Positions 1 through 64,000 of a stretch of DNA of 64,000 nt are shown one piece after another. The notes below the pieces were generated by a model that worked only from the letters and a program-made list of their open reading frames with translations, had not been told where the DNA came from and searched no databases. A program made the position numbers and the translations under genes. Within the stretch, counting starts at the first letter, position 1. Every line of letters begins with the position of its first letter. The stretch covers positions 2,728,001-2,792,000 of the forward strand of contig CP000699.1 of assembly GCA_000016765.1 (NCBI GenBank), given 5' to 3'. The stretch comes from Rhizorhabdus wittichii RW1 (GTDB lineage: Bacteria; Pseudomonadota; Alphaproteobacteria; Sphingomonadales; Sphingomonadaceae).

Positions 1-288
1 GCCATAGACGAATGTCTTCCTGTTTCGATTTATTCCGGCCATCCGGTTGTCTCCGGAGGTCTAAAAGCCCGATCGGATCAGGCTTTCATCGGGATTTGCG
101 ATCTCGATCCACGAACCGGGCTCATTCCCGGCTCGATCGAGGTCGTGGGCCAGAACCGCCCCGGAAGCCCCATGCCTCCGCGGCATCCGCCACGCGATTG
201 CGATCGCGAAGCCCCGAAAGCATAAAAGGCACGGCAAAGGATCGGCTGTTGCTGCCGACCCCCTGTCGCGCCTGCTGGCGATCGCTTT
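1..288. other. Intergenic region downstream of cmk
   Basis: I see no credible gene here. Frames that stay open are arginine/serine-rich shadows of GC-rich DNA. In related genomes rpsA commonly follows cmk, so this stretch may hold the leader of a minus-strand rpsA lying outside the window; that is inference. No convincing terminator was found. Confidence 0.4.
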
Positions 289-915
289 CTAGCGGTCCGC
301 CGTCCGGGCCTCCACGAGCGAAATCGCCCGTTGGACGGCCGCGTCTATACCGAGATCGCTGGTATCGAGCAAGTCGGCATCGTCGGCCTGCCGCAGCGGT
401 GCGGCAGACCGCCCGGCATCGCGTTCGTCGCGGGCGAGGATGTCGGCCATCACCGCGTCGAACGGCACGGCCGCGCCCATCCGCTCCAGCTCGTGGAAGC
501 GGCGTTCGGCGCGCACCAGGCTGCTGGCGGTGACGAACAGCTTGGCGTCGGCGTGCGGCGCGATCACCGTGCCGATGTCGCGCCCGTCGAGCACCGCCCC
601 GCCCGGCTGGCCGGCGAAGGCGCGCTGTCGATCGAGCAGCGCCGCGCGCACCGGCGGATGGACCGAGACGAGCGAGGCCGCCCGGCCCGCCGCTTCGGTC
701 TTGAGCGCGGGATCGCCGAGCAGCGCGGGATCGAAGGCGCAGCCGGCGAGCGCGTCGGCCGGATCGGCGGGATCGCCGCCCGCCCGCTCCACCGACACGC
801 CGACCGCGCGGTAGAGCAGCCCGGTGTCGAGATGCGGCAGCCCGTAATGGCGCGCGAGCGCCTTGGCGATCGTGCCCTTGCCCGACGCCGCCGGCCCGTC
901 GACCGCGATGATCAT
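289..915 (-). CDS. cmk: Cytidylate kinase
   Basis: Phosphorylates CMP and dCMP with ATP in the cytoplasm, a step of pyrimidine nucleotide supply. The 208-residue product opens with [14 protein letters not shown], a classical P-loop at residues 7-15, and keeps the cmk-type [13 protein letters not shown] motif near the middle and the RDERDAGR lid-region arginines near residue 165. Length fits the family. The ATG overlaps the aroA stop by four bases (ATGA), so the two genes are probably translationally coupled, an arrangement common in alphaproteobacteria. Confidence 0.96.
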
Positions 916-2258
916 GCCGCGACCGCCCCCAGCTCGCCCATCAATCGGGTGAAGCCCGGGAAGCTGGTCGCGACCGGGCCCATGTCGTCGATCGTCACCG
1001 CCGCCTTCGACACCAGCCCCGCGACCGCGAAGCTCATCGCGATGCGATGGTCGAGTCGCGCGGCGATCGTCGCGCCGCCCGGCAGCGGATCGCCGCCGGT
1101 GCCGTCGATGATCAGCCCGTCCTCGAGCTCCTCGACCCGGGCGCCGATCGCGCGCAGCCCCTCGGCCATCACCGCGATCCGGTCCGATTCCTTGACCCGG
1201 AGCTCCTCCAGCCCGCGCGCGACGGTGCGCCCCTCGGCCAGCGCCGCCGCGACGAACAGGATCGGATATTCGTCGACCATCGAGGCGACCGTCTCGACCG
1301 GGGTCTCGATGCCCTTCAGGGTCGAATGGCGCACGACGATGTCGGCGACCGGCTCCCCGCCGACCTCACGCGGATTGGCGAATTCGATGTCGCCGCCCAT
1401 CATCCGCAGCACGTCGAACAGCGCGGCGCGGGTGGGGTTGAGGCCGACATTGGCGATCGTCACCGCCGACCCCGGCACGAGCAGCGCCGCGACCACCGGG
1501 AAGGCGGCCGAGGAGGGATCGCCCGGCACGACGATATGCTGCGGCTGCAGCTCGGCCTCGCCGCGAATCGATATGATCCGCGCGCCGTCGGCGTCCTGCT
1601 CCACCTCCAGCTCGGCGCCGAAGCCCCGGAGCATCCGCTCGCTATGGTCGCGGGTCGCGACCGGCTCGATCACCCGGGTGATGCCGGGGGTGTTGAGCCC
1701 GGCGAGCAGCACCGCCGACTTGACCTGCGCCGAGGCGACCGGAAGCCGATAGTCGATCGGCACCGCCGGGCTGATCCCGCGCAGCATCAGCGGCAGCGTG
1801 CCGCCCTTGCCGCCCGGGGTGGCGGTCACGTCGGCGCCCATCAGCGACAGCGGCTCGATCACCCGGTTCATCGGCCGCTTCGACAGCGAGGCGTCGCCGG
1901 TGAAGGTGGCGGTGATCGCGTGGCTGGCGACGAGGCCCATCAGCAGCCGGGTCGAGGTGCCCGAATTGCCCATCTCCAGCGCGCCCTCGGGCTGGAGCAG
2001 CCCGCCGACGCCGACGCCGTGGATGCGCCAGACATCGTCGTCGCCGCGCTCGATCGACGCGCCCATGGCGCGCATGGCGGCGGCGGTGGCGAGGACGTCC
2101 TCGCCGGTCAGCAGCCCTTCGACCCGGCTCTCGCCGATCGCCAGCGCCGACAGCATCAGCGCGCGGTGCGAGATCGACTTGTCGCCCGGCACGGCGATGC
2201 TGCCGCGAAGCGGGCCGGGGGCCGAGAAGCTGGCGGGTCGGGGCGAGGAGGCATGCAT
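912..2258 (-). CDS. aroA: 3-phosphoshikimate 1-carboxyvinyltransferase (EPSP synthase, class II type)
   Basis: Transfers enolpyruvyl from PEP to shikimate 3-phosphate, the sixth step of the shikimate pathway. The 448-residue protein has GDKSISHR near the N-terminus, [26 protein letters not shown] and LNPTR, the motif set (GDK, SAQxK, RxHxE, NxTR) that marks class II EPSP synthases rather than the E. coli class I type. I chose the ATG at 2258 (MHASSPRP); the frame is open further upstream to 2351 but those residues are not family-like and would run towards the divergent gene. The stop overlaps the cmk start. Confidence 0.95.
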
Positions 2259-2374
2259 AGGGCGCGGCTTTTGACAGCGGCGCTCCGCTATGGCAAGGCG
2301 CCCGGCGATCAGGCTTTCCGCTGACGCGGGGGGCCGGGAATTCATCTTCATTTTCGATCTGGAGTTTGTCGACC

Positions 2375-2695
2375 GTGGTGAAACCGGAATGGGGCACCAA
2401 GCGGACCTGCCCGAAGTGCGGTACCCGCTTCTATGACCTGGAAAAGGACGATCCCGTCACCTGCATCGAATGCGGCACGGCGTGGGAGCCCGATCCCGTC
2501 CTGAAGTCGAAGCAGCCGCTGCCGTTCGACGCGCCCAAGAAGGAGGGCCCCGAGCCGAAGGCGGTCGATTCCGACCTGTCGGACGACGATCTCGACATCG
2601 ACGAGGACGCCGAGGAGAATCCGGACGACGACGTCGACCTGGGCGGCGACGACGATATCGGCCTCAACACGGCCGACGACGACGACGAGAATTGA
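2375..2695 (+). CDS. TIGR02300-type acidic zinc-ribbon protein
   Basis: A small protein of unknown role conserved in alphaproteobacteria. The N-terminus ([20 protein letters not shown]) holds one CxxC and a second CxxC follows (CIEC), together a zinc-ribbon-like four-cysteine site. The C-terminal half is almost entirely Asp and Glu. I prefer the GTG at 2375, which lies ten bases after a GGAG at 2361-2364; a TTG at 2366 would crowd that site. It is transcribed divergently from aroA and followed by a strong hairpin. Confidence 0.85.
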
Positions 2696-2702
2696 CCGGG
2701 CC

Positions 2703-2735
2703 CGCCGGAATGCCCAGCGATGCGGCATTCCGGCG
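2703..2735 (+). terminator. Hairpin terminator after the TIGR02300 gene
   Basis: Perfect 12-bp stem (CGCCGGAATGCC, 2703-2714, paired with 2724-2735) around a nine-base loop, eight bases after the stop codon. The following tract is only CCCTTTC, so termination may be weak or assisted. Confidence 0.6.
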
Positions 2736-2851
2736 CCCTTTCATCGAAAAAGCCGTCCGTCATGCAAAAGGGCTCTTGCAGGGCCCCGCAACCTGACCTA
2801 AAGGGCGCGCTCCGCCGCCGGGCCCAACCGGCGAGCGACCGAAAATGGCAC

Positions 2852-2927
2852 GGGGCCGTAGCTCAGCTGGGAGAGCGTCGCAATGGCATTGCGAAGGTCA
2901 GGGGTTCGATCCCCCTCGGCTCCACCA
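2852..2927 (+). tRNA. tRNA-Ala (anticodon GGC)
   Basis: A 76-nt cloverleaf can be drawn: acceptor 2852-2858/2917-2923, D stem GCTC/GAGC, anticodon stem TCGCA/TGCGA with loop ATGGCAT (anticodon GGC at 2885-2887), T stem AGGGG/CCCCT with loop TTCGATC. The acceptor carries the G3:U70 wobble pair that identifies alanine tRNAs, and CCA is encoded. Its 3' end is the left half of a direct repeat that bounds a genomic island. Confidence 0.95.
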
Positions 2928-2935
2928 TTTTCCAC
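2914..2935 (+). repeat. Left attachment repeat (attL) at the tRNA-Ala 3' end
   Basis: A 22-bp sequence covering the last 14 bases of the tRNA (through CCA) plus ATTTTCCAC-type downstream bases is repeated exactly at 10840-10861. A tyrosine recombinase gene starts 82 bp further on, the standard arrangement of a tRNA-integrated island. Confidence 0.85.
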
Positions 2936-3017
2936 AGAAAGCCCGGATTTCCTGAAAAGCTAGGAAATACAGGCCCTGCTCTAGCCGAATGTCACGCACA
3001 GGTGTTACACACGGGGC

Positions 3018-4808
3018 GTGGACGACGTGGGCAAACCGGCGGGGCTGACAAAGCGCAAGGGCAGCAGCCAATACTACTTCCGGATGCGCTGTCCGAAGCA
3101 TTTGGCTGGCCCGGGCGTTCGCAACGAAGTTTTGATCAGCCTTAAGACTGCCGATCGGCGGCAAGCCCTCATGCGGTTGCCGGATGCGCGGGAGAAGGCG
3201 CATCGCCTTTTTGTCAATCCGCCGACCAAATTGGAGATCGTCGCCGCTCAGCCATATCGCCGGTGGCCCGATGATCCTCTTTGGCCTCTCCTTGACACTG
3301 CCGACGTCCTCGGAATGGTCCAACGGTATTTTCAGCTTGGCCTCATCGAATTGGATGCCGAAGAGCACCTGACAGGCGCCTTGGCCCCGGAAGCGTTGCA
3401 ACGGGTTGCACAAGATTTGGATGAGCAAATTGCCGCGCTGAGGGCCGCACCGGATACGGAGGAAGAAGAGGACCCGGTCGTAGGGGTGGCCATCGGCCTT
3501 CTTCACGAAGCGGGCGTGAGAACGCCCTATGCCAGTCAACCGGCGAGGCTGTTGCGAGAATATTTGCGCAGAGCGATGGAACAGCTTTTGACTATCGAAC
3601 GGGCCCGATTGCATGGCGATTTTTCGGTAACGTCCACCGATCCGCTGTTTTCGATCCAGCCGATTTCCGCGTCAGTTCATCTCCCTCAGATGCGGCACGG
3701 GCCATCATCGCCAAGGCTGGTACGGATTGCGATCAAAGAGGCCGCCGACCGCTACCTCAAGGAAGTGTTCCAAGCCGATCGCAAAAACAAGACCGAGGAA
3801 CGCTATCGCGCCGAGATCAAGCATATCGTCAGCTACTTCGGCGAGCAGACCGTTTTGGCGGATTTGAAGCGGGCTGACAGTATCGAGTTCAGAGATATCT
3901 TCGCCAAACTGCCTCCGAATTTCTCGAAGCGGCTCGATGATAAGGTCTCCATCCGTGATCTGGCGGCCAGGAGAAAGCCGGATGATCCGGTGCTGGCTTG
4001 GGAAACGCTGGATAAGTACCTCTCAGCGCTCAATCGCTTTATGCGCTGGGCCTACAAGGAAGAGTATACCGAGCGCGCGTGGGACGATCTCAAACCGCTA
4101 AGCAGCAAGCCGGACGGCTCGATGGCAAAGTTTCCTTTCGAGAACGACGAGCTGCGCCGCATCTTCAATCGGCCGATCTACACCGGTTGCAAGGACGACA
4201 GGAACGGCTTTGCCAAACCCGGACCGAACATCGTTCGCCGGAGCCGCTACTGGGCACCATTGATCGCCCTGTTCATGGGGCTGCGAGCGGGCGAAATCCT
4301 ACAACTCACCCCAGCGCACTTCCGCACTTCGGACGCGGGAACCCCTTTCATCGTATTGACGCTCGACATGCGGCTCAAAAACGAAAATGCCCAGCGCGAG
4401 ATACCCGTACATCCAATGCTGGTTCGCATAGGGCTGCTGGATTGGGTGGCACGGCGCAGAGAGCAACCTGATGACAAGCTCTTCCCGGAAGTTGGACTGG
4501 ACGTATTTCAGGCCGAAAGCCCCACATTCTCGAAACGCTTCCGGAGCGACTTGAAGTATTTCGAGCTGGGGGAGCGTCGGGACAAGCTCTCCTTCCACAG
4601 CTTCCGTCACACCTTCAAGCGCGCCCTCGATCGCGCGGCGGTCCCAGAGCAGGAAAAAGACGAACTATGCGGCTGGGCGAGAGGGAAGAAGATCGGGCGC
4701 CGTTATGGCAGTGGGCTGGAGGCCGATGTGCTCAAACCCCACCTTGAGAAGGTGGTCTATGATCTCGATCTCACCCACCTCCTAAGCCATTCGCGATTGT
4801 GTGACTGA
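3018..4808 (+). CDS. Tyrosine-type site-specific integrase of the tRNA-Ala island
   Basis: A 596-residue recombinase likely to integrate and excise the island at tRNA-Ala. The N-terminus (LTKRKGSSQYYFRMRCP) resembles the DUF6538 domain of large phage-type integrases. The C-terminal catalytic domain begins near residue 370; it shows GLRAGEILQL (first catalytic Arg), FHSFRHTFKR (HxxR box) and a likely nucleophile Tyr in GRRYGSG. Start is GTG at 3018, supported by a decayed copy of the same region at 10930, where the equivalent codon is ATG. Codon use is less GC-biased than in the chromosomal neighbours, consistent with transfer. Confidence 0.9.
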   Translation: MDDVGKPAGLTKRKGSSQYYFRMRCPKHLAGPGVRNEVLISLKTADRRQALMRLPDAREKAHRLFVNPPTKLEIVAAQPYRRWPDDPLWPLLDTADVLGMVQRYFQLGLIELDAEEHLTGALAPEALQRVAQDLDEQIAALRAAPDTEEEEDPVVGVAIGLLHEAGVRTPYASQPARLLREYLRRAMEQLLTIERARLHGDFSVTSTDPLFSIQPISASVHLPQMRHGPSSPRLVRIAIKEAADRYLKEVFQADRKNKTEERYRAEIKHIVSYFGEQTVLADLKRADSIEFRDIFAKLPPNFSKRLDDKVSIRDLAARRKPDDPVLAWETLDKYLSALNRFMRWAYKEEYTERAWDDLKPLSSKPDGSMAKFPFENDELRRIFNRPIYTGCKDDRNGFAKPGPNIVRRSRYWAPLIALFMGLRAGEILQLTPAHFRTSDAGTPFIVLTLDMRLKNENAQREIPVHPMLVRIGLLDWVARRREQPDDKLFPEVGLDVFQAESPTFSKRFRSDLKYFELGERRDKLSFHSFRHTFKRALDRAAVPEQEKDELCGWARGKKIGRRYGSGLEADVLKPHLEKVVYDLDLTHLLSHSRLCD

Positions 4809-4810
4809 CG

Positions 4811-5278
4811 TTAGACAGGAAGTTCGAAGTAGCGCCGGATGGACTGGTAGGTGATCGGCGATACTGCGTATTTCCCTTCCGGATCAGCAAGGCCGTTCCA
4901 CGTGTTCGAGCCAAGGAAATAGCCTCGCTTTTCGCCCGTCAATGCTCGTGTGCGCCGGGTCGTGGCCGTCTGGAACCTCCGAATATCGACACCTTGCTCC
5001 CTCAGTAGCCGTGCATCGATCACTGGCCCGCATTCGGCAATGATCCTCACCCCGAGCCGCACATTGTCAGGCAACCCATCCATCCAACGACCGATGTGCT
5101 TGAAGGTTATGTCCTCGACATCCGTCATGTGGATTGTTGCGAACCGGCTGTCCCGTGCCACAGGTGTCGGAGCGGCGTTTGGGGGGCAATCAAACGCTTC
5201 GCCAAGATACCGGATGATCTCATTTCGGGTTGGCTGGCTCAGATTGGCCAAATCGTCTGCGGTCAATGTGATGTGCAC
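4811..5278 (-). CDS. Unknown island protein downstream of the restriction gene
   Basis: I do not recognise this 155-residue product. It starts VHITLTADDLANLSQPTRNEI, which could form a short helical DNA-binding segment, and ends in an aromatic-rich tail (YQSIRRYFELPV). No membrane segment or signal peptide is visible. I chose the GTG at 5278 because AAGGGGAG sits six bases upstream; the frame stays open to a TTG at 5326. It lies on the same strand 152 bp after the EcoRV-like nuclease gene and ends three bases from the integrase stop (convergent), so it may be an accessory or regulatory partner of the restriction system. That link is inference. Confidence 0.6.
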   Translation of the reverse strand: MHITLTADDLANLSQPTRNEIIRYLGEAFDCPPNAAPTPVARDSRFATIHMTDVEDITFKHIGRWMDGLPDNVRLGVRIIAECGPVIDARLLREQGVDIRRFQTATTRRTRALTGEKRGYFLGSNTWNGLADPEGKYAVSPITYQSIRRYFELPV

Positions 5279-5430
5279 CCGATGCTCCCCTTGCTTCTGT
5301 CTGCGGCTCACCACATGCAGCAGCAACCTGATCGAGAAAAGACCGCATCGCTCGGCCGCCCCACCTCAGCAGCAGAGCGCTAACCACCAATTACGACACA
5401 TGGCCACGTTCTCGATAATCCGGGAAGCCG

Positions 5431-6189
5431 TCACGCAACGGCAGCCAACAGTTTTTGCAATTGCTGCTGAACGGCCTTCCCGATTTTCCACGGATGCTTT
5501 CGCCAGTATGAGTAGAACTCTTCGGGCGATTTGAACTCGCCTTGGCTATCCCGCAACCGTTGGATATCGTCCACAGCACCCAGATATTCTCGGGTCGTTG
5601 AGCTGCGGCTCTTCGATGCGATTGCCCATGGCTCGACTACCAACAGCTCAAAATCCGTTACTCGGGCCGCCGATCCCTCGTTCAACGTGTAAAGGCATAT
5701 AAGGTCGATATGGCCCGCATAATCTGCAAAGGGACGAAATGTCCCTGCCCATTTAAGCGTTGGGTACATGAAGAATGTGTTGCCGGTGTAAAGGGTGATC
5801 CGGCTATCTGTCTTTCCTGTAGGAAAGCCCCTCTTGTTAACTTTCCGCCGAGCCACCTTAACGTCGATTGCGAAGAAACGGCCGTTGGCGTTCATCTCAA
5901 GATCGGGGTAACCTCGTTCCGTCCCACGTACCAGTTCGACCTCTGATTGGCCGAGTTGTTCCATCACGTAATCGACTACGGCAACCTCGATGATGTTGGC
6001 AAGCGCCGCCGGTTCTTTCGGTAGTGGCAGAAAGTGATCGCCCGCAGCGAGTTGGGCAGACAGATCATCTTCGCTGGCAGCAATCAGGGGCCATTTATGA
6101 TTGCCGCCAGCCTTGTAGATCGCCAAGGGCTGGAAGGCGTAACCCGCACACACTTCCCGCAGGCGCTCGATGGCCGTCGTGATGTCCAT
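5431..6189 (-). CDS. EcoRV-like type II restriction endonuclease
   Basis: Probably cleaves unmodified double-stranded DNA at a specific site. The 252 residues match the layout of EcoRV (245 residues): YPDLEM with catalytic Asp at 96, then IDVK with Asp109 and Lys111, the PD...DxK signature of the PD-(D/E)xK fold, a serine/threonine-rich SKSRSSTTREYLG stretch where EcoRV has its SGNTTNIGS loop, and a C-terminal FKSPEEFYSYWR closely matching FDSEDEFLDYWR of EcoRV. It is divergent from a C5-cytosine methyltransferase 64 bp away, forming a restriction-modification pair. EcoRV itself is protected by an adenine methyltransferase, so the recognition site here is probably different and must contain cytosine. 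Confidence 0.85.
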   Translation of the reverse strand: MDITTAIERLREVCAGYAFQPLAIYKAGGNHKWPLIAASEDDLSAQLAAGDHFLPLPKEPAALANIIEVAVVDYVMEQLGQSEVELVRGTERGYPDLEMNANGRFFAIDVKVARRKVNKRGFPTGKTDSRITLYTGNTFFMYPTLKWAGTFRPFADYAGHIDLICLYTLNEGSAARVTDFELLVVEPWAIASKSRSSTTREYLGAVDDIQRLRDSQGEFKSPEEFYSYWRKHPWKIGKAVQQQLQKLLAAVA

Positions 6190-6232
6190 ATTTCCCCCAG
6201 CGTTGGCCTTTAGCGAAGTTGCCGATTGGTAG

Positions 6233-6245
6233 CCTAGCGGCTAGG
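6233..6245. promoter_or_regulatory. Palindrome in the R-M intergenic region
   Basis: CCTAGC, one base, GCTAGG: a 13-bp dyad centred eight to nine bases before the likely methyltransferase start and inside the 64-bp divergent promoter region. It could be an operator, or a methylation-sensitive site; several C5 methyltransferases repress their own promoters. No separate controller-protein gene is seen. Confidence 0.4.
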
Positions 6246-6253
6246 GTTTGCAA

Positions 6254-7486
6254 ATGAGCCGCCGACGTCAATTGAAAGCCATAAGTCTGTTCACTGGCAT
6301 TGGTGGACTGGATTTCGGATTTGAGGCGGCCGGCTTTGACACGGCTGTCGCTTTGGAGATCGACAAGGCGAGCTGTCGCGTTTTGGGCGACAACCGAGAT
6401 TGGCCCATCATTGGGGAAGACATCCACGACGTCGGCACGCCACGTCTTTTACAGGCGGCCAATCTCGAGGTTGGCGAGGCCGACATTCTTATCGGTGGCC
6501 CACCCTGCCAACCCTTTTCAAAGTCAGGTTATTGGGCATCCGGAGATGCAAAGCGACTTTCCGATCGCCGTGCTGATACACTCGGGGCATACCTCCGCGT
6601 CCTCGAAGAAGCCAAACCCAAGTCGTTCCTGCTCGAGAACGTCTATGGGCTTGCATATCGAGGCAAGGATGAGGGTCTTAATCGCATCCTCAGCGGCATT
6701 GAAGAAATCAACCGTCGCGCTGGAACCTCCTACAAACCCTCATGGCAGGTTCTTAACGCCGCATCCTTTGGCGTTCCCCAATTGCGTGAGCGCGTATTCA
6801 TTGTTGCAAGCCGAGAAGGGAAGAATTTCAAATTCCCTCAGCCAACGCACGGCCCGAAGGACACCGTGCTAGATGGTCAAGAGCCATTCCGGACATGCTG
6901 GGATGCGCTCGGTGATTTGCCAGAGCTGCCGAATGAACCCGATTTGATGCCGACGGGGAAGTGGGGCGATCTCCTGCCCACCATTCCCGAAGGCGAGAAC
7001 TACTTGTGGCACACGCGGCGTGGCGGCGGCCTCCCTCTCTTTGGATGGCGGACCCGGTACTGGAACTTTCTCCTCAAGCTTGCCAAGGACCGCCCTTCTT
7101 GGACCATTCAAGCTCAGCCTGGCTCCGCAACCGGACCTTTCCATTGGGCAAGTAGAAAGTTGTCGGTTCGTGAGCTGATGCGGCTTCAGACCTTTCCCGA
7201 GGGTTTGACCATTGATGCCACGCGAAGCGAGGCTCAGCGGATGCTCGGCAACGCAGTGCCTTCACTGCTTGCAGAGGTTCTTGCCCGTGCGATAGCAGTG
7301 CAGCTACTCGGGCGGCCACCAATAAAGGGGGAACCCAGCTTGCTTCCGCCAGTTCGCGGAAATATGCCGAAACCGGAACCCGTCAAGCGGGTTTCGAGGC
7401 CGTACCTCGCTCTCGTTGACGATCACGAGGATCATCCCGGCACGGGCTTAGGCCGCAGAGCGCGGCTGAGAGTTTCAGCGGCCTAA
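6254..7486 (+). CDS. DNA (cytosine-5-)-methyltransferase
   Basis: Transfers methyl from S-adenosylmethionine to cytosine C5, protecting host DNA against the adjacent nuclease. The 410-residue protein shows motif I LFTGIGGLDFGFE, motif IV GGPPCQPFSKSG with catalytic Cys85, motif VI LLENV, motif VIII QLRERVF and motif X MLGNAVPSLL; the variable target-recognition region lies between VIII and IX. I chose the ATG at 6254 over a TTG at 6248. The last 50 residues after motif X form a proline- and arginine-rich tail beyond the catalytic core. Confidence 0.95.
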   Translation: MSRRRQLKAISLFTGIGGLDFGFEAAGFDTAVALEIDKASCRVLGDNRDWPIIGEDIHDVGTPRLLQAANLEVGEADILIGGPPCQPFSKSGYWASGDAKRLSDRRADTLGAYLRVLEEAKPKSFLLENVYGLAYRGKDEGLNRILSGIEEINRRAGTSYKPSWQVLNAASFGVPQLRERVFIVASREGKNFKFPQPTHGPKDTVLDGQEPFRTCWDALGDLPELPNEPDLMPTGKWGDLLPTIPEGENYLWHTRRGGGLPLFGWRTRYWNFLLKLAKDRPSWTIQAQPGSATGPFHWASRKLSVRELMRLQTFPEGLTIDATRSEAQRMLGNAVPSLLAEVLARAIAVQLLGRPPIKGEPSLLPPVRGNMPKPEPVKRVSRPYLALVDDHEDHPGTGLGRRARLRVSAA

Positions 7487-7586
7487 CTCTCGAGTTACAG
7501 CTCTCGCTCCAAAGTGGACATGAACGTCCTTACGCTTCCGTAATATAGAAGGTATGTTCGTCGTTTGCCCATTGGGAGACGCGCGG

Positions 7587-7863
7587 ATGAGCAAAGCGAC
7601 TACGATGAGCTTCTCACTTCGCCTGATGCGAAGCGGAGTAACCCCTCTTAAAGCCCTTAAGGAAGACCACGATCTCGAGGAGGTGCCAAGCACATCCGGC
7701 TGGCTATTCGTTGGCCAAAGCGTGGCGCTCCCTCCCAGTTGGTCGGGCTATCTCTCCCACTACAGCGGCGAAGCCATCGCCAAACTACGCAGGCAAAGCT
7801 GTTCAGCGGTTCTCTTACTCGAAGCCGGTCTGGATGAGGAAAAACGTCTCTTTGCGCTTTGTT
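7587..7863 (+). pseudogene. DUF6119/TIGR04141-like gene, 5' fragment cut by IS21 element
   Basis: About 92 codons survive before the insertion sequence begins; a chance stop inside the element follows at 7895. The fragment (MSFSLRLMRSGVTPLKALKE, then GWLFVGQSVALPPSWSGYLS and SCSAVLLLEA) resembles the N-terminus of DUF6119 proteins, called TIGR04141 sporadically distributed proteins, which are typically over 500 residues and found on mobile DNA. The start at 7587 follows GGGAGAC. It lies directly behind the methyltransferase in the same direction and may once have been part of the same defence module; that is inference. Confidence 0.6.
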
Positions 7864-7975
7864 TGTGGATCGGCGTGCAAAAAGGACCCCGTTAGCGGGG
7901 TGATCGGCGTCTAAAAGGGACCCCTCATTTCGATGGTTTAAGCAGCCGGCTGGATTTTCAGGCGGCGAGATCGGG

Positions 7976-9490
7976 ATGTTGATTTTGGAGACAGTGGTTC
8001 GGATTCGGCGCGAGTATGCCGGCGGCAAGGCGATCAAGGCGATCGCGCGGGATTTGCATGTGTCGCGGAAGGTGATCCGCAAGGCGATCCGGGCGCCGGA
8101 AGGCGCATTCGACTATCAGCGCAAGGTTCAGCCACTGCCTAGGATCGGGCCGTTTCAGGATCGCCTGAACACACTGCTGGAAGAGAACGAGGTGCGCGGC
8201 AGGCGCGAGCGACTGCGGATGACGCGGATACATGATCTGCTGGAGCGCGAAGGTTTTGAGGGTTCCTACGATGCCGTTCGGCGCTACGCGGCGCGCTGGA
8301 AGGCCGACCGGCGCAAGGATGCCGGCGATGGTGTCACCGCCTTCATCCCGCTGATGTTCAAGCCGGGCGAGGCCTACCAGTTCGACTGGAGCCATGAGGA
8401 TGTGGAGATCGCCGGCAAGCCGATGCGCGTGAAGGTTGCGCATATGCGGCTGTGTGCATCGCGGGCGGTCTATGTCCGGGCCTATCCGCGCGAGAGTCAG
8501 GAGATGCTGTTCGACGCGCATGCGCGCGGCTTTGCTTTCTTCGGCGGCGTGCCGGGCCGCGGCATCTACGATAATATGAAGACGGCGGTGACGAGCGTGT
8601 TCACGGGGAAGGAGCGGGTCTTCAACCGGCGGTTCCTGATCATGACCGACCATTATATGGTCGAGCCCACCGCCTGCTCGCCGGCGGCGGGATGGGAGAA
8701 GGGCCAGGTCGAGAACCAGGTGCAGACGATCCGGGGCCGCTTCTTCCAACCCCGGTTGCGGTTCGCCAGCCTCGACGAGCTCAATGGCTGGCTGGAGGCC
8801 GAGTGCCAGCGCTGGGCGGAACGACAGGCACACCCGGAACAGGGCGAGCTGACCGTGGCGCAGGCGCTGGAGATCGAGCGATCGGCACTGCAGCCGATGC
8901 TGGGACCGTTCGACGGCTTTAACGAGAGCGAGCATGCGGTGACGGGCACCTGCCTGATCAGCTTCGATCGCAACCGCTACTCGGTTCTCTCGACGGTGGC
9001 GCGGCGGACGGTGCAGGTCCGGGCCTATGCCGACCGCATTGTCGTGCGCTGCGGCGAGGAGGTTGTCGCCGAGCATCCCCGCTACTTCGGGCGCAACCGC
9101 ACGATCTATGACCCCTGGCATTATCTGCCGGTACTGGCCCGCAAGCCCGGAGCGCTGCGGAACGGCGCGCCCTTCCAGGACTGGGATCTGCCGCCGGCGC
9201 TGGCGCGCCTGCGCCGCAAGCTTGGCAATGGCGACGATGCCGACCGCCGGTTCGTCCGTGTGCTGTCGGCCGTGCTGACCGATGGTCTGGAGCCGGTCGA
9301 AGCGGCCGTCCGCGAGGCATTGGCGACCGGCACGGCGAGCGACGACCTGATCCTCAACATCCTGGCGCGGCGCCGCGAACCGCCGCGACCGCTCACCATC
9401 ATCACCTCCGAAGACAGCGCCTTGCGCCATCCGCCGATCGCCGACTGCGCCCGTTACGACCAGCTGAGGACCTTCGATGCAGCGGCATGA
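7976..9490 (+). CDS. istA: IS21-family transposase IstA
   Basis: A 504-residue DDE transposase. The N-terminus carries an HTH ([18 protein letters not shown]). The catalytic triad can be read at [15 protein letters not shown] and the EKGQVENQV segment. The 3' end overlaps istB by 14 bases, the usual translational coupling in this family. The gene appears intact with a full-length C-terminal beta-barrel domain. It is more GC-rich than the island genes it interrupts, so it probably arrived later. Confidence 0.93.
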
Positions 9491-10205
9491 CATGATCGAG
9501 GCGATGCGCGGGCTTGGGCTCAAGGGCATGGCGGGCGCGTTCGACGATGCGGTCACCACCGGCCTTCAGCGCCAGCGCACCACGATGGAGATACTGACCG
9601 ACCTTCTGCGCGCGGAAGCAACACATCGCCATGCTGCCTCGATCCGATACCGGATGGCGGCCGCCCGGCTGCCGGTCGTGAAGGATATCGATGCGTTCCG
9701 GTTCGAGGGCACGCCGATCAACGAGGGGCTGGTGCGTTCGCTGCACAGTGGCGCGTTCCTGCCCGCTCGGCGCAACATCGTCCTGGTCGGCGGCACGGGC
9801 ACCGGCAAAACCCACCTGGCCATCGCCATCGCCGCCAATGTCGTTCGCTCGGGTGCGCGAGGCCGCTACTTCAACACCGTCGATCTGGTGACCCGCCTCG
9901 AAGAGGAGGCCAGGATCGGCAAGAGCGGCGCTCTCGCCGCCCAGCTATCCCGACTCGACCTGATCGTGCTCGACGAACTGGGATATCTGCCGTTCGCCCG
10001 CTCGGGCGGCCAGTTGCTGTTCCACCTGATCAGCAAGCTCTACGAGCAGACCAGCGTCATCATCACCACCAACCTCGCGTTCGGCGAATGGCCCACCGTG
10101 TTCGGCGATCCCAAGATGACCACCGCGCTCCTTGATCGCGTCACCCACCATTGCGACATCGTCGAGACCGGCAATGACAGCTGGCGCTTCAAAAACCGCA
10201 GCTGA
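9477..10205 (+). CDS. istB: IS21-family helper ATPase IstB
   Basis: AAA+ ATPase of 242 residues that assists IstA in target capture. Walker A is [15 protein letters not shown] near residue 105 and Walker B is [12 protein letters not shown]; the DnaC-like ending ([19 protein letters not shown]) is typical. The ATG lies inside the end of istA. It looks intact. Confidence 0.94.
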
Positions 10206-10382
10206 TCGCCCCCACCGACCTCCGATTAAAAGATGCTTTGCGCTGCGCGCGCCTCCGGTCGGGCTCCGCCCTCCCTACGCCGCGCGCAGCGCAAAGGCGC
10301 GTGTCCGATCAACCTTGCGCCATCGTGAAAGGGGGTCCCTTTTGCGCGCCGATAGGGGGTCCCGTTTGCACGCCGATTGACA

Positions 10383-10695
10383 TCTTTTGCTCGGCAACCG
10401 GGTCGAGGCCGGATCGAATGAGGCGACGATAGGCCTCGGCCTTCTCCCGCGCTTCGGCCAGCGTCAGCAGCTTGCGTTGAAGGATCGGAACGCCTCGTGC
10501 GGCATCCGTTACCTCTTTCGATCGCATCGACGTATCGACCGAACCCAGGCCAAAATCACGCCGCTTGCCGTCCGACTGCATCCGCAGCAACCAAGATCGC
10601 GCGTCGCTGCCCTTCACATGAAGATAAAGACCATCCCCATCGGCGTGGCGTCCCACTCCTGCCGATTTCACCTTCAGCGCCGTCAACTTGCCCAT
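10383..10695 (-). pseudogene. Truncated P4-type integrase (N-terminal DUF4102 arm-binding domain)
   Basis: About 104 codons beginning MGKLTALKVKSAGVGRHADG, then GLYLHVK, RSWLLRMQ, LTLAEAREKAEAYRRLIRSG and LDPVAEQK, the arm-type DNA-binding domain of P4-like integrases in sphingomonads. The whole catalytic domain is missing because the IS21 element begins at codon 105; the rest is not found on the other side of the element. It belongs to a different integrase subfamily from the gene at 3018 and reads away from the right attachment repeat. Confidence 0.8.
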
Positions 10696-10700
10696 CGAAA

Positions 10701-10762
10701 TCCCCACATCAGTCCCCACACTTTATTCAGATTGCGTGGGGACAGCAATGAACAGATGGGGA
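10701..10762. promoter_or_regulatory. Cluster of TCCCCAC/GTGGGGA boxes upstream of the integrase stub
   Basis: TCCCCAC at 10701 and 10713, GTGGGGA at 10736 and ATGGGGA at 10756. Short repeats in both orientations between an integrase start and an att site are typical of arm-type integrase or excisionase binding sites, but this is inference. Confidence 0.35.
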
Positions 10763-10839
10763 CGATATTTCGAATTACACCCTATAAAATAAGGGTTATA
10801 TGGACAATCTGGAACCGAGAGGAATGATTGTTATGGAGA

Positions 10840-10861
10840 CCTCGGCTCCACCATTTTCCAC
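10840..10861 (+). repeat. Right attachment repeat (attR) of the tRNA-Ala island
   Basis: Exact 22-bp copy of 2914-2935, containing the tRNA-Ala 3' end. Together the two copies delimit about 7.9 kb of less GC-rich DNA with an integrase at one end. Sequence beyond both repeats stays recognisably similar for over 100 bp. Confidence 0.85.
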
Positions 10862-10929
10862 GAAATCGCGAATTTCCTGAAAATCTGAGGCATGCTGGCT
10901 CTGTTCTGGCCGGATGTTACGCACAGAAC

Positions 10930-11060
10930 ATGGGCGACGTGACCAGTCCGGCAGGACGCGGGCAGCGCAGCGCAGCAATCATCATTGTTTCCGGATACGG
11001 AGCCTGAGGCATTTGCCCAGGCCCGGCGTCCCCGGCGAAAAGTGAACCCGCCTCGAAACC
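10930..11060 (+). pseudogene. Decayed integrase N-terminus beyond attR
   Basis: The sequence from attR onward aligns with the region after attL. ATG GGC GAC GTG at 10930 matches the GTG GAC GAC GTG start of the integrase at 3018; GTCCGGCAGG, TTTCCGGATACG and GGCATTTGCCCAGGCCC match PAGL, YFRMR and KHLAGPG coding segments, with small indels and a stop. Similarity fades near 11060. I read it as the remnant of a related integrase from an earlier integration at the same tRNA. Confidence 0.6.
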
Positions 11061-11160
11061 GCTGTCCGACGCGCCGGCACCCGATCGCGCGCCCGGTCTT
11101 GCGACCGGCCGCCCACCCGTCAACCGAGGCTGGAAATTCCGGGCCGTCGCGCGGATGGGG

Positions 11161-12096
11161 TCAGGGCCACATATCCTTCTCGCCAATCCCTTCCGCGAAA
11201 AGCTTGGTTTCCTCCTGGGCGATCTCGACGATGCGGAACAGGGAGGAGATCGTCGGCGGCGCCTTGTAGCAAGCGACGACGCTCCAGTTCGGAAAGGCTT
11301 CGCGCACATTCAGGACGCGGATCTCCTCGCGGTCGATATGCCGGCGCGCCAGCAAGGTCGGGATCGCGGCGATGCCCAGATCGCGCGCGACCATCTCCAC
11401 CCCGGTAGCGGGCGAATAGCCGCATTGCACCCGATGCCCGTCGGCTGCCTGCGGGTCGAACTGCGGATTGTGCCGTTTGAAATATTCACACAGCCAGCGG
11501 TAACCGGCGGTATCGGCTGGCGGCATGATGATCGGCAGGTCGCAGAGGTCCTTGACCGTCAGCCCCTCCGGAATGTCCGTCCGACCGGACGAGCAGAGCC
11601 AGTCGACCCGATAGTTGCACAGCGGCGCGTTGACGATCCTGGACTCGTCGAGCCCCTCGACCATGAAGGCCATATCGAGTTCGTCCGCCAGCAGGGCGTT
11701 CGCCAAATTGATGCCCGAATCCGTGATGAGCTCGAGGTTGAGCTTGGGCAGATCGGCCTGGATGCGGCTCAGGAAAGCCGGCAACCAGGTCAGCGTCACG
11801 ATATCCGCGCTACCGACCCGCAGCGGACGATCGAGAAAATCGTCATCATGGACCATCTGCTTGAGGTCATTGGTCAGCGCGACGATCTTCTCGCACCGTT
11901 CGATGATGCGCCGCCCGGCGGGGGTCAGTTCGAACCCCTTGGCCTGCCGTTCGTACAGCGGCACGCCGAGCAGGTCCTCGAGCGTGACGATGCGCGCCGA
12001 TATGGCAGGCTGGCTGGTATGGAGTCTTTCGGCCGTCCGGTTGAAGCTCTTCAGGCGGGAGAGCCAAACGAACGTCTCGAGAAACCGTGTGTTCAT
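11161..12096 (-). CDS. LysR-family transcriptional regulator
   Basis: A 311-residue LysR-type regulator. The N-terminal winged helix-turn-helix reads FNRTAERLHTSQPAISARI, followed by the substrate-binding domain from about residue 90. It starts four bases after the stop of the RraA-like gene on the same strand, so the two are probably one transcript. A dyad with T-N11-A spacing in the divergent promoter at 12938-12956 is a likely binding site. Effector unknown; it presumably controls the flanking catabolic genes. Confidence 0.9.
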   Translation of the reverse strand: MNTRFLETFVWLSRLKSFNRTAERLHTSQPAISARIVTLEDLLGVPLYERQAKGFELTPAGRRIIERCEKIVALTNDLKQMVHDDDFLDRPLRVGSADIVTLTWLPAFLSRIQADLPKLNLELITDSGINLANALLADELDMAFMVEGLDESRIVNAPLCNYRVDWLCSSGRTDIPEGLTVKDLCDLPIIMPPADTAGYRWLCEYFKRHNPQFDPQAADGHRVQCGYSPATGVEMVARDLGIAAIPTLLARRHIDREEIRVLNVREAFPNWSVVACYKAPPTISSLFRIVEIAQEETKLFAEGIGEKDMWP

Positions 12097-12099
12097 CCA

Positions 12100-12816
12100 T
12101 CAGTCCTGACTGCCGGGCGGGCGGTTGAGGCGGATGCCGCCTTCCTGCGCCTTCAGCGCCGTTTCGACAATCGCGCTCGCACCGGTCGCATCGGGGTAGC
12201 ATAGCCCCGGATTGGCTTCGAGGGCCTTGAAGAAATCGGCTTCCTTGCGATGCCAGGTCTTCGCCTCGTCGACGACGGCACGGACGAGATCGGGGCTGAT
12301 GACCAGCACGCCATTCTCGTCGGCCAGGATCGCATCGCCGGGCCTGACGGCGACGCCGCCACAGGAGATCGGCACGTTGATCTCGCCGCCGAGGTTGCGA
12401 TATTTGGTGGTCACCGGCGTCGGCGCCCGACACCACAGGGCAAGACCCGCGGCATTGGCCTGCGAAATGTCGTTGCCAGCGCAATCCATGATCACCGCCT
12501 GCAGGCCCGCCGCGACGGCGGCGACGGCGGTCGTCCCGCCAAGGCAGGCGGTATCCTTGTCCTGCCCGCGGTCGACGATCAGAACGTCGCCGGGCCGGAT
12601 GTGCTTGAGCGCATAATGGACGATCACGGAATCGGGCAGCGTGCAGCGGACCGTGACCGCCGTGCCGGCGATCTTGCGACCGGGCATCCGCCCCTGGATG
12701 TCGGAACACATGAACCCGCCGTCCAGGAAATGCCCCACGGTGCCGGTGTCGGTTGCGAGCAATCCGGCAATCAGATCGGCGTCGATCTGTTTCGGCATCG
12801 GTTCCACGATGTACAT
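12100..12816 (-). CDS. RraA-like/HMG aldolase-family protein (copy 1)
   Basis: A 238-residue member of the RraA/class II pyruvate aldolase fold (GTAVTVRC, HIRPGDVLIVDRGQDKDTACLGG, GVAVRPGDAILADENGVLVI). Relatives cleave 4-hydroxy-4-methyl-2-oxoglutarate or 4-carboxy-4-hydroxy-2-oxoadipate in aromatic degradation, while E. coli RraA inhibits RNase E. The active-site RD pair expected after VIDG appears here as DCAGND, so the arginine is replaced by Asn while Asp remains. Aldolase activity is therefore uncertain. It is divergent from a second paralogue. Confidence 0.85.
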   Translation of the reverse strand: MYIVEPMPKQIDADLIAGLLATDTGTVGHFLDGGFMCSDIQGRMPGRKIAGTAVTVRCTLPDSVIVHYALKHIRPGDVLIVDRGQDKDTACLGGTTAVAAVAAGLQAVIMDCAGNDISQANAAGLALWCRAPTPVTTKYRNLGGEINVPISCGGVAVRPGDAILADENGVLVISPDLVRAVVDEAKTWHRKEADFFKALEANPGLCYPDATGASAIVETALKAQEGGIRLNRPPGSQD

Positions 12817-12937
12817 TCAGGTCTCCAAGCAAAATAGCCGGAGAAAGATGGGACAGCCCCCAGGAGCTGCCAAATAATAACTTCGGATCGTCGGCGATAA
12901 AAAGTTCAAGTTGGGCGAGGTCCCACCCGGCCGGTAG

Positions 12938-12956
12938 ACTATCAGGTCCCGATAGT
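12938..12956. promoter_or_regulatory. LysR-type operator between the two RraA-like genes
   Basis: ACTATC, seven bases, GATAGT: an imperfect-spacer dyad with two T-N11-A frames, the hallmark of LysR-family boxes. It lies 58 bp before the start of the plus-strand gene and 122 bp before the minus-strand gene, which also carries the LysR gene in its operon. Confidence 0.55.
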
Positions 12957-13013
12957 TCTGACGCCGTCGTTCCATCATTACCGAAGATGACGCCGGCCTG
13001 CCCGGAGGTGCCC

Positions 13014-13685
13014 ATGTTCCAAATAAATCCCCTGCCTGCTCAACTTGCTTCCACGCTGGTCGAACGGGCCCTGCTCGCCGAACCGGCGGTCGTCGGCCAC
13101 TTCCGGCTGATGGGTTTCCCCGACGGCGGCATCCAGCCGCAGATCGAGTCCGGCCGTATCGCGGGCACCGCCGTCACGCTCGCCCTGCCCGGTGCGGATT
13201 CGGCGCTGCTCCATCACGTCGCATCGACGCTGCGCCCCGGCGACGTCCTGGTCATCGATCGGCTGGGCGACAAGACCCATGCCTGTCTCGGCGGCGGCGT
13301 CGCCTTCGCCCTCAAGCAGCGTGGCATAGCGGGGATCGTGATCGATGGCCCCGCGGCCGATCCGGCGGAACTGCGCGAGCATGGCGTGCCGATCTGGTCC
13401 CGCGGCCTGTCCGCGATCACGACCCGCACCTATGCGGTCGGCGGGGCCTTCAACATTCCGGTATCGATCGGCGGCGCGGTGGTCCAGCCGGGGGATCTGG
13501 TGATCGCCGACGAAGGCGGCATCGTCTTCATCCCGCCCGCCGAGGCTTCGAACGATGTCGAGCGCGCGATCCGGATGATCGAGGGCGAGCGGCAGGGCAT
13601 GGGCCTGATCGCCGACGGCAAACCGCTGGGCGCCCTGAGCGGTGCGACGGCCCTGGTCGAAAAGGCCGTCGCGCCCGCAGGCTGA
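13014..13685 (+). CDS. RraA-like/HMG aldolase-family protein (copy 2)
   Basis: A 223-residue paralogue of the divergent gene (GTAVTLALPG, TLRPGDVLVIDRLGDKTHACLGGG, GAVVQPGDLVIADEGGIVFI). The aldolase signature after VIDG reads GPAADPAELREHG, where family enzymes normally have an RD pair before PAEL; here the arginine is Ala. The ATG follows GGAGG by six bases. It may form a complex with copy 1 or act in a non-aldol role; function is not proven by sequence. It is convergent with the nitrilase gene. Confidence 0.85.
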   Translation: MFQINPLPAQLASTLVERALLAEPAVVGHFRLMGFPDGGIQPQIESGRIAGTAVTLALPGADSALLHHVASTLRPGDVLVIDRLGDKTHACLGGGVAFALKQRGIAGIVIDGPAADPAELREHGVPIWSRGLSAITTRTYAVGGAFNIPVSIGGAVVQPGDLVIADEGGIVFIPPAEASNDVERAIRMIEGERQGMGLIADGKPLGALSGATALVEKAVAPAG

Positions 13686-13701
13686 CCGGGCGGGGACCGG
13701 G

Positions 13702-14508
13702 TCAGGCCAGCGGCAGGACCCGGTGCTTGCGGAGCGGAATCCGCGCCCGAACCGTCTGGATATAATCGCGGTCGATGACCGCCGAAGCGACCCCTTCGCC
13801 ATTCGAGGCCTGGCCGACCACCGTCCCCCACGGGTCGATGATCATCGAATGGCCGAAGTTCAGATATTTGCCGTCGTCGAAGCCGCCGACCTGGCCCGGC
13901 GCGGCGATATAGCACTCGGTCTCGATCGCGCGGGCGCGCAGCAGCACTTCCCAATGGTCGGCGCCGGTCTGGAAGGTGAAGGCCGCGGGGACGGTGATCA
14001 GATCCGCGCCGAGATCGACCAGCGCGCGGAACAGTTCCGGGAAGCGCAGATCATAGCAGATGGTCAGGGCGACCTTCAGGCCCTCGATATCGACGACGGT
14101 GATCGCGTCACCCCGGTCGACCACATCGGACTCGCGAATCGCGGTGCCGTCGGGAAGATCGATGTCGAAGCGGTGCAGCTTGCTGTAGCGGCCGATGCAT
14201 TCGCCCTGCCGGTCGAAAACGAGCGAGGTGTTGAGGAAGCGATCGCCGCGCCGCTCCATGAAGCTGCCGAGATGGAGGTTGATGCCGCACTCTTTCGCGA
14301 GCGCCTTCATCGCGGTGACATAGGCGCCGTCCTCGGCTTCCGCCGCCGCCTGCAGGGCGGCCGGCTTGCCGGTCAGCGCCATCGCCATTTCGGGCAGGAA
14401 GACGATGTCGCACCCGTCGGCGGCCAGACGACGCACCTGGCGATCGAGGCGGGCGATATTCGCTTCCTTGTCCATGCCCACATTGATCTGGACGACACCG
14501 ATTTTCAT
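13702..14508 (-). CDS. Nitrilase-superfamily carbon-nitrogen hydrolase
   Basis: A 268-residue amidase-type hydrolase. The Glu-Lys-Cys triad is visible in LPEMAM, YSKLHRFDI and TICYDLRFPE. Length and motifs fit the Nit1/omega-amidase-like branch that hydrolyses short amides rather than true nitriles. The ATG at 14508 (MKIGVVQ) sits about ten bases after GAAGGA; an in-frame ATG at 14517 is also possible. It is the last gene of a minus-strand run behind an MFS transporter, so it may process an imported amide. Confidence 0.88.
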   Translation of the reverse strand: MKIGVVQINVGMDKEANIARLDRQVRRLAADGCDIVFLPEMAMALTGKPAALQAAAEAEDGAYVTAMKALAKECGINLHLGSFMERRGDRFLNTSLVFDRQGECIGRYSKLHRFDIDLPDGTAIRESDVVDRGDAITVVDIEGLKVALTICYDLRFPELFRALVDLGADLITVPAAFTFQTGADHWEVLLRARAIETECYIAAPGQVGGFDDGKYLNFGHSMIIDPWGTVVGQASNGEGVASAVIDRDYIQTVRARIPLRKHRVLPLA

Positions 14509-14531
14509 GACTTTCATTTCCTTCGAAGTGA

Positions 14532-15854
14532 TCAACGGCGATCGTCGCCGCTTTTTCGGAGATGGCGGACCAGCAGCAGCCCGGTCGCGAGCGCGCCGCC
14601 GGTGACGATGAGGGACACCAGCGCGACGCTGTGGCGGAGGCCGGCGGGATCGCCGCTCATCCGGTCCGACAGTCCGCCGACGATGACCGGGCCGATGCCG
14701 AGCCCGACAAGGTTGACGATCAATACGTACAGCGCCCCGATGCGAGCGCGGACGTCGGGCATGGTCCGAAGCTGGATCAGCGCGGGGGCGACCCCGACCG
14801 GCAGGGTCACCGCGAAATGGATCAGCGCCACCGCGACATAGACCTGGGCGAGCGTGGATGCCCGGAGAAGCAGCAGGGCGAACAGCAGCACGAGGACCGC
14901 CGCCGCCAGCATGATCAGGGCATGCGCGCCGCGGACGCCGCGTCCGTCGAGAAAATCGGCCACCCAGCCGCCACCGATCATCGCGGCGGGGCAGATCAGC
15001 AGCATGATCGCGCCATAGGTGGCGCCGATCTCGGCCGGGTTGCTGCCGAATTCGCGCTGGATGAAGGCGGGCACCCAGGAGAGCATGGCATAGTTGACCA
15101 GCAGCAGGCCGGACATCGTCGCGAACGACAGGCCATAGAAAGCCGGCCTGCGACGCAGGGCGGAGACCAGCGTCCCGGCCGGGGCGCCTCCGGCGGCTGG
15201 CGCCGCCGTCCGGTTCAATCGCAGGCTCGCGATGATCAGCAGGAAGGGCAGTCCCGGCAGGGCCACCAGCAGGAAGGTCGCGTGCCATGCCGCCAGTCCG
15301 GTGCCGGCGATCAGCCGGGCTCCGGCGCCGTCGGTGAAGCTGGTGAAGATGATGCCGACCAGCCACAGCGCGATACCGGAACCCAGTGTCGCCCCCATCT
15401 GGAAGACGCTCATCGCGCGGCTCAACGACTCACGGGGGAAGAGATCGGATATGATCGAATAGCTGGCGGGCGCGAGGCCCGCCTCCCCGGCGCCGACGCC
15501 GATCCGCGCCAGCAGGAGCTGGAAGAAGTTGGAGGCGAGACCGCAGCCGGCGGTCGCGATGCTCCACACCCCGACACCGAGGAGGATCGTGCCCTTTCGC
15601 GACCAGCGATCGGCCAGCAGGCCCATCGGCAGCCCCATGCAGGCGTAGAACAGGCCGAAGGCGATACCGCTCAGCAGACCGATATCGGAGTCGGTCAGGC
15701 GCAGGTCGGCCTTGATCGGCTCGACCAGCAACGAGATGGCGAAGCGGTCCACCAGCGAGAAGATCATCGTCAACATCAGCACGATGATGATGAGCCAGGA
15801 TCGCCACGACCCCTGCGCCCTCCCAGCGCCGGTGGCTTCCACTTCGACCATCAT
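14532..15854 (-). CDS. MFS transporter (spinster-like)
   Basis: A 440-residue inner-membrane carrier with about 12 hydrophobic helices. MFS signatures are DRFAISLLVEPIK in helix 1 and GLLADRWSRKGTILLGVG in the loop between helices 2 and 3. I start at the ATG 15854 (MMVEVEATG); the longer open frame would run into the TonB receptor upstream. It lies between TonB receptor and hydrolase genes on one strand, suggesting it imports the substrate across the inner membrane. Confidence 0.88.
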   Translation of the reverse strand: MMVEVEATGAGRAQGSWRSWLIIIVLMLTMIFSLVDRFAISLLVEPIKADLRLTDSDIGLLSGIAFGLFYACMGLPMGLLADRWSRKGTILLGVGVWSIATAGCGLASNFFQLLLARIGVGAGEAGLAPASYSIISDLFPRESLSRAMSVFQMGATLGSGIALWLVGIIFTSFTDGAGARLIAGTGLAAWHATFLLVALPGLPFLLIIASLRLNRTAAPAAGGAPAGTLVSALRRRPAFYGLSFATMSGLLLVNYAMLSWVPAFIQREFGSNPAEIGATYGAIMLLICPAAMIGGGWVADFLDGRGVRGAHALIMLAAAVLVLLFALLLLRASTLAQVYVAVALIHFAVTLPVGVAPALIQLRTMPDVRARIGALYVLIVNLVGLGIGPVIVGGLSDRMSGDPAGLRHSVALVSLIVTGGALATGLLLVRHLRKSGDDRR

Positions 15855-15868
15855 GTTTTGGACCCCGA

Positions 15869-18067
15869 TCAGAACTTGAAGCGAGCTTCCACCCCATAGG
15901 TTCTCGGCGCCCCATAGGCCACCTGATCGAGACCGGCGAACTGGCGCTTGAAGGTCGCGAAGTTCTCCTTGGTGAGGTTCTTGCCCCAGAGATACAGGCC
16001 CCATTTGCCGTCGGCCATCTCATAGCCGAACCGGGCGTCGACCAGCGTGTAGGACCCTTCATAGTTGCGCGGCAGGTTGTCCGGCTGGAGATCGACCGCG
16101 CCGTTGTACGAGACGTTGGCGCCCATCACGAGATCGCCGCTGCCGATCGGATGGCGATAGTCGATGCTGCCGCCGGCGGTCCACTTCGGGGTCCGCTCCA
16201 CCCTGTTGCCGGTGTAGGAGACGAGCACGCCCCCTACCACGGCGGCGTTCGGGAAGGACCGGTATTTGGCATCGAGATAGCTGACGTTGCCCGACAGCGA
16301 CAGGCCGTGCACCGGGGTCAGCGTCGTGTCGAACTCGACACCCTTGATCCGCGCCTGCCCGGCATTGGTGACCAGCACGACGGGCACATTGCCGACCGGC
16401 GGATTGACGAACTGGGAAACCTGCTTGTTCTTGTAGTCCATCTGGAAGACGGCGAGCGAGAAGCGCATCCAGTCGGTCGCGCGGCCCTTCAGGCCGACCT
16501 CGTAATTGGTCACCCGCTCCGGCAGGAAGTTCAGGTCCGATGCCGTGAGGCCGACCGCACCAGCGGTATCGAGGTTGAATCCGCCCGCCTTGAAGCCCCG
16601 CGAAACCGTGGCATAGGTGCTGAGGCGCGGCGTGATCTTGTAGAGCAGGCTGCCCGTCCAGGAGAGGTTCTTGTCGGTCCGCTTGAGCGGGATCGCATAG
16701 TCCAGTCCCGTTCGCTGCTGGTTGAACTTGCCGTCCTTCTTGTCGATCGAATAGCGCAGGCCGACCGTGGCGGTCAGCTGACTGGTCAGATCATAGTCGA
16801 AGTTGCCGAAGGCCGCATAGCTGTCGGTATTGGCCGCCGTATCGAGGACGATCGAGCGGGCGCCGTTGATGAAGATGTCGCGGTCGGAGTCGATGTCCTG
16901 CTTGTAGCCGAAGAGGCCCAGCACGTAGCGGAACGGCTTGTTGCCCGGCGAAACGAGCCGCAATTCCTGGCTGATCATCGTCGTGTCGTCGGTAAACGGC
17001 CCCGAGTGGAACAGGTCGAGCGGGGTCTGGTCGATGTCGCTGTAGACCAGGATATCGATGTCCCGATAGGCGGTGACCGACGTGATCGTCATGTCGTTGG
17101 CCAGGACATAATCGATGCCCAGCGTCATGCCCCACATGTCGCGGGCGTCGCTGTTGCGCTGATCCGCATCCATCACGAAGCGGTTGCCGGTGAAATAGGG
17201 CGCCGCCGCGCCGGCCGGCGAGCCGATCTGGTTGAGGACGCCGCGCCGGCGGTCGCGCGTGCCGTCGACCGAGAAATTGACATCGAGCTGCGTGTCCGGA
17301 TTGTAGCGGAGCTGGAGCCGGCCGCCGAGACGATCTTCGTTGTTCAACCGCTCGTTCCGGACGCGGCTGCGGATATAGCCTTGGCGATTCCAGCTCGCCA
17401 CGGTGACCTTGGCCGACAGCGCCGGAGCGAGCCCGCCGGAGATCGCCGCCTGGGTACGAACGGCATCATAATTGCCGTAGCTGCCATAGACGAAACCGGT
17501 CAGTTCCTCGGTCGGCTTTTTCGTCACGATGTTGATCACGCCGCCGATCGTGTTCTTGCCGAACAGGGTGCCCTGCGGGCCGCGAAGCACTTCGACCTGG
17601 GCGATGTCGGACAGGTCGGCATTATAGCCGGAGGTGCGCGGGATATAGGCGCCGTCGATATACATGCCGACACCGGCGTCGATGCCGGGGTTGCGGGCGT
17701 CGCCGCCGACGCCGCGGATCGTCAGCTCGGTCTGGAGATTGCCGCGCTCCTGATAGTGAAGGCCGGGGACGAGGCCCTGGATGTCGGAAACGGTCGTGAC
17801 CGAGCGCGACTGAAGCATCTCGCCGTTGAACGCGGCGACCGACAGCGGAACATTCTGCGACGCTTCCTGCCGCTTGCGGGCGGTAACGACGATCTCGTCG
17901 GCGCCGGCCGCTTCGGCCTGGGCGGCCATGTCGACCTGTGCATGCGCCGCCGCGTTCCAGAAACCCGCGCTCGCGACGGCCAGCGCCATCATCGCGCCGT
18001 GGGCAAAGAAATGCGCACGCGTAGTTTCAATGGCGCCGCCCTTTGCGGCAGAGTTGCTGAGCTTCAT
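15869..18067 (-). CDS. TonB-dependent outer-membrane receptor
   Basis: A 732-residue receptor. A signal sequence ends near AAAHAQ; the TonB box region is ADEIVVTARKRQE; the plug domain holds LRGPQGTLFGKNTIGGVINIVTKKP; the barrel ends with aromatic EARFKF. This is the sphingomonad FecA-like type often used for aromatic or oligomeric carbon sources. ATG 18067 follows GGGG in the leader. It belongs to the same minus-strand group as the transporter and hydrolase, so its ligand is probably the cluster's substrate. Confidence 0.93.
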   Translation of the reverse strand: MKLSNSAAKGGAIETTRAHFFAHGAMMALAVASAGFWNAAAHAQVDMAAQAEAAGADEIVVTARKRQEASQNVPLSVAAFNGEMLQSRSVTTVSDIQGLVPGLHYQERGNLQTELTIRGVGGDARNPGIDAGVGMYIDGAYIPRTSGYNADLSDIAQVEVLRGPQGTLFGKNTIGGVINIVTKKPTEELTGFVYGSYGNYDAVRTQAAISGGLAPALSAKVTVASWNRQGYIRSRVRNERLNNEDRLGGRLQLRYNPDTQLDVNFSVDGTRDRRRGVLNQIGSPAGAAAPYFTGNRFVMDADQRNSDARDMWGMTLGIDYVLANDMTITSVTAYRDIDILVYSDIDQTPLDLFHSGPFTDDTTMISQELRLVSPGNKPFRYVLGLFGYKQDIDSDRDIFINGARSIVLDTAANTDSYAAFGNFDYDLTSQLTATVGLRYSIDKKDGKFNQQRTGLDYAIPLKRTDKNLSWTGSLLYKITPRLSTYATVSRGFKAGGFNLDTAGAVGLTASDLNFLPERVTNYEVGLKGRATDWMRFSLAVFQMDYKNKQVSQFVNPPVGNVPVVLVTNAGQARIKGVEFDTTLTPVHGLSLSGNVSYLDAKYRSFPNAAVVGGVLVSYTGNRVERTPKWTAGGSIDYRHPIGSGDLVMGANVSYNGAVDLQPDNLPRNYEGSYTLVDARFGYEMADGKWGLYLWGKNLTKENFATFKRQFAGLDQVAYGAPRTYGVEARFKF

Positions 18068-18232
18068 GGTCACCCCTTTATTTCCGGCGGCGGCTATCGT
18101 TGTTTCGGCCCCGATCAGGGGCCCAACCGCGCACGAGGAAAGTTTCAAGAGCGGGCCATCAAGTCCAATTTCAAATTTTTATCCCGCGCCATCACCATCG
18201 TTTATCGGGGCGTCCACGGAATTCCCGGCCGG

Positions 18233-18613
18233 CTACCCCTGCGCCGGAAGCTGGGTCGACGCATAGGCGGCGATCCGCCATGCCCCGTCCTCATGCGCCC
18301 AGACCGAGAGGAACAGCGTCTCGGCCAGGCCTTCCTCGCCGGTGTCGGGCCGGCGATAGCCGACGCGGGAGACACCCCTGATCCAGCCGGCGGCGCCGAT
18401 CAGATGCGCGTCGAGGTCGTGCGCCGTCATCGTCGTATACTGGACCTGTCCGGCCCTGATCCGCGCCAGATAGGATAGGCGGTCGTCGGTCATCCCGTTG
18501 AGATGCGCATAATAGAAGCCGTCCGCCATCATCGCTTCCAGCCCGGCGGCATCGCCGTCGACCGATAGCCGCCGGCGCCGATGCTCCGCGGCGATCAACG
18601 ATTGCTCATCCAT
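18233..18613 (-). CDS. SnoaL/NTF2-like protein (DUF4440 type)
   Basis: A 126-residue cone-fold protein (AAEHRRRRLSVDGDAAGLEA near the start, SVWAHEDGAWRIAAYAS at the end), with the short beta-rich layout of SnoaL-like or DUF4440 proteins. These act as isomerases, cyclases or dehydratases, or bind hydrophobic ligands. Catalytic residues cannot be assigned. It is 21 bp after the cupin gene in the same direction and precedes the TonB receptor by 165 bp. Confidence 0.75.
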   Translation of the reverse strand: MDEQSLIAAEHRRRRLSVDGDAAGLEAMMADGFYYAHLNGMTDDRLSYLARIRAGQVQYTTMTAHDLDAHLIGAAGWIRGVSRVGYRRPDTGEEGLAETLFLSVWAHEDGAWRIAAYASTQLPAQG

Positions 18614-18634
18614 GCCGATCTCCCTCCCGGCGCC

Positions 18635-19120
18635 TCAATTGTCCCGCATGTCGTTCAGCCAGGGCGGCATGTCGATCGGCGGATCGGGGAGCTGGACCAC
18701 GCCGCGCTCCTCCATCAGCGCGAGATAGGCGTCGTTGTCGCCCGGAAAGGAGCGGGGATCGCCCATCATCACCTCGATCAGCCTGGTGCCGTTCGGCCCG
18801 GCGATGAACGGCCCCATCGCCTGCCCCTTGTCGACGGCGATGTGCGTGCCGGCCGGGCAGTAGCGATCGCCGCACATCATGTCGCCGTCGATCACGAACA
18901 TGACGTGATCGCTGTAATGGCCGTGCGACCGGACGATCACGCCGGGGTCCCATTGGCAATAGAGCGACAGATAGGCCGGCGAGAACTCCATCCACTGGTC
19001 GCGGATCGAGGCGATCCGGTCGCCATGCCGCTGGCGGCGCACCTCCTGCACCTTGACGCTGTCGAGATGCGTGAAGCGCGCCCGCCGGTTGATGTCGGGA
19101 TCCCGGTCCGCAACACTCAT
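18635..19120 (-). CDS. Cupin-domain protein
   Basis: A 161-residue single cupin. The metal-binding motif 1 is present as GVIVRSHGHYSDHVMFVIDGDM (two His in HGH plus a later His), and motif 2 is weak around CPAGTHIAVDKG. Such proteins often act as small dioxygenases, isomerases or sensors. The ATG at 19120 has GGGAGGGAA upstream. First gene of the presumed operon running to 13702. Confidence 0.75.
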   Translation of the reverse strand: MSVADRDPDINRRARFTHLDSVKVQEVRRQRHGDRIASIRDQWMEFSPAYLSLYCQWDPGVIVRSHGHYSDHVMFVIDGDMMCGDRYCPAGTHIAVDKGQAMGPFIAGPNGTRLIEVMMGDPRSFPGDNDAYLALMEERGVVQLPDPPIDMPPWLNDMRDN

Positions 19121-19231
19121 CCTGTTCCCTCCCGAACCGTCATGGAGGGCCAAGGCTATACCGCGGCCGGCGCCAAGTCATTTGAATGGTCGTCACGCCG
19201 ATGCTGAACGGCGGACATGTTCCGCGACGAC

Positions 19232-19270
19232 GAAAAAGGGGACGCGGTCGCCCGCGCCCCCTTTCCTTTT
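19232..19270 (-). terminator. Rho-independent terminator of the PhoX gene
   Basis: On the minus strand, AAAGGGGGCGCGG, a short loop, CCGCGTCCCCTTTTT: a strong GC stem followed by a T run, 20-60 bp after the PhoX stop. Because the stem is flanked by A/T on both sides it may also work in the other direction. Confidence 0.7.
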
Positions 19271-19288
19271 CCGTCGCGGGGGATCGGA

Positions 19289-21769
19289 TCAGAGGCCGAC
19301 GACGCCGCCGTCGTTCCTGGTGATCACGATCGTCGCCGAGCGCGGGCGCGCGGTCGAGCTGGTGCCGCCCTGGGTCGCGGGCCAGCTGCTCTGCAAGGTG
19401 GCCAGGCCACCCTCTTCGCCGGGATGCTGGATGTTGACGAACAGGGTGCGGCCGTCGGGCGTCGTGTCGATGCCGGTGATCTCGCAGCCCTTCGGACCGA
19501 CCAGGAAGCGCTTCAGCGTCGCGCCGGTCGCCGCCTTGCCGACGATCGTCGCCTGGGTGCGGGTGCTGCCGTCGGCGCCGGTGTTGGTGATCGTCTTCGC
19601 GCCGCCGTCGCCGACCTTGCCCGGAAGCGCGACCAGCATCTGGTTGTTGGTGCGATCGGTAAAGGCGCCGTCGTCGGTCTGGATCCACAGCAGCGGGCTG
19701 ACCTGGCCCGATTCGTTGCTCGGCCGGCCGAACCACAGGCCGTCGGGGCTCGAGAAGTCGTTGCTCGCGTCGAGGCCCGACAGGTTGACGTTGGCCGGGT
19801 CCGAATCGGCCGAGTCGGCGCCGAACAGATAGATGTCCCAGCCGAAGCTCGTCGCTTCCGACGTGTCGCCGGCCTCACGCAGCCGAACGATATGGCCGTT
19901 GGGATTGCCTCGCTGCGCGGTGTTCGCGCTGCCCTTCGGATCATTGTAATGGCGCGGGTTCGCCGCGTCGGTGCCGTCGAGCGGACGGACCGAGGCGCTG
20001 TTGTTGGTGAGCGTCAGATACATCTCGCCGGTCGCCGGGTTGATCGCGGTCCATTCCGGACGGTCCATCTTGGTCGCGCCCAGCGCGTCGGCCGCGAGCC
20101 GGGCGTTGGTCAGCACGTCGGCCTGATCGGCGAAGGCGTAGGCGGCGTTGGCGGCGGTCAGCGGGCCGGTGCCGAACAACAACGGCATCCAGGTGCCGCT
20201 GCCGTCGGCGTTGAACTTCGCGACATAGAGGGTGCCGGCGTCGAAATATTTGTCGCCGATCGCGAGCCGGTCGGTCGCGCCGGCGTCCGCCGCCACCCAG
20301 GGCTGGGCCGAGACGAACTTGTAGAGATATTCGCCGCGCGAATCGTCGCCCATGTAGAAGGCCGGCTTGCGGCCCGCGACGAACGCCGACGGCCAGCAGC
20401 CCTCATGGCCGAAGCGGCCGAGCGCGGTGCGCTTGCGGGGCGCCTTGGTCGGGTCATAGGGATCGATCTCGACCACCCAGCCGAACTGGTTCGGTTCGTT
20501 GCGGAAGTCGGCGGTGCCGTCGGCGGCAGCGCCGCTCGCGCTCGCGTCCCAGCGCGCATAGACGGTGCTCGCCGCATCGGCGGGGACGACCGAGGCCCAG
20601 CCATAGCTGCCGCCGGCGCCTTCGGGGATGCCGTAGCGCTTGAGCGCGACCACCGACCTGGCGGTGGCGCCGCCGCGCGCGGCATCGTCGCCCGTCGCGC
20701 GACGGAAATAGCCCGCCCAATTCTCCTCGCAGGTCAGGTAGCTGCCCCAGGCGGTGAAGCCGTTGGCGCAATTGTTGATCGTGCCGCGACCGTCGGTGCC
20801 GGCGGCCGAGAAGCGGGTGCGGAGCAGCGCGTTGCCGCGCGCCGGACCGCTGAACAGGGTGGGCGTCAGCGGGGTGACGCGGCGGTTGAGCGCGCTGCCC
20901 TGGACATAGCTCCAGGCGCCCGAGCCGGCGCGGCCGACCTCGACGACGGCGACGCCGTGCGCCTCCATCTCCTTGAGCGCCTCGCCCTCGGGGCGGACGC
21001 CGCCGGTCGAGGTGGGGCCGTTGGCGTGCAGATAGACCTGGGTGATGTTCTCATGGTTCATCACCAGCAGGCCGCGTGTGTTGCTGGCGTCGTCGCGGGT
21101 CGATCCGGTCGCGGCGAGGCCGAAATAATGCATGCCGTCATGATGGTCGCCGCCGCGCGCCGAGAAGCCGGTGTCGGTGCCGTTGTTGGCATAGGCCGAG
21201 GTCGCCGCGTTGAGCGGATCGCCGAGGCGATAGAGGACCGAGACGGCATAGCCCTCGGGCACCTTGACGACGTCGTCGAGGCTCTTGGCCACGGCGGTGA
21301 AGCCGAGCACCGCGGGGGAGACGGTGACGGTGGTCTGCGCCGTGGTCGACTTGTTGCGGTCGTCGGTCGCCTTGAACTCGAACACCAGCGGGGTCGCCGC
21401 AGACACCGCCGGCGCGATGAAGGTCGCAGTGTTGGTGTTGGCATTGCTCAGCGTGACGGTCGGGCCCGAGACCTGGGTCCAGGACAGGGTCAGCGCATCC
21501 TTGTCGGTGGCGGTGCCGGCCAGCGTCACCAGCTTGCCCGAGCTCGACTGGCCGTTGGCGCCGGCGTTGACGACGGGCGCGTCGTTGTCGCTGCCGCAGG
21601 CGGTCAGCAGCAGCCCGCCGAAGCTGGCGGCGGCGATCGCCGAAATGCCGCCGAACAGCGTCTGGCGGCGCGAATAGCGCTCGGCGGCGATGCTTTCCAG
21701 CGTCGGATTGTCGGTCGGATTGCAGTCGACGACACCATCCGAATAGCCGTCACGAACCACGTCAGTCAT
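19289..21769 (-). CDS. phoX: PhoX-family alkaline phosphatase (DUF839), Tat-exported
   Basis: An 826-residue calcium/iron-type phosphatase likely to release phosphate from organic esters outside the cytoplasm. Family motifs include GLLVMNHENI, TCEENWAGYF, GYGWASVV-like YGWASVVP, and FGHEGCWPSAF. A Tat signal is seen as YSRRQTLFGG followed by a hydrophobic stretch ending in LLLTACGSDND, which could also be a lipobox. Residues 65-150 form an Ig/PKD-like insert (LVTLAGTATDKDALTLSWTQ) before the phosphatase domain, longer than usual. Start 21769 (MTDVVRDGYSD). A terminator follows. Confidence 0.9.
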   Translation of the reverse strand: MTDVVRDGYSDGVVDCNPTDNPTLESIAAERYSRRQTLFGGISAIAAASFGGLLLTACGSDNDAPVVNAGANGQSSSGKLVTLAGTATDKDALTLSWTQVSGPTVTLSNANTNTATFIAPAVSAATPLVFEFKATDDRNKSTTAQTTVTVSPAVLGFTAVAKSLDDVVKVPEGYAVSVLYRLGDPLNAATSAYANNGTDTGFSARGGDHHDGMHYFGLAATGSTRDDASNTRGLLVMNHENITQVYLHANGPTSTGGVRPEGEALKEMEAHGVAVVEVGRAGSGAWSYVQGSALNRRVTPLTPTLFSGPARGNALLRTRFSAAGTDGRGTINNCANGFTAWGSYLTCEENWAGYFRRATGDDAARGGATARSVVALKRYGIPEGAGGSYGWASVVPADAASTVYARWDASASGAAADGTADFRNEPNQFGWVVEIDPYDPTKAPRKRTALGRFGHEGCWPSAFVAGRKPAFYMGDDSRGEYLYKFVSAQPWVAADAGATDRLAIGDKYFDAGTLYVAKFNADGSGTWMPLLFGTGPLTAANAAYAFADQADVLTNARLAADALGATKMDRPEWTAINPATGEMYLTLTNNSASVRPLDGTDAANPRHYNDPKGSANTAQRGNPNGHIVRLREAGDTSEATSFGWDIYLFGADSADSDPANVNLSGLDASNDFSSPDGLWFGRPSNESGQVSPLLWIQTDDGAFTDRTNNQMLVALPGKVGDGGAKTITNTGADGSTRTQATIVGKAATGATLKRFLVGPKGCEITGIDTTPDGRTLFVNIQHPGEEGGLATLQSSWPATQGGTSSTARPRSATIVITRNDGGVVGL

Positions 21770-21895
21770 GGGCTTGCTCCCCTTGATGAGAAGCCGGCTC
21801 GCTAACAACGGCGCGCGAAACATTTGTGCGCTTCGGCTTACGCGAACATGAAGGTCCTATGGCGTTTCCGTGTCAGGGCGCTGGTGATGGCGGGC

Positions 21896-22522
21896 TCAGC
21901 CCGCCGTCACCAGCCTGCGCAGCTTGGCCAGCCGGGGCGGATCGCCCTCGTCATGCGCCAGCGTCCCGAAGAAGCGCCCCTCGGCGTCCATCAGGAAGAC
22001 CGTCGCGGTGTGATCGATGACATAGTCGCCGCCGTCGACCGGCACCTTCTTGTAATAGACGTGATAGGCGCGGACGATGCGGTCGATCTCCGCCGCCGAT
22101 CCGGTCAGGCCGACGATCGGCGTGCCGAACAGGGTGAGATACTGGCCGATGTCGGCCGGCCGGTCGCGTTCATGGTCGAGCGACACGAAGACGAGGTCCA
22201 GCGTCTCGCCGGCCGGGCCCAGCGCCCGCTTGAGCCGCGCCATGGTCTGGAGGGTGGTGGGGCAGACCTCGGCGCAGCGGGTGAAGCCGAAGAAGATCGC
22301 GAAGGGCCGGCCGCGCAGGCTCGCCTCGGTCACGGTCCGGCCGGTCTGGTCGGTCAGGCGGAACGGCCCGCCGAAGGCGGCGGCATAGCCGGCCTGCGGA
22401 TCGGCGGGCGGGCGCAGGCGCGGCCACAGCGTCAGCCCGGCATAGCCGAGCAGCACCGCCGCGACCGCCGCCCACAACAGGATGCGGAGCGGGAACAGGG
22501 GCCCGCGCGGTTCACCGCCCAT
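21896..22522 (-). CDS. SCO1/SenC copper-delivery protein
   Basis: A 208-residue membrane-anchored thioredoxin-fold protein that delivers copper to cytochrome oxidase or acts as a thiol reductase. One N-terminal transmembrane helix (LRILLWAAVAAVLLGYAGL) precedes the fold; the copper site is CAEVCP with the distal His in DYVIDHTATVFL. ATG 22522 lies inside the 3' end of the PCuAC gene, an 11-bp overlap that argues for co-translation. Confidence 0.92.
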   Translation of the reverse strand: MGGEPRGPLFPLRILLWAAVAAVLLGYAGLTLWPRLRPPADPQAGYAAAFGGPFRLTDQTGRTVTEASLRGRPFAIFFGFTRCAEVCPTTLQTMARLKRALGPAGETLDLVFVSLDHERDRPADIGQYLTLFGTPIVGLTGSAAEIDRIVRAYHVYYKKVPVDGGDYVIDHTATVFLMDAEGRFFGTLAHDEGDPPRLAKLRRLVTAG

Positions 22523-22982
22523 GCCGTCCTCCCTCGGGCCGGAAATCGATCGGCTCGACCCGGAAGCGGACCGGCAGCTCGCCCGCATGGGCGAAGCGCA
22601 GCTTGATCTCGACCACCTCCCCGCGCCGCAGCGGGCGCTTCAGACCGGTCAACATCAGGTGATAGCCGCCCGACCGCAGCGCCACCGCGCCGCCGGCGGG
22701 AACGGCGAGCCCGCCGGTCACCGGCCGCATCCGCATGATGCCGCCGTCCATCGTCATGCTGTGCACCTCGACGCGCTCGGCGACCGTCGAGCGGGCGTCG
22801 AGCAGCCGGTCCTCGCGCCGGCCGGCATTGCGGATCAGCGCATAGCCCGCGCCGGTCCTGGCGGCGGGCGGGGTCTCGCGCAGCCAGGGGGTCTCGATCC
22901 GCAGCGGCGCGGCGACGGCGGAGGCCGGAGCGGCGGCAGCGGTGGCGGCGATCGCCAGCGCGATCGTCATCGTCTTGATCAT
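22512..22982 (-). CDS. Periplasmic copper chaperone PCu(A)C
   Basis: A 156-residue periplasmic chaperone that supplies Cu(I) to cytochrome oxidase assembly, usually with SCO1. It begins with a signal peptide (MIKTMTIALAIAATAAAAPASAVAA type) and shows the binding set of His and Met: VEVHSMTMDGGIMRMRPV and GGYHLMLTGL. Start 22982 follows a short gap after the TonB receptor stop and it overlaps the SCO gene. Confidence 0.92.
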   Translation of the reverse strand: MIKTMTIALAIAATAAAAPASAVAAPLRIETPWLRETPPAARTGAGYALIRNAGRREDRLLDARSTVAERVEVHSMTMDGGIMRMRPVTGGLAVPAGGAVALRSGGYHLMLTGLKRPLRRGEVVEIKLRFAHAGELPVRFRVEPIDFRPEGGRHGR

Positions 22983-23038
22983 CGGGATTCTCCACAGGCG
23001 GCGCGGGGCGGCGCGACGGCCGCCCCGCGCCGGGATCG

Positions 23039-25084
23039 TCAGAAGGTCATGCGCAGGCCGCCGTAGAAGGCGCGGCGCTCGATCGGGTAGAAGGCGACGC
23101 TGCCCTCGTCGGCCGGGGTCGCGCGGTTGTCGGGCGCATAGGCGACCAGCGCGCTGATGTCGCCGACCGCCTTCTTGCCGGTCAGGTTGCGCGCGTCGAG
23201 GAACAGCGTGACGCCGGGCGCGAGCCGCGCCTCCGCCCCCAGGCCGATCGTCGCATAGCCCGGCGCGCGGAGCGTGTTGCGATAGTCGGCCCAGGCGCCC
23301 TCGGGCACCCATTCGACATTGGGAGTGAGGTTGAGCCCCTCGAAGCCCAGCCGCAGCTCGGCGCGATATTGGTGCCGGGGGATCACCGGCAGCCGGTTAT
23401 CGGCATAGACGGCGTCGTCGCGGAAGCGGAAGTCGTTATACTGATAGACCTGCCGCAGCCGGATCAGCGCGCCGAGCTGGAGGTCGAGCCCCGCCTCGAT
23501 CCCCTGGTGCCGGGTGCGCCCCGCGTTGAAGGTCGCCGCCGGGATGATCGGGCTCACCGCATATTGCAGCATCTCGCCCTTCAGGTCCGCGCGATAGAAG
23601 CTGATGTCCCAGGCGGCGATGCCGTGGCGGCCGCGCGTACCGATCTCGACCGTCCAGGCCTTTTGCGCCCCGACCGGGGTGAAGCCCGGCAGGCCGGTGT
23701 TCGGCGTCTGGCTCAGCTCGTTGAAGCCGGGCAGCTCGACCGAGCGGCTGACATTGGCGAAGAGCTGCACCGCCGCCGACGGCGCGTAGAGCAGGCCGAG
23801 CTTGGGGGCGAAGGCGTCGAAATCGGCCTCGCCGCTGCGCGCCGGGGCGAGCCGGTTGACGATCCGCCGCTCGCCGCTGGTGTAGACGCCGCCGGCGATC
23901 AGGGTCAGCGGCTCGATCGGCCGCAGCCGCAGCTCGCCATAGCTGTTGATCGTCCGCGCGGTCTGGCGCTGGTCGGCGGTCGGCGCGCCGCGTCGGCCCG
24001 CGACGTTGACGAACTGCTTCGCCGCGACCGTGCCGAACCGCGCCTGGGTGCCGAGCGTCGCCTCCCAGGGCAAGCCGCCCAGCTCGCCGGCCAGGTCGAG
24101 GCTGGCGAAGACGCCGCGATCGTTGCTCTTCTGGTCGAGCACCTGGAAGATCGGGTGGAACAGCTTCTTGGCGTTGAAGAAGCCGCCGAAGCTCAGCCGC
24201 CCGCTGCCGAGGTCGACCGTGGTGCGGTTCTGGAGGCGGACCGAATCGACGTCGCGCTCCTGATCCATCGCGATGTTGGCGGGCAGCGACAGCTTCGGCG
24301 TCGACAGCGCCTGCGCCAGGGTCAGCGAGCCCGGCAGGTCCTGGTCGATATGGCTGATCGTTGCGTAGAAGCGCGTCTCGATCGTATCGGTCAGGCGCAG
24401 GCCGACATTGCCGTTGAAGCGGATCGCGTCGCGCTTCGCATGGTCGCGATCGCCGTCCGAACGATCGGTGGTCAGCGCGACATAGGCGTCGCCGCGCGCA
24501 TCGGCGAAGGCCGCCGCCGCCTTGGTCCGCAGCGTGCCATAGCTGCCGCCGTCGACCCGCAGCTCGAAGCGCGGGGCGGTCCGGCCGGTCGGCGTGACAG
24601 CGTTGATCGCGCCGCCCAGCGTCGATCCGCCGAAGCGCAGCGCATTGGCGCCGCGATAGACCTCGATCCGCTCGAAGACCTGCGGGTCGAGCTCCTGGAA
24701 GTCGCCATTGTCGTCGGCCAGGTTGATCGGGATGCCGTCCTGCAACAGCGTCAGCCCGCGCATGTGGAAGCCGCGGCTGAGCCCCGATCCCCGGATCGAC
24801 AGGCGGACCTCCTGCCCGAAGCGCGGCTGGGTGTAGACGCCGGGCGAGAAGGCGAGTGCATCGCGCAGGTTGACGGCGACCTTGTCGGCGAAGGCCGACG
24901 CCTCGACGACGTCGACGCCGCCGGGCCGCTTCTCGACCGCCGCGCGGGCGTCGTCGGCGACGGTCTGGGCGTTGACGATGATGGTGGCGCGATCGGCCTC
25001 GGCCTCCTCGGCGAGGGCGGCGGCGGACAGGCAGAGCAGCGCGAGCGCCGAGGCGCCGCGAGCGAAATGGGATATGCGATTCAT
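23039..25084 (-). CDS. TonB-dependent receptor of a copper-type operon
   Basis: A 681-residue outer-membrane receptor. The signal peptide ends near AAALAEEAEA; TIIVNAQTVADDARAAVE fits a TonB-box region; the plug has IRGSGLSRGFHMRGLTLLQDG and YRGANALRFGGSTLGGAINAVTPTG; the barrel ends RAFYGGLRMTF. Its position between DUF2946 and PCuAC/SCO genes suggests copper or a copper chelate as ligand, which is inference from context. It may also bind a ferric siderophore. Confidence 0.9.
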   Translation of the reverse strand: MNRISHFARGASALALLCLSAAALAEEAEADRATIIVNAQTVADDARAAVEKRPGGVDVVEASAFADKVAVNLRDALAFSPGVYTQPRFGQEVRLSIRGSGLSRGFHMRGLTLLQDGIPINLADDNGDFQELDPQVFERIEVYRGANALRFGGSTLGGAINAVTPTGRTAPRFELRVDGGSYGTLRTKAAAAFADARGDAYVALTTDRSDGDRDHAKRDAIRFNGNVGLRLTDTIETRFYATISHIDQDLPGSLTLAQALSTPKLSLPANIAMDQERDVDSVRLQNRTTVDLGSGRLSFGGFFNAKKLFHPIFQVLDQKSNDRGVFASLDLAGELGGLPWEATLGTQARFGTVAAKQFVNVAGRRGAPTADQRQTARTINSYGELRLRPIEPLTLIAGGVYTSGERRIVNRLAPARSGEADFDAFAPKLGLLYAPSAAVQLFANVSRSVELPGFNELSQTPNTGLPGFTPVGAQKAWTVEIGTRGRHGIAAWDISFYRADLKGEMLQYAVSPIIPAATFNAGRTRHQGIEAGLDLQLGALIRLRQVYQYNDFRFRDDAVYADNRLPVIPRHQYRAELRLGFEGLNLTPNVEWVPEGAWADYRNTLRAPGYATIGLGAEARLAPGVTLFLDARNLTGKKAVGDISALVAYAPDNRATPADEGSVAFYPIERRAFYGGLRMTF

Positions 25085-25171
25085 GGAAATAGGCCTCGAT
25101 CGGGCGCGCCCGATCGCGGGCCGCCCATGGACAGATCACCGGCCGCGCGGAGGCGGCCGGTCAGCTCCGGA

Positions 25172-25573
25172 TCAGAGGCGGGCGGGTGGTCCTGTCGCGG
25201 GCGGCGGCGGGGCGGCGAGGCCCCGGCCGATCGCAACGGCGGTGACGGCGAGCGCGGGCAGCGCGGTCGCGACCGGCAGCGGCGCCGCGATCGCGTCGAG
25301 GCCCGAGGGCAGGTCGAGCACCGCCGCGAAGCCGCCGAACACGCAGGGGTGATCGGCCTGGCCCTCGCCGGGCTTGCCCTTGTGGATATTGCCCTGCTCG
25401 TCGATCCACGCCTGCTGCGCGCCGGTGCCGGTGCAGAGGGTGATCGCCAGGCCGCGATCGGCGGCGGGCATCCAGCCGGCGGGGACCAGCAGGCGCATGA
25501 ACAGCGCCAGCGCGACGAGGATCAGCGCGATCCTGCCGCCCCTTCGTCCCCGATCGAGATCCGCCCCGGTCAT
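25172..25573 (-). CDS. DUF2946-family protein
   Basis: A 133-residue protein with an N-terminal hydrophobic helix (IALILVALALFMRLLVPAGWMP), then GLAITLCTGTG and HPCVFGGF, and a second hydrophobic stretch before an alanine/proline tail. This cysteine pattern is the DUF2946 layout. Members usually lie beside copper-related TonB receptors and are likely small membrane or periplasmic metal proteins. First gene of the operon that continues to 21896. Confidence 0.75.
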   Translation of the reverse strand: MTGADLDRGRRGGRIALILVALALFMRLLVPAGWMPAADRGLAITLCTGTGAQQAWIDEQGNIHKGKPGEGQADHPCVFGGFAAVLDLPSGLDAIAAPLPVATALPALAVTAVAIGRGLAAPPPPATGPPARL

Positions 25574-25661
25574 GGCGGCGCGTCTAGCCGCGAGGCCGGG
25601 CGAAGTCCATCACCCGCGTCGCGGGATTGATTCCCGCCGCGCCCGGCGCCACTCTGCCGCC

Positions 25662-25976
25662 ATGACCGGAGACGAGACCTTCGCGCTGACCGCCACCGTC
25701 TGGCTGTGGCAATCGGCCGGCAAGGAGCGGCCGATGGCCTGGCACTTCCTGACCATCGACGGGCAGACCTCGGCCGAGATCCGCTTCGCCGCGCTCGGCC
25801 GCACCGGCGGCTTCGGGTCGATCCCGGTCGAGGCGCGGATCGGGACGACCTGCTGGCGCACCTCGATCTTCCCGCACCGCGACAGCGGCGGCTATATCCT
25901 GCCGCTCAAGGCCTCGGTCCGGAAGCGCGAGGGGATCGCCGCCGGCGACGAGGTGAGCCTATCCCTCGCGCTTTGA
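25662..25976 (+). CDS. DUF1905-domain protein
   Basis: A 104-residue protein resembling the DUF1905 small beta-barrel fold: WLWQSAGKERPMAWHFLTID at the front, GRTGGFGSIPVEARIGTTCWRTSIFP in the middle and the closing AAGDEVSLSLAL. Function unknown. The ATG at 25662 is chosen because upstream codons are not conserved-looking. It is divergent from the copper operon and followed by a REP-type repeat pair. Confidence 0.85.
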   Translation: MTGDETFALTATVWLWQSAGKERPMAWHFLTIDGQTSAEIRFAALGRTGGFGSIPVEARIGTTCWRTSIFPHRDSGGYILPLKASVRKREGIAAGDEVSLSLAL

Positions 25977-25990
25977 GTCCCCCTCTCCTC

Positions 25991-26095
25991 CCGTCACCCC
26001 AGCGAAGACTGGGGTCCATGTCTCTCGTCAGCCAGATGGCATCCGAGGAGACGGCAGACATGGATGCCTGCCTCCGCAGGCATGACGATATCACC
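25991..26095. repeat. REP-like inverted pair
   Basis: Two hairpins face each other: CCCCAG...CTGGGG near 25997-26014 after GTCA, and ATGCCTG...CAGGCAT with GAC near 26066-26084. The CGTCA-palindrome ... palindrome-TGAC layout recurs at 27715, 29884, 32768 and 35797. Confidence 0.6.
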
Positions 26096-26109
26096 TTGAG
26101 GGCGGACTG

Positions 26110-26763
26110 ATGCTCGTCCTCTCCGGCATCCTGATCATCGTCGCGGGCTTCGTGCTGCGCTTCAACCCGCTGCTCGTCGTGCTCGTCTCGGCGCTGGCGA
26201 CGGGGCTCGCCGCCGGAATCGGCCCGCTCGACCTGCTCGCCGCCTTCGGCAAGGCGTTCAACGACAGCCGCTATGTGACCGTGATCTACATGGTGCTGCC
26301 GGTGATCGGCCTACTCGAGCGCCACGGCCTGCAGGAGCGCGCCCGCACCCTGATCGCGGGCCTGCGCGGCTTCACCGTCGGCCGGCTGCTGCTCGGCTAT
26401 CTGCTGTTCCGCCAGGTCACCGCCGCGCTCGGCCTCGTCTCGGTCGCCGGGCATGCCCAGACGGTGCGCCCGCTGGTCGCCCCGATGGCCGAGGCCGCCG
26501 CCCAGCAGCAGAGTGGCGAGGAGGAGCGCGACGAGGAGGCCGCCGCGATGGCCGCCGCGACCGACAATATCGGCCTGTTCTTCGGCGAGGACATCTTCAT
26601 CGCGATCGGGTCGATCCTGCTGATGAAGGGCGTGCTCGAAGGCTATGGCATCGTCATCGAGCCGTTCCACCTGTCGGTCTGGGCGATCCCGACCGCGATC
26701 GCCGCCTTCGTCATCCACGGCGTCCGGCTGATGCTGTTCGACCGGCGGAAACGGCGTCCATGA
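26110..26763 (+). CDS. DUF969-family membrane protein
   Basis: A 217-residue membrane protein with at least five hydrophobic helices. The conserved stretch SRYVTVIYMVLPVIGLLERHGLQERA is typical of DUF969. The stop overlaps the following DUF979 gene by four bases (ATGA), and both are followed by a DUF2891 gene. In other bacteria the same trio travels with pyrrolidone-carboxylate or peptide metabolism genes, so a two-part transporter is suspected but unproven. An alanine/glutamate-rich loop sits near residues 130-150. Confidence 0.87.
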   Translation: MLVLSGILIIVAGFVLRFNPLLVVLVSALATGLAAGIGPLDLLAAFGKAFNDSRYVTVIYMVLPVIGLLERHGLQERARTLIAGLRGFTVGRLLLGYLLFRQVTAALGLVSVAGHAQTVRPLVAPMAEAAAQQQSGEEERDEEAAAMAAATDNIGLFFGEDIFIAIGSILLMKGVLEGYGIVIEPFHLSVWAIPTAIAAFVIHGVRLMLFDRRKRRP

Positions 26764-27701
26764 TCGGCCTGAATCTCGTCTATCCCTTCGCGGGGCTGAT
26801 CTTCCTGGCCTTCGCCGGGTCGGCGCTGCGCGACCGCAGCCATGGCAGGCGGATCGGCAACGCGCTGTTCTACGCGCTGATCGCGCTCAGCCTGCTCGCC
26901 GGGGACCGGCTCGGCGACCTCGGCAACGGCGTGCTGGTGCTGGGCCTGGTCGCGATCGCCGGCTTCGGGCTGATGGGGCGCGGCGACGCCGCCACCACCT
27001 CGCCCGCCGAGCGCGCGGCGGAGGCGGCGGCGCGGCGCAACCGGCTGTTCCTGCCCGCGCTGGCGATCCCGGCGACGGCGCTCGCGGGCACGCTGGCGTT
27101 CAAGCAGATGCCGGCGCTGGTCGATCCGAAGCAGGCGACGCTGGTCGCGCTGACGCTGGGCGTCACGATCGCGCTGGCGATCGGCTATGCCTGGCTGCGG
27201 CCGCGCGCGATGACGCCGTTCGACGAGGGCCGGCGGCTGATGGACGGGGTCGGCTGGGCGGCGGCGCTGCCGCAGATGCTCGCCAGCCTCGGCGCGGTGT
27301 TCGCGCTGGCCGGGGTCGGCGACGTGGTCGGCGGGCTGATGGGGCGGCTGATCCCCGAGGGCAGCCTGTTCGGCGCGGTGCTCGCCTATGCGATCGGCAT
27401 GGCGCTGTTCACCATCGTCATGGGCAACGCCTTCGCCGCCTTCCCGGTGATGATCGCGGCGGTCGGCATCCCGGTGCTGATCCACGGCGCCGGCGGCAAC
27501 CCGGCGATCGTCGCGGCGATCGGCATGCTCGCCGGCTTCTGCGGCACGCTGATGACGCCGATGGCCGCCAACTTCAACCTCGTCCCCGCCGCGCTGCTCG
27601 ACCTCAGGGACCGCCACGGCGTGATCCGCGCGCAGATCCCGACCGCGCTGCCGCTGCTGGCGGTCAACATCGGGCTGCTCTACTGGCTGGCGTTCCGGTG
27701 A
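26760..27701 (+). CDS. DUF979-family membrane protein
   Basis: A 313-residue membrane protein with about nine hydrophobic segments (for example YPFAGLIFLAFAGSAL and AVLAYAIGMALFTIVMGNAF). The conserved motif near the end is GFCGTLMTPMAANFNLVPAALL. Its ATG overlaps the DUF969 stop. The pair probably forms one carrier complex in the inner membrane; the cargo is unknown. Confidence 0.87.
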   Translation: MIGLNLVYPFAGLIFLAFAGSALRDRSHGRRIGNALFYALIALSLLAGDRLGDLGNGVLVLGLVAIAGFGLMGRGDAATTSPAERAAEAAARRNRLFLPALAIPATALAGTLAFKQMPALVDPKQATLVALTLGVTIALAIGYAWLRPRAMTPFDEGRRLMDGVGWAAALPQMLASLGAVFALAGVGDVVGGLMGRLIPEGSLFGAVLAYAIGMALFTIVMGNAFAAFPVMIAAVGIPVLIHGAGGNPAIVAAIGMLAGFCGTLMTPMAANFNLVPAALLDLRDRHGVIRAQIPTALPLLAVNIGLLYWLAFR

Positions 27702-27714
27702 CCCTGCCGCCCCA

Positions 27715-27798
27715 CCGTCACCCCGGCGGAGGCCGGGGTCTCAGGAGAGGCGCGCCGCACTTCATCTCCCGAGATTCCGGCCTCCGCCGGAATGACCT
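27715..27798. repeat. REP-like inverted pair
   Basis: CGTCACCCCGGCGGAGGCCGGGGTC at the left and a matching GATTCCGGCCTCCGCCGGAATGAC at the right form opposed palindromes in the 114-bp gap before the DUF2891 gene. Confidence 0.7.
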
Positions 27799-27815
27799 GT
27801 GGGGTTAGGAAGACG

Positions 27816-28811
27816 ATGGACACCACCACCCTCACCCCCGATCTCGCCGCGCGCTTCGCGGCGCTCACGCTCGGCCATCTCGACCGCGAATGGCCGTTCA
27901 AGCTCGACCATGTGATGGCGGGGCCCGAGGACGTGCTGCCGCCGTCGGTGCTTCACCCCATCTTCCACGGCAGCTTCGACTGGCACAGCTGCGTCCATGG
28001 CTGGTGGCAGGTGATGCGGCTGCTGCGCCGTTTCCCCGATCTGCCGCAGGCCGCCGCGATCCGCGCCCGCGCCGACGCGATGCTGATGCCCGACAAGGTG
28101 GCGGGCGAGCTGGCCTATCTCGATCGCCCCGCCTCGGCCGGGTTCGAGCGGCCCTATGGCTGGGCGTGGCTGCTCGCGCTCCACGACGAGCTGGGCCGCC
28201 ACGAGGACCGGCGCTGGCGGCAGGCGCTCGATCCGCTCGCCCGCGCCTTCGCCGACCGGTTCAAGGCCTATCTGCCCCGGCTCACCTATCCGATCCGGGT
28301 CGGCGCGCATCCCAACAGCAGCTTCGCGCTGCTCCATGCCCATCGCTGGGCGACCGCGCACGATCCCGAGCTCGCCGCGCTGGTCGCGGCCCGTGCCACG
28401 GGCTGGTTCGGCGCCGATCGCGGCTGCCAGGCGTGGGAGCCGGGCGGCGACGAGTTCCTCTCGCCCGCGCTGACCGAGGCGCATCTGATGTGCGCGCTGC
28501 TCGCCCCCGCCGATTTCCGCCGCTGGTTCGACGCCTTCCTGCCCGAGGTACCCTCGACGCTGCTGACCCCGGCCGTCGTCTCCGACCGGACCGACGGCAA
28601 GATCGCCCATCTCGACGGGCTCAACCTGAGCCGCGCCTGGAGCTGGCGCGCGATCGCCGCCGGCCTGCCCGCCGATCATCCGGTCGGCCCGATCGCGCGC
28701 GACGCCGCCGAGCGCCACCTCGCCGCCGCGCTGCCGCACCTCGCCGACCATTATATGGGCGAGCACTGGCTGGCGAGCTTCGCCCTGCTCGCGCTCGACG
28801 ACGAGGACTAG
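27816..28811 (+). CDS. DUF2891-family protein
   Basis: A 331-residue cytoplasmic protein that looks like an all-helical glycosidase-type (alpha/alpha toroid) fold; family motifs are HPIFHGSFDWHSCVHGWW, RVGAHPNSSFAL, and WEPGGDEFLSPALTEA. No enzyme activity is established for DUF2891. ATG 27816 follows GGGTTAGGAAG. It is the third gene after DUF969 and DUF979, a recurring combination, so it probably works on the transported compound. Confidence 0.88.
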   Translation: MDTTTLTPDLAARFAALTLGHLDREWPFKLDHVMAGPEDVLPPSVLHPIFHGSFDWHSCVHGWWQVMRLLRRFPDLPQAAAIRARADAMLMPDKVAGELAYLDRPASAGFERPYGWAWLLALHDELGRHEDRRWRQALDPLARAFADRFKAYLPRLTYPIRVGAHPNSSFALLHAHRWATAHDPELAALVAARATGWFGADRGCQAWEPGGDEFLSPALTEAHLMCALLAPADFRRWFDAFLPEVPSTLLTPAVVSDRTDGKIAHLDGLNLSRAWSWRAIAAGLPADHPVGPIARDAAERHLAAALPHLADHYMGEHWLASFALLALDDED

Positions 28812-28839
28812 AGCATGCGTTTAGTTTGACGCACCCCGG

Positions 28840-28945
28840 TCCGTTCATCCTGAGGAGGGACTGAACGAAGGTGAAGGCCCCTCTCGAAGGACCTTCGAGA
28901 CGCCATTTCGACTTCGCTCAATGGCTCCTCAGGATGAGCGGTTCA
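28840..28945. repeat. Second intergenic repeat type with long inverted ends
   Basis: TTCATCCTGAGG at 28844-28855 is inverted as CCTCAGGATGAGCGG at 28927-28941, with an inner GAAGGACCTTCG hairpin. The sequence differs from the CGTCA-type repeats and appears once here; similar elements are widespread in sphingomonad intergenic DNA. Confidence 0.6.
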
Positions 28946-28963
28946 GATAAACCGCACGATGTC

Positions 28964-29830
28964 CTAGCCTAGGAATTCCCGGGCAAGCGCGATGAACGCG
29001 TCGCGCCGGTCGTGATGGACCCAATGGCCGGCGCCCTCGAACAGCTCGACCCGGGCGTCGCGGAAATGGCTCGCGCGCCCGTCGACGGCCGGGTTCGACG
29101 CCCAGCTCTCCGCGCCATAGACGAGCAGCACCGGACAGGCGATCGCCGCCCACATCCGCTCCTTGGTCGCCTGGGCGAGGTCGACCGGCGAGGTCGGCCC
29201 CAGCGCCGGATCATGCTTGGGGCGGACCGTCCCATCGGGATCGGCATGCGCGGCGTGGATTGCGAGATGGTCGAGCGTGGCGTCGTCGAGCCGAGGATCG
29301 GCCGCGCGCAGCCGGGCGGCCAGCGCGGCGCGGTCGGCGAAGGCGCGCGGCGTCCGCGCGGTCGTCTCGGCGCGGCGCGCGATCCAGACGCGCAGCGTCT
29401 CGAGCGGGTCGGCGGCGGCGCGGCGGGCGGCGGCCTCGGGCGAATCGCCCAGTCCCTCGATGCTGATCAGCCGGGTCGCGCGATCGGGATAGAGGCCGAG
29501 GAAGCGGGTGACGATGTTGCCGCCCAGCGAATGGCCGATCATCGGGCAGGGCGGCAGGTCGAGCGCCGCGACGATGCCGGCGAAATCGTCGAGATAGTCG
29601 ATCATCTCATAGGCGCCGTCGTTCGACCACTGGCTGTCGCCATGGCCGCGCAGGTCGGGCGCGATCACGCGATAGTCGGCGGCGAAGGCGTTCGCCACCC
29701 AATCCCAGTTGCGCGCATGGTCGCGCCCGCCATGCTGGAGGATCAGCGGCGGCGCGTCCGGGTCGCCCCATTCGACGATGTTGAGCTGCAGGCGCCGGAC
29801 GGCGAGCATGTGGGTGCGGGGCTCGATCAT
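28964..29830 (-). CDS. Alpha/beta-fold hydrolase
   Basis: A 288-residue hydrolase. The oxyanion region is LILQHGGRDHARNWDW, the nucleophile elbow is MIGHSLGGNIV (Ser), and the final His is in GAGHWVHHDRRDAF; the acid is probably the Asp or Glu near LLVYGAESWAS. It resembles epoxide hydrolase or haloalkane-type esterases but the substrate is not evident. I start at 29830 (MIEPRTH), with MLAVRR at 29809 as an alternative. Confidence 0.85.
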   Translation of the reverse strand: MIEPRTHMLAVRRLQLNIVEWGDPDAPPLILQHGGRDHARNWDWVANAFAADYRVIAPDLRGHGDSQWSNDGAYEMIDYLDDFAGIVAALDLPPCPMIGHSLGGNIVTRFLGLYPDRATRLISIEGLGDSPEAAARRAAADPLETLRVWIARRAETTARTPRAFADRAALAARLRAADPRLDDATLDHLAIHAAHADPDGTVRPKHDPALGPTSPVDLAQATKERMWAAIACPVLLVYGAESWASNPAVDGRASHFRDARVELFEGAGHWVHHDRRDAFIALAREFLG

Positions 29831-29883
29831 GGGCGGGGGAGTAGAGGAGCGGCCGGGCCGATACAATCGCTCCCTCTCACGCG

Positions 29884-30022
29884 TCATCCCGGCCCCTCGG
29901 CTGCCTGCAAGGCAGGCGCTCGGGATAAACTTCAGCCAAAGGCTGAAGGCCGGGATCTCGGGGGGCTCCTGCCTCGACCTTCTCTCCCCTCTCCCGAGAT
30001 TCCGGCCTCCGCCGGAATGACG
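29884..30022. repeat. REP-like inverted pair
   Basis: CGTCATCCCGGCC at the left and GAGATTCCGGCCTCCGCCGGAATGACG at the right, with an inner CTGCCTGCAAGGCAG and TTCAGCCAAAGGCTGAA hairpin between. It lies in the divergent gap between the hydrolase and the BASS-type carrier. Confidence 0.65.
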
Positions 30023-30083
30023 GGAACGGAAGGGGAGCCCCACTCCGCTTGACGGCGGCCGCGCGCGCCGACATTCCCCGGCG

Positions 30084-31079
30084 ATGCGCCTGATCGCCCG
30101 CCTCCTGAAGGGGCTCGACCCCTTCCTCATCCTCCTCACCCTGACGATCGTGGTGGCGTCGCTGCTGCCCGCGCGGGGCGTGGCGGTCGGCCTGTTCGAG
30201 GGGCTGACCGACGCCGCGATCGTGCTGCTGTTCTTCCTTCACGGCGCCAAGCTGTCGCGGCAGGCGGTGCTCGCCGGGATCGGCAACTGGCGGCTCCACC
30301 TGCTCGTCCTCGCCTCGTCCTTCCTGCTCTTCCCGCTGCTCGGCTGGACGCTGGCCTGGGGCGCCCGCGGGCTGACCACGCCCGAGATATTGTCGGGCAT
30401 GCTCTATCTGTCGCTGCTCCCCTCGACGGTGCAATCGTCGATCGCCTTCACCGCGATGGCGGGCGGCAACGTTCCCGCCGCGGTGTGCAGCGCGTCGCTG
30501 TCGAACATCACCGGCATCGTCCTGACCCCGCTGATGGTCGGGCTGCTGATCGAGGTGCAGGGCAGCGCGCCGGGCGTCTCGCTCGACGCGATCGAGGCGA
30601 TCATGCTCCAGCTGCTGCTGCCCTTCGTCGCGGGCCACCTGCTGCGCCCGTGGATCGGCGGCTTCCTGGACCGGCACAGGAAGCTGCTCATGCCGGTCGA
30701 CCGATCGTCGATCCTGCTGGTGGTCTACACCGCCTTCTCGGCCGCCGTCGTCAACGGCATCTGGCAGCGGACCGAAGCGGCCGACCTGCTGATCATCCTC
30801 GGCCTCAGCGCGGTGCTGCTGGCCGTCGTCATGACGGTCAACCTGTTCGTCGCGCGCCGCCTGCGCCTGCCGCGCGGCGACGAGATCGTCCTGCTGTTCT
30901 GCGGTTCGAAGAAGAGCCTGGTGTCGGGCGTGCCGATGGCGGGCGCGATCTTCGCCTCGGCGCAGGTCGGCGTGATCATCCTGCCGCTGATGATCTTCCA
31001 CCAGCTCCAGCTGTTCGTCTGCGCGCTGGTCGCCGCCCGCTACGCGCGCACTGCCGCCGACGTCCCGGTCGACGCCTGA
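30084..31079 (+). CDS. Bile acid:sodium symporter-family (BASS/SBF-like) transporter
   Basis: A 331-residue inner-membrane protein with nine to ten helices. Family marks are LFFLHGAKLSRQAV, SLLPSTVQSSIAFTAMAGGNVPAAVCSAS and LFCGSKKSLVSGVPMA, as in the PF13593 SBF-like group. These move small organic anions with sodium. The ATG at 30084 is the first in a GC-rich leader. The adenine deaminase gene follows after 65 bp, so co-transcription is possible but the cargo is unknown. Confidence 0.9.
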   Translation: MRLIARLLKGLDPFLILLTLTIVVASLLPARGVAVGLFEGLTDAAIVLLFFLHGAKLSRQAVLAGIGNWRLHLLVLASSFLLFPLLGWTLAWGARGLTTPEILSGMLYLSLLPSTVQSSIAFTAMAGGNVPAAVCSASLSNITGIVLTPLMVGLLIEVQGSAPGVSLDAIEAIMLQLLLPFVAGHLLRPWIGGFLDRHRKLLMPVDRSSILLVVYTAFSAAVVNGIWQRTEAADLLIILGLSAVLLAVVMTVNLFVARRLRLPRGDEIVLLFCGSKKSLVSGVPMAGAIFASAQVGVIILPLMIFHQLQLFVCALVAARYARTAADVPVDA

Positions 31080-31144
31080 CGCCGGCTTCATCGCCATTGC
31101 CACGCATCGATCCCCTGTTAGGATCGCGGCGGAAGGATGGGGCC

Positions 31145-32164
31145 ATGACCGATCTCGCGCATTTCGTATCGGGCCTGCCCAAGGCCGAGCTCCACCTCCA
31201 CATCGAGGGCAGCCTCGAGCCCGAGCAGATGTTCGAGCTGGCCCGGCGCAACCGCATCGCCATCCCCTTCGCCTCGGTCGAGGAGCTGCGCGGCGCCTAT
31301 TCGTTCAGCCGGCTGCAGGACTTCCTCGACATCTATTACCAGGGCGCCGACGTGCTCCGCACCGAGGAGGATTTCCGCGACCTCGCCCTCGCCTATTTCC
31401 GCCGCGCCGCCGCCGACAGCGTCGTCCATGCCGAGATATTCTTCGACCCGCAGACCCATACCGACCGGGGCATCCCCTTCCAGGTCGTCGCCGACGGCTT
31501 GCTCGCGGGGATGCAGGAGGCCGAGCGCGACCTGGACGTGACCAGCCGGCTGATCCTCTGCTTCCTGCGCCATCTCGACGAGGACGCCGCCTTCGAGACG
31601 CTCGCCGCCGCCGAGCCCTGGCTCGACCGGATCGCGGCGGTGGGCCTCGATTCGTCGGAGGTCGGCCATCCGCCGTCCAAGTTCCGCCGGGTGTTCGACC
31701 GCGCCGGGGAGATGGGGCTGCTGCGCGTCGCCCATGCCGGGGAGGAAGGGCCGCCCGCCTATGTCCACGAGGCGCTCGACCTGCTCCACATCGACCGGCT
31801 CGACCATGGCAACCGCGCGCTGGAGGACCGGGCGCTGACCACCCGGCTGGCGCGGTCGGGGATGACGCTGACGGTCTGTCCGCTGTCGAACCTGAAGCTG
31901 TGCGTGGTCGAGGACATCGACGCGCATCCGATCGAGCGGATGCTGCGGCTCGGCCTGCGCGCGACGGTCAATTCGGACGACCCCGCCTATTTCGGCGGCT
32001 ATGTGAACGACAATTACCGGGCGCTGATCCCGGCCGGCCGGCTCGACGCGCACGACTTCGCGACGCTGGCGCGCAACAGTTTCCTCGGGTCCTTCCTCGA
32101 CGACGTCGCGGTGACCCGGCATATCGACGCGCTCGACGCCTATGTCGCGGCCGCCCTCGCCTGA
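31145..32164 (+). CDS. Adenine deaminase (adenosine deaminase superfamily)
   Basis: A 339-residue metal-dependent deaminase. Zinc ligands are HLHIEGS near the N-terminus, HAGEE and NSDDPAYF. The substrate loop reads GLDSSEVGHPPSKF instead of the GDE-type loop of adenosine deaminases, which points to the Aah1-like adenine deaminases that make hypoxanthine. ATG 31145 follows GAAGGATGG. The phosphoribosyltransferase gene follows at 18 bp, a logical salvage pair that would turn hypoxanthine into IMP. Confidence 0.87.
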   Translation: MTDLAHFVSGLPKAELHLHIEGSLEPEQMFELARRNRIAIPFASVEELRGAYSFSRLQDFLDIYYQGADVLRTEEDFRDLALAYFRRAAADSVVHAEIFFDPQTHTDRGIPFQVVADGLLAGMQEAERDLDVTSRLILCFLRHLDEDAAFETLAAAEPWLDRIAAVGLDSSEVGHPPSKFRRVFDRAGEMGLLRVAHAGEEGPPAYVHEALDLLHIDRLDHGNRALEDRALTTRLARSGMTLTVCPLSNLKLCVVEDIDAHPIERMLRLGLRATVNSDDPAYFGGYVNDNYRALIPAGRLDAHDFATLARNSFLGSFLDDVAVTRHIDALDAYVAAALA

Positions 32165-32181
32165 TCCCAAGGAACCCGTTC

Positions 32182-32694
32182 ATGCCGACCCTGACCCCCG
32201 TCGACCAGCCCGAGTTCCTGACCGCCGTCCATTATGTAGCGGCGCGCATCCGCGAGAGCGGCTGGCGGCCCGACGTCATCATCGGCATCGGCCGCGGCGG
32301 CCTGATCCCGGCGGTGTATCTGAGCCATGCGACCAGCATCCCGATGCTGTCGGTCGACCACAGCTCGCACCTGCCCGACTTCTCGGCCGGGCTGCTCGCC
32401 ACGCTGGCGGGGATGAGCGTGGCGCAGCGCCTGCTGTTCGTCGACGACATCAACGACAGCGGGACGACGATCACCCATATCAAGGCGGCGCTGCGCGACG
32501 CGGGCGGCGCGATCGACAATGTCCGCTTCGCCACGCTGATCGACAATGTCGTCTCGGCCGAGCGGGTCGACTATCGCTTCCGCACGATCGACCGGACCGC
32601 CAACAAGGACTGGTTCGTCTTCCCCTGGGAACAGGTCTCGCCGGTCGACAAGGTGATCGAGGATTCGGCGGTGGTGCCCGAACGGCTGGCCTGA
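32182..32694 (+). CDS. Purine-type phosphoribosyltransferase
   Basis: A 170-residue type I phosphoribosyltransferase. The PRPP loop reads LLFVDDINDSGTT and the flexible-loop and base-binding region is IIGIGRGGLIPAVYLSH, closest to xanthine/hypoxanthine (Gpt-like) enzymes. The ATG at 32182 follows CAAGGAA. Its position right after adenine deaminase suggests salvage of hypoxanthine to IMP using PRPP. Confidence 0.88.
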   Translation: MPTLTPVDQPEFLTAVHYVAARIRESGWRPDVIIGIGRGGLIPAVYLSHATSIPMLSVDHSSHLPDFSAGLLATLAGMSVAQRLLFVDDINDSGTTITHIKAALRDAGGAIDNVRFATLIDNVVSAERVDYRFRTIDRTANKDWFVFPWEQVSPVDKVIEDSAVVPERLA

Positions 32695-32767
32695 CGACAG
32701 CCATGGCCGGTTCGTGTCGAGCGGTTTAGACGGGTTCCAAGTCAGATAAAGCCATGTCCTCGCCCCT

Positions 32768-32858
32768 GTCGTCATTCCCGCGAAAGCGGGAAGCCATGGA
32801 CGGCGGCCCGCAAGAGACGACATGCCCCGTGACCGTGGATTCCCGCTTTCGCGGGAAT
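32768..32858. repeat. REP-like inverted pair, right arm interrupted by an IS110 element
   Basis: CGTCATTCCCGCGAAAGCGGGAA opens on the left; the facing arm TTCCCGCTTTCGCGGGAAT ends at 32858 where TGACG would be expected. The missing TGACGG is found at 34032-34037, directly after the transposase stop, so the palindrome was split by the insertion. Confidence 0.75.
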
Positions 32859-32879
32859 TGTCTCTCGGGAAAATGATTT

Positions 32880-33074
32880 AAGAGTGGGTGGCTGGCGAGA
32901 CGAGCTGCGGGGTGGCCACCCCGCAGCTCGTGGCGGCAAGGCGCCCGTGCGGGAATAGGTCGAAACGACCGACGTCATCCAGGGCTCTTGTCGCCCCAGC
33001 TTCGCATCGCTTGCTGACTTGAATGGGCCGCCTTTCGGCACGCCCGCAGACAATTCGAAGCATGGGACCCCAAG
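32880..33074 (+). ncRNA. Putative IS110 bridge RNA region
   Basis: The noncoding left end is about 195 nt before the transposase start, the size and place of bridge RNAs described for IS110-group elements such as IS621. It contains a perfect 30-bp palindrome at 32901-32930 (arm CGAGCTGCGGGGTGG). Specific target- and donor-binding loops have not been resolved by eye. Confidence 0.4.
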
Positions 33075-34031
33075 ATGATACGATATGCCGACGAAATCCA
33101 GACAGCTCTTGGCCTCGACGTATCCCAGGACAGCGTGACCCTGTTCGACAGCGTAACCGGCCAGACCCTCACCATAGCCAACGAGACCCAGGCCCTCACG
33201 GCCGCGCTCGATCCGCTGCGCAACCGCGATCTGGCCGTATGCGAAGCGACCGGAGGCCATGAGGACAAGCTCCTCGCCGTCCTCTGCGGCCTCGCCATCC
33301 CCGTTCACCGCGGTGATGCCGCCAAGATCAAGGCCTATATCCGCTCCTTCGGCAAACGCGCCAAGACCGACCCCATCGATGCCCGCTGGCTCAGCCGCTA
33401 CGCCATCGACCGCAGTCCCGGCCTGATGCGCTGGCAACCTCCCGAGCCTTGCCAGGCCCAGATCAGCCTCCTCGTCTCACGACGCCTCGATCTCGTCGCC
33501 ATGAAGCGCCAGGAAACCAATCGCCTCAAGGCCCCTCGTGGGCATCTCGTCGCCGACGACATCCGCGACCATATCGCCGATCTCGAACACCGTATCCGCA
33601 CCATCGAGGTTCAGATCGAGGAGCTCATCAACCAACACCGCGACCTCACCTCCCGCGCTCGCGCCTTGCGATCCATCCCAGGCGTCGCCGCCGTCCTCGC
33701 TCCTCTCCTGATCGCAACCATGCCCGAACTCGGCTCTCTCAACCGCCGGCAGGCCGCAAGCCTCGCTGGTTGCGCCCCTCATCCCAGAGACAGCGGAAAA
33801 CTCCAGGCCCGCCGACACAGCTCAGGCGGACGAAGGCAGATCAGGCCCGCCCTCTTCATCGCCGCCCTCGCCGCCGCTCGCGGCAAAAATCCTCTCGCAG
33901 ACTTCTACAACGCACTCGTCCGCGCTGGAAAACCCAAACGCCTCGCTCTCGCCGCCCTCATGCGCAAAATTATCTGCATCGCCAATGCTCGCATCCGCGA
34001 CGCTGCCAATCTCCAGCCTCAACTGACTTGA
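33075..34031 (+). CDS. IS110-family transposase (DEDD recombinase)
   Basis: A 318-residue recombinase. The N-terminal RuvC-like domain shows GLDVSQDSV (first acid), CEATGGHED and the TDPIDARWLSRY pair of Asp; the C-terminal Tnp_20 domain has SIPGVAAVLAPLLIATMPELG with the later SGGRRQIRPALFIAALAA segment. The expected serine nucleophile lies in that C-terminal part. The gene appears complete, and its stop codon touches the rebuilt target sequence. Confidence 0.92.
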   Translation: MIRYADEIQTALGLDVSQDSVTLFDSVTGQTLTIANETQALTAALDPLRNRDLAVCEATGGHEDKLLAVLCGLAIPVHRGDAAKIKAYIRSFGKRAKTDPIDARWLSRYAIDRSPGLMRWQPPEPCQAQISLLVSRRLDLVAMKRQETNRLKAPRGHLVADDIRDHIADLEHRIRTIEVQIEELINQHRDLTSRARALRSIPGVAAVLAPLLIATMPELGSLNRRQAASLAGCAPHPRDSGKLQARRHSSGGRRQIRPALFIAALAAARGKNPLADFYNALVRAGKPKRLALAALMRKIICIANARIRDAANLQPQLT

Positions 34032-34046
34032 TGACGGAAGGAGGCA

Positions 34047-35651
34047 TCAACCCACCTCCTCCAGCCGCCCGTCCGACAGCTCCAGCCGCCGCCCGATGCC
34101 GATATGGGCGAGGAAGCTCTCGTCATGGCTGACGACCAGCAGGGCGCCGTCATAGGCGGTCAGCCCGGCCTCGATCGCCGCGATCGAATCGAGGTCGAGA
34201 TGGTTGGTCGGCTCGTCGAGGATCAGCAGCGGCGGCGGCGTCTCGCCGCCCAGCACGCAGGCGAGGCCGGCGCGCAGCTTCTGTCCGCCGCTCAGCGATC
34301 CCACCATCTGCTCGGCCGCCTCGGCGCGGAAGCGGAAGCGCGCCAGCGCGGCGCGGCAGCCATTGTCGGTTGCGCCCGGATGCAGCCGCGCGAAATTGCC
34401 GGCGACCGACAGCGCCGGATCGAGCAGGCTCACCCGCTGGTCGAGCAGCGCGCAGGCGGCCGGGCGGCGCACCTCCCCCGACAGCGGCGCCAGCGCGCCG
34501 GTGACGAGCGCGAGCAGCGTGCTCTTGCCCGAGCCATTGGCGCCGCCCAGCGCGATCCGCTCGGGACCACGTATCTCCAGGTCGACGCCGTCGAGGACGA
34601 GCCGGTCCGGCGCGTAGCCGGCGCGGACGTCGCGAAGCTGGAGGACGATCCGGTCGCCCGGCAGGCCGGTCGAGGCGAGCGTCACCCGCATCGGTTCGAG
34701 CCGCTCGATCCGCGCGCGGGCGGCGGACAGCGCCTCGGCGGTCTCGGTCCGCTGGCGCTCGGCCAGCCGCGCCTGCGCGCCGACGCTCTCCTCCGCCTGC
34801 CGCTTGCGGCCGCCGGCGACGATGCGCGGCATGTCCCCGCGCGCGCCCTTGCGCGCGCCGGCGGCATCGCGCCGCTGCTGGCGCTCGCGCGTCGCCTGGG
34901 CGGTGCGCGCGGTCTCGGCGGCGCGCCGTTCGGCCTGGGCGAGGTCGTGCCGCGCGGCGTCGAGCTCGATCGCCTTGCGCGCGCGATAGGCGGTCCAGTT
35001 GCCGCCATGGCGCGCCGCGCCGAGGCCGCTCAGCTCGACGATCGCGTCCATATGGTCGAGCAGCTCGCGGTCGTGGCTGACGACGATCGCGCCGCCGCGC
35101 CAGCCGGCGAGCAGGTCATGGACGGCGGCGCGGCCGGCGCGGTCGAGATTGTTGGTCGGCTCGTCGAGCAGCAGGAAGTCGGGCTCCGCGAACAGCGCCG
35201 CCGCGATCGCCGCGCGGCTGCGCTGGCCGCCCGACAGCGCCGCGAGCCGCGCATCCGGCCCGGCGTCGAGCCCGACCGCGCCGAGCGCGGCGAGCATCCG
35301 CGCCTCGAGCGTCCAGTCGGCCTCGGCCAGCTCGTCGAGGCTCGCCGTCCCCGCCTCGGCGCGCGCCAGCAGGGCGAGCGCGTCGCGCACCCCGAACAGG
35401 TCGGCGATGCTCTCGTCGGGGGCGACGTCGACGATCTGGCGCATCACGCCGATCGTGCCGTCGATGCCGATCCGGCCGGCGCGCGGCGCCAACTCGCCCG
35501 CGATCAGGCGGAGCAGCGTACTCTTGCCGATGCCGTTGCGGCCGACCAGGCCGCAGCGCTCGGGCGCGAAGACGATGTCGAGATGGTCGAAAAGCGGACG
35601 GCCGTCAGGCGTGGTCCAGCTCAATTGGGAAAGCGTGATCGAGGCAGGCAT
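34047..35651 (-). CDS. ABC-F family ATPase
   Basis: A 534-residue soluble protein with two ATP-binding cassettes and no membrane domain, so it is probably a ribosome-associated translation factor (Uup/EttA relatives). Walker A boxes are GRNGIGKSTLLRL and GANGSGKSTLLAL, signatures LSGGQRSRAA and LSGGQKLRAG, Walker B boxes FLLLDEPTNNLD and LLILDEPTNHLD. The linker is arginine/alanine-rich and charged. The ATG 35651 is chosen; upstream codons are not conserved. The IS110 element ends 15 bp after its stop and leaves it intact. Confidence 0.9.
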   Translation of the reverse strand: MPASITLSQLSWTTPDGRPLFDHLDIVFAPERCGLVGRNGIGKSTLLRLIAGELAPRAGRIGIDGTIGVMRQIVDVAPDESIADLFGVRDALALLARAEAGTASLDELAEADWTLEARMLAALGAVGLDAGPDARLAALSGGQRSRAAIAAALFAEPDFLLLDEPTNNLDRAGRAAVHDLLAGWRGGAIVVSHDRELLDHMDAIVELSGLGAARHGGNWTAYRARKAIELDAARHDLAQAERRAAETARTAQATRERQQRRDAAGARKGARGDMPRIVAGGRKRQAEESVGAQARLAERQRTETAEALSAARARIERLEPMRVTLASTGLPGDRIVLQLRDVRAGYAPDRLVLDGVDLEIRGPERIALGGANGSGKSTLLALVTGALAPLSGEVRRPAACALLDQRVSLLDPALSVAGNFARLHPGATDNGCRAALARFRFRAEAAEQMVGSLSGGQKLRAGLACVLGGETPPPLLILDEPTNHLDLDSIAAIEAGLTAYDGALLVVSHDESFLAHIGIGRRLELSDGRLEEVG

Positions 35652-35796
35652 GAGGATGATCCCGGACGACAAGGCGGAAGGGCTTTGCGGTCGGGTGGGA
35701 ATCCATCGTCTCGTCCTCGGTCTGACGGCGCGTCGCACATCACGCGTGCCGCCGCTATAGGCGATCCAGCCGGCGCGTCCAAGTCATCCTCTACCC

Positions 35797-35893
35797 GTCA
35801 TCCCGGCGAAAGCCGGGATCTCCCTGCCTTTTCGACGACCCGGCCCGAGCAGCGGAAGAGAAGGGAGATCCCGGCTTTCGCCGGGATGACGCG
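35797..35893. repeat. REP-like inverted pair
   Basis: CGTCATCCCGGCGAAAGCCGGGAT faces ATCCCGGCTTTCGCCGGGATGACG across about 50 bp in the divergent promoter region between ABC-F and cyclophilin genes. It is the most symmetrical copy of the series. Confidence 0.75.
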
Positions 35894-35937
35894 TGGGCAT
35901 CTTCTGTCGCGGCCGCTTCCTGCGCTAAGCTCGCGCC

Positions 35938-36621
35938 ATGACGATCCATCGACTCGCGCTCGGCGCCCTGCTGTGCCTCTCCGCCCTTCCCGCCCTCGCG
36001 CAGGAAACCGCTCCGCCCGCCGCCGCGCCGGCCCCGGCCACGCCGCCGGCGGCGCCCGCGCCCAAGCCGGCGACGGTGCAGGTCAGCATCCTGACCAGCG
36101 AGGGCCCGATCCTGCTGGAGCTGGAGAAGGAGCGCGCGCCGATCACCACCAGCAACTTCCTGCGCTATGCCGACACCAAGCGCTTCGACAACACGACCTT
36201 CTACCGCGCGGTGGCGGTGCCCAACGCGCCCGAACTGGGCCTGGTCCAGGGCGGCATCAAGTTCGACCCCAAGAAGGTGCTGCCCGGCATCGCGCACGAG
36301 CCGACCACCAAGACCGGCCTCAAGCATGTCGACGGCACCATATCGATGGGCCGCAACGCGCCGGGCACGGCGGCGGGCGACTTCTTCATCGTCGTCGGCG
36401 ACATGACCTATATGGACGCCAATCCCTCGGCCCCCGGCGACAATCTCGGCTATGCCGCCTTCGGCCATGTCGTCGAGGGGATGGACGTGGTGAAGAAGAT
36501 CCTCGCCGCGCCACGCTCCCCGACGCTGGGCGAAGGCGTGATGAAGGGCCAGATGCTGGCGGCGCCGATCAAGATCATCAGCGTCCGCCGCGTCGCCGCG
36601 CCCAAGCCGGCCCAGCCCTGA
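35938..36621 (+). CDS. Cyclophilin-type peptidyl-prolyl isomerase, periplasmic
   Basis: A 227-residue folding catalyst. A signal peptide (MTIHRLALGALLCLSALPALAQ) is followed by an Ala/Pro-rich spacer to residue 45, then the cyclophilin core with FDNTTFYRAV, GGIKFDP, GTISMGRN, AAGDFFIVVGD and GYAAFGHVVEGMDVV. The usual active-site Arg lies in FYRAV. It should act in the periplasm. No operon partner is evident. Confidence 0.92.
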   Translation: MTIHRLALGALLCLSALPALAQETAPPAAAPAPATPPAAPAPKPATVQVSILTSEGPILLELEKERAPITTSNFLRYADTKRFDNTTFYRAVAVPNAPELGLVQGGIKFDPKKVLPGIAHEPTTKTGLKHVDGTISMGRNAPGTAAGDFFIVVGDMTYMDANPSAPGDNLGYAAFGHVVEGMDVVKKILAAPRSPTLGEGVMKGQMLAAPIKIISVRRVAAPKPAQP

Positions 36622-36832
36622 ACATCCGACATTTGACTTAGATGGGCGCAGGCACCATCTTGGCCTGATGCGGAGCTTCTGCTGCCTTTTCCGTTTCCGC
36701 CATCAAGCGGGTCAGCTTCTCGCGGGCATCTAGCCCCGGGTTCCGGTGCCTCGCGCCCCGAGCCCGGGGCGAACCTTCGATAGACCGGCGCGCCGCATGG
36801 CTGCGCGCGCGCCCATATCCGGAAAAGGCACC

Positions 36833-37246
36833 ATGATGAAGAAGAAGGCGGGCCGGCGTCCGGCCATCCATATGATCGATTCCGAAGCCGAGACGCTCGC
36901 CAACATGGCCGTCGCCGCCGAGGAACGCATTCCCCAGGTCAGCGAGCTGCTGCTCGAGGAGATCGACCGCGCCACGCTCTACAAGGCGGCGCGCATCCCC
37001 GCCGACGTCGTCACCATGCACTCGCATGTCGAGTTCGTCGACGAGGCGAACGGGACGTCGCGCACCGTGCAGCTCGTCTACCCCAAGGACGCGGACATCG
37101 ACGCGGGCAGGGTCTCGATCCTCACCCTGGTCGGCGCGGGGCTGATCGGCCTGCGCGAAGGCCAGTCGATCCTGTGGCCCGGCCGCGACGGCCACCGCCG
37201 CCTGCTCACCATCACCAGGGTGAGCCGGGAGGCGGAAGCAGCCTGA
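36833..37246 (+). CDS. Rnk-like nucleoside diphosphate kinase regulator (GreA/B C-terminal fold)
   Basis: A 137-residue protein with an N-terminal coiled-coil-like part (RIPQVSELLLEEIDRATLY) and a GreA/GreB C-terminal FKBP-like domain (RTVQLVYPKDADIDAGRVSI, GAGLIGLREGQSILWPG). Members bind RNA polymerase or influence nucleoside diphosphate kinase. Two in-frame ATGs stand at 36833 and 36836. It is isolated in its own transcription unit. Confidence 0.88.
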   Translation: MMKKKAGRRPAIHMIDSEAETLANMAVAAEERIPQVSELLLEEIDRATLYKAARIPADVVTMHSHVEFVDEANGTSRTVQLVYPKDADIDAGRVSILTLVGAGLIGLREGQSILWPGRDGHRRLLTITRVSREAEAA

Positions 37247-37323
37247 GCAGGCGCGGGACCGGGCGGCGGAGGCGGAAGCGCGAAGCGCTTCCACCTCAGA
37301 CGATCAGGCTCTAGACAAGGCGC

Positions 37324-38253
37324 ATGTCCGATCGTCCCGTCATCGCCGTCGTGCAGCCGCATCTCGGCCTGCTCGTCCCCCAGCTTTCCCAGCATTACGA
37401 CATGATCGCGCTGTGGGAGGAGAAGGACCCGCCCCGGCTGGCGGAGGTCAGCGCCCTCATCATGGCGGGCGAGTTCCGGCTGCCGCCCGAACTGGTCGAG
37501 CGGATGCCGAAGCTGGGCCTGATCGCCTGCTTCACGGTCGGCTATGACGGGGTCGACGTCGCCGCCGTCCGCGCGCGCGGCATCCAGGTCTGCCATGCGC
37601 ACGATGCCAATAACGAAGACGTCGCCGATCACGCCATCGGCATGATCCTGGCCGAGCGCCGCCGCATCTTCTCCGGCGACCGGATGCTGCGCGCCGGCGA
37701 ATGGAAGCCCGGCGCGAAGCTGATCACCGGATCGCTCGATGGCGCCCGGATCGGCATCGTCGGGCTGGGCAGCATCGGCGCCGCCGTCGCCCGCCGCGCC
37801 GATGTGATGCGGATGGAGACGCGCTGGTGGGGTCCGAACCCCAAGCCAGACGCCGCCTGGCCGCGCATGGAGACGCTGGAGGATCTCGCCGCGTGGAGCG
37901 ACATATTGGTCGTCGCGGCGCGCGCGCATCACGACAATGAGAAGATGATCTCCGCCGCGGTCATCGACGCGCTCGGCCCCGACGGGCTGCTCGTCAACGT
38001 CGCGCGCGGCCAGGTGGTCGACGAGGACGCGCTGATCGCCGCGCTGCGCGACGGCCGGCTCGGCGCCGCCGCGCTCGACGTCTATGCGCAGGAGCCGACC
38101 CCGGCCGGGCGCTGGGCCGATGTGCCCAACACCATCCTCACCCCCCACACCAGCGGCGCCACCGACGCGGCGGTGCGGCGGATGAAGGAGATGTTGCTCG
38201 CCAACCTGACCGCCTTCTACGCGGGCGAGCCGCTGCCGACGCCGGTTCCATAG
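37324..38253 (+). CDS. D-2-hydroxyacid dehydrogenase (hydroxypyruvate/glyoxylate reductase type)
   Basis: A 309-residue NAD(P)-dependent reductase of 2-oxo acids. The Rossmann motif is GIVGLGSIGAAVARRA, and the catalytic Arg, Glu and His are in VNVARGQVVDEDAL, DVYAQEPTP and LTPHTSGAT. Length suits the short GhrA/hydroxypyruvate group. Convergent with the malonyl-CoA synthetase gene, four bases apart. Confidence 0.9.
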   Translation: MSDRPVIAVVQPHLGLLVPQLSQHYDMIALWEEKDPPRLAEVSALIMAGEFRLPPELVERMPKLGLIACFTVGYDGVDVAAVRARGIQVCHAHDANNEDVADHAIGMILAERRRIFSGDRMLRAGEWKPGAKLITGSLDGARIGIVGLGSIGAAVARRADVMRMETRWWGPNPKPDAAWPRMETLEDLAAWSDILVVAARAHHDNEKMISAAVIDALGPDGLLVNVARGQVVDEDALIAALRDGRLGAAALDVYAQEPTPAGRWADVPNTILTPHTSGATDAAVRRMKEMLLANLTAFYAGEPLPTPVP

Positions 38254-38257
38254 GCGC

Positions 38258-39772
38258 CTACCGCGCCGCCAGCAGGTCCTTGTGCTCCTCGCGCAGCAGC
38301 GCCTTCTGCACCTTGCCCATCGCGTTCTTGGGCAGGGCGTCGACGAACAGGATGGCGCGCGGCTGCTTGTAGCGGGCGAGCGTGTCGGCGAGACCGGCGC
38401 GGATCGCATCGGCGTCGGCATAGCCCTTGTCGCGCGGCACGATCACCGCGACCGGCGCCTCGCCGAGGTCGCGGTGCGGGACGGCGATCACCGCCGATTC
38501 ATGGACCTGCGGCAGCTCGTCGAGCGCGGTCTCGACCTCGGCTGGATAGACGTTGTATCCGCCCGAGATGATCAGGTCCTTGGCGCGCCCGACCAGCGTG
38601 ACATAGCCGCGCGCGTCGACCAGGCCCAGGTCGCCCGAGACGAACCAGCCGTCGCGGAACTCGGCCGCGGTCTTGTCCGGCATCCGCCAATAGCCCTGGA
38701 AGACGTTGGGCCCGGCGATCTGCACGACGCCGACCTCACCCTGCGGCAGCTCCGCCCCCGTCTCGGGATCGGCGATGCGGATCGACACGCCGGGCAGCGG
38801 GAAGCCCACCGTCCCGGCGATCCGATCGCCGTCATAGGGGTTGGAGATGTTCATGTTGGTCTCGGTCATGCCGTAGCGTTCGAGGATGGCGTGGCCGGTG
38901 CGCTCGCGGAACTCGCGGTGAATGTCGGCCGACAGCGGCGCCGATCCCGACACGAACAGCCGCATGTGCGCGACATGGTCGCGGGTGAAGCCGGCCTCGT
39001 CGAGCAGGCGGATATAGAAGGTCGGCACCCCCATCATCACCGTCGCGCGCGGCAGCCGGCGCAGCACCTCGGCCGCATCGAACTTCGGCAGGAAGATCAT
39101 CGACGCGCCCGCCGCCAGGATCGTGTTGGTCGCGACGAACAGGCCGTGGGTGTGGAAGATCGGCAGCGCGTGGAGCAGCACGTCGCCGCCGCCGAAGGCC
39201 CAGGCCTCGCGCAGCGTGAAGGCGTTGGAGCCGAGATTGTCGTGGCTCAGCATCGCCCCCTTCGAGCGGCCGGTCGTGCCCGAGGTGTAGAGGATCGCGG
39301 CGAGGTCCTTGTCGTCCCGCGCGACATCGTCGAAGCTCTCGGGCCGGCCGGCGAGCAGCGCGGCGAGGCTGCCGCCGCCGTCGGCGCCGAGCGTCTCGAC
39401 CCGCGGCACGCCCGCCGCCTCGGCGAGCGGGGCGACCGCCGGCAGCGCCGCCGGATCGCAGACGAACAGCGCGGGTTCGGCGTCGCGCATGAAATAGTCG
39501 AGCTCGCCCGCCGTATAGGCGGTGTTGAGCGGCAGGAACACCGCCCCCGCCCGCAGCGCGCCGAGATAGAGCATCAGCATGTCGATGCTCTTCTCCGCCT
39601 GCACCGCGACCCGGTCGCCGACGCCGACGCCCGCCCCGCGCAGCAGGTGCGCGAAGGCCGCCGATCGCTTGTCGACGTCGCCATAGGTCACGACGCTGCC
39701 GTCGGGCAGATGGGCGAAGGGGGTGGCGGGATCGGGAAAGCCGGCGGCAAGGCGCGAGTAGAGATTGCTCAT
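38258..39772 (-). CDS. Malonyl-CoA synthetase-like acyl-CoA ligase (MatB type)
   Basis: A 504-residue AMP-forming ligase. Core motifs are ILYTSGTTGRSKGAMLSHDNL, RYGMTETNMNISNPYDGDRI and GRAKDLIISGGYNVYPAEVE, ending with the catalytic lysine in PKNAMGKVQKALL. The NPYDGDRIAGTVGFPLPGVSIRI stretch is typical of MatB enzymes that activate malonate. A short-chain fatty acid cannot be excluded. No malonate decarboxylase partner lies nearby. Confidence 0.85.
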   Translation of the reverse strand: MSNLYSRLAAGFPDPATPFAHLPDGSVVTYGDVDKRSAAFAHLLRGAGVGVGDRVAVQAEKSIDMLMLYLGALRAGAVFLPLNTAYTAGELDYFMRDAEPALFVCDPAALPAVAPLAEAAGVPRVETLGADGGGSLAALLAGRPESFDDVARDDKDLAAILYTSGTTGRSKGAMLSHDNLGSNAFTLREAWAFGGGDVLLHALPIFHTHGLFVATNTILAAGASMIFLPKFDAAEVLRRLPRATVMMGVPTFYIRLLDEAGFTRDHVAHMRLFVSGSAPLSADIHREFRERTGHAILERYGMTETNMNISNPYDGDRIAGTVGFPLPGVSIRIADPETGAELPQGEVGVVQIAGPNVFQGYWRMPDKTAAEFRDGWFVSGDLGLVDARGYVTLVGRAKDLIISGGYNVYPAEVETALDELPQVHESAVIAVPHRDLGEAPVAVIVPRDKGYADADAIRAGLADTLARYKQPRAILFVDALPKNAMGKVQKALLREEHKDLLAAR

Positions 39773-39812
39773 CGCGCGGGCTTAGAACGTGATCGTCCGG
39801 GGTGGAAGTATC

Positions 39813-41123
39813 CTATTGCACCGCTGCCGCCCGACCCAGCGCGACCCGCATCGCCAGCGACGCCGCCACCGTCGCGACCGCCGCCGCCATCGCGCCGAGG
39901 GTCGGCAGCAGCAACGCGACCAGCAGCCCGAGCAGGAGGGTGCCGGCGACACGGATGGCGAGCACCGTTCCCGCCCGGCCGCGCGCGACCAGCAGCGGTT
40001 CGAGCGCGAAGCCCGACAGGTCGATCGCGACGCCGATCGCCATCACCGCCAGCATGTCGCGCGCGAAGCCGTAGCCGGGGCCGGCGATCAGCCCGATCAG
40101 CAGACCGCCGCCCGCCAGCGCGACGACGACCACCGCCAGCGACAGGCCGATCGCATAGCGCGACACCCGCGCCATGACATGGTCGAGCGTGGCATGGTCG
40201 GCGCTGGCGTGGAGCCGGGCGAGCTCGGGATAGAGGACGCGCGCGGCGATCTGGATCGGCTTGGCGAGCGCGCGGGCGACCTTGCTGGCGATGCGGAAGC
40301 CGCCCGCCGCGGTCGCCCCCGCCGCGCCGCCGACCGCGAGCGTCGCGAGCTGCTCGCCGAGCAGGCCGACCGTGCCCGCCGCGTTGGTGGTGAGGGCGAA
40401 GCGCCAGATGCCCTCATTCTCGCGCACCGCCCGCCCGGCGCGCCGCCAGCCGATAGCGACCGGCAGGCCGGTTCGGGTCAGCGCCGCGAACCAGGTCGCG
40501 CCATGCTGGAGCAGCGCGGCCGCCGCCCAGCCGGCCAGGAACAGACCGATGCCGCCGTCGGTCGCCCAGGCGGCGATCGATGCCGCCAACCGCACCAGCG
40601 GGCCGACCGCCTGGCACCAGGTGGTGAGGTCGAAGCGGTCGACGAGGCGCAGCATGCCGGTCGGCGTCGCGCCGATCGACAGCAGCAGCGCGACCCCGAA
40701 CCAGGCCGCGCGGCCCCGCTCGGCCGCGTCCCAGCCGAGCCAGCCGGCGGCGAGCGCGACCCCGGCCGCCGCGACGATCGCGCCGAGGATCGCCCCGCCG
40801 CCGTCGAACAGGGTGGTGAGGCCGAGCAGCCGGCCGAGCCGGTCGCGCGCGCCGGCGGCGATGTGGATGGTGCCGTAGCGGATCACCGTCTGCCACGACT
40901 GGAACTGCGCGACGTTGGCGATCGCCTGGCCATAAGCGAGCACCAGGGTGAACTCGCCGAAGCGGGCGGGGCCGAGGGTGCGCGCGGCGAGGCCGAGATA
41001 GAGCAGGCTCGCCACCGCCTGGAAGCCGCGCCCGCCGAGCAGCCAGGCGAGGTTGCGCCCCATCCGCGCGAAGACCGCGCCGCCCTGATGGGCGGGAAGA
41101 CTCGCGGAAGGGCTGGCGGTCAT
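39813..41123 (-). CDS. Polysaccharide flippase (Wzx/MATE-like lipopolysaccharide exporter)
   Basis: A 436-residue membrane protein with about 12 helices and the N-terminal GRNLAWLLGGRGFQAVASLLYLGLAARTLGP and FGEFTLVLAYGQ of oligosaccharide flippases. It would move lipid-linked saccharide across the inner membrane. ATG 41123 overlaps the GT4 stop by four bases, so the two are coupled. The frame is open far upstream, but only because it runs through the neighbouring gene in another frame. Confidence 0.85.
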   Translation of the reverse strand: MTASPSASLPAHQGGAVFARMGRNLAWLLGGRGFQAVASLLYLGLAARTLGPARFGEFTLVLAYGQAIANVAQFQSWQTVIRYGTIHIAAGARDRLGRLLGLTTLFDGGGAILGAIVAAAGVALAAGWLGWDAAERGRAAWFGVALLLSIGATPTGMLRLVDRFDLTTWCQAVGPLVRLAASIAAWATDGGIGLFLAGWAAAALLQHGATWFAALTRTGLPVAIGWRRAGRAVRENEGIWRFALTTNAAGTVGLLGEQLATLAVGGAAGATAAGGFRIASKVARALAKPIQIAARVLYPELARLHASADHATLDHVMARVSRYAIGLSLAVVVVALAGGGLLIGLIAGPGYGFARDMLAVMAIGVAIDLSGFALEPLLVARGRAGTVLAIRVAGTLLLGLLVALLLPTLGAMAAAVATVAASLAMRVALGRAAAVQ

Positions 41124-42244
41124 GCGGCGGCCCGCGCCGTGCCGTCCATTTCGGCCATCACCGCCTCGACCAGGTCGAGATAGGCGGCGCCCGGCAGGCC
41201 ATAGGCGCGCGCGCGGTCGCCCGGCCGCACCGCATAGCCCGAGAGCTGGACGAGGATCGCGCGCGCCAGCTCGGTGCGGTCCTCGCCGCCGACGAGCAGG
41301 CCATGGCGGCCCTCGTCGAGCACCTGCGCGGCGTCGCCGGCGAGGCGCGAGGCGATCACCGGGACGCCGACCGCCATCGCCTCGAGCAGCGCGACCGACG
41401 AGCCTTCCCAGCGCGACGGCAGCACGAACGCGCCCGCGCGCGCCGCCCAGGCGAAGACGTTGCTGCTTTCGCCGGCGAGCAGGAAATCCTCGCCCAGCCC
41501 GGCGCGCGCGGCGAGCTGTTCGAGCCGGCTGCGTTCCTCCCCGGTGCCGTCGCCGAGGATGACGAGCCGCAGCCGCCGTTCGGCGCGGGCGATGCCGACC
41601 GCCTCGATCAGCAGGTCGAAATTCTTCTGCGGGCGCAGCCGGCCGATGCCGAGCACGACGGGCACCTCCGCATCGAGCCAGGGGTGCGGCACGGGCGCCG
41701 CCGCCATCGCCCGCGCATGATCGCCGTCGACCCCGCTCGCTATCTCGATCGCCTGGCCGCGCCCGATCGCGCGGGCCAGCATCGGCGCGCGGCGCAGCGC
41801 GGCGCCGACGATCGCGATCCGCGCCGCGTCGGCGATCAGCCGCTCCATCCAGTGCATCCGCAAGGCGCCGCGCAGGCCGTCGCCGCGCGTCACCTCGTTG
41901 CTGATCCGGTAGATGCGGCGGACATGGCCGAGCCCGCGACAGGCGAGATAGGCGGTCGCATGGCCGTGATTGCCCATCGACAGCAGCACCGCCGGCGGCT
42001 GGTGCCGCAGCCAGCGGCGCAGCGGCTGCGCGGCGGTGATGCGCGAGGCGGCCGGGCTCGGCCGGTCCTTCAGGATCACCAGCCGGTAGCGGCCCCGTTC
42101 GGCCTCCTCGCGGAAGAAGCCCTCGCCATGGCCGGCGACGAGGATGGCGTCGTGACGGCCGGCGATATGATCGGCCAGCATCATCGCGTCGCGGACCACC
42201 CCGCTCGACCGCAGATCGTGAACATAGATGATGATAGTGCCCAT
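41120..42244 (-). CDS. Family 4 glycosyltransferase
   Basis: A 374-residue GT-B fold transferase. N-terminal region: IIIYVHDLRSSGVVRDAMMLA; nucleotide-sugar site: VLGIGRLRPQKNFDLLIEAV, VILGDGTGEE, SRWEGSSVALLEAMAVGVPVIAS with the EX7E glutamates. It probably adds a sugar to a lipid-linked glycan that the overlapping flippase exports. It is divergent from the ATP-grasp genes with 73 bp between. Confidence 0.9.
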   Translation of the reverse strand: MGTIIIYVHDLRSSGVVRDAMMLADHIAGRHDAILVAGHGEGFFREEAERGRYRLVILKDRPSPAASRITAAQPLRRWLRHQPPAVLLSMGNHGHATAYLACRGLGHVRRIYRISNEVTRGDGLRGALRMHWMERLIADAARIAIVGAALRRAPMLARAIGRGQAIEIASGVDGDHARAMAAAPVPHPWLDAEVPVVLGIGRLRPQKNFDLLIEAVGIARAERRLRLVILGDGTGEERSRLEQLAARAGLGEDFLLAGESSNVFAWAARAGAFVLPSRWEGSSVALLEAMAVGVPVIASRLAGDAAQVLDEGRHGLLVGGEDRTELARAILVQLSGYAVRPGDRARAYGLPGAAYLDLVEAVMAEMDGTARAAA

Positions 42245-42317
42245 GCGCCCAGGTCCGACCCGAAAGCGTCACGCTAACCGACATATATGACGATCCCGCG
42301 AGACGGCTGCGGGGTCG

Positions 42318-43463
42318 ATGATGGCGGGTTACGACAGGCTCTATTATCTGCGGAAGGCGTGGCCGCTGTTCCCCGGCATCGTCCGGCCGGTCGCCGCGCC
42401 CTTCCTGGCGCCGCATTATGCCGAGCGGCGCGCCGGGCGCGGGCCGCTGCGCGCGGCGATCGACGCGCTGGTCGGCCTCGGCTTCCACCTGTGGATTCCG
42501 CGCCGCGCGGCGCGGGTGCAGCGCCGCTTCGGCCTCGACGACGCCTGGCGACGCCGCGCGATCGCGATCGCCCGCATCCGCTTCGCCGACCCGAACGACA
42601 TCGCGCTGTTCCGGATCGAGGAGGCCGGGCAGCTCGACCTCTATGTCCGCCGTTTCGAGGACGCCGCGATCAACAAGCGGATCAACCCGCTCGGCTGGAC
42701 CGCCGGCTGCGCGCTCGCCGACAAAAGCCGCTTCGCCGAGCGCTGCCGCGCGGCCGGGCTGCCCTGCCCCGAGACGGTGGCGACGGTGACCGGCGGCGCG
42801 ATCGAGATCCGCGCCGATCCCGCCGACCGGCCGCTGATCGTCAAGCCGGTGCACGGCGAGGGCGGCGACGGCCTGCGCATGCTGGGGCCGATGACGGACG
42901 GTCCCGCCCTCCGCGCGCGGCTGCGGGGACTGAGGCGGGACATGCTGGTCCAGCCGCTGATCGCCGTCCACCCGGCGCTCGCCGACATCGCGCTGGGCGC
43001 GCTGCCGACGGTGCGGATCGTGACGATGATCGACGAGGCCGGCGCGCCCGAGCTGGTCAGCGCCACCTTCCGCTGCGCGTCCGACCCCCGCGCGCGGGTC
43101 GACAATATGAAGGCGGGCGGGCTGATCGTGCCGGTCGCGCTGGCCGACGGCGCGCTCGGCCGCGCCTGTTTCGGCTATGGCGGGCAGGACCATGACGTCC
43201 ACCCCGCGACCGGCGCGCCGATCGCCGGCCGGACGCTGCCCGACTGGGACGCGGCGACCGCGCTGGTGGTCGACGCGCATGCCCGCGCCTTCGCCGACTA
43301 TGTGCTGATCGGCTGGGACGTCGCCTTCACGCCGCACGGACCGCTGCTGATCGAGGGCAACGGCAAGCCCGGCGTGCTGATGCCGCAGCGGGCGGCGCGG
43401 CGGGGGCTGGGCGAGGGCCGCTACGGCGCGCTGCTGGCGCATCATCTCGCAACCAAATCGTAG
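42318..43463 (+). CDS. Sugar-transfer associated ATP-grasp protein
   Basis: A 381-residue ATP-grasp enzyme. Adenylate site residues occur in PLIVKPVHGEGGDGLRML, metal-binding acids in FADYVLIGWDVAFTPHGPLLIEGNGKPG. The N-terminal 110 residues (YDRLYYLRKAWPLFPG) match the PF14397-like ATPgrasp_ST group found in surface polysaccharide loci. It probably forms an amide or ester between an acid and a sugar-linked amine; the substrate is not evident. Start ATG 42318, with 42321 as alternative. Confidence 0.82.
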   Translation: MMAGYDRLYYLRKAWPLFPGIVRPVAAPFLAPHYAERRAGRGPLRAAIDALVGLGFHLWIPRRAARVQRRFGLDDAWRRRAIAIARIRFADPNDIALFRIEEAGQLDLYVRRFEDAAINKRINPLGWTAGCALADKSRFAERCRAAGLPCPETVATVTGGAIEIRADPADRPLIVKPVHGEGGDGLRMLGPMTDGPALRARLRGLRRDMLVQPLIAVHPALADIALGALPTVRIVTMIDEAGAPELVSATFRCASDPRARVDNMKAGGLIVPVALADGALGRACFGYGGQDHDVHPATGAPIAGRTLPDWDAATALVVDAHARAFADYVLIGWDVAFTPHGPLLIEGNGKPGVLMPQRAARRGLGEGRYGALLAHHLATKS

Positions 43464-43562
43464 CGGCGGCGTCACATCGGCCACTTACCATGGCGCCGGC
43501 CCGGGGCCGGGAAGCGTGATGGGGAGGGTCCTCGCGCCTCGGCCAGGGACTGGAGAACCGGA

Positions 43563-44597
43563 ATGACTCGCATCGCGGCGCCCCGTGCGCTTCCCGCGGC
43601 GGCCAAGCGCGCCCTGCGGATCATGTTCATCGCCAGGCATGTCCACTGGGACGGCGGCCTCCACCCGACCGACGGCACCCACGCCACCTATCATCGCGAG
43701 ATGCGCGCGGTGCTGGAGGGGATGGGCCTCGATCTCCATCTGGCCGACGGCTACGAGGCGCTGTTCGCGGCGCCCGACGTCGACTTCGTCTTCCCGCTGC
43801 TCAACCGCGGCGGCTTCCTCAATTCGGAGATGCTGCTGCCGCTGCTCTGCGAGCGGCGCGGCATCCCCTATCTCGGCGCCAGCCCGATCCTGCGCGGCCT
43901 GTCCGACGACAAGCATCTCGCCAAGCGGGTCGCGGTCGCGCGCGGCCTGCCGACCGCGCCCTGGGCATTGTTCCGGCGCGGCGCGCCGATCGACCTGTCG
44001 CTGTGCCCGCCGGCCGCCAGGCACGTCGTCAAGCCCAACGCCTCCTCGGCGAGTTGGGGGATCAGCGCCGCCCACGACCTGGAGGACGTCCGCGCCGCCG
44101 TCGCCCGCCTCCACAAGGAAGGCCATGACGTGATCGTCGAGCCCTTCATCCCCGGCCACGACATCGAGGTGTCGGTGATCACCCTCGACGGCGAGCCGTT
44201 CATCCTGCCGGTGCAGATCGTCGAGCAGGACGACCCCGGCTATCTCCGCACCTATCTGGAGAAGCGCAACCTGATCGACGACCAGGCCTATGCGATCCGG
44301 CCGCTCGACGACGACCGTCTCCGCATCGAGGCGACGCGCCAGGCGATCGAGATGATGAAGGAATTCCTGCCCTTCGACTATGGCCGCTTCGAGTTCCGCC
44401 TGAACGCCGCGACCGGCGCGCTGAGCTTCATGGAGGTCAACCTCAACTGCAACCTCTGGTCGCGCAAGACCATCGCGATGGCGGCGGCGCAGATCGGCTG
44501 GAGCCATGCCGAGCTGATCGAGACGATCCTGACCGAGAGCCTCGACCGCCACGGCCTGCTGCCGGCCGAGCGGGTTCCCGATCGTGTCGCGGCCTGA
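43563..44597 (+). CDS. D-alanine-D-alanine ligase-like ATP-grasp ligase
   Basis: A 344-residue ATP-grasp protein with Ddl-like marks: GIPYLGASPILRGLSDDKHLAKRVAVARGLPTA, VVKPNASSASWGISAAHD, IVEPFIPGHDIEVSVITLDGEPF and FMEVNLNCNLWSRKT for metal binding. Real Ddl enzymes have GSSVG and a different tail, and there is no murein cluster here, so another acyl-amine ligation is likely. The 3' end overlaps the nucleotidyltransferase by 14 bp. Confidence 0.82.
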   Translation: MTRIAAPRALPAAAKRALRIMFIARHVHWDGGLHPTDGTHATYHREMRAVLEGMGLDLHLADGYEALFAAPDVDFVFPLLNRGGFLNSEMLLPLLCERRGIPYLGASPILRGLSDDKHLAKRVAVARGLPTAPWALFRRGAPIDLSLCPPAARHVVKPNASSASWGISAAHDLEDVRAAVARLHKEGHDVIVEPFIPGHDIEVSVITLDGEPFILPVQIVEQDDPGYLRTYLEKRNLIDDQAYAIRPLDDDRLRIEATRQAIEMMKEFLPFDYGRFEFRLNAATGALSFMEVNLNCNLWSRKTIAMAAAQIGWSHAELIETILTESLDRHGLLPAERVPDRVAA

Positions 44598-45426
44598 GGC
44601 GGGCTTCACCGCGATCGTCCTGTCGGCGCAGCGCGCCGGCCGGGTCGATCCGCTCGCCGCGGCGCACGGCCTGTCGCACAAATGCCTGGTCCCGGTCGGC
44701 GGCGCGCCGCTGATCGCGCATGTCGCGGGCGCGCTGTCCCGGACGCCGGGCTGCCGCCGCATCATCATCGTCGTCGAGCCGGCGATGTTCGGCGCGCTGC
44801 GCCTCCTGTTGAAGGACGGCCCGCCGCCGGTCGATTTCGTCGCGGCGGCCGACAACCTCGCCGACAGCGTGCTCGCCGCGACCGACGGGATCGACGGGTC
44901 GATCGTCGTCACCACCGCCGACAATGTCCTGCTGCGCCCCGACGCGGTGCGGCGCATGGTCGAGACGCTCGATCGCGGCGCCGACGTCGCGCTGGCCATG
45001 GCGACGCGGGCGGCGGTGCTCGGCGCGCATCCCGAGGGGCAGCGGCGCTTCTACGCGTTCCGCGACGACGCCTATTCGAACTGCAACCTCTACGCCTTCG
45101 CCGGCCGCCAGGCGGCGACGGCGGCGGAGAGCTTCCGCAGCGGCGGCCAGTTCGCCAAGAAGCCGCTGCGGCTGGTGGCCGCCGCCGGCCTCGCCAATGT
45201 CGTGCTGATGCTGCTCGGCCGGCTGTCGCTGGCGGGAGCGCTGGCGCGGCTCGGCCGCCGCTTCCGGCTGCGCATCGAGCCGGTGATCCTGGCCGACGGC
45301 GCCTGCGCGATCGACGTCGACAATGAACGGACCTGGAAGGTCGCCTCGGTGCTGCTCGAAGCGCGCGAGAAAAGCATGCGCGCCGGCGCACGGACGATGG
45401 CGCGGGTGATCGAGGCCGCCGCCTAA
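44584..45426 (+). CDS. MobA-like NTP transferase
   Basis: A 280-residue nucleotidyltransferase. The signature GLSHKCLVPVGGAPLIAHVAGAL is present; the usual GGxGTRM segment is replaced by IVLSAQRAGRVDPLAAAHG, as in related MobA-like families. Metal-binding Asp is in IVVTTADNVLL. It starts with GTG at 44584 inside the preceding gene. It may activate a sugar or alcohol phosphate for the surface-glycan cluster. Confidence 0.78.
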   Translation: MSRPEAGFTAIVLSAQRAGRVDPLAAAHGLSHKCLVPVGGAPLIAHVAGALSRTPGCRRIIIVVEPAMFGALRLLLKDGPPPVDFVAAADNLADSVLAATDGIDGSIVVTTADNVLLRPDAVRRMVETLDRGADVALAMATRAAVLGAHPEGQRRFYAFRDDAYSNCNLYAFAGRQAATAAESFRSGGQFAKKPLRLVAAAGLANVVLMLLGRLSLAGALARLGRRFRLRIEPVILADGACAIDVDNERTWKVASVLLEAREKSMRAGARTMARVIEAAA

Positions 45427-46694
45427 ACCCCGACCCGGTTGGCGATCGGCACGAGCAGGTTGCGCAGCAGCACCGGCAGCACGCGCGCCAGCGGCAGGGC
45501 CTTGGGCGACGACAGCGGCAGGACCAGCTCGCCCTCGGCCGTGCCCATCGCCCAGCGCGCGGCCTCGCGCCCGGCGAGGATGCCCAGCGTCAGCCCGGCG
45601 CCGTTGCACCCGGTCACGCCGACCAGCCCCTCCCCGCCCCGGATCAATCGCGGCAGGCCGTCGGGGGTCAGCGCGACCCGGCCCCAGGACAGCGTCTCGA
45701 AGGGCGGCTGCGACCAGCCGGGAAAGGCGCGCGCGAGCCGCCGCCGGGCGGGGCCGGGGGCGCGGTCGAGATCCGCGCGCAGCCCGTTCATCAGGAAGCT
45801 GACCAGCAGCCGCCCGTCCGCCGTCACCGCCGGCGAGAAGACCGCCTTGTCGTCGAGGTCGGCGATCGGCCCGCCCCGGGGCAGCAGCGTGGCGGCGTGG
45901 TCGGGGAGCGGCGCGGTGGCGGCGATCGCGACCGGCGCGGCATAGACGGTGCGGGCGAGTGCGGGCCAGGCGGGCAGCCCGGCGCTGCCGGTCGCGACGA
46001 TGACGTGGCGCGCGGCGACGCCGCCGCCGGCACTGCGCGCTTCCCAGCCCGCCGCCAGCCGGCGCAGCGCCGTCACCCGGCTGCGGCTATGGACGATCGC
46101 CCCGGCGCGGGCGGCCGCGAACGCGAGCCCGTCGACCAGCCGCGCCGGATCGACGATCCCGCCGTCGACCCAGCGATAGCCGCCGGCATAGCGGTCCGAC
46201 CCGACCAGCCCGCGCAGCTCGTCGCGATCGACCCGCTCGACCCGCGCGCCATAGGGTTCCCACTGCGCATAGAGGCCGGCGGCAGCGGCGAGGCTCGCCT
46301 CGCTGCGGTGGACGGCGACGAGGCCGTGGCGCGCCTGCGCGTCGATGCCGAGCGCGGCGATCCGGTCGAACAGCCAGCGGCCCGACGCCGCGACCCTGTG
46401 GTTGAGCCGCGCGCCGCGCACGGCGCCAAGCGTCGCCGCCACCTGTTCGGGCGTGCGGCGCGCGCCGTACATCAATGGCGCGACCTGCCCGGCGCTGGCC
46501 GCCGACGCGCCGTCGCCGATCTCCCCGGCTTCGAGCAGCACGACCGAACGCCCCGCCTCCGCCAGTTCGAGCGCGGCGGCGAGGCCCGCGAAGCCGGCGC
46601 CGATCACCAGCACCTCGGCGGCGAGGTCGCCCGCCAGCGGCGCCGGCCGGATGCTGGGCGGATCGACCCGCCAGACCCGGCCGGGCGGCGTCAC
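45423..46694 (-). CDS. FAD-dependent oxidoreductase (DAO/glycine oxidase-like)
   Basis: A 423-residue flavoprotein. FAD-binding GxGxxG is in VLVIGAGFAGLAAALELAEAGRSVVLLE; the DAO domain continues to GVTGCNGAGLTLGILAGREAARW near the end. It would oxidise an amine or amino acid to an imine. I start at GTG 46694, which overlaps the RidA stop as GTGA, instead of ATG 46727 further up. RidA, encoded just upstream, hydrolyses such imines, so the two likely work in sequence. Confidence 0.88.
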   Translation of the reverse strand: MTPPGRVWRVDPPSIRPAPLAGDLAAEVLVIGAGFAGLAAALELAEAGRSVVLLEAGEIGDGASAASAGQVAPLMYGARRTPEQVAATLGAVRGARLNHRVAASGRWLFDRIAALGIDAQARHGLVAVHRSEASLAAAAGLYAQWEPYGARVERVDRDELRGLVGSDRYAGGYRWVDGGIVDPARLVDGLAFAAARAGAIVHSRSRVTALRRLAAGWEARSAGGGVAARHVIVATGSAGLPAWPALARTVYAAPVAIAATAPLPDHAATLLPRGGPIADLDDKAVFSPAVTADGRLLVSFLMNGLRADLDRAPGPARRRLARAFPGWSQPPFETLSWGRVALTPDGLPRLIRGGEGLVGVTGCNGAGLTLGILAGREAARWAMGTAEGELVLPLSSPKALPLARVLPVLLRNLLVPIANRVGV

Positions 46695-47074
46695 AGGACG
46701 GCCGTCACTTCGATCTCGACCATGCATTCGGGGAAGGCCAGCCGCCGCACCTCGACCGCCGTCGTCGCCGGATGCCAGCCGGCATAGGCGTCCATGCGGA
46801 CCCCGTTCGCGGCGATGAACGCGTCCATGTCGGTGACGTAGATCGTCTCGCGCACGACATCGGAGAGGGTGGCGCCGAACGCCGCCAGGGTGCGGCGGAT
46901 CGCGTCATAGGCCGCGCCGATCTGGCCGCCCATGTCGCCGGCATGGAGCGGCGCGAAATCCTCGTCGAGGCTCAGCGAGCCGGCGATGTGGAGCGTGTCG
47001 CCGACCCGCACCGCCTGGGCATAGCCGAACGCCTTCTCGCCGCCGGGCCGGAGGTGGAAGCTCTGCGCCGCCAT
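46691..47074 (-). CDS. RidA/YjgF-family enamine/imine deaminase
   Basis: A 127-residue RidA-like protein: LHIAGSLSLDEDF, GAAYDAIRRTLAAFGATLSDVVRETIYVTDMDAFIAANGV and the final ECMVEIEVTAVL. The usual catalytic Arg of RidA occurs near MVEIE in most members; here the region reads AFPECMVEIE, so the Arg is shifted or absent and this may be a RidA subfamily member of other activity. It sits between the TonB receptor and the flavoprotein with overlapping stop and start codons on both sides. Confidence 0.85.
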   Translation of the reverse strand: MAAQSFHLRPGGEKAFGYAQAVRVGDTLHIAGSLSLDEDFAPLHAGDMGGQIGAAYDAIRRTLAAFGATLSDVVRETIYVTDMDAFIAANGVRMDAYAGWHPATTAVEVRRLAFPECMVEIEVTAVL

Positions 47075-49275
47075 CAGAAGCGCACCCGCGCTTCGACGCC
47101 GAAGGTGCGGCCGGGATCGGGCTGGACCGCGTCGGTGCCCAGCGGCACCAGCGCCACCGAGAAGATGTAGCGCGAGAAGGCCGAGGTCGCGTAGCGCCGC
47201 TTGAGCAGGTTGCGCCCGAACACGGTCACCGCCCAGCGGTCGGCCTCCAGCCCGACCTGCCCGTCGAGCAGCCCGAACGCCTTCTGGTACAGGTAGAGGT
47301 CGGGATTGGTCGGCAACTGGAAATCCTGGAACGATTCGCGCCCGGTCAGCTTGTAGTCGGCCCGCACCCGCAGGCTTAAGTCGTCTTTTAGGGGGAGGCG
47401 GTAGCCGGTCCCGAGGTTGAGGGTGTATTTCGGGGCGTTGGGAAGCTGCTGCCCGACATAGGCGTTGGTGACGCCGTCGAAGTCGTGGATCTTCGCGTCG
47501 ACATAGCCGAAGGCGACGTTGACGTCCCAGAAGCGGGTCGGCCGCGCGACCACGTCGAATTCGAAGCCCTTGATCCGCGCCTCCTTCGCGTTGAGCGATC
47601 CCTGCCCGAAGGTCGCGGGGTCGAGCTGGAAGATCTGCGGGTTGAGATGCTGGGTGTAGAAGGCCGCGACATTGGCGCGAACCCGCCGGTCGAACAGGCT
47701 GGTGCGCAGGCCCAGTTCGTAATTCTTCGACACCTCCGGCGCGACGACGCGCGGGAAGCCGGGGCCCGCCGACACCGGGTTGAACGCCCCGCTCTTGAAG
47801 CCCTGCGAATAGGTTCCGTAGAGGGTGAGCGCCTCGGTCGGGCGATAGGACAGGCTGAGCTTGGGCTGGAGCCGCGAGAAGGTCGCCGTGTCGACGACCC
47901 CGGCAGCCCTGTCGTCCTGCCGTCCGTCGATCGTGTCGTAGCGCAGCGCGGCGGTCAGCTCGATCCGGTCGGTCAGGTCGTAGTTGAGCTGGCCGAACAG
48001 CGAATATTGGTTGAAGCGGCTGGCATAGTCGGCGAGCGGCGTCGTCAGCACCCCGCCCGAGGTGAAGCCGCCGCCCGGCGCGAAGCAGGTCCCGGCGAAC
48101 AGGCAGAGGTCGAGCGTGACGACGTTGCGGATCGCGCGCGTCGTCCGCTGGTAATAGCCGCCGAGGATGTAGCGCAGCGGCTGGTCCCCGGCGGACGTCA
48201 GGCGCAGCTCCTGGCTGAAGCCCTTGGTCCGGCGGAGCTGGTTGGTGTCGGGCACCAGCGGCAGGGGCGACACCTCGATATCCTCGTGGAAGTCGACCTT
48301 GATGTCGTCATAGGCGGTGATCGCGGTCAGCGTGCCGATCGCGGTGTCGAGATTGACCAGCATCGACAGGTCGGTGACCTTGCGCCGGGTGCTCGACGGG
48401 CCGTCATAATTGGGGTTGCGGCCGGCGATGTCCTCGGTGATCGCGCCGCCGGTCGTGCCCAGCACGTCGAAGCCGCTGAAATAGACCGAGCCCGCCTTCT
48501 CGTCATACCAGGAGGCGCGCAGGTCGACCTCCAGCCCCTCGCTCGGCTGCAGGATCACGCGGCCGCGGATGCGGAACTGGTCCTGCGGATTGGCGGGCTT
48601 GCCGGTCAGGTCGTTGTCGATCGTCCCGTCGCCGTTGCGATAGAGGACGCTGAGCCGCGCCAATATCTTGTCGCCGGCGATCGGCCCGCCGATCGCGCCG
48701 AAGGCGCGGAAGATATCGCCGCTCTCATAGCCGATCTCGGCCTTGCCCTCGATCGTGTCGGTCGGGCGCGGCGTGGTGATGTTGATCGCGCCTGCGATCG
48801 CCCCCTTGCCGTAGAGCGCGCCCTGCGGCCCCTTCAGCACCTCGAGCCGCTCGACGTCGCTCAGGTCCATGGTGAAGGCGTCGGCGTCGGGCAGGATCAC
48901 CCCGTCGACCGAGAAGGCGACCGCCGCCGCCTGGTTGCGGTTCGATCCCAGGCCGCGGATCGAGATGTTGTTGGTCGCGGCGTCCTGGTCGGCGGTGATG
49001 TTGACGTTAGGCGTGAGCTGCAGGAAGTCGCCGATCGTGTCGAGCCGGCGCTCCTCGATCACCGCCGGCGAGAAGGCGGTGATGGTGTCGGGGACGTTCT
49101 GCAGATTCTCCTCGCGGCGCCGCGCGGTGACGACGATCGTCCCGATCTCGCCATTGTCGGCGCCGGTTCGGTCCTCGGCCGTCGGCGCGGCGGCGGCCGG
49201 CGACGGCAGCGCCGCGACGGTCGCCGTCGCCAGAAGTGCGGCGACGATGCGCCGGTGGTTTCCACGTCGTTCCAT
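47074..49275 (-). CDS. TonB-dependent receptor of the Rieske oxygenase cluster
   Basis: A 733-residue receptor. The signal peptide ends near PSPAAAAP; the TonB box is IGTIVVTARRREENLQN; the plug shows LEVLKGPQGALYGKGAIAGAINITTPRP; the final strand ends FGVEARVRF. It belongs to the sphingomonad FecA-like carbon-source type. The gene is followed immediately by RidA with TGATG overlap and preceded by NTF2-like and Rieske genes, so it probably imports the oxygenase substrate. Confidence 0.92.
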   Translation of the reverse strand: MERRGNHRRIVAALLATATVAALPSPAAAAPTAEDRTGADNGEIGTIVVTARRREENLQNVPDTITAFSPAVIEERRLDTIGDFLQLTPNVNITADQDAATNNISIRGLGSNRNQAAAVAFSVDGVILPDADAFTMDLSDVERLEVLKGPQGALYGKGAIAGAINITTPRPTDTIEGKAEIGYESGDIFRAFGAIGGPIAGDKILARLSVLYRNGDGTIDNDLTGKPANPQDQFRIRGRVILQPSEGLEVDLRASWYDEKAGSVYFSGFDVLGTTGGAITEDIAGRNPNYDGPSSTRRKVTDLSMLVNLDTAIGTLTAITAYDDIKVDFHEDIEVSPLPLVPDTNQLRRTKGFSQELRLTSAGDQPLRYILGGYYQRTTRAIRNVVTLDLCLFAGTCFAPGGGFTSGGVLTTPLADYASRFNQYSLFGQLNYDLTDRIELTAALRYDTIDGRQDDRAAGVVDTATFSRLQPKLSLSYRPTEALTLYGTYSQGFKSGAFNPVSAGPGFPRVVAPEVSKNYELGLRTSLFDRRVRANVAAFYTQHLNPQIFQLDPATFGQGSLNAKEARIKGFEFDVVARPTRFWDVNVAFGYVDAKIHDFDGVTNAYVGQQLPNAPKYTLNLGTGYRLPLKDDLSLRVRADYKLTGRESFQDFQLPTNPDLYLYQKAFGLLDGQVGLEADRWAVTVFGRNLLKRRYATSAFSRYIFSVALVPLGTDAVQPDPGRTFGVEARVRF

Positions 49276-49322
49276 GTCGAATCTCCCCCCTCGACTGTGT
49301 TTGGTTGCGTCGTTGCGCGCGA

Positions 49323-49760
49323 TCAGATCAGCCCGGCCGGCAGCGGGGCCTCCTCGCGTTCATTCTCCCAGGCGGCGGCGAGGATCAGCCAGCGCCCCTC
49401 CTCCCGGACCAGATGGGCGAAGGTCACGCCGCGCCGGTCGATCCCGTCGATCGTCGCGACGAAGCCGCTGCGCACGCTGGCGAGGTTGCCATAGCCCTCG
49501 ACCCGGTGGCCCAGTTCGACCTCGTCGAGGCTGCCGACCGCGCCGGAGGAGCGCTGCCCCTCCATGGCGGCGACGAAGGCGTCGAGCAGCACCGGCGTCG
49601 CCGCCCCGCTCCCCATCGGCACCAGCATCGCCTGGCGGTGGCAGCAGCGGCGAAAGGCGTCCCAGTCGGGCGCCTTGGCCGCGCTCCAGCCGACCGCCGC
49701 GTAGAGGCGCGGCAGGACGGCGCCGATCTCGGCCAGGTCGGTTTCGGTCAACAGGCTCAT
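49323..49760 (-). CDS. SnoaL/NTF2-like protein, possible small oxygenase subunit
   Basis: A 145-residue protein with the cone-fold pattern (AKAPDWDAFRRCCHRQAMLVPMG, VRSGFVATIDGIDRRGVTFAHLVREEGRWLILAAAWENE). It follows the Rieske oxygenase gene by 26 bp. Rieske beta subunits share this fold, but the sequence is shorter than ring-hydroxylating beta subunits, so its role is unsure; it could also be an isomerase. Confidence 0.75.
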   Translation of the reverse strand: MSLLTETDLAEIGAVLPRLYAAVGWSAAKAPDWDAFRRCCHRQAMLVPMGSGAATPVLLDAFVAAMEGQRSSGAVGSLDEVELGHRVEGYGNLASVRSGFVATIDGIDRRGVTFAHLVREEGRWLILAAAWENEREEAPLPAGLI

Positions 49761-49786
49761 ATCCCCTCCCCCTTTCGGTCCGCCGC

Positions 49787-50788
49787 CTAGCTGATGTGGC
49801 CGGCGGACGGATGGGCGCGCGGATGGGCGCGCAGATAGTCGAAGAAGCGCGCCAGCGTCCGGTCGCTGCGGGTCAGCGTCCCCGGCTTGAAGCGCGCGCG
49901 CCGGACGATCGGCAGGTCCTCGGTGGCGATGCCGACCTCCAGGTCGTACATCGCGTCGAGGAAGGCGCGGGTGCCGTCCGGATCGGCGGGATCGTCCTCC
50001 ACCGCCACCGCGAAGAAGAGCCGCGACCGGCCCGGCCGCGGCAGGCCCATCGGCGCGACGAAGCCGAACCAGCGGCCGTCGAACGCGCCATGCTGCCAGT
50101 AGATGCTGGTGCCGTAGATCCCGACCGCGAAGCCGATCGGCGTGCCGTCGCGCATCTTGCCCTGGAACTGATAGTTCATCGAATGGGTGGTCCATTCGAC
50201 CTCCCCATGCGGTTCGCCCCCGTCGAAGCTGATGCCGTGGACGACCTGGATATGCTGCATGTCGGGCGTGTTGCAGCAGATCACCCAGGGATCGACCGGC
50301 ATCTCGACGTCCCATTCGCCGACCTTCCACACCAGCCCTTCGGGCGGCTTCGGGAAATTGGGCAGCTCGAACAGCGGCTCGGCGCCGTTGAAGACGAAGA
50401 CGCAGCCATATTTCTCGGCGGTCGGAAAGGCGAACAGCTTCGCGGTCGGCGGCACCGGATCGCCGGACTCGGTCGCGACGCACCGGCCGTCGGGCCCGTA
50501 GCGCCAGAAGTGGAAGGGGCAGCGCACCGTGCCGTCGACCATCTCCCCGGTGCAGAGATCGGCGCCCATATGCGGGCAATAGGCGCTCAGCACCCGTGCC
50601 GCGCCGTCGGCGTCGCGCAGCGCGACGACCCGGCCGTCGAGGAAATCGAAGCCGCGCACCTCGCCCGCCTTCAGGTCGGCCGACAGGCAGAGCGGGAACC
50701 AGCTCTGGGTGAACAGCCCATCCTCGCCTTCGCGGAGAAGCGCAGAAGATCGGCGTGGAGCAGCGGATTTGGCCAAGGCTTCCATCAT
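49787..50788 (-). CDS. Rieske [2Fe-2S] non-haem iron oxygenase
   Basis: A 333-residue oxygenase of the aromatic-ring or O/N-demethylase type. The Rieske site is CPHMGADL and CPFHFW; the mononuclear iron site is NTPDMQHIQVVHG with Asp, His, His spacing. The short length fits single-component KshA- or vanillate-demethylase-like enzymes that borrow a reductase from elsewhere. No reductase gene is present in the window. The operon appears to continue to 45423 and has a promoter-like TTGACA/TCATAA pair upstream. Confidence 0.9.
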   Translation of the reverse strand: MMEALAKSAAPRRSSALLREGEDGLFTQSWFPLCLSADLKAGEVRGFDFLDGRVVALRDADGAARVLSAYCPHMGADLCTGEMVDGTVRCPFHFWRYGPDGRCVATESGDPVPPTAKLFAFPTAEKYGCVFVFNGAEPLFELPNFPKPPEGLVWKVGEWDVEMPVDPWVICCNTPDMQHIQVVHGISFDGGEPHGEVEWTTHSMNYQFQGKMRDGTPIGFAVGIYGTSIYWQHGAFDGRWFGFVAPMGLPRPGRSRLFFAVAVEDDPADPDGTRAFLDAMYDLEVGIATEDLPIVRRARFKPGTLTRSDRTLARFFDYLRAHPRAHPSAGHIS

Positions 50789-50817
50789 TTTCCTACGAAT
50801 CCATCAATGATCACAGC

Positions 50818-50846
50818 TTATGACTACGATTCGATCATGTTGTCAA
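50818..50846 (-). promoter_or_regulatory. Putative promoter of the Rieske operon
   Basis: TTGACA (minus strand, 50846-50841), 17 bp, TCATAA (50823-50818). It lies in an A/T-rich 178-bp divergent region; the likely transcript start is about 20 bp before the Rieske gene. Confidence 0.45.
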
Positions 50847-50966
50847 TCTTCATATACGATATCCGCAATCATATTGACTTCTTGTAGCGGATTTCGCAGA
50901 TATTGAGCATCAAAGCTACGTAAGGCACAGAAAGCACCCCCATTGGCTCCAGGCAGGATCACCCGC

Positions 50967-51488
50967 ATGCCCGCACATTCCGACGCACCGAAGCGCGCTC
51001 GCGCCCCCAGGGACGGCGGCGAGGACGGCTCGCCCGAAGGCATCGAACTCAACCGGAAGATCATCGCCCTGCTCCAGCAGGACGGGCGCATGGCCTATTC
51101 GGCGATCGCGGCGCAGGTCGGCGTGTCGGAGGGGACGGTGCGCAACCGCGTCCGCCAGCTGCTCGACGACAATGTCATCACCATCCAGGCCGAGGCGCAC
51201 CCCTATGCGCTGGGTTACGAGTTCAACGGGCTGACCTTCGTCAAGGTCGCCGCCGGCGTCCCGATCGACGACGTCGCGAAGCGGCTCTCGGCGATCCCGG
51301 AGGTCTATTACCTGATCATGGTGCTGGGCCGCTTCGACCTGAGCATCGCCACCTACCACAAGTCCCAGGACGATTATCGCGACTTCCTGACCACCCATTT
51401 CTACGGTCAGCCCGATATCGCCGGGATCGAGAACAGCCTGGTCCTGAAGGTCCACAAGATGAAGCTGCAATGGGACCTGAACGGCTGA
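50967..51488 (+). CDS. Lrp/AsnC-family transcriptional regulator
   Basis: A 173-residue regulator. A winged HTH (MAYSAIAAQVGVSEGTVRNRVRQL) sits at residues 35-75 and the RAM ligand domain follows (GLTFVKVAAGVPIDDVAKRLSAIPEVYYLIMVLGRFDLSI). ATG 50967 preferred over an upstream TTG. It is divergent from the Rieske operon and heads a three-gene unit, so it likely controls both sides; Lrp members often sense amino acids or aromatic acids. Confidence 0.88.
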   Translation: MPAHSDAPKRARAPRDGGEDGSPEGIELNRKIIALLQQDGRMAYSAIAAQVGVSEGTVRNRVRQLLDDNVITIQAEAHPYALGYEFNGLTFVKVAAGVPIDDVAKRLSAIPEVYYLIMVLGRFDLSIATYHKSQDDYRDFLTTHFYGQPDIAGIENSLVLKVHKMKLQWDLNG

Positions 51489-51518
51489 ACCGACGCAGCG
51501 CCACAAGGGAGCAAGCAT

Positions 51519-51962
51519 ATGGTCGTCAATGAACGCGCCTCGAAGATCGACGCCCCGGCCGCGCGGGTCTGGGAACTCGTCTCCACCGCCGAAGGGCAGC
51601 GGCTGGCCGGCCGGGGCTTCGTCGGGGAGATGGCGTTCACCGGCGCGGGGCTGGGCATGGTCCGCCGGATGCGGACGCAGGGCCATCTCGGCGACGGCGT
51701 CGTGGTCGAGCGCTGCGACCATTTCGACGACGCCGCGATGGAGATGACCTACCGGATCGTCGACACCGGCGGCATCGTCCCCTTCGCCGACTATCGCGGC
51801 GCCGCCAAGGTGATCCCCGCCGGCGACCGCGCCAGCGTGCTGCTGCTGCGATCGACCTTCATCCCGGTCGACATGGGCGAGGAGGAGGCGAAGCGCCTGT
51901 CGGAGATGAACTTCGCGCTGTTCTTCGACAATGTGAAGGCGGTGGTCGCCGAGGCGGCCTGA
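51519..51962 (+). CDS. SRPBCC-family protein (polyketide cyclase-like)
   Basis: A 147-residue START-like fold protein: RASKIDAPAARVWELVSTAEGQRL at the start and FALFFDNVKAVVAEA at the end. Members bind hydrophobic ligands or act as cyclases or dehydratases. Its stop overlaps the next start as TGATG. It is encoded with the Lrp regulator and an MBL hydrolase beside the Rieske genes, suggesting a step in the same route. Confidence 0.82.
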   Translation: MVVNERASKIDAPAARVWELVSTAEGQRLAGRGFVGEMAFTGAGLGMVRRMRTQGHLGDGVVVERCDHFDDAAMEMTYRIVDTGGIVPFADYRGAAKVIPAGDRASVLLLRSTFIPVDMGEEEAKRLSEMNFALFFDNVKAVVAEAA

Positions 51963-52732
51963 TGCCGCTGCTCGCCACCGCGACCGGCAACGCCTTCGCC
52001 CATGTCGCCTATCTCGTCTGGTGCCCGGACAGCGGGGAGGCAGCCGCGATCGATCCCTATCAGCTCGACCTGGTGCTGGAGACGGCGCGGGCCAACGGCC
52101 TGACCATCACCCGCATCGTCAACACCCATGAGCATTGGGACCATGCCGGCCGCAACGCGCAGCTGCGCGAGGCGACCGGCGCCGAGGTGCTGGCGCCCAG
52201 GGCCGCCGCCGGGGTGATCGAGACGGTCGACCACATGCTGGCGGAGGGCGACGAGATCGTCGTCGGCACAAGCTGCCGGCTGCGCGTGATCGAGATGCCG
52301 GGCCACACCATGACCCATGTCGGCCTGCTCGGCGAGGGCGCGGACCGGGGCGAGGACGAACCCTTCCTGCTGTGCGGCGACACGCTGTTCGGCGCCGGGG
52401 TCGGCAATGTCGGCCATGGCGGCCACGGCCCGACCCTGTTCGCGACGGTCGACCGGCTGCGCCGGACGCTCGACCCGCGCACCCGCCTCTATCCGGGCCA
52501 CGACTATCTCGCCCGCAACCTCGGCTTCACCCTGCGGCACGAGCCCGACAACCGGGCCGCGCGGGCCTTGCTCGAAACGATCGGCCCGGCCCCGCGCTTC
52601 ACCACCATGGCCGAGGAGGAGGAGATCAACCTGTTCTTCCGGCTCGACCAGCCGGCGGTGCGGGCGGCGTTCGGCGAGGCCGACCGCGAGGCGCGGTTCC
52701 TGGCGATCCGCCGCGCGCGCGACCTGTGGTGA
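51962..52732 (+). CDS. MBL-fold metallo-hydrolase (glyoxalase II-like)
   Basis: A 256-residue metallo-beta-lactamase fold hydrolase. The metal motif is NTHEHWDHAG, followed by MPGHTMTHVG, LLCGDTLF and YPGHDY, the glyoxalase II arrangement of His and Asp ligands. Likely hydrolyses a thioester or lactone-type intermediate. It shares an overlapping start with SRPBCC and ends 23 bp before the convergent flavoprotein gene. Confidence 0.87.
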   Translation: MPLLATATGNAFAHVAYLVWCPDSGEAAAIDPYQLDLVLETARANGLTITRIVNTHEHWDHAGRNAQLREATGAEVLAPRAAAGVIETVDHMLAEGDEIVVGTSCRLRVIEMPGHTMTHVGLLGEGADRGEDEPFLLCGDTLFGAGVGNVGHGGHGPTLFATVDRLRRTLDPRTRLYPGHDYLARNLGFTLRHEPDNRAARALLETIGPAPRFTTMAEEEEINLFFRLDQPAVRAAFGEADREARFLAIRRARDLW

Positions 52733-52755
52733 TCGGGGCCCGGCCGCCGGCCTGA

Positions 52756-54144
52756 TCAGAGGCCCTCGCCCTCGACCCAATGGGCGTGGCTCAGGCGGCG
52801 GGCGACGGACCAGCTCTGGACCCGGATATCGGGGACGGCGACGATCTCCCAGAAGGCGCCGCGCGTGATCGGGCCGAGCGCGAGCAGGCGCGGATGGGCC
52901 CGCCCTTCCGCGTCGATCGTCTCGGCCTGCGCGGTGACGTCGATGCCGAAGCGGTGCGGATCGGGGCGGACCTGCCCCGCCGCCAGCAGCCCGCGCAGCA
53001 GCGGCTCGCGGGTGCGCAGCAGGTCGCCCTGCGGCCCGGTACAGTTGATCGCGCGCCGCACGACGAGCGGCTCCGCCGCGCCGCCATGGCGGGGCCGCCA
53101 GACGACGGCGAGGTGGCCGTCGCGGGCCTCGACCGCATCGATCTTCCCGGCGACCGCGCGGAGGCGGCCGGCGGCGCGGAGCGCGTCGAGCCGCGCGGCG
53201 ACCTCGGGGGCGAGCCTATGGCGATGGACATCCCACCAGGGCCGCAGATGGCGCAGGAAGCGGGTCTGCTCGGCGAGCGGCGCGGACAACCACATCGCCT
53301 GGGTGTAAGGGCGCAGTTCGTCGACGGCGGCCCGCCAGCCGACTGCGCGAGCGCGCTCGCGCACGAAGCGGACCAGCGCCGATCCGTGCATCGCCGGCTT
53401 CTCCGCCAGCGCCGAGGACGGCATCGCGCCGTCGCCATGGACGCGTGGCGTCAGTCCGCGCCGCGAGATGGCGACGATCCGCCCGCGAAACCCCTGCGCC
53501 TCCAGGCTCAGCACGACGTCGACCATGGTCAGCCCGGTGCCGACGACGAGGACGCTATCCTCCGCGTCCAGCCCCGACGCCAGCGCGCCCGCTTCGGGAC
53601 CAGCCCAGGGATCGGCGACATAGAGATCGGCCGGCAGCGCCGCGACGGCGAAGCCGGGCGGATCGTGCGGCGGCAGGTTGCCGAGCGCGAGCACCGCCGC
53701 GTCGGCGGCCAGCCGCTCCCCGCCGGCGAAACCGACGGTGACGCCGTCGTCGCGCACCGCCAGTTCGATCGCGTCGTCGCGCCGCAGCGCCAGCCGCCCC
53801 GGCGCGGCGCGCATCGTCGCCTGGAGCAGCTCGCCCAGATAGCGGCCATAGTCGCGGCGCGACGCGAAGCTCTGCGGCCGCCCCTTGCCGGCGGCGGCGA
53901 GCCAGCGGACGAAATGGTCGGGATCGTCGGGCAGCGCGCTCATGTTCGCCGCCCGGACGTTGAGGAGATGGGCCTCGTCGGGCGTCGAATAGGCGACGCC
54001 CCGCGCGAAGCTGCCGCGCCGTTCTATCAGTGTGACGCGGGGCCCGTCGTGCCGCAGCAGGTTGATCGCCTGCAAGCTGCCCGAGAACCCCGCGCCGATG
54101 ATCGCGACATGCCCTATGCGCGGCGGCGCGCCCTTATCCGTCAT
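52756..54144 (-). CDS. FAD/NAD(P)-binding protein (PF13454 type)
   Basis: A 462-residue flavoprotein. N-terminal FAD site: HVAIIGAGFSGSLQAINLLRHDGPRVTLIERR, then FARGVAYSTPDEAHLLNVRAANMSALPDDPDHFVRWL, the signature of the NAD_binding_9 group; a second dinucleotide site lies near SVLVVGTGLTMVDVVLSL. It may oxidise a sulfur or nitrogen compound. It starts three bases after the TonB receptor stop and closes the presumed ssu operon. Confidence 0.82.
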   Translation of the reverse strand: MTDKGAPPRIGHVAIIGAGFSGSLQAINLLRHDGPRVTLIERRGSFARGVAYSTPDEAHLLNVRAANMSALPDDPDHFVRWLAAAGKGRPQSFASRRDYGRYLGELLQATMRAAPGRLALRRDDAIELAVRDDGVTVGFAGGERLAADAAVLALGNLPPHDPPGFAVAALPADLYVADPWAGPEAGALASGLDAEDSVLVVGTGLTMVDVVLSLEAQGFRGRIVAISRRGLTPRVHGDGAMPSSALAEKPAMHGSALVRFVRERARAVGWRAAVDELRPYTQAMWLSAPLAEQTRFLRHLRPWWDVHRHRLAPEVAARLDALRAAGRLRAVAGKIDAVEARDGHLAVVWRPRHGGAAEPLVVRRAINCTGPQGDLLRTREPLLRGLLAAGQVRPDPHRFGIDVTAQAETIDAEGRAHPRLLALGPITRGAFWEIVAVPDIRVQSWSVARRLSHAHWVEGEGL

Positions 54145-54147
54145 GCA

Positions 54148-56676
54148 TCAGAATTTGACCGAAACGCGCCCATAATAAAAGCCGCCGCTGAGACCGAACG
54201 GCGCGAAATTGCCATAGGCGCCCGATCCGTCATAGGCGATCAGCCCGTTGCGGTCGGGATAGACGTCGAACAGGTTGTTGGCGCCCGCCGACAGCGTCAC
54301 CCGCTCGCTCAGCTCGTAGCTGACGTCGAGGTCGGTGACCCATTTCGCGCCGAACCGCCGGTCGCCGCTCGCGACGTTGCTCGATTCGACGTAGCTGCCG
54401 TAGCGCGTGACGCGGAGCAGCGCGTGGAAGCGGTCGAGGCTCCAGTCGTTCGACAGCACCAGCTTGGTGCGCGGCAGCGCCGCGACCAGGTCGCGCTGCG
54501 CCTGGCGGCCGAACAGGGTGACGTTGAGCGGCGCGAGCTGCGCCGGATTGTCGATGACCTTCAATATCTTCGTCTTGTTGTAGCTGTAGGCCGCGTTGAG
54601 CCGGAAGCTGCCGAGCCCGGCGGTGCGCACCGTATATTCGGCCACCACGTCGACGCCGCGCGTGCGCGTGTCGATCGCGTTGGTGAAGAATTGCGCGCTG
54701 TCGACATTGGCGACGCCGTTGGCGATCAGGATGTCGCGGATCGCGGTGCCGCCGTTGGAGGCCGTGCCGAGGAACTCGGTCTTGACGATGCGGTCGTCGA
54801 CCCGGATCTGATAGGCGTCGACGGTCAGCCGCGCCGGCCCCCGCTCGAAGGTGAAGCCGCCGGTGAAGTTGAGCGACTTTTCGGGCTTGAGCGCCTTCGC
54901 CCCCAGCGCCAGCGCGGCGATGCTGTTGACCGGCAGGAATTTGGAGATGGTGCTGACCCGGTTGTTGCCGATCACCGTCACCGTGTTCTGCGTCGTCGAG
55001 AAGGCGGTCTGCGCCAGCGACGGCGCGCGGAAGCCGGTGTTGACGCCGCCGCGCAGCGCGAAGCCGGGGGCGATCTCGTAGCGGGTCGAGAATTTGCCCG
55101 ACACGGTGTCGCCCGCGCTGTCGTCATAATGCTCGAACCGCCCCGCCACGCCGACGAACCAGCCCCTGGTGATGCTGGTCGACAGGTCGACATAGGCGGC
55201 CAGGTTGTTGCGGCTGATCGAGCTCTGGTCGGCCGGCGAGGTGCCGGTGAAGGAGACCAGCCCCGGCGACGGCGATCGCCCGCCATAGAGCTGTCCGAAG
55301 GGGGTGCCGTCGGCCGGGATCACATAGCCGCCGTCGCGATAGCTGTCGGGCTCCCCGGCGATGTTCTGGAACTTCTCCCAGCGATGCTCGACGCCGACCG
55401 CGACCGACAGCGGCTCGGCCAGGCCGATGTCGTAGTCGCGGCTGAGATCGACATTGTTGACCCACAGCGCCTGGACCTGCTTGCCCATGAAGAAGCTGGT
55501 CTTGCTCGACGGCCCGAGCGAGGGGTTGAGCGTGCCGACCGCGCCGAGCCGGACATGGTCGCGGCCATAGCTCGACGAGACGTCGAAGTCCCAGGCGCCG
55601 ATCGTCCCCTTCAGGCCCAGCGTCCCCTGCCCGTCCCATTCGCGGATGCGCCGGCGCGCCTGGAAGCCCGACGGATAGACCTGCGGCAGCACGGTCTGGC
55701 CCTGGACGTTGGCGAGGCCGCCATAGCCGGTCGGCGCGGCGAAGGCCGAGCCGCGCTTGTCGTCGATGTCGCGATAGCTGAGCGTCGAGAAGCCGTAGAG
55801 CTTGAGCGCGTCGCCGACCGGCAGCTCGGCGTTGAGCGAGCCGTTGATGATCTTGTCGCGGTTCGACCGGCCATAGCCGCCGGCGATCAGGTGATCGGCA
55901 TTGGCCTCGCGCGGGTCGGGCGCGCCGTTGATGAAGGGGTAGATATAGGGCACCGGCTCGGCCGAGCTGTCGGCGCGGTCGTGATATTTGCCCTCGACCG
56001 CGAAGCGGACGAAGCCGCCGTCGCCGATCCGCGTGCCATAGCCGATCTGCTGCTGGAGCAGCGCGCCGCCCTTCTCGTAGAGCTGCCCGGCGGTCGAGCT
56101 GAACTCGCCGCCCTCGGGCGAATCGTCGAGGATGATGTTGATCACGCCGGAGATCGCGTCCGATCCATATTGGGCGGCGGCGCCGTCGCGCAGCACCTCG
56201 ATCCGGCCGACCGCGTTGGTCGGGATCAGGTCGATGTCGACCGGCGTCGAGCCGCCCGAGATGCGCGAGAGGTTGTTGATCAGCGAGGTGGTGTGCCGCC
56301 GCTTGCCGTTGACCAGCACCAGCAGATAGTCGCCCGACAGGCCCCGGATCGAGATCGGCCGCACGCTGGCGGACGTGCCGCCGCCGCCGAGCGCGGGCAT
56401 GGTCAGCGACGGCACGATCTGGCCGAGCACCTCCTTCAGGCCGGTGCGCCCGGTCGCCTTCAACTCGGCCGGCTCGATCACGTCGATCGGCACCGGGCTG
56501 TCGGCGACGGTGCGGACGCTGCGGCTGCGGGTGCCGGTGACGATGATCGTCCCGCCGTCCGCCGCCGCGTCGTCGGCGGGCGGCGCGACGATGTCGGCGG
56601 GCGCTTCGGCCGCGACGGCCAGGGCAGGGGTGGCGAGGGCCAGCGCCGCGGCGCCGGTCAGGAGGATGGTCTTCAT
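54148..56676 (-). CDS. TonB-dependent receptor of the ssu region
   Basis: An 842-residue receptor. It has a signal peptide (TILLTGAAALALATPALAVA), a TonB box region near GTIIVTGTRSRSVRTVADSPV and the long-plug layout LRDGAAAQYGSDAISGVINIILDDSPEGG of the OMC-type receptors. The barrel ends YYGRVSVKF. ATG 56676 is chosen over a TTG at 56691. It follows SsuA by about 100 bp and may bring organosulfur compounds through the outer membrane. Confidence 0.9.
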   Translation of the reverse strand: MKTILLTGAAALALATPALAVAAEAPADIVAPPADDAAADGGTIIVTGTRSRSVRTVADSPVPIDVIEPAELKATGRTGLKEVLGQIVPSLTMPALGGGGTSASVRPISIRGLSGDYLLVLVNGKRRHTTSLINNLSRISGGSTPVDIDLIPTNAVGRIEVLRDGAAAQYGSDAISGVINIILDDSPEGGEFSSTAGQLYEKGGALLQQQIGYGTRIGDGGFVRFAVEGKYHDRADSSAEPVPYIYPFINGAPDPREANADHLIAGGYGRSNRDKIINGSLNAELPVGDALKLYGFSTLSYRDIDDKRGSAFAAPTGYGGLANVQGQTVLPQVYPSGFQARRRIREWDGQGTLGLKGTIGAWDFDVSSSYGRDHVRLGAVGTLNPSLGPSSKTSFFMGKQVQALWVNNVDLSRDYDIGLAEPLSVAVGVEHRWEKFQNIAGEPDSYRDGGYVIPADGTPFGQLYGGRSPSPGLVSFTGTSPADQSSISRNNLAAYVDLSTSITRGWFVGVAGRFEHYDDSAGDTVSGKFSTRYEIAPGFALRGGVNTGFRAPSLAQTAFSTTQNTVTVIGNNRVSTISKFLPVNSIAALALGAKALKPEKSLNFTGGFTFERGPARLTVDAYQIRVDDRIVKTEFLGTASNGGTAIRDILIANGVANVDSAQFFTNAIDTRTRGVDVVAEYTVRTAGLGSFRLNAAYSYNKTKILKVIDNPAQLAPLNVTLFGRQAQRDLVAALPRTKLVLSNDWSLDRFHALLRVTRYGSYVESSNVASGDRRFGAKWVTDLDVSYELSERVTLSAGANNLFDVYPDRNGLIAYDGSGAYGNFAPFGLSGGFYYGRVSVKF

Positions 56677-56778
56677 GTGTCTTGTCCCCAATCTGCGTGC
56701 TGTCGGGGCGCACGCCGCCTCTCCCCGAAGCCCCTCGGCTTCGCGGTCGTCGGCCCCTGTTGGTTGGCTGGAGGTCGT

Positions 56779-57735
56779 CTAGTTCGCTGCCGCGACCTTC
56801 CCGGTGAAGAATGACCGGTCGAACCCGTCGGCCAGGGCGCGGTCGCCCTTGACGGCGCCGGCCGTCTGGAAATCGTCGAGCACCTGCCGCTGCTCCGCGA
56901 TCAGCGCATCGTCGATCGGCACCAGGGTGCGCGCGTTCTTGAGCGCGTAATCGCGCGCGATCTCGATCGGCAGGCCGGTCTCGCGGGCGAGCACCACGCC
57001 ATAGGGGCCGGGATTCGCCCGCGCCCAGGCGAGCGCCTTCGCCTCGCGCTTGAGGAAATCGGCGAGGATCGCCGGCTTGGCGCGGATCGCCGCCTCATTG
57101 GCGACGTCGAAGCCATAGCCCTTCACCAGGTCGTGCCCGTCGGCGATCGTGCGGGCCCCCTCCTTGAAGGCGGGGAGCAGATAGGGCGCCCAGGTCGCCC
57201 AGCCGTCGATCGCGCCCGAGCTGAACGCGGCCTTGGCGTCGCCCGGCGACAGGAAGACGAAGCTCACCCAGTCGGGCGGCAGCTTCGCCTGCTGTAGCGC
57301 CCGGATCACCAGATAATGGCCGACCGAGCCGCGCGTCGTCGCGATCTTGCGCCCTTTCAGGTCGGCGAGCGAGCGGACGGGCGACCCCTTCGGCACGACC
57401 AGCGCGAGCGCGCCGACCGGCCGTTCATCGACGAACTGCGCGCCCACCGCCTTGATCCGGCTGCCGCTCTGATAGGCGAAGATGAAAGGCGCGTCGCCGA
57501 CCACCCCGACGTCGACCGCGCCGCCGCCGATCGCCTCCAGCAGGTGCTGGGCCGCCGGGAATTCGGACCATTCGACCCGGTAGGGCGCGCCTTCCAGCGC
57601 GCCGCTGGCGAGCAGCACCGCCTTGGTGCCGCCGCGCTGGCTGCCGACGTGGAGCACGGTCGTGTCGTCGCCGGCGCCCCGGCCGCAGGCCGCGAGCGCC
57701 AGCAGGGCGGCGAGGGCGAGCGCTACCTGCTTCAC
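56779..57735 (-). CDS. ssuA: Sulfonate ABC transporter substrate-binding lipoprotein
   Basis: A 318-residue binding protein for aliphatic sulfonates. The lipobox lies in LLALAACG at residues 14-21. NMT1/THI5-like fold marks: GAVDVGVVGDAPFIFAYQSG, ALALVVPKGSPVRSLADLKGRKIATTRGSVGHYLV and DGWATWAPYL. It starts with GTG at 57735, overlapping the SsuD stop as GTGA. It delivers sulfonates to the SsuBC pump. Confidence 0.88.
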   Translation of the reverse strand: MKQVALALAALLALAACGRGAGDDTTVLHVGSQRGGTKAVLLASGALEGAPYRVEWSEFPAAQHLLEAIGGGAVDVGVVGDAPFIFAYQSGSRIKAVGAQFVDERPVGALALVVPKGSPVRSLADLKGRKIATTRGSVGHYLVIRALQQAKLPPDWVSFVFLSPGDAKAAFSSGAIDGWATWAPYLLPAFKEGARTIADGHDLVKGYGFDVANEAAIRAKPAILADFLKREAKALAWARANPGPYGVVLARETGLPIEIARDYALKNARTLVPIDDALIAEQRQVLDDFQTAGAVKGDRALADGFDRSFFTGKVAAAN

Positions 57736-58826
57736 GCGACCGCCTTTTCCTCGCCGCGCTCGGCGTCGCGCCGCGCCACCCGCTCATGGACCAGCGGCAG
57801 CAGCTCGCGGCCATATTGGATCGCGTCGCCGAGCGGATCGAAGCCGCGGATCAGGAAATGATCGATGCCGAGGTCGTAATAGTCGATCAGCGCGTCGGCG
57901 ACCTGCTCGGGCGTGCCGACCAGCCCGGTCGAGTTGCCCTGCGCGCCCGCGACGGCGGCGAGCCCGGTCCACAGCCTTTTGTCGGCGCGATAGCCGGCGC
58001 GCGCGGTCTGCAGCAGCCGCTGCGACCCGGCGTTGGGCGGCGCATGGTCGCTGGTCGCGACCGCGTTGCGCTCGCGGATCTCGCGGACGATTGCGACGAT
58101 CTCGTCGGCGCGCTTCCACGCCGCCTCCTCGGTATCGGCGAGGATCGGCCGCAGCGACAGCGAGAAGCCGGGCCGGCGGCCATAGCGCGCGGCCGAGGCG
58201 CGGATCGTGGCGACCGCCTCGCGCACCTGCTCCTGCGTCTCGCCCCACAGCGCGTAGACGTCGGCATGGCGGCCGGCGACGTCGATCGCCTCGGGCGAGG
58301 AGCCGCCAAAGAAGACCGGCAGGTTCTGCGGCTTCACCGCCGCGAAGCCCTGGCGGATGCGGTAGAAGTCGCCGTCATGGTCGAACGGCGTCTCGGCGGT
58401 CCATTCGCGGCGCAGCACCGTCAGATATTCGTCGGTGCGGGCATAGCGCTGCGCCTTGTGCGAGTCGTCGCCGTCCTTGGCCATCTCCGCGTCGGCGCCG
58501 CCGGTGATGATGTGGACCGCGACGCGCCCACCCGACAGCTGGTCGAGCGTCGCGAGCTGGCGCGCGGCGACGGTCGGCTGGGTGAAGCCGGGGCGGTGCG
58601 CGATCAGGAAGCCGAGCCGGGTGGTGATCGCCGCCGCGTGCGCCGCGACGATCTGGCTTTCGGGGCTGTTCGATCCGAACGGGATCAGGACGCGGTCGAA
58701 GCCGCCTTCCTCCTGCGCCCTGGCCGCCGCCTCGACATAGTCCTTGTCGAGCGCGCGGATCTGGCGAAGGCTATGGATCTCGCTCTCATTGTTGAAACCG
58801 ATATAGCCGATGAACTTGACGGGCAT
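57732..58826 (-). CDS. ssuD: FMNH2-dependent alkanesulfonate monooxygenase
   Basis: A 364-residue luciferase-like monooxygenase that releases sulfite from alkanesulfonates using FMNH2 and oxygen. Typical segments: FDRVLIPFGSNSPESQIVAAHAA, GFLIAHRPGFTQPTVAARQLATLDQLSGGRVAVHIITGG and FFGGSSPEAIDVAGRHADVYALWGET. ATG 58826 follows GGAGG. The flavin reductase SsuE is not in the window. It lies between ssuB and ssuA. Confidence 0.92.
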   Translation of the reverse strand: MPVKFIGYIGFNNESEIHSLRQIRALDKDYVEAAARAQEEGGFDRVLIPFGSNSPESQIVAAHAAAITTRLGFLIAHRPGFTQPTVAARQLATLDQLSGGRVAVHIITGGADAEMAKDGDDSHKAQRYARTDEYLTVLRREWTAETPFDHDGDFYRIRQGFAAVKPQNLPVFFGGSSPEAIDVAGRHADVYALWGETQEQVREAVATIRASAARYGRRPGFSLSLRPILADTEEAAWKRADEIVAIVREIRERNAVATSDHAPPNAGSQRLLQTARAGYRADKRLWTGLAAVAGAQGNSTGLVGTPEQVADALIDYYDLGIDHFLIRGFDPLGDAIQYGRELLPLVHERVARRDAERGEEKAVA

Positions 58827-58877
58827 GGATGCCTCCTTGGCGGGACGATCAAAGGGTTGAAGGGAGGGCGGGCGCGG

Positions 58878-59663
58878 TCATTCGGCCGCTTCGAGCAGGC
58901 CGGCGCCGCCACCGGCGACCGCGTCGGCATAGGAACCGCTCGGCGCGGTGACGCCGAGATGGGCGAGCAGCCGGCGGCGCAGGTCGCGCACGCTGGCGGT
59001 GCGCCGGCCGCGCTCGGCCTCGATCCGCTCCTCGGCGACGAACCGCCCCTTGGCGAGCACCAGCACCCGGTCGGCGAGCGCGATCGCCTCGTCGACGTCG
59101 TGCGTCACCAGCAGCACGGCGGGCCGGTGCGCGCGCCACAGGTTGAGCACCAACTCGTGCATCCGCAGCCGGGTGAGCGCGTCGAGCGCCGCGAAGGGTT
59201 CGTCGAGCAGCAGCAGTTGCGGCTCGCGGACCAGCGCGCGGGCGAGCGCGGTGCGCTGCGCCTCGCCGCCCGACAGGGTCAGCGGCCAGGCGTCGACGCG
59301 GTGCGACAGGCCGACCTCGGCCAGCGCCGCCTCCGCCCGTTCCCGCGCGCGCCGGCCGGGCAGGCCGAGCACGACGTTCTTCCACACCCGCTTCCACGGC
59401 AGCAGGCGCGAATCCTGGAAGACGACGGCGCGCGCGCTCGGGATCGTCACGTCCTGGCCGTCGGCCTGGTCGAGATTGGCGAGGGTGCGCAGCAGCGTCG
59501 TCTTGCCGCTGCCCGAATGGCCGAGCAGCGCGACGAACTCGCCGGGCGCGATGTCGAGGTCGAGCCCGTCGATGACGACCGTCTCGCCGAAGGCGCGGGA
59601 GAAGCCGCGCAGCCGCACGACGGGCTGGAGCTGGCCGACGCGGGGGAACAGGGACACGGTCAT
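58878..59663 (-). CDS. ssuB: Sulfonate ABC transporter ATP-binding protein
   Basis: A 261-residue ATPase: Walker A GHSGSGKTTLLRTL, signature LSGGEAQRTALARAL, Walker B LLLLDEPFAAL, switch His in LLVTHDVDEAIAL. It powers sulfonate import with SsuC. ATG 59663 starts three bases after the ssuC stop. Confidence 0.93.
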   Translation of the reverse strand: MTVSLFPRVGQLQPVVRLRGFSRAFGETVVIDGLDLDIAPGEFVALLGHSGSGKTTLLRTLANLDQADGQDVTIPSARAVVFQDSRLLPWKRVWKNVVLGLPGRRARERAEAALAEVGLSHRVDAWPLTLSGGEAQRTALARALVREPQLLLLDEPFAALDALTRLRMHELVLNLWRAHRPAVLLVTHDVDEAIALADRVLVLAKGRFVAEERIEAERGRRTASVRDLRRRLLAHLGVTAPSGSYADAVAGGGAGLLEAAE

Positions 59664-59666
59664 GGA

Positions 59667-60467
59667 TCAGGCCTCCACCAGCTTGGGGCGCCAGGCGAGC
59701 GCGCGGGTTTCGACGATGCGGACGAGCAGGTCGGCGGCGAGTCCGAGCAGCGCGTAGACCATCAGGCAGACGACGATGATGTCGGTGCGCATGAAGTCGC
59801 GGGCGTTGTTGACGAGGAAGCCGAGCCCGGCGCTGGCGTTGATCTGCTCGGCGATGACCAGCATGACGATCGAGATGGTCAGCGCGTAGCGCAGCCCGAC
59901 CAGCAGCGAGGGCAGCGCGCCCGGCAGGATGACGTGGACGATGAGCTGCCGGCGCGTGAGGCCGAAGCTCAGCGCGCCTTCGACCAGCCTTTTGTCGACG
60001 CCGCGGATGCCGTTGTAGAGGTTGAGGTAGAGCGGGAACATCGCGGCGAAGGCGATCAGCGCGATCTTCGGGGTCTCGCCGATCCCGAACCAGACGATGA
60101 ACAAGGGCGCCAGCGCCACCACCGGGATCGTCCGCTTGATCTGCATCAGCGGATCGACCAGCGCCTCGCCCTGGCGCGACAGGCCGGCGACCAGCCCCAG
60201 CGACACGCCCAGCGCGACGCCGATGCCGAGCCCCGACACGACCCGCCAGAAGGACACCGCCAGGTTCGACGGCAGCTCCCCCGAGCGGATCATCGCGAAC
60301 AGCGTCGCCAGCACGGCCGAGGGCGCCGCCAGCGTGTGGCCGGGGATCAGCCCGGCGCGCGACGCCGCCTCCCACAGCAACAGCAGCAGGATCGGCGATA
60401 GCCAGCGCGATCGCAGCAAGGCCGCGACGATCGACGGGCGCGGGACGGAGGGGACGGAACGGGTCAT
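59667..60467 (-). CDS. ssuC: Sulfonate ABC transporter permease
   Basis: A 266-residue inner-membrane permease with about six helices and the EAA loop (EGALSFGLTRRQLIVHVILPGALPSLLVGLRYAL). Start is ATG 60467 (MTRSVPSVP); a TTG at 60485 falls inside the operator dyad. It leads the operon ssuC-ssuB-ssuD-ssuA-receptor-flavoprotein. Confidence 0.92.
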   Translation of the reverse strand: MTRSVPSVPRPSIVAALLRSRWLSPILLLLLWEAASRAGLIPGHTLAAPSAVLATLFAMIRSGELPSNLAVSFWRVVSGLGIGVALGVSLGLVAGLSRQGEALVDPLMQIKRTIPVVALAPLFIVWFGIGETPKIALIAFAAMFPLYLNLYNGIRGVDKRLVEGALSFGLTRRQLIVHVILPGALPSLLVGLRYALTISIVMLVIAEQINASAGLGFLVNNARDFMRTDIIVVCLMVYALLGLAADLLVRIVETRALAWRPKLVEA

Positions 60468-60484
60468 GCCGTCAGCCTCGGCCA

Positions 60485-60509
60485 AAACTCTATCGATTCA
60501 ATAGAGTTT
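60485..60509. promoter_or_regulatory. Perfect dyad upstream of ssuC (likely LysR operator)
   Basis: AAACTCTAT and its exact reverse complement ATAGAGTTT are separated by seven bases, 18 bp before the ssuC start in the divergent region with the LysR gene. The arms contain a T-N11-A frame. A/T-rich DNA continues to 60535. Confidence 0.6.
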
Positions 60510-60560
60510 AGCTGCTAAGACCTATTAGTATTGCTTCACCGGAGATCGGAAAGCCTGGAA

Positions 60561-60582
60561 ATCCGGGATTTTCGTCCCGGAT
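60561..60582 (+). other. Hairpin in the LysR leader
   Basis: ATCCGGGA, six-base loop TTTTCG, TCCCGGAT: perfect 8-bp stem about 70 bp before the LysR start, with no T run after it. It may be a leader structure or a remnant of a repeat. Confidence 0.35.
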
Positions 60583-60652
60583 CGGGCAGGCCTGACAGAA
60601 AGGCTTTAGGGCCTGAAAGCTGTGCTGCCTGCTTCCTGGAAAAGGATGGGAA

Positions 60653-61489
60653 ATGGCCGTCAACCTGCCGACCAACATGCTCCGCAGCTTCGTCGCGATC
60701 GTCGACGCGGGATCGATGCTCAACGCGGCCGAGCGGGTGTTCGTGACGCAGAGCGCGCTCAGCCTGCAGATCAAGCGGCTCGAGGAGCTGGTGCAGAAGC
60801 CGCTCTTCCACCGCGAGGGCCGCCGCCTCGCGCTCACCGCGGCGGGCGAGTTGCTGCTCGGCTATGCGCGCCGGGTGCTGGCGCTGCATGACGAGGCGCT
60901 GGCGGCGGTGACGGCGGGGCAGTTCGCCGGGCCGGTGCGGGTCGGCATGGTCCAGGACTTCGCCGACCTGCTGCTCTCGGGGCTGCTCGCCCGCTTCTCC
61001 GAACTCCACGCCGACGCGCAGATCTTCGCGCGGGTGGCGGGGACCGCCGAACTGCAGGAGATGCTGGCGCGCGGGCAGCTCGACCTGCTGATCGGCTATG
61101 CCGCGCCGGGCGACGCCCATGCGGTGCGCACCGCGCCGAGCATCTGGTTCGGCGACGACGCGCTGACCCTGAAGGCCGAACTGCCGCTGGCCGTGCTCGA
61201 AAAGCCCTGCCGCTTCCGCGAGGCGGCGATCGCCGCGCTCGACGCGGCGGGACGGCCGTGGCGGATCGCGGTCGAGACGCCGAACCTGTCGACGCTGCGC
61301 GCCGCGATCGCCTCCGGCCTGGGGGTCAGCAGCCGGACCGGGCTGTTCCTGCGCGACCTTCCGGCCGTCACACCCGGCCTGCTGCCGCCGCTGCCCGACG
61401 TGGCGTGCATCGTCGCCCGGGCGCAGCCCGATCGCGCGGCGGCGGGCCATCTGCACGAACTGGCGGTGGAGCTGATCGCCGGCCTCTGA
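60653..61489 (+). CDS. LysR-family regulator of the ssu operon
   Basis: A 278-residue LysR-type protein. HTH: MLNAAERVFVTQSALSLQIKRLEEL; C-terminal domain to residue 278. The C-terminal domain is somewhat short for the family. It is divergent from ssuC with a dyad between, so it likely activates sulfonate use when sulfate is scarce, as Cbl does in E. coli; this is by analogy. Confidence 0.87.
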   Translation: MAVNLPTNMLRSFVAIVDAGSMLNAAERVFVTQSALSLQIKRLEELVQKPLFHREGRRLALTAAGELLLGYARRVLALHDEALAAVTAGQFAGPVRVGMVQDFADLLLSGLLARFSELHADAQIFARVAGTAELQEMLARGQLDLLIGYAAPGDAHAVRTAPSIWFGDDALTLKAELPLAVLEKPCRFREAAIAALDAAGRPWRIAVETPNLSTLRAAIASGLGVSSRTGLFLRDLPAVTPGLLPPLPDVACIVARAQPDRAAAGHLHELAVELIAGL

Positions 61490-61505
61490 TCCGGACCGGC
61501 TTCGA

Positions 61506-62630
61506 TCAGGCCGCGATGATGCCGCGCCCCTCGGCCTTGGCCTGGTAGAGCGAGCCGTCGGCACGGTGCAGCGCCGCGTCGACGTCGCGTTCGCCGTCGA
61601 GCACCGACGCCATGCCCATGCTGACGGTCCAGCCGACCGCGTCGTCGGCATGGGACTGGAGATGGGCGCGGAGCCGCTCGGCGAAGCGGCCGGGATCGGG
61701 GCCGCCGGCGGGCAGCAGGATCGCGAACTCGTCGCCGCCCAGCCGGAACAGCTCGCCGCCGCCGGCCTGCGACAGCCGACCCGCCTCGCGGCCGAACAGC
61801 GCCAGTACCGCGTCGCCCGCGGCATGGCCGTGGCGATCGTTGATCGCCTTGAAATGATCGATGTCGATCGCGATCGCGGCGACGCCGGGCGTCAGGAAGC
61901 GCGGCTTCTGCGCCTCCAGCCCGGCGCGGTTCCAGGCGCCGGTCAGCGGATCGCGCAGCGCCGCCTGCCGCAACTGCCGCTCCGCGCGTTCGACCGGGAT
62001 GGCGAGCAGGCCGAGGTTGATGATGCCGAGCAGGGCCTGGTCCGACAGCATGGCGAGCAGCGCCAGCGACTCCATCCCGCGCAGCACATGATATTCGCCC
62101 GCGATCGACAGGAGGAAGCCCGGAATATAGGCGAGCAGCCCCGCGCCCGCGATGCGATGGCCCGCCGTCCGCACCGTCCAGCGGCCCCACAGCAGCATCC
62201 CGCCGTTGATCGCGATCGACAGCGACAGGCCGAGCGCGTCGCCGATATTGGGCAGCAGGCTCGCCGCCGGCAGCCAGCCCTGGGCGACCGCCAGCCGGGG
62301 CAGGCCATGGCCCGCCCCGGCCGCGACGATCGGGATCAGCATCCACCAGGCGAAGGGCGGCCTGCCGTCGAGTCGGCGGGCACCCGCCAGCGGCAGCACG
62401 TTGCACAGCGAGAGCAGCGCGAAGAGCGGCATGGTGACGGCGACGGCATTGGGCGGCGTCAGGCTGAAGCTGAACATGACGGCGCCGTAGAGCAGCGAAC
62501 CGGCGGCCCAGAAGAGCAGATGGCCCTCCGTCCGGTCGCGCAGCCAGAGCGCGCAGAACACCAGCCCGAACGCGGTCGAGGTCAGCATGCTGCACAGCCG
62601 CAGCGTATCGACGTCGGGAAAGATCGGCAT
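61506..62630 (-). CDS. Membrane-anchored diguanylate cyclase
   Basis: A 374-residue protein. About six N-terminal hydrophobic helices (for example LCSMLTSTAFGLVFCALWL and FAWWMLIPIVAAGAGH) are followed by a GGDEF domain whose active site reads RLGGDEFAILL; the DPLTGAWNR signature marks its start. It should make cyclic di-GMP. An RxxD inhibitory site is not clear. ATG 62630 is preferred; ATG 62678 lacks a ribosome site. Confidence 0.88.
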   Translation of the reverse strand: MPIFPDVDTLRLCSMLTSTAFGLVFCALWLRDRTEGHLLFWAAGSLLYGAVMFSFSLTPPNAVAVTMPLFALLSLCNVLPLAGARRLDGRPPFAWWMLIPIVAAGAGHGLPRLAVAQGWLPAASLLPNIGDALGLSLSIAINGGMLLWGRWTVRTAGHRIAGAGLLAYIPGFLLSIAGEYHVLRGMESLALLAMLSDQALLGIINLGLLAIPVERAERQLRQAALRDPLTGAWNRAGLEAQKPRFLTPGVAAIAIDIDHFKAINDRHGHAAGDAVLALFGREAGRLSQAGGGELFRLGGDEFAILLPAGGPDPGRFAERLRAHLQSHADDAVGWTVSMGMASVLDGERDVDAALHRADGSLYQAKAEGRGIIAA

Positions 62631-62758
62631 ATCGGTTCGACCTTGCTCCTTTTCCCGTTCGGGATCAGCAAGATTCATCCGTGCCGAGGGGCGATGGCGT
62701 GTTGCGAAGCGGCCGACATTCGACGAAACAGCGCGGCGGACAAGGACGGAACCCCGCG

Positions 62759-63883
62759 ATGCAGAACCAGGTGCAACCCTTTCGCGCGATCGAGATCAGC
62801 GGCCTCGCCCGCCGGCTGGCAACCGAGGGGCGCTCGGTGCTGCACATGGAGTTCGGCCAGCCGTCGATGGGCCCGCCGCGCAAGGTGCTCGACGTCGCCC
62901 GCGCCGCGATCGACAACGACCGGATGGGCTATTGGGAGAGCCCGGCGCTCAAGGAGCGGCTCGCCGCGCTCTATGCCGATCGCTACGGCGTCGCGATCGA
63001 TCCGTCGCGCTTCCTGCTGACCTGCGGCGCATCGCCGGCGCTGGTGCTGGCGCTCAGCATCTGCTTCCCCGCCGGCGCCCGGATCGCGATGGCGCGCCCC
63101 GGATACGTCGCCTATCGCAACACCGTCCGGGCGCTCAACATGGTGCCGGTCGAGCTGCCCTGCGGCGCCGAAAGCCGCTTCCAGCTCACCGCCGAGGCGC
63201 TCGCCGCGATCGAGCCGGCGCCCGACGGCGTGATCATCGCCAGCCCCGCCAATCCCACCGGCACGATCATCGGCGGCGACGAGCTGCGCGCGATCGCCGA
63301 GGTCTGCCGGCGCCGGGGCATCCGCATCCTGTCCGACGAGATCTACCACGCGCTCAGCTATGGCGAGCCGTGCCGGTCGATGGCCGAATATGATCCCGAC
63401 GCGGTGATCATCAGCAGCTTCTCCAAATATTATTGCATGCCGGGCTGGCGGCTCGGCTGGCTGCTGGTGCCGCCCGACCTGGTCGAGCGCGCCTGGTCCT
63501 ATCTCGGCTGCCTGTTCCTCACCCCGCCGACCCTGAGCCAGCACGCCGCGCTGGCGGCGCTCGACGCCACGGAGGAACTCGACGCCAATGTCGCGGTCTA
63601 TGCCGGCAACCGGGCGCGGCTGCTCGAAGCCTTGCCGCAGATGGGCCTGCGCCGCATCGCCCCGCCCGACGGCGCCTTCTACATCTATGCCGACATCGGC
63701 CACCTGACCGACGACAGCATGGGCTTCTGCCGCAAGCTGCTGCTCGACACCGGGCTGGCGACGGGACCCGGCATCGACCATGACCCGGTCGACGGACACC
63801 GCTTCTTCCGGCTGAGCTTCGCGATCTCGGCGGAGGAGGTCGAGAAGGCGTTGCAGCGGCTGGCCGACTGGCTGCCGCGCTAG
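62759..63883 (+). CDS. Class I PLP-dependent aminotransferase
   Basis: A 374-residue aminotransferase. The PLP lysine is in SSFSKYYCMPGWRLGWLL; other fold marks are IIASPANPTGTIIGG and LSDEIYHALSYGEP and the final substrate Arg near FFRLSFAIS. Specificity cannot be told; aspartate- or aromatic-type are both possible. ATG 62759 follows AAGGACGGA. The gene is followed by two strong hairpins. Confidence 0.9.
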   Translation: MQNQVQPFRAIEISGLARRLATEGRSVLHMEFGQPSMGPPRKVLDVARAAIDNDRMGYWESPALKERLAALYADRYGVAIDPSRFLLTCGASPALVLALSICFPAGARIAMARPGYVAYRNTVRALNMVPVELPCGAESRFQLTAEALAAIEPAPDGVIIASPANPTGTIIGGDELRAIAEVCRRRGIRILSDEIYHALSYGEPCRSMAEYDPDAVIISSFSKYYCMPGWRLGWLLVPPDLVERAWSYLGCLFLTPPTLSQHAALAALDATEELDANVAVYAGNRARLLEALPQMGLRRIAPPDGAFYIYADIGHLTDDSMGFCRKLLLDTGLATGPGIDHDPVDGHRFFRLSFAISAEEVEKALQRLADWLPR

Positions 63884-63884
63884 A

Positions 63885-63984
63885 GCGATTTCTAGGCAGA
63901 TGGAAACATCTGCCGACTCGGAAATCGCGGTAAAACAACAATCTAGAGCGGCCGATCCGATGCAATCGGATCGTGAACCGCTCT
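63885..63984. repeat. Two nested/adjacent hairpins after the aminotransferase
   Basis: First: GCGATTTC/GAAATCGC (63885/63921) enclosing GGCAGATG-GAAA-CATCTGCC. Second: AGAGCGG/CCGCTCT (63945/63978) enclosing CGATCCGAT-GCA-ATCGGATCG. Both look like mobile intergenic palindromes that may also terminate transcription. Confidence 0.6.
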
Positions 63985-64000
63985 AAGGCGGGGCCTATCG

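Follow-up and report, generated by a model that had tools for sequence, protein, structure and literature searches.

Genes and features of the locus

The window analysed here is a 64,000-nucleotide stretch of Rhizorhabdus wittichii RW1 (contig CP000699.1, positions 2,728,001 to 2,792,000), and all coordinates count from its first base unless stated otherwise. Near its left end lie two divergent genes, encoding an EcoRV-family nuclease and a C5-cytosine DNA methyltransferase, together with the following features:

2914..10861, no strand: presumed integrated island carrying the pair, bounded by exact 22-base repeats at 2914-2935 and 10840-10861
3018..4808, plus strand: tyrosine recombinase of the phage integrase family (PF00589, E 1.4e-8; PF20172, E 5.1e-8), presumed island integrase
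4811-5326, minus strand: 171-aa frame adjoining the nuclease gene, unmatched in Pfam, NCBIfam and PADLOC at E <= 1
5431..6189, minus strand: EcoRV-family (PF09233) restriction endonuclease, 252 aa, from Pfam and alignment with EcoRV
6190..6253, no strand: divergent intergenic stretch, 64 bases between the two presumed starts (ATG at 6254 assumed)
6248..7486, plus strand: C5-cytosine DNA methyltransferase, 412 aa (PF00145, E 1.3e-54)
7554-7895: beginning of a gene of the DUF6119 family (TIGR04141-like), matching only model positions 1-90 of 524 and running into the end of the IS21 element
7976-10205: IS21 element carrying both of its transposition genes (PF22483 and IstB); its inverted repeats lie close to 7864-7936 and 10320-10382
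10309-10719, minus strand: recombinase fragment with an N-terminal Arm-DNA-bind_3 domain

The recombinase, the 171-aa gene, the pair, the DUF6119 start, the IS21 element and the recombinase fragment all lie between the two repeats, the left of which overlaps the 3' end of a tRNA-Ala gene (2852-2927), and GC content is 0.60 within the island against 0.70 on either side. By these features, the pair looks like cargo of a small tRNA-integrated element, within which the DUF6119 gene, whose frame runs into the IS21 element, looks cut off. A 65-base stretch just beyond the right repeat (10862-10926) is 77% like the sequence following the tRNA (2937-3001), as if a further integration had taken place at the right end. 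We also observed a second C5 methyltransferase gene about 32 kb past the right end of the window (G000:C1:2823558-2824520; L002 and L003, two matching pieces of one 408-aa frame).

The nuclease and the methyltransferase

The preliminary description of this DNA had paired an EcoRV-like nuclease with a divergently transcribed C5 methyltransferase and had proposed a PF09233 profile search and a structure prediction compared with EcoRV; both analyses were run, and both gene identities held. The nuclease matched PF09233 (Endonuc-EcoRV) with an E-value of 4.2e-9 and 36.6 bits, above the Pfam gathering cut-off of 25, and this was the sole Pfam family matched at E <= 1; NCBIfam and PADLOC gave no match at the same threshold. 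Comparison with PDB sequences by phmmer returned EcoRV in eight of nine rows, all weak (best E 0.021). Nuclease residues E68, D96, D109 and K111 align with EcoRV E45, D74, D90 and K92 and presumably form the active site, and the stretch FKSPEEFYSYWR aligns with EcoRV FDSEDEFLDYWR.

The predicted structure has the EcoRV fold expected of a family member; when aligned on structure, the nuclease and EcoRV share about 19% identity. Confidence in this fold depended on EcoRV relatives being present in the input alignment: a control prediction from the nuclease and its L004 counterpart (below) alone was poor (pLDDT 47.4), its best structure matches still being EcoRV at a TM-score of about 0.3. NlaIV, whose site is GGNNCC, was also among the structure matches of the predicted nuclease, and on this precedent an EcoRV-like fold acting on a GC-rich site is not new.

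The partner matched PF00145 (C5 DNA methylase) at 186 bits and contains the PCQP, ENV and GNAVP motifs; NCBIfam places it in the dcm superfamily, and PADLOC matched it to DruM and Type II methyltransferase models, which represent cytosine methylases of several systems. Its listed start is a TTG at 6248, but the ATG at 6254 appears likelier, yielding an N-terminus (MSRRRQ) similar to that of the L004 copy (MSTSRP). We found no convincing sigma-70 site in the intergenic stretch; a simple scan of positions 5380-7560 gave one promoter-like site, where 0.9 were expected, and this lay outside the gap.

The pair as a unit

The same divergent pair occurs on a contig of a Phenylobacterium MAG (L004), with a nuclease 70% and a methyltransferase 64% identical to those of the window, flanked by genes other than the window's, which by eye include a resolvase, an ATPase and a helicase resembling UvrD. 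Nuclease and methyltransferase genes are thus kept together, as in Type II systems, in both known copies (n=2). Between the two copies, pN was 0.21 for the nuclease and 0.27 for the methyltransferase, and pS was 0.82 and 0.72, respectively; since pN is far below pS, both genes look maintained.

The pair is rare, with two occurrences in the material searched. Searches for further nuclease copies found none in plasmids or phages (tblastn, E <= 1e-3), a two-row alignment used as query against viral contigs also found none, 60 genomes of relatives contained only the window's own gene, and 385 genomes of the class yielded that gene and one distant EcoRV-family member (L092) with a D12 partner. Two apparent copies were dropped as chance matches: a 25-residue match to a viral contig with the protein query (L098) and a short match inside a different 333-aa frame of a genome (L005), at neither of which any frame passed the EcoRV-family profile at 1e-5.

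Partners across the EcoRV family

To place the pairing in context, we recorded the neighbours of EcoRV-family genes at 44 loci (the window counted once), drawn from five of 398 genomes matching (the window's genome included), L092, L004, 30 loci on viral contigs and seven of 12 matching plasmid records (four E. coli records and one from Leuconostoc were left out). A D12-type methyltransferase was found at 25 loci, a C5 enzyme at two (the window and L004), and neither type at 17, the last a weak count given that some fetched stretches end near the nuclease gene. Counted as distinct proteins, 21 of 31 had a D12 partner, eight had neither and two had C5. Pfam confirmed D12 for all six partners scanned (L006-L009, L092 and L137), and partners in the seven plasmid records are annotated as Dam family or DNA adenine methylase; the remaining D12 calls, from viral contigs, rest on profiles built in this analysis. 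Similarly, PMC6697440 describes a thaumarchaeal MAG in which PF09233 adjoins Dam. Among the matches listed in a survey of open-licence literature (REBASE being outside its scope), no title or abstract opening reported an EcoRV-family nuclease with a C5 partner. The viral loci L117-L132 encode EcoRV-family proteins, mostly of 197 aa and with a GSGNT R-loop, for which no D12 or C5 methyltransferase was found in the fetched stretch.

Replacement of the DNA-reading loops

In EcoRV, as described in PMC4081073, the R-loops account for 12 of the 18 hydrogen bonds that are possible with bases in the major groove, the Q-loop contributes two in the minor groove, and Lys38 intrudes on the minor-groove side of the central base pairs. 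With loop roles taken from this source, we compared the window and L004 nucleases with the 29 other distinct EcoRV-family proteins. The R-loop motif GSGNT is present in 28 of the 29 (the exception, L106, has GLGNT), D[T/S]K at positions 36-38 also in 28, and Q[N/T] at 69-70 again in 28, L106 being deviant and poorly aligned at that place. The window and L004 nucleases instead carry RSSTTREYLG in the R-loop, EPA at 36-38 and ER at 69-70. These two nucleases form a clade (support 100/100) whose branch length is 7 changes per column, and for which the tree program warned that their amino-acid make-up is unlike that of the rest of the tree.

As read from the alignment, the R-, Q- and B-loops of EcoRV are replaced in the window nuclease and the catalytic residues are retained, a pattern expected of a nuclease that would still cut but read another sequence. 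Because all three loops are replaced, we propose that the window nuclease does read a different sequence.

Relatives of the methyltransferase

Relatives of the methyltransferase were found in viral contigs (L012-L020, 50-63% identity to the window enzyme) and at L094 (60%), L095 (50%), L203 (63%) and L204 (48%), and another (L099, 65%) was found via its nuclease. A RE_SacI nuclease lies beside the methyltransferase in L013, L014, L016, L018 and L099; these neighbours scored 104-123 bits against Pfam. In L094 the neighbour is a MTaX1-domain protein (PF20296), homologues of which were detected by tblastn in L019 and L203; it is possibly a third nuclease type for this methyltransferase lineage. 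L020 has Vsr beside the methyltransferase and no recognised nuclease, and no partner was recognised beside the enzymes of L012 (where the contig end cuts the locus), L015, L017, L095 and L204. A haloarchaeal plasmid (L142) also carries a C5 enzyme beside RE_SacI, with a recognition region more distant from the window's. A small, controller-like HTH gene lies between RE_SacI and methyltransferase in L099 (2321-2593, HTH_26) and, by eye, in L013 (3662-3904). Weak RE_SacI matches were seen at L100, L101 and L102; Pfam assigns the methyltransferase beside the L100 match to D12, and the gene next to L101 looks similar by eye.

From its position ahead of the last conserved motifs, residues 236-300 presumably form the target-recognition region. 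Over these residues the window enzyme is 82-88% identical to five enzymes that lie beside RE_SacI nucleases (M.SacI itself not being among them), compared with 50-62% over residues 8-235. Over the same region, identity to the MTaX1-paired enzymes, of which two were compared, is 77-80%, and identity to L095, beside which no partner was recognised, is 83%. Four columns within 236-300 separate the five SacI-paired from three MTaX1-paired enzymes, and here the window is SacI-like in two, MTaX1-like in one and neither in one; in six separating columns outside this region it is SacI-like in one, MTaX1-like in four and neither in one. A methyltransferase tree gave no resolved placement of the window enzyme.

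Recognition site and alternative explanations

The preliminary description had taken the C5 pairing to imply a different, cytosine-containing site. A change of site does appear likely, but the pairing alone does not force it, because a C5 enzyme could mark the cytosine already present in GATATC. The case for a new site comes instead from the replacement of EcoRV's base-reading loops and from a recognition region resembling those of methyltransferases beside SacI-family nucleases. M.SacI is described in PMC4725820 as a cytosine-5 enzyme for GAGCTC, and we read the positions given there as placing the mark on the inner cytosine. Since residues 236-300 are so alike in the window and SacI-paired enzymes, and since M.SacI marks GAGCTC, our best guess at the site is GAGCTC, marked on its inner cytosine, or a sequence close to it, a guess that we hold at slightly under even confidence. 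Several points count against it: GA..TC is common to GATATC and GAGCTC, yet the loop with which EcoRV reads GA..TC appears replaced; the MTaX1-paired enzymes and L095 are nearly as alike over 236-300; and the separating columns are mixed, with the tree placement not resolved. Site avoidance did not discriminate: in 400 kb of the host, the observed-to-expected ratio of GAGCTC was 0.51, which ranks 17th among the 53 palindromes expected at least 5 times (others being scarcer) and lies within the range of 0.33 to 0.96 in five same-genus genomes (400 kb of G409 and 100 kb each of four others).

A working pair could also read some other cytosine-containing site, neither GATATC nor GAGCTC, that is recognized by this methyltransferase group, which we regard as a serious possibility, if a minority one. 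The loops are wholly replaced, the one reading GA..TC included, the conserved recognition region is common to methyltransferases with unrelated partners, and the modest Pfam scores of the RE_SacI neighbours suggest that their own sites may differ from SacI's; the close identity to the five SacI-paired enzymes over residues 236-300 argues in the opposite direction. Far less probable is that GATATC remains the site, with the C5 enzyme marking the outer cytosine instead of the usual adenine and the nuclease being an EcoRV isoschizomer: family, fold and active site agree with EcoRV, and the cytosine is available, but the R-loop, the Q-loop and residues 36-38 are replaced where 28 of 29 other members keep GSGNT, and the methyltransferase is related to enzymes whose neighbours are RE_SacI nucleases. 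It is equally improbable that the two genes are chance neighbours, an independent C5 methyltransferase beside a decaying or unrelated EcoRV-like nuclease. The long nuclease branch, the cut DUF6119 gene and IS21 element in the island, and the rarity of the pair would fit this reading; the recurrence of the divergent pair in L004 amid other neighbours, the intact frames and active-site residues, and the low pN of both genes do not.

Proposed system and its significance

We consider it likely that the two genes make up a Type II restriction-modification system whose site has changed, a confidence that does not extend to GAGCTC. In such a system, the C5 methyltransferase would mark a cytosine in a short site of host DNA, and the EcoRV-family nuclease, a descendant of the EcoRV lineage reading another sequence, would cut the same site where unmarked in invading DNA by means of its EcoRV-type active site. 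The nuclease is probably a dimer, as is EcoRV, and probably leaves blunt ends, since most enzymes of the EcoRV-like class cut mid-site (PMC548270). If the site is GAGCTC, the EcoRV-like nuclease would occupy the place held by a SacI-type nuclease in related systems, and its predicted blunt cut would be GAG^CTC, as made by R.Ecl136II and R.Eco53kI. Rather more speculatively, an EcoRV-lineage nuclease may have been naturally re-specified to the GAGCTC of a SacI-type methyltransferase through replacement of its R-, Q- and B-loops, taking the place of an unrelated SacI-type nuclease, in which case one methyltransferase lineage would have recruited three unrelated partners (RE_SacI, the EcoRV-family nuclease and the MTaX1 protein).

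A textbook enzyme, EcoRV has proved resistant to engineering of its sequence specificity, and the 29 other distinct family members collected are nearly invariant in the DNA-reading loop. A natural relative with EcoRV active-site residues, other loops and a C5 partner would make it possible to test directly how such a scaffold comes to read a new site. The methyltransferase lineage, with its three unrelated kinds of neighbour, would also exemplify partner exchange around a conserved methyltransferase.

Comparison with known systems

The closest known systems include those of EcoRV and SacI. The EcoRV system (GATATC) joins a PF09233 nuclease to a D12 adenine methyltransferase; the window differs in having a PF00145 C5 enzyme instead of D12 and, at about 19% structural-alignment identity, in its replaced R-, Q- and B-loop residues, with RSSTT in place of the GSGNT that reads GATATC. 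SacI-type systems join RE_SacI (PF09566) to a C5 enzyme of the same group as the window's, with the high identity over residues 236-300 noted above, and the window's divergent gene order is seen in L013, L014, L016 and L099. The window nuclease, in contrast, belongs to PF09233, no PF09566 match was found in the window's genome, and the window pair has no intervening HTH gene, unlike L099 and (by eye) L013. NlaIV, HincII and SwaI are grouped among the closest known systems to the window nuclease. The proposed system is a variant on known Type II restriction-modification, and its unusual point is that a C5 partner occurs inside the EcoRV sequence family, PF09233.
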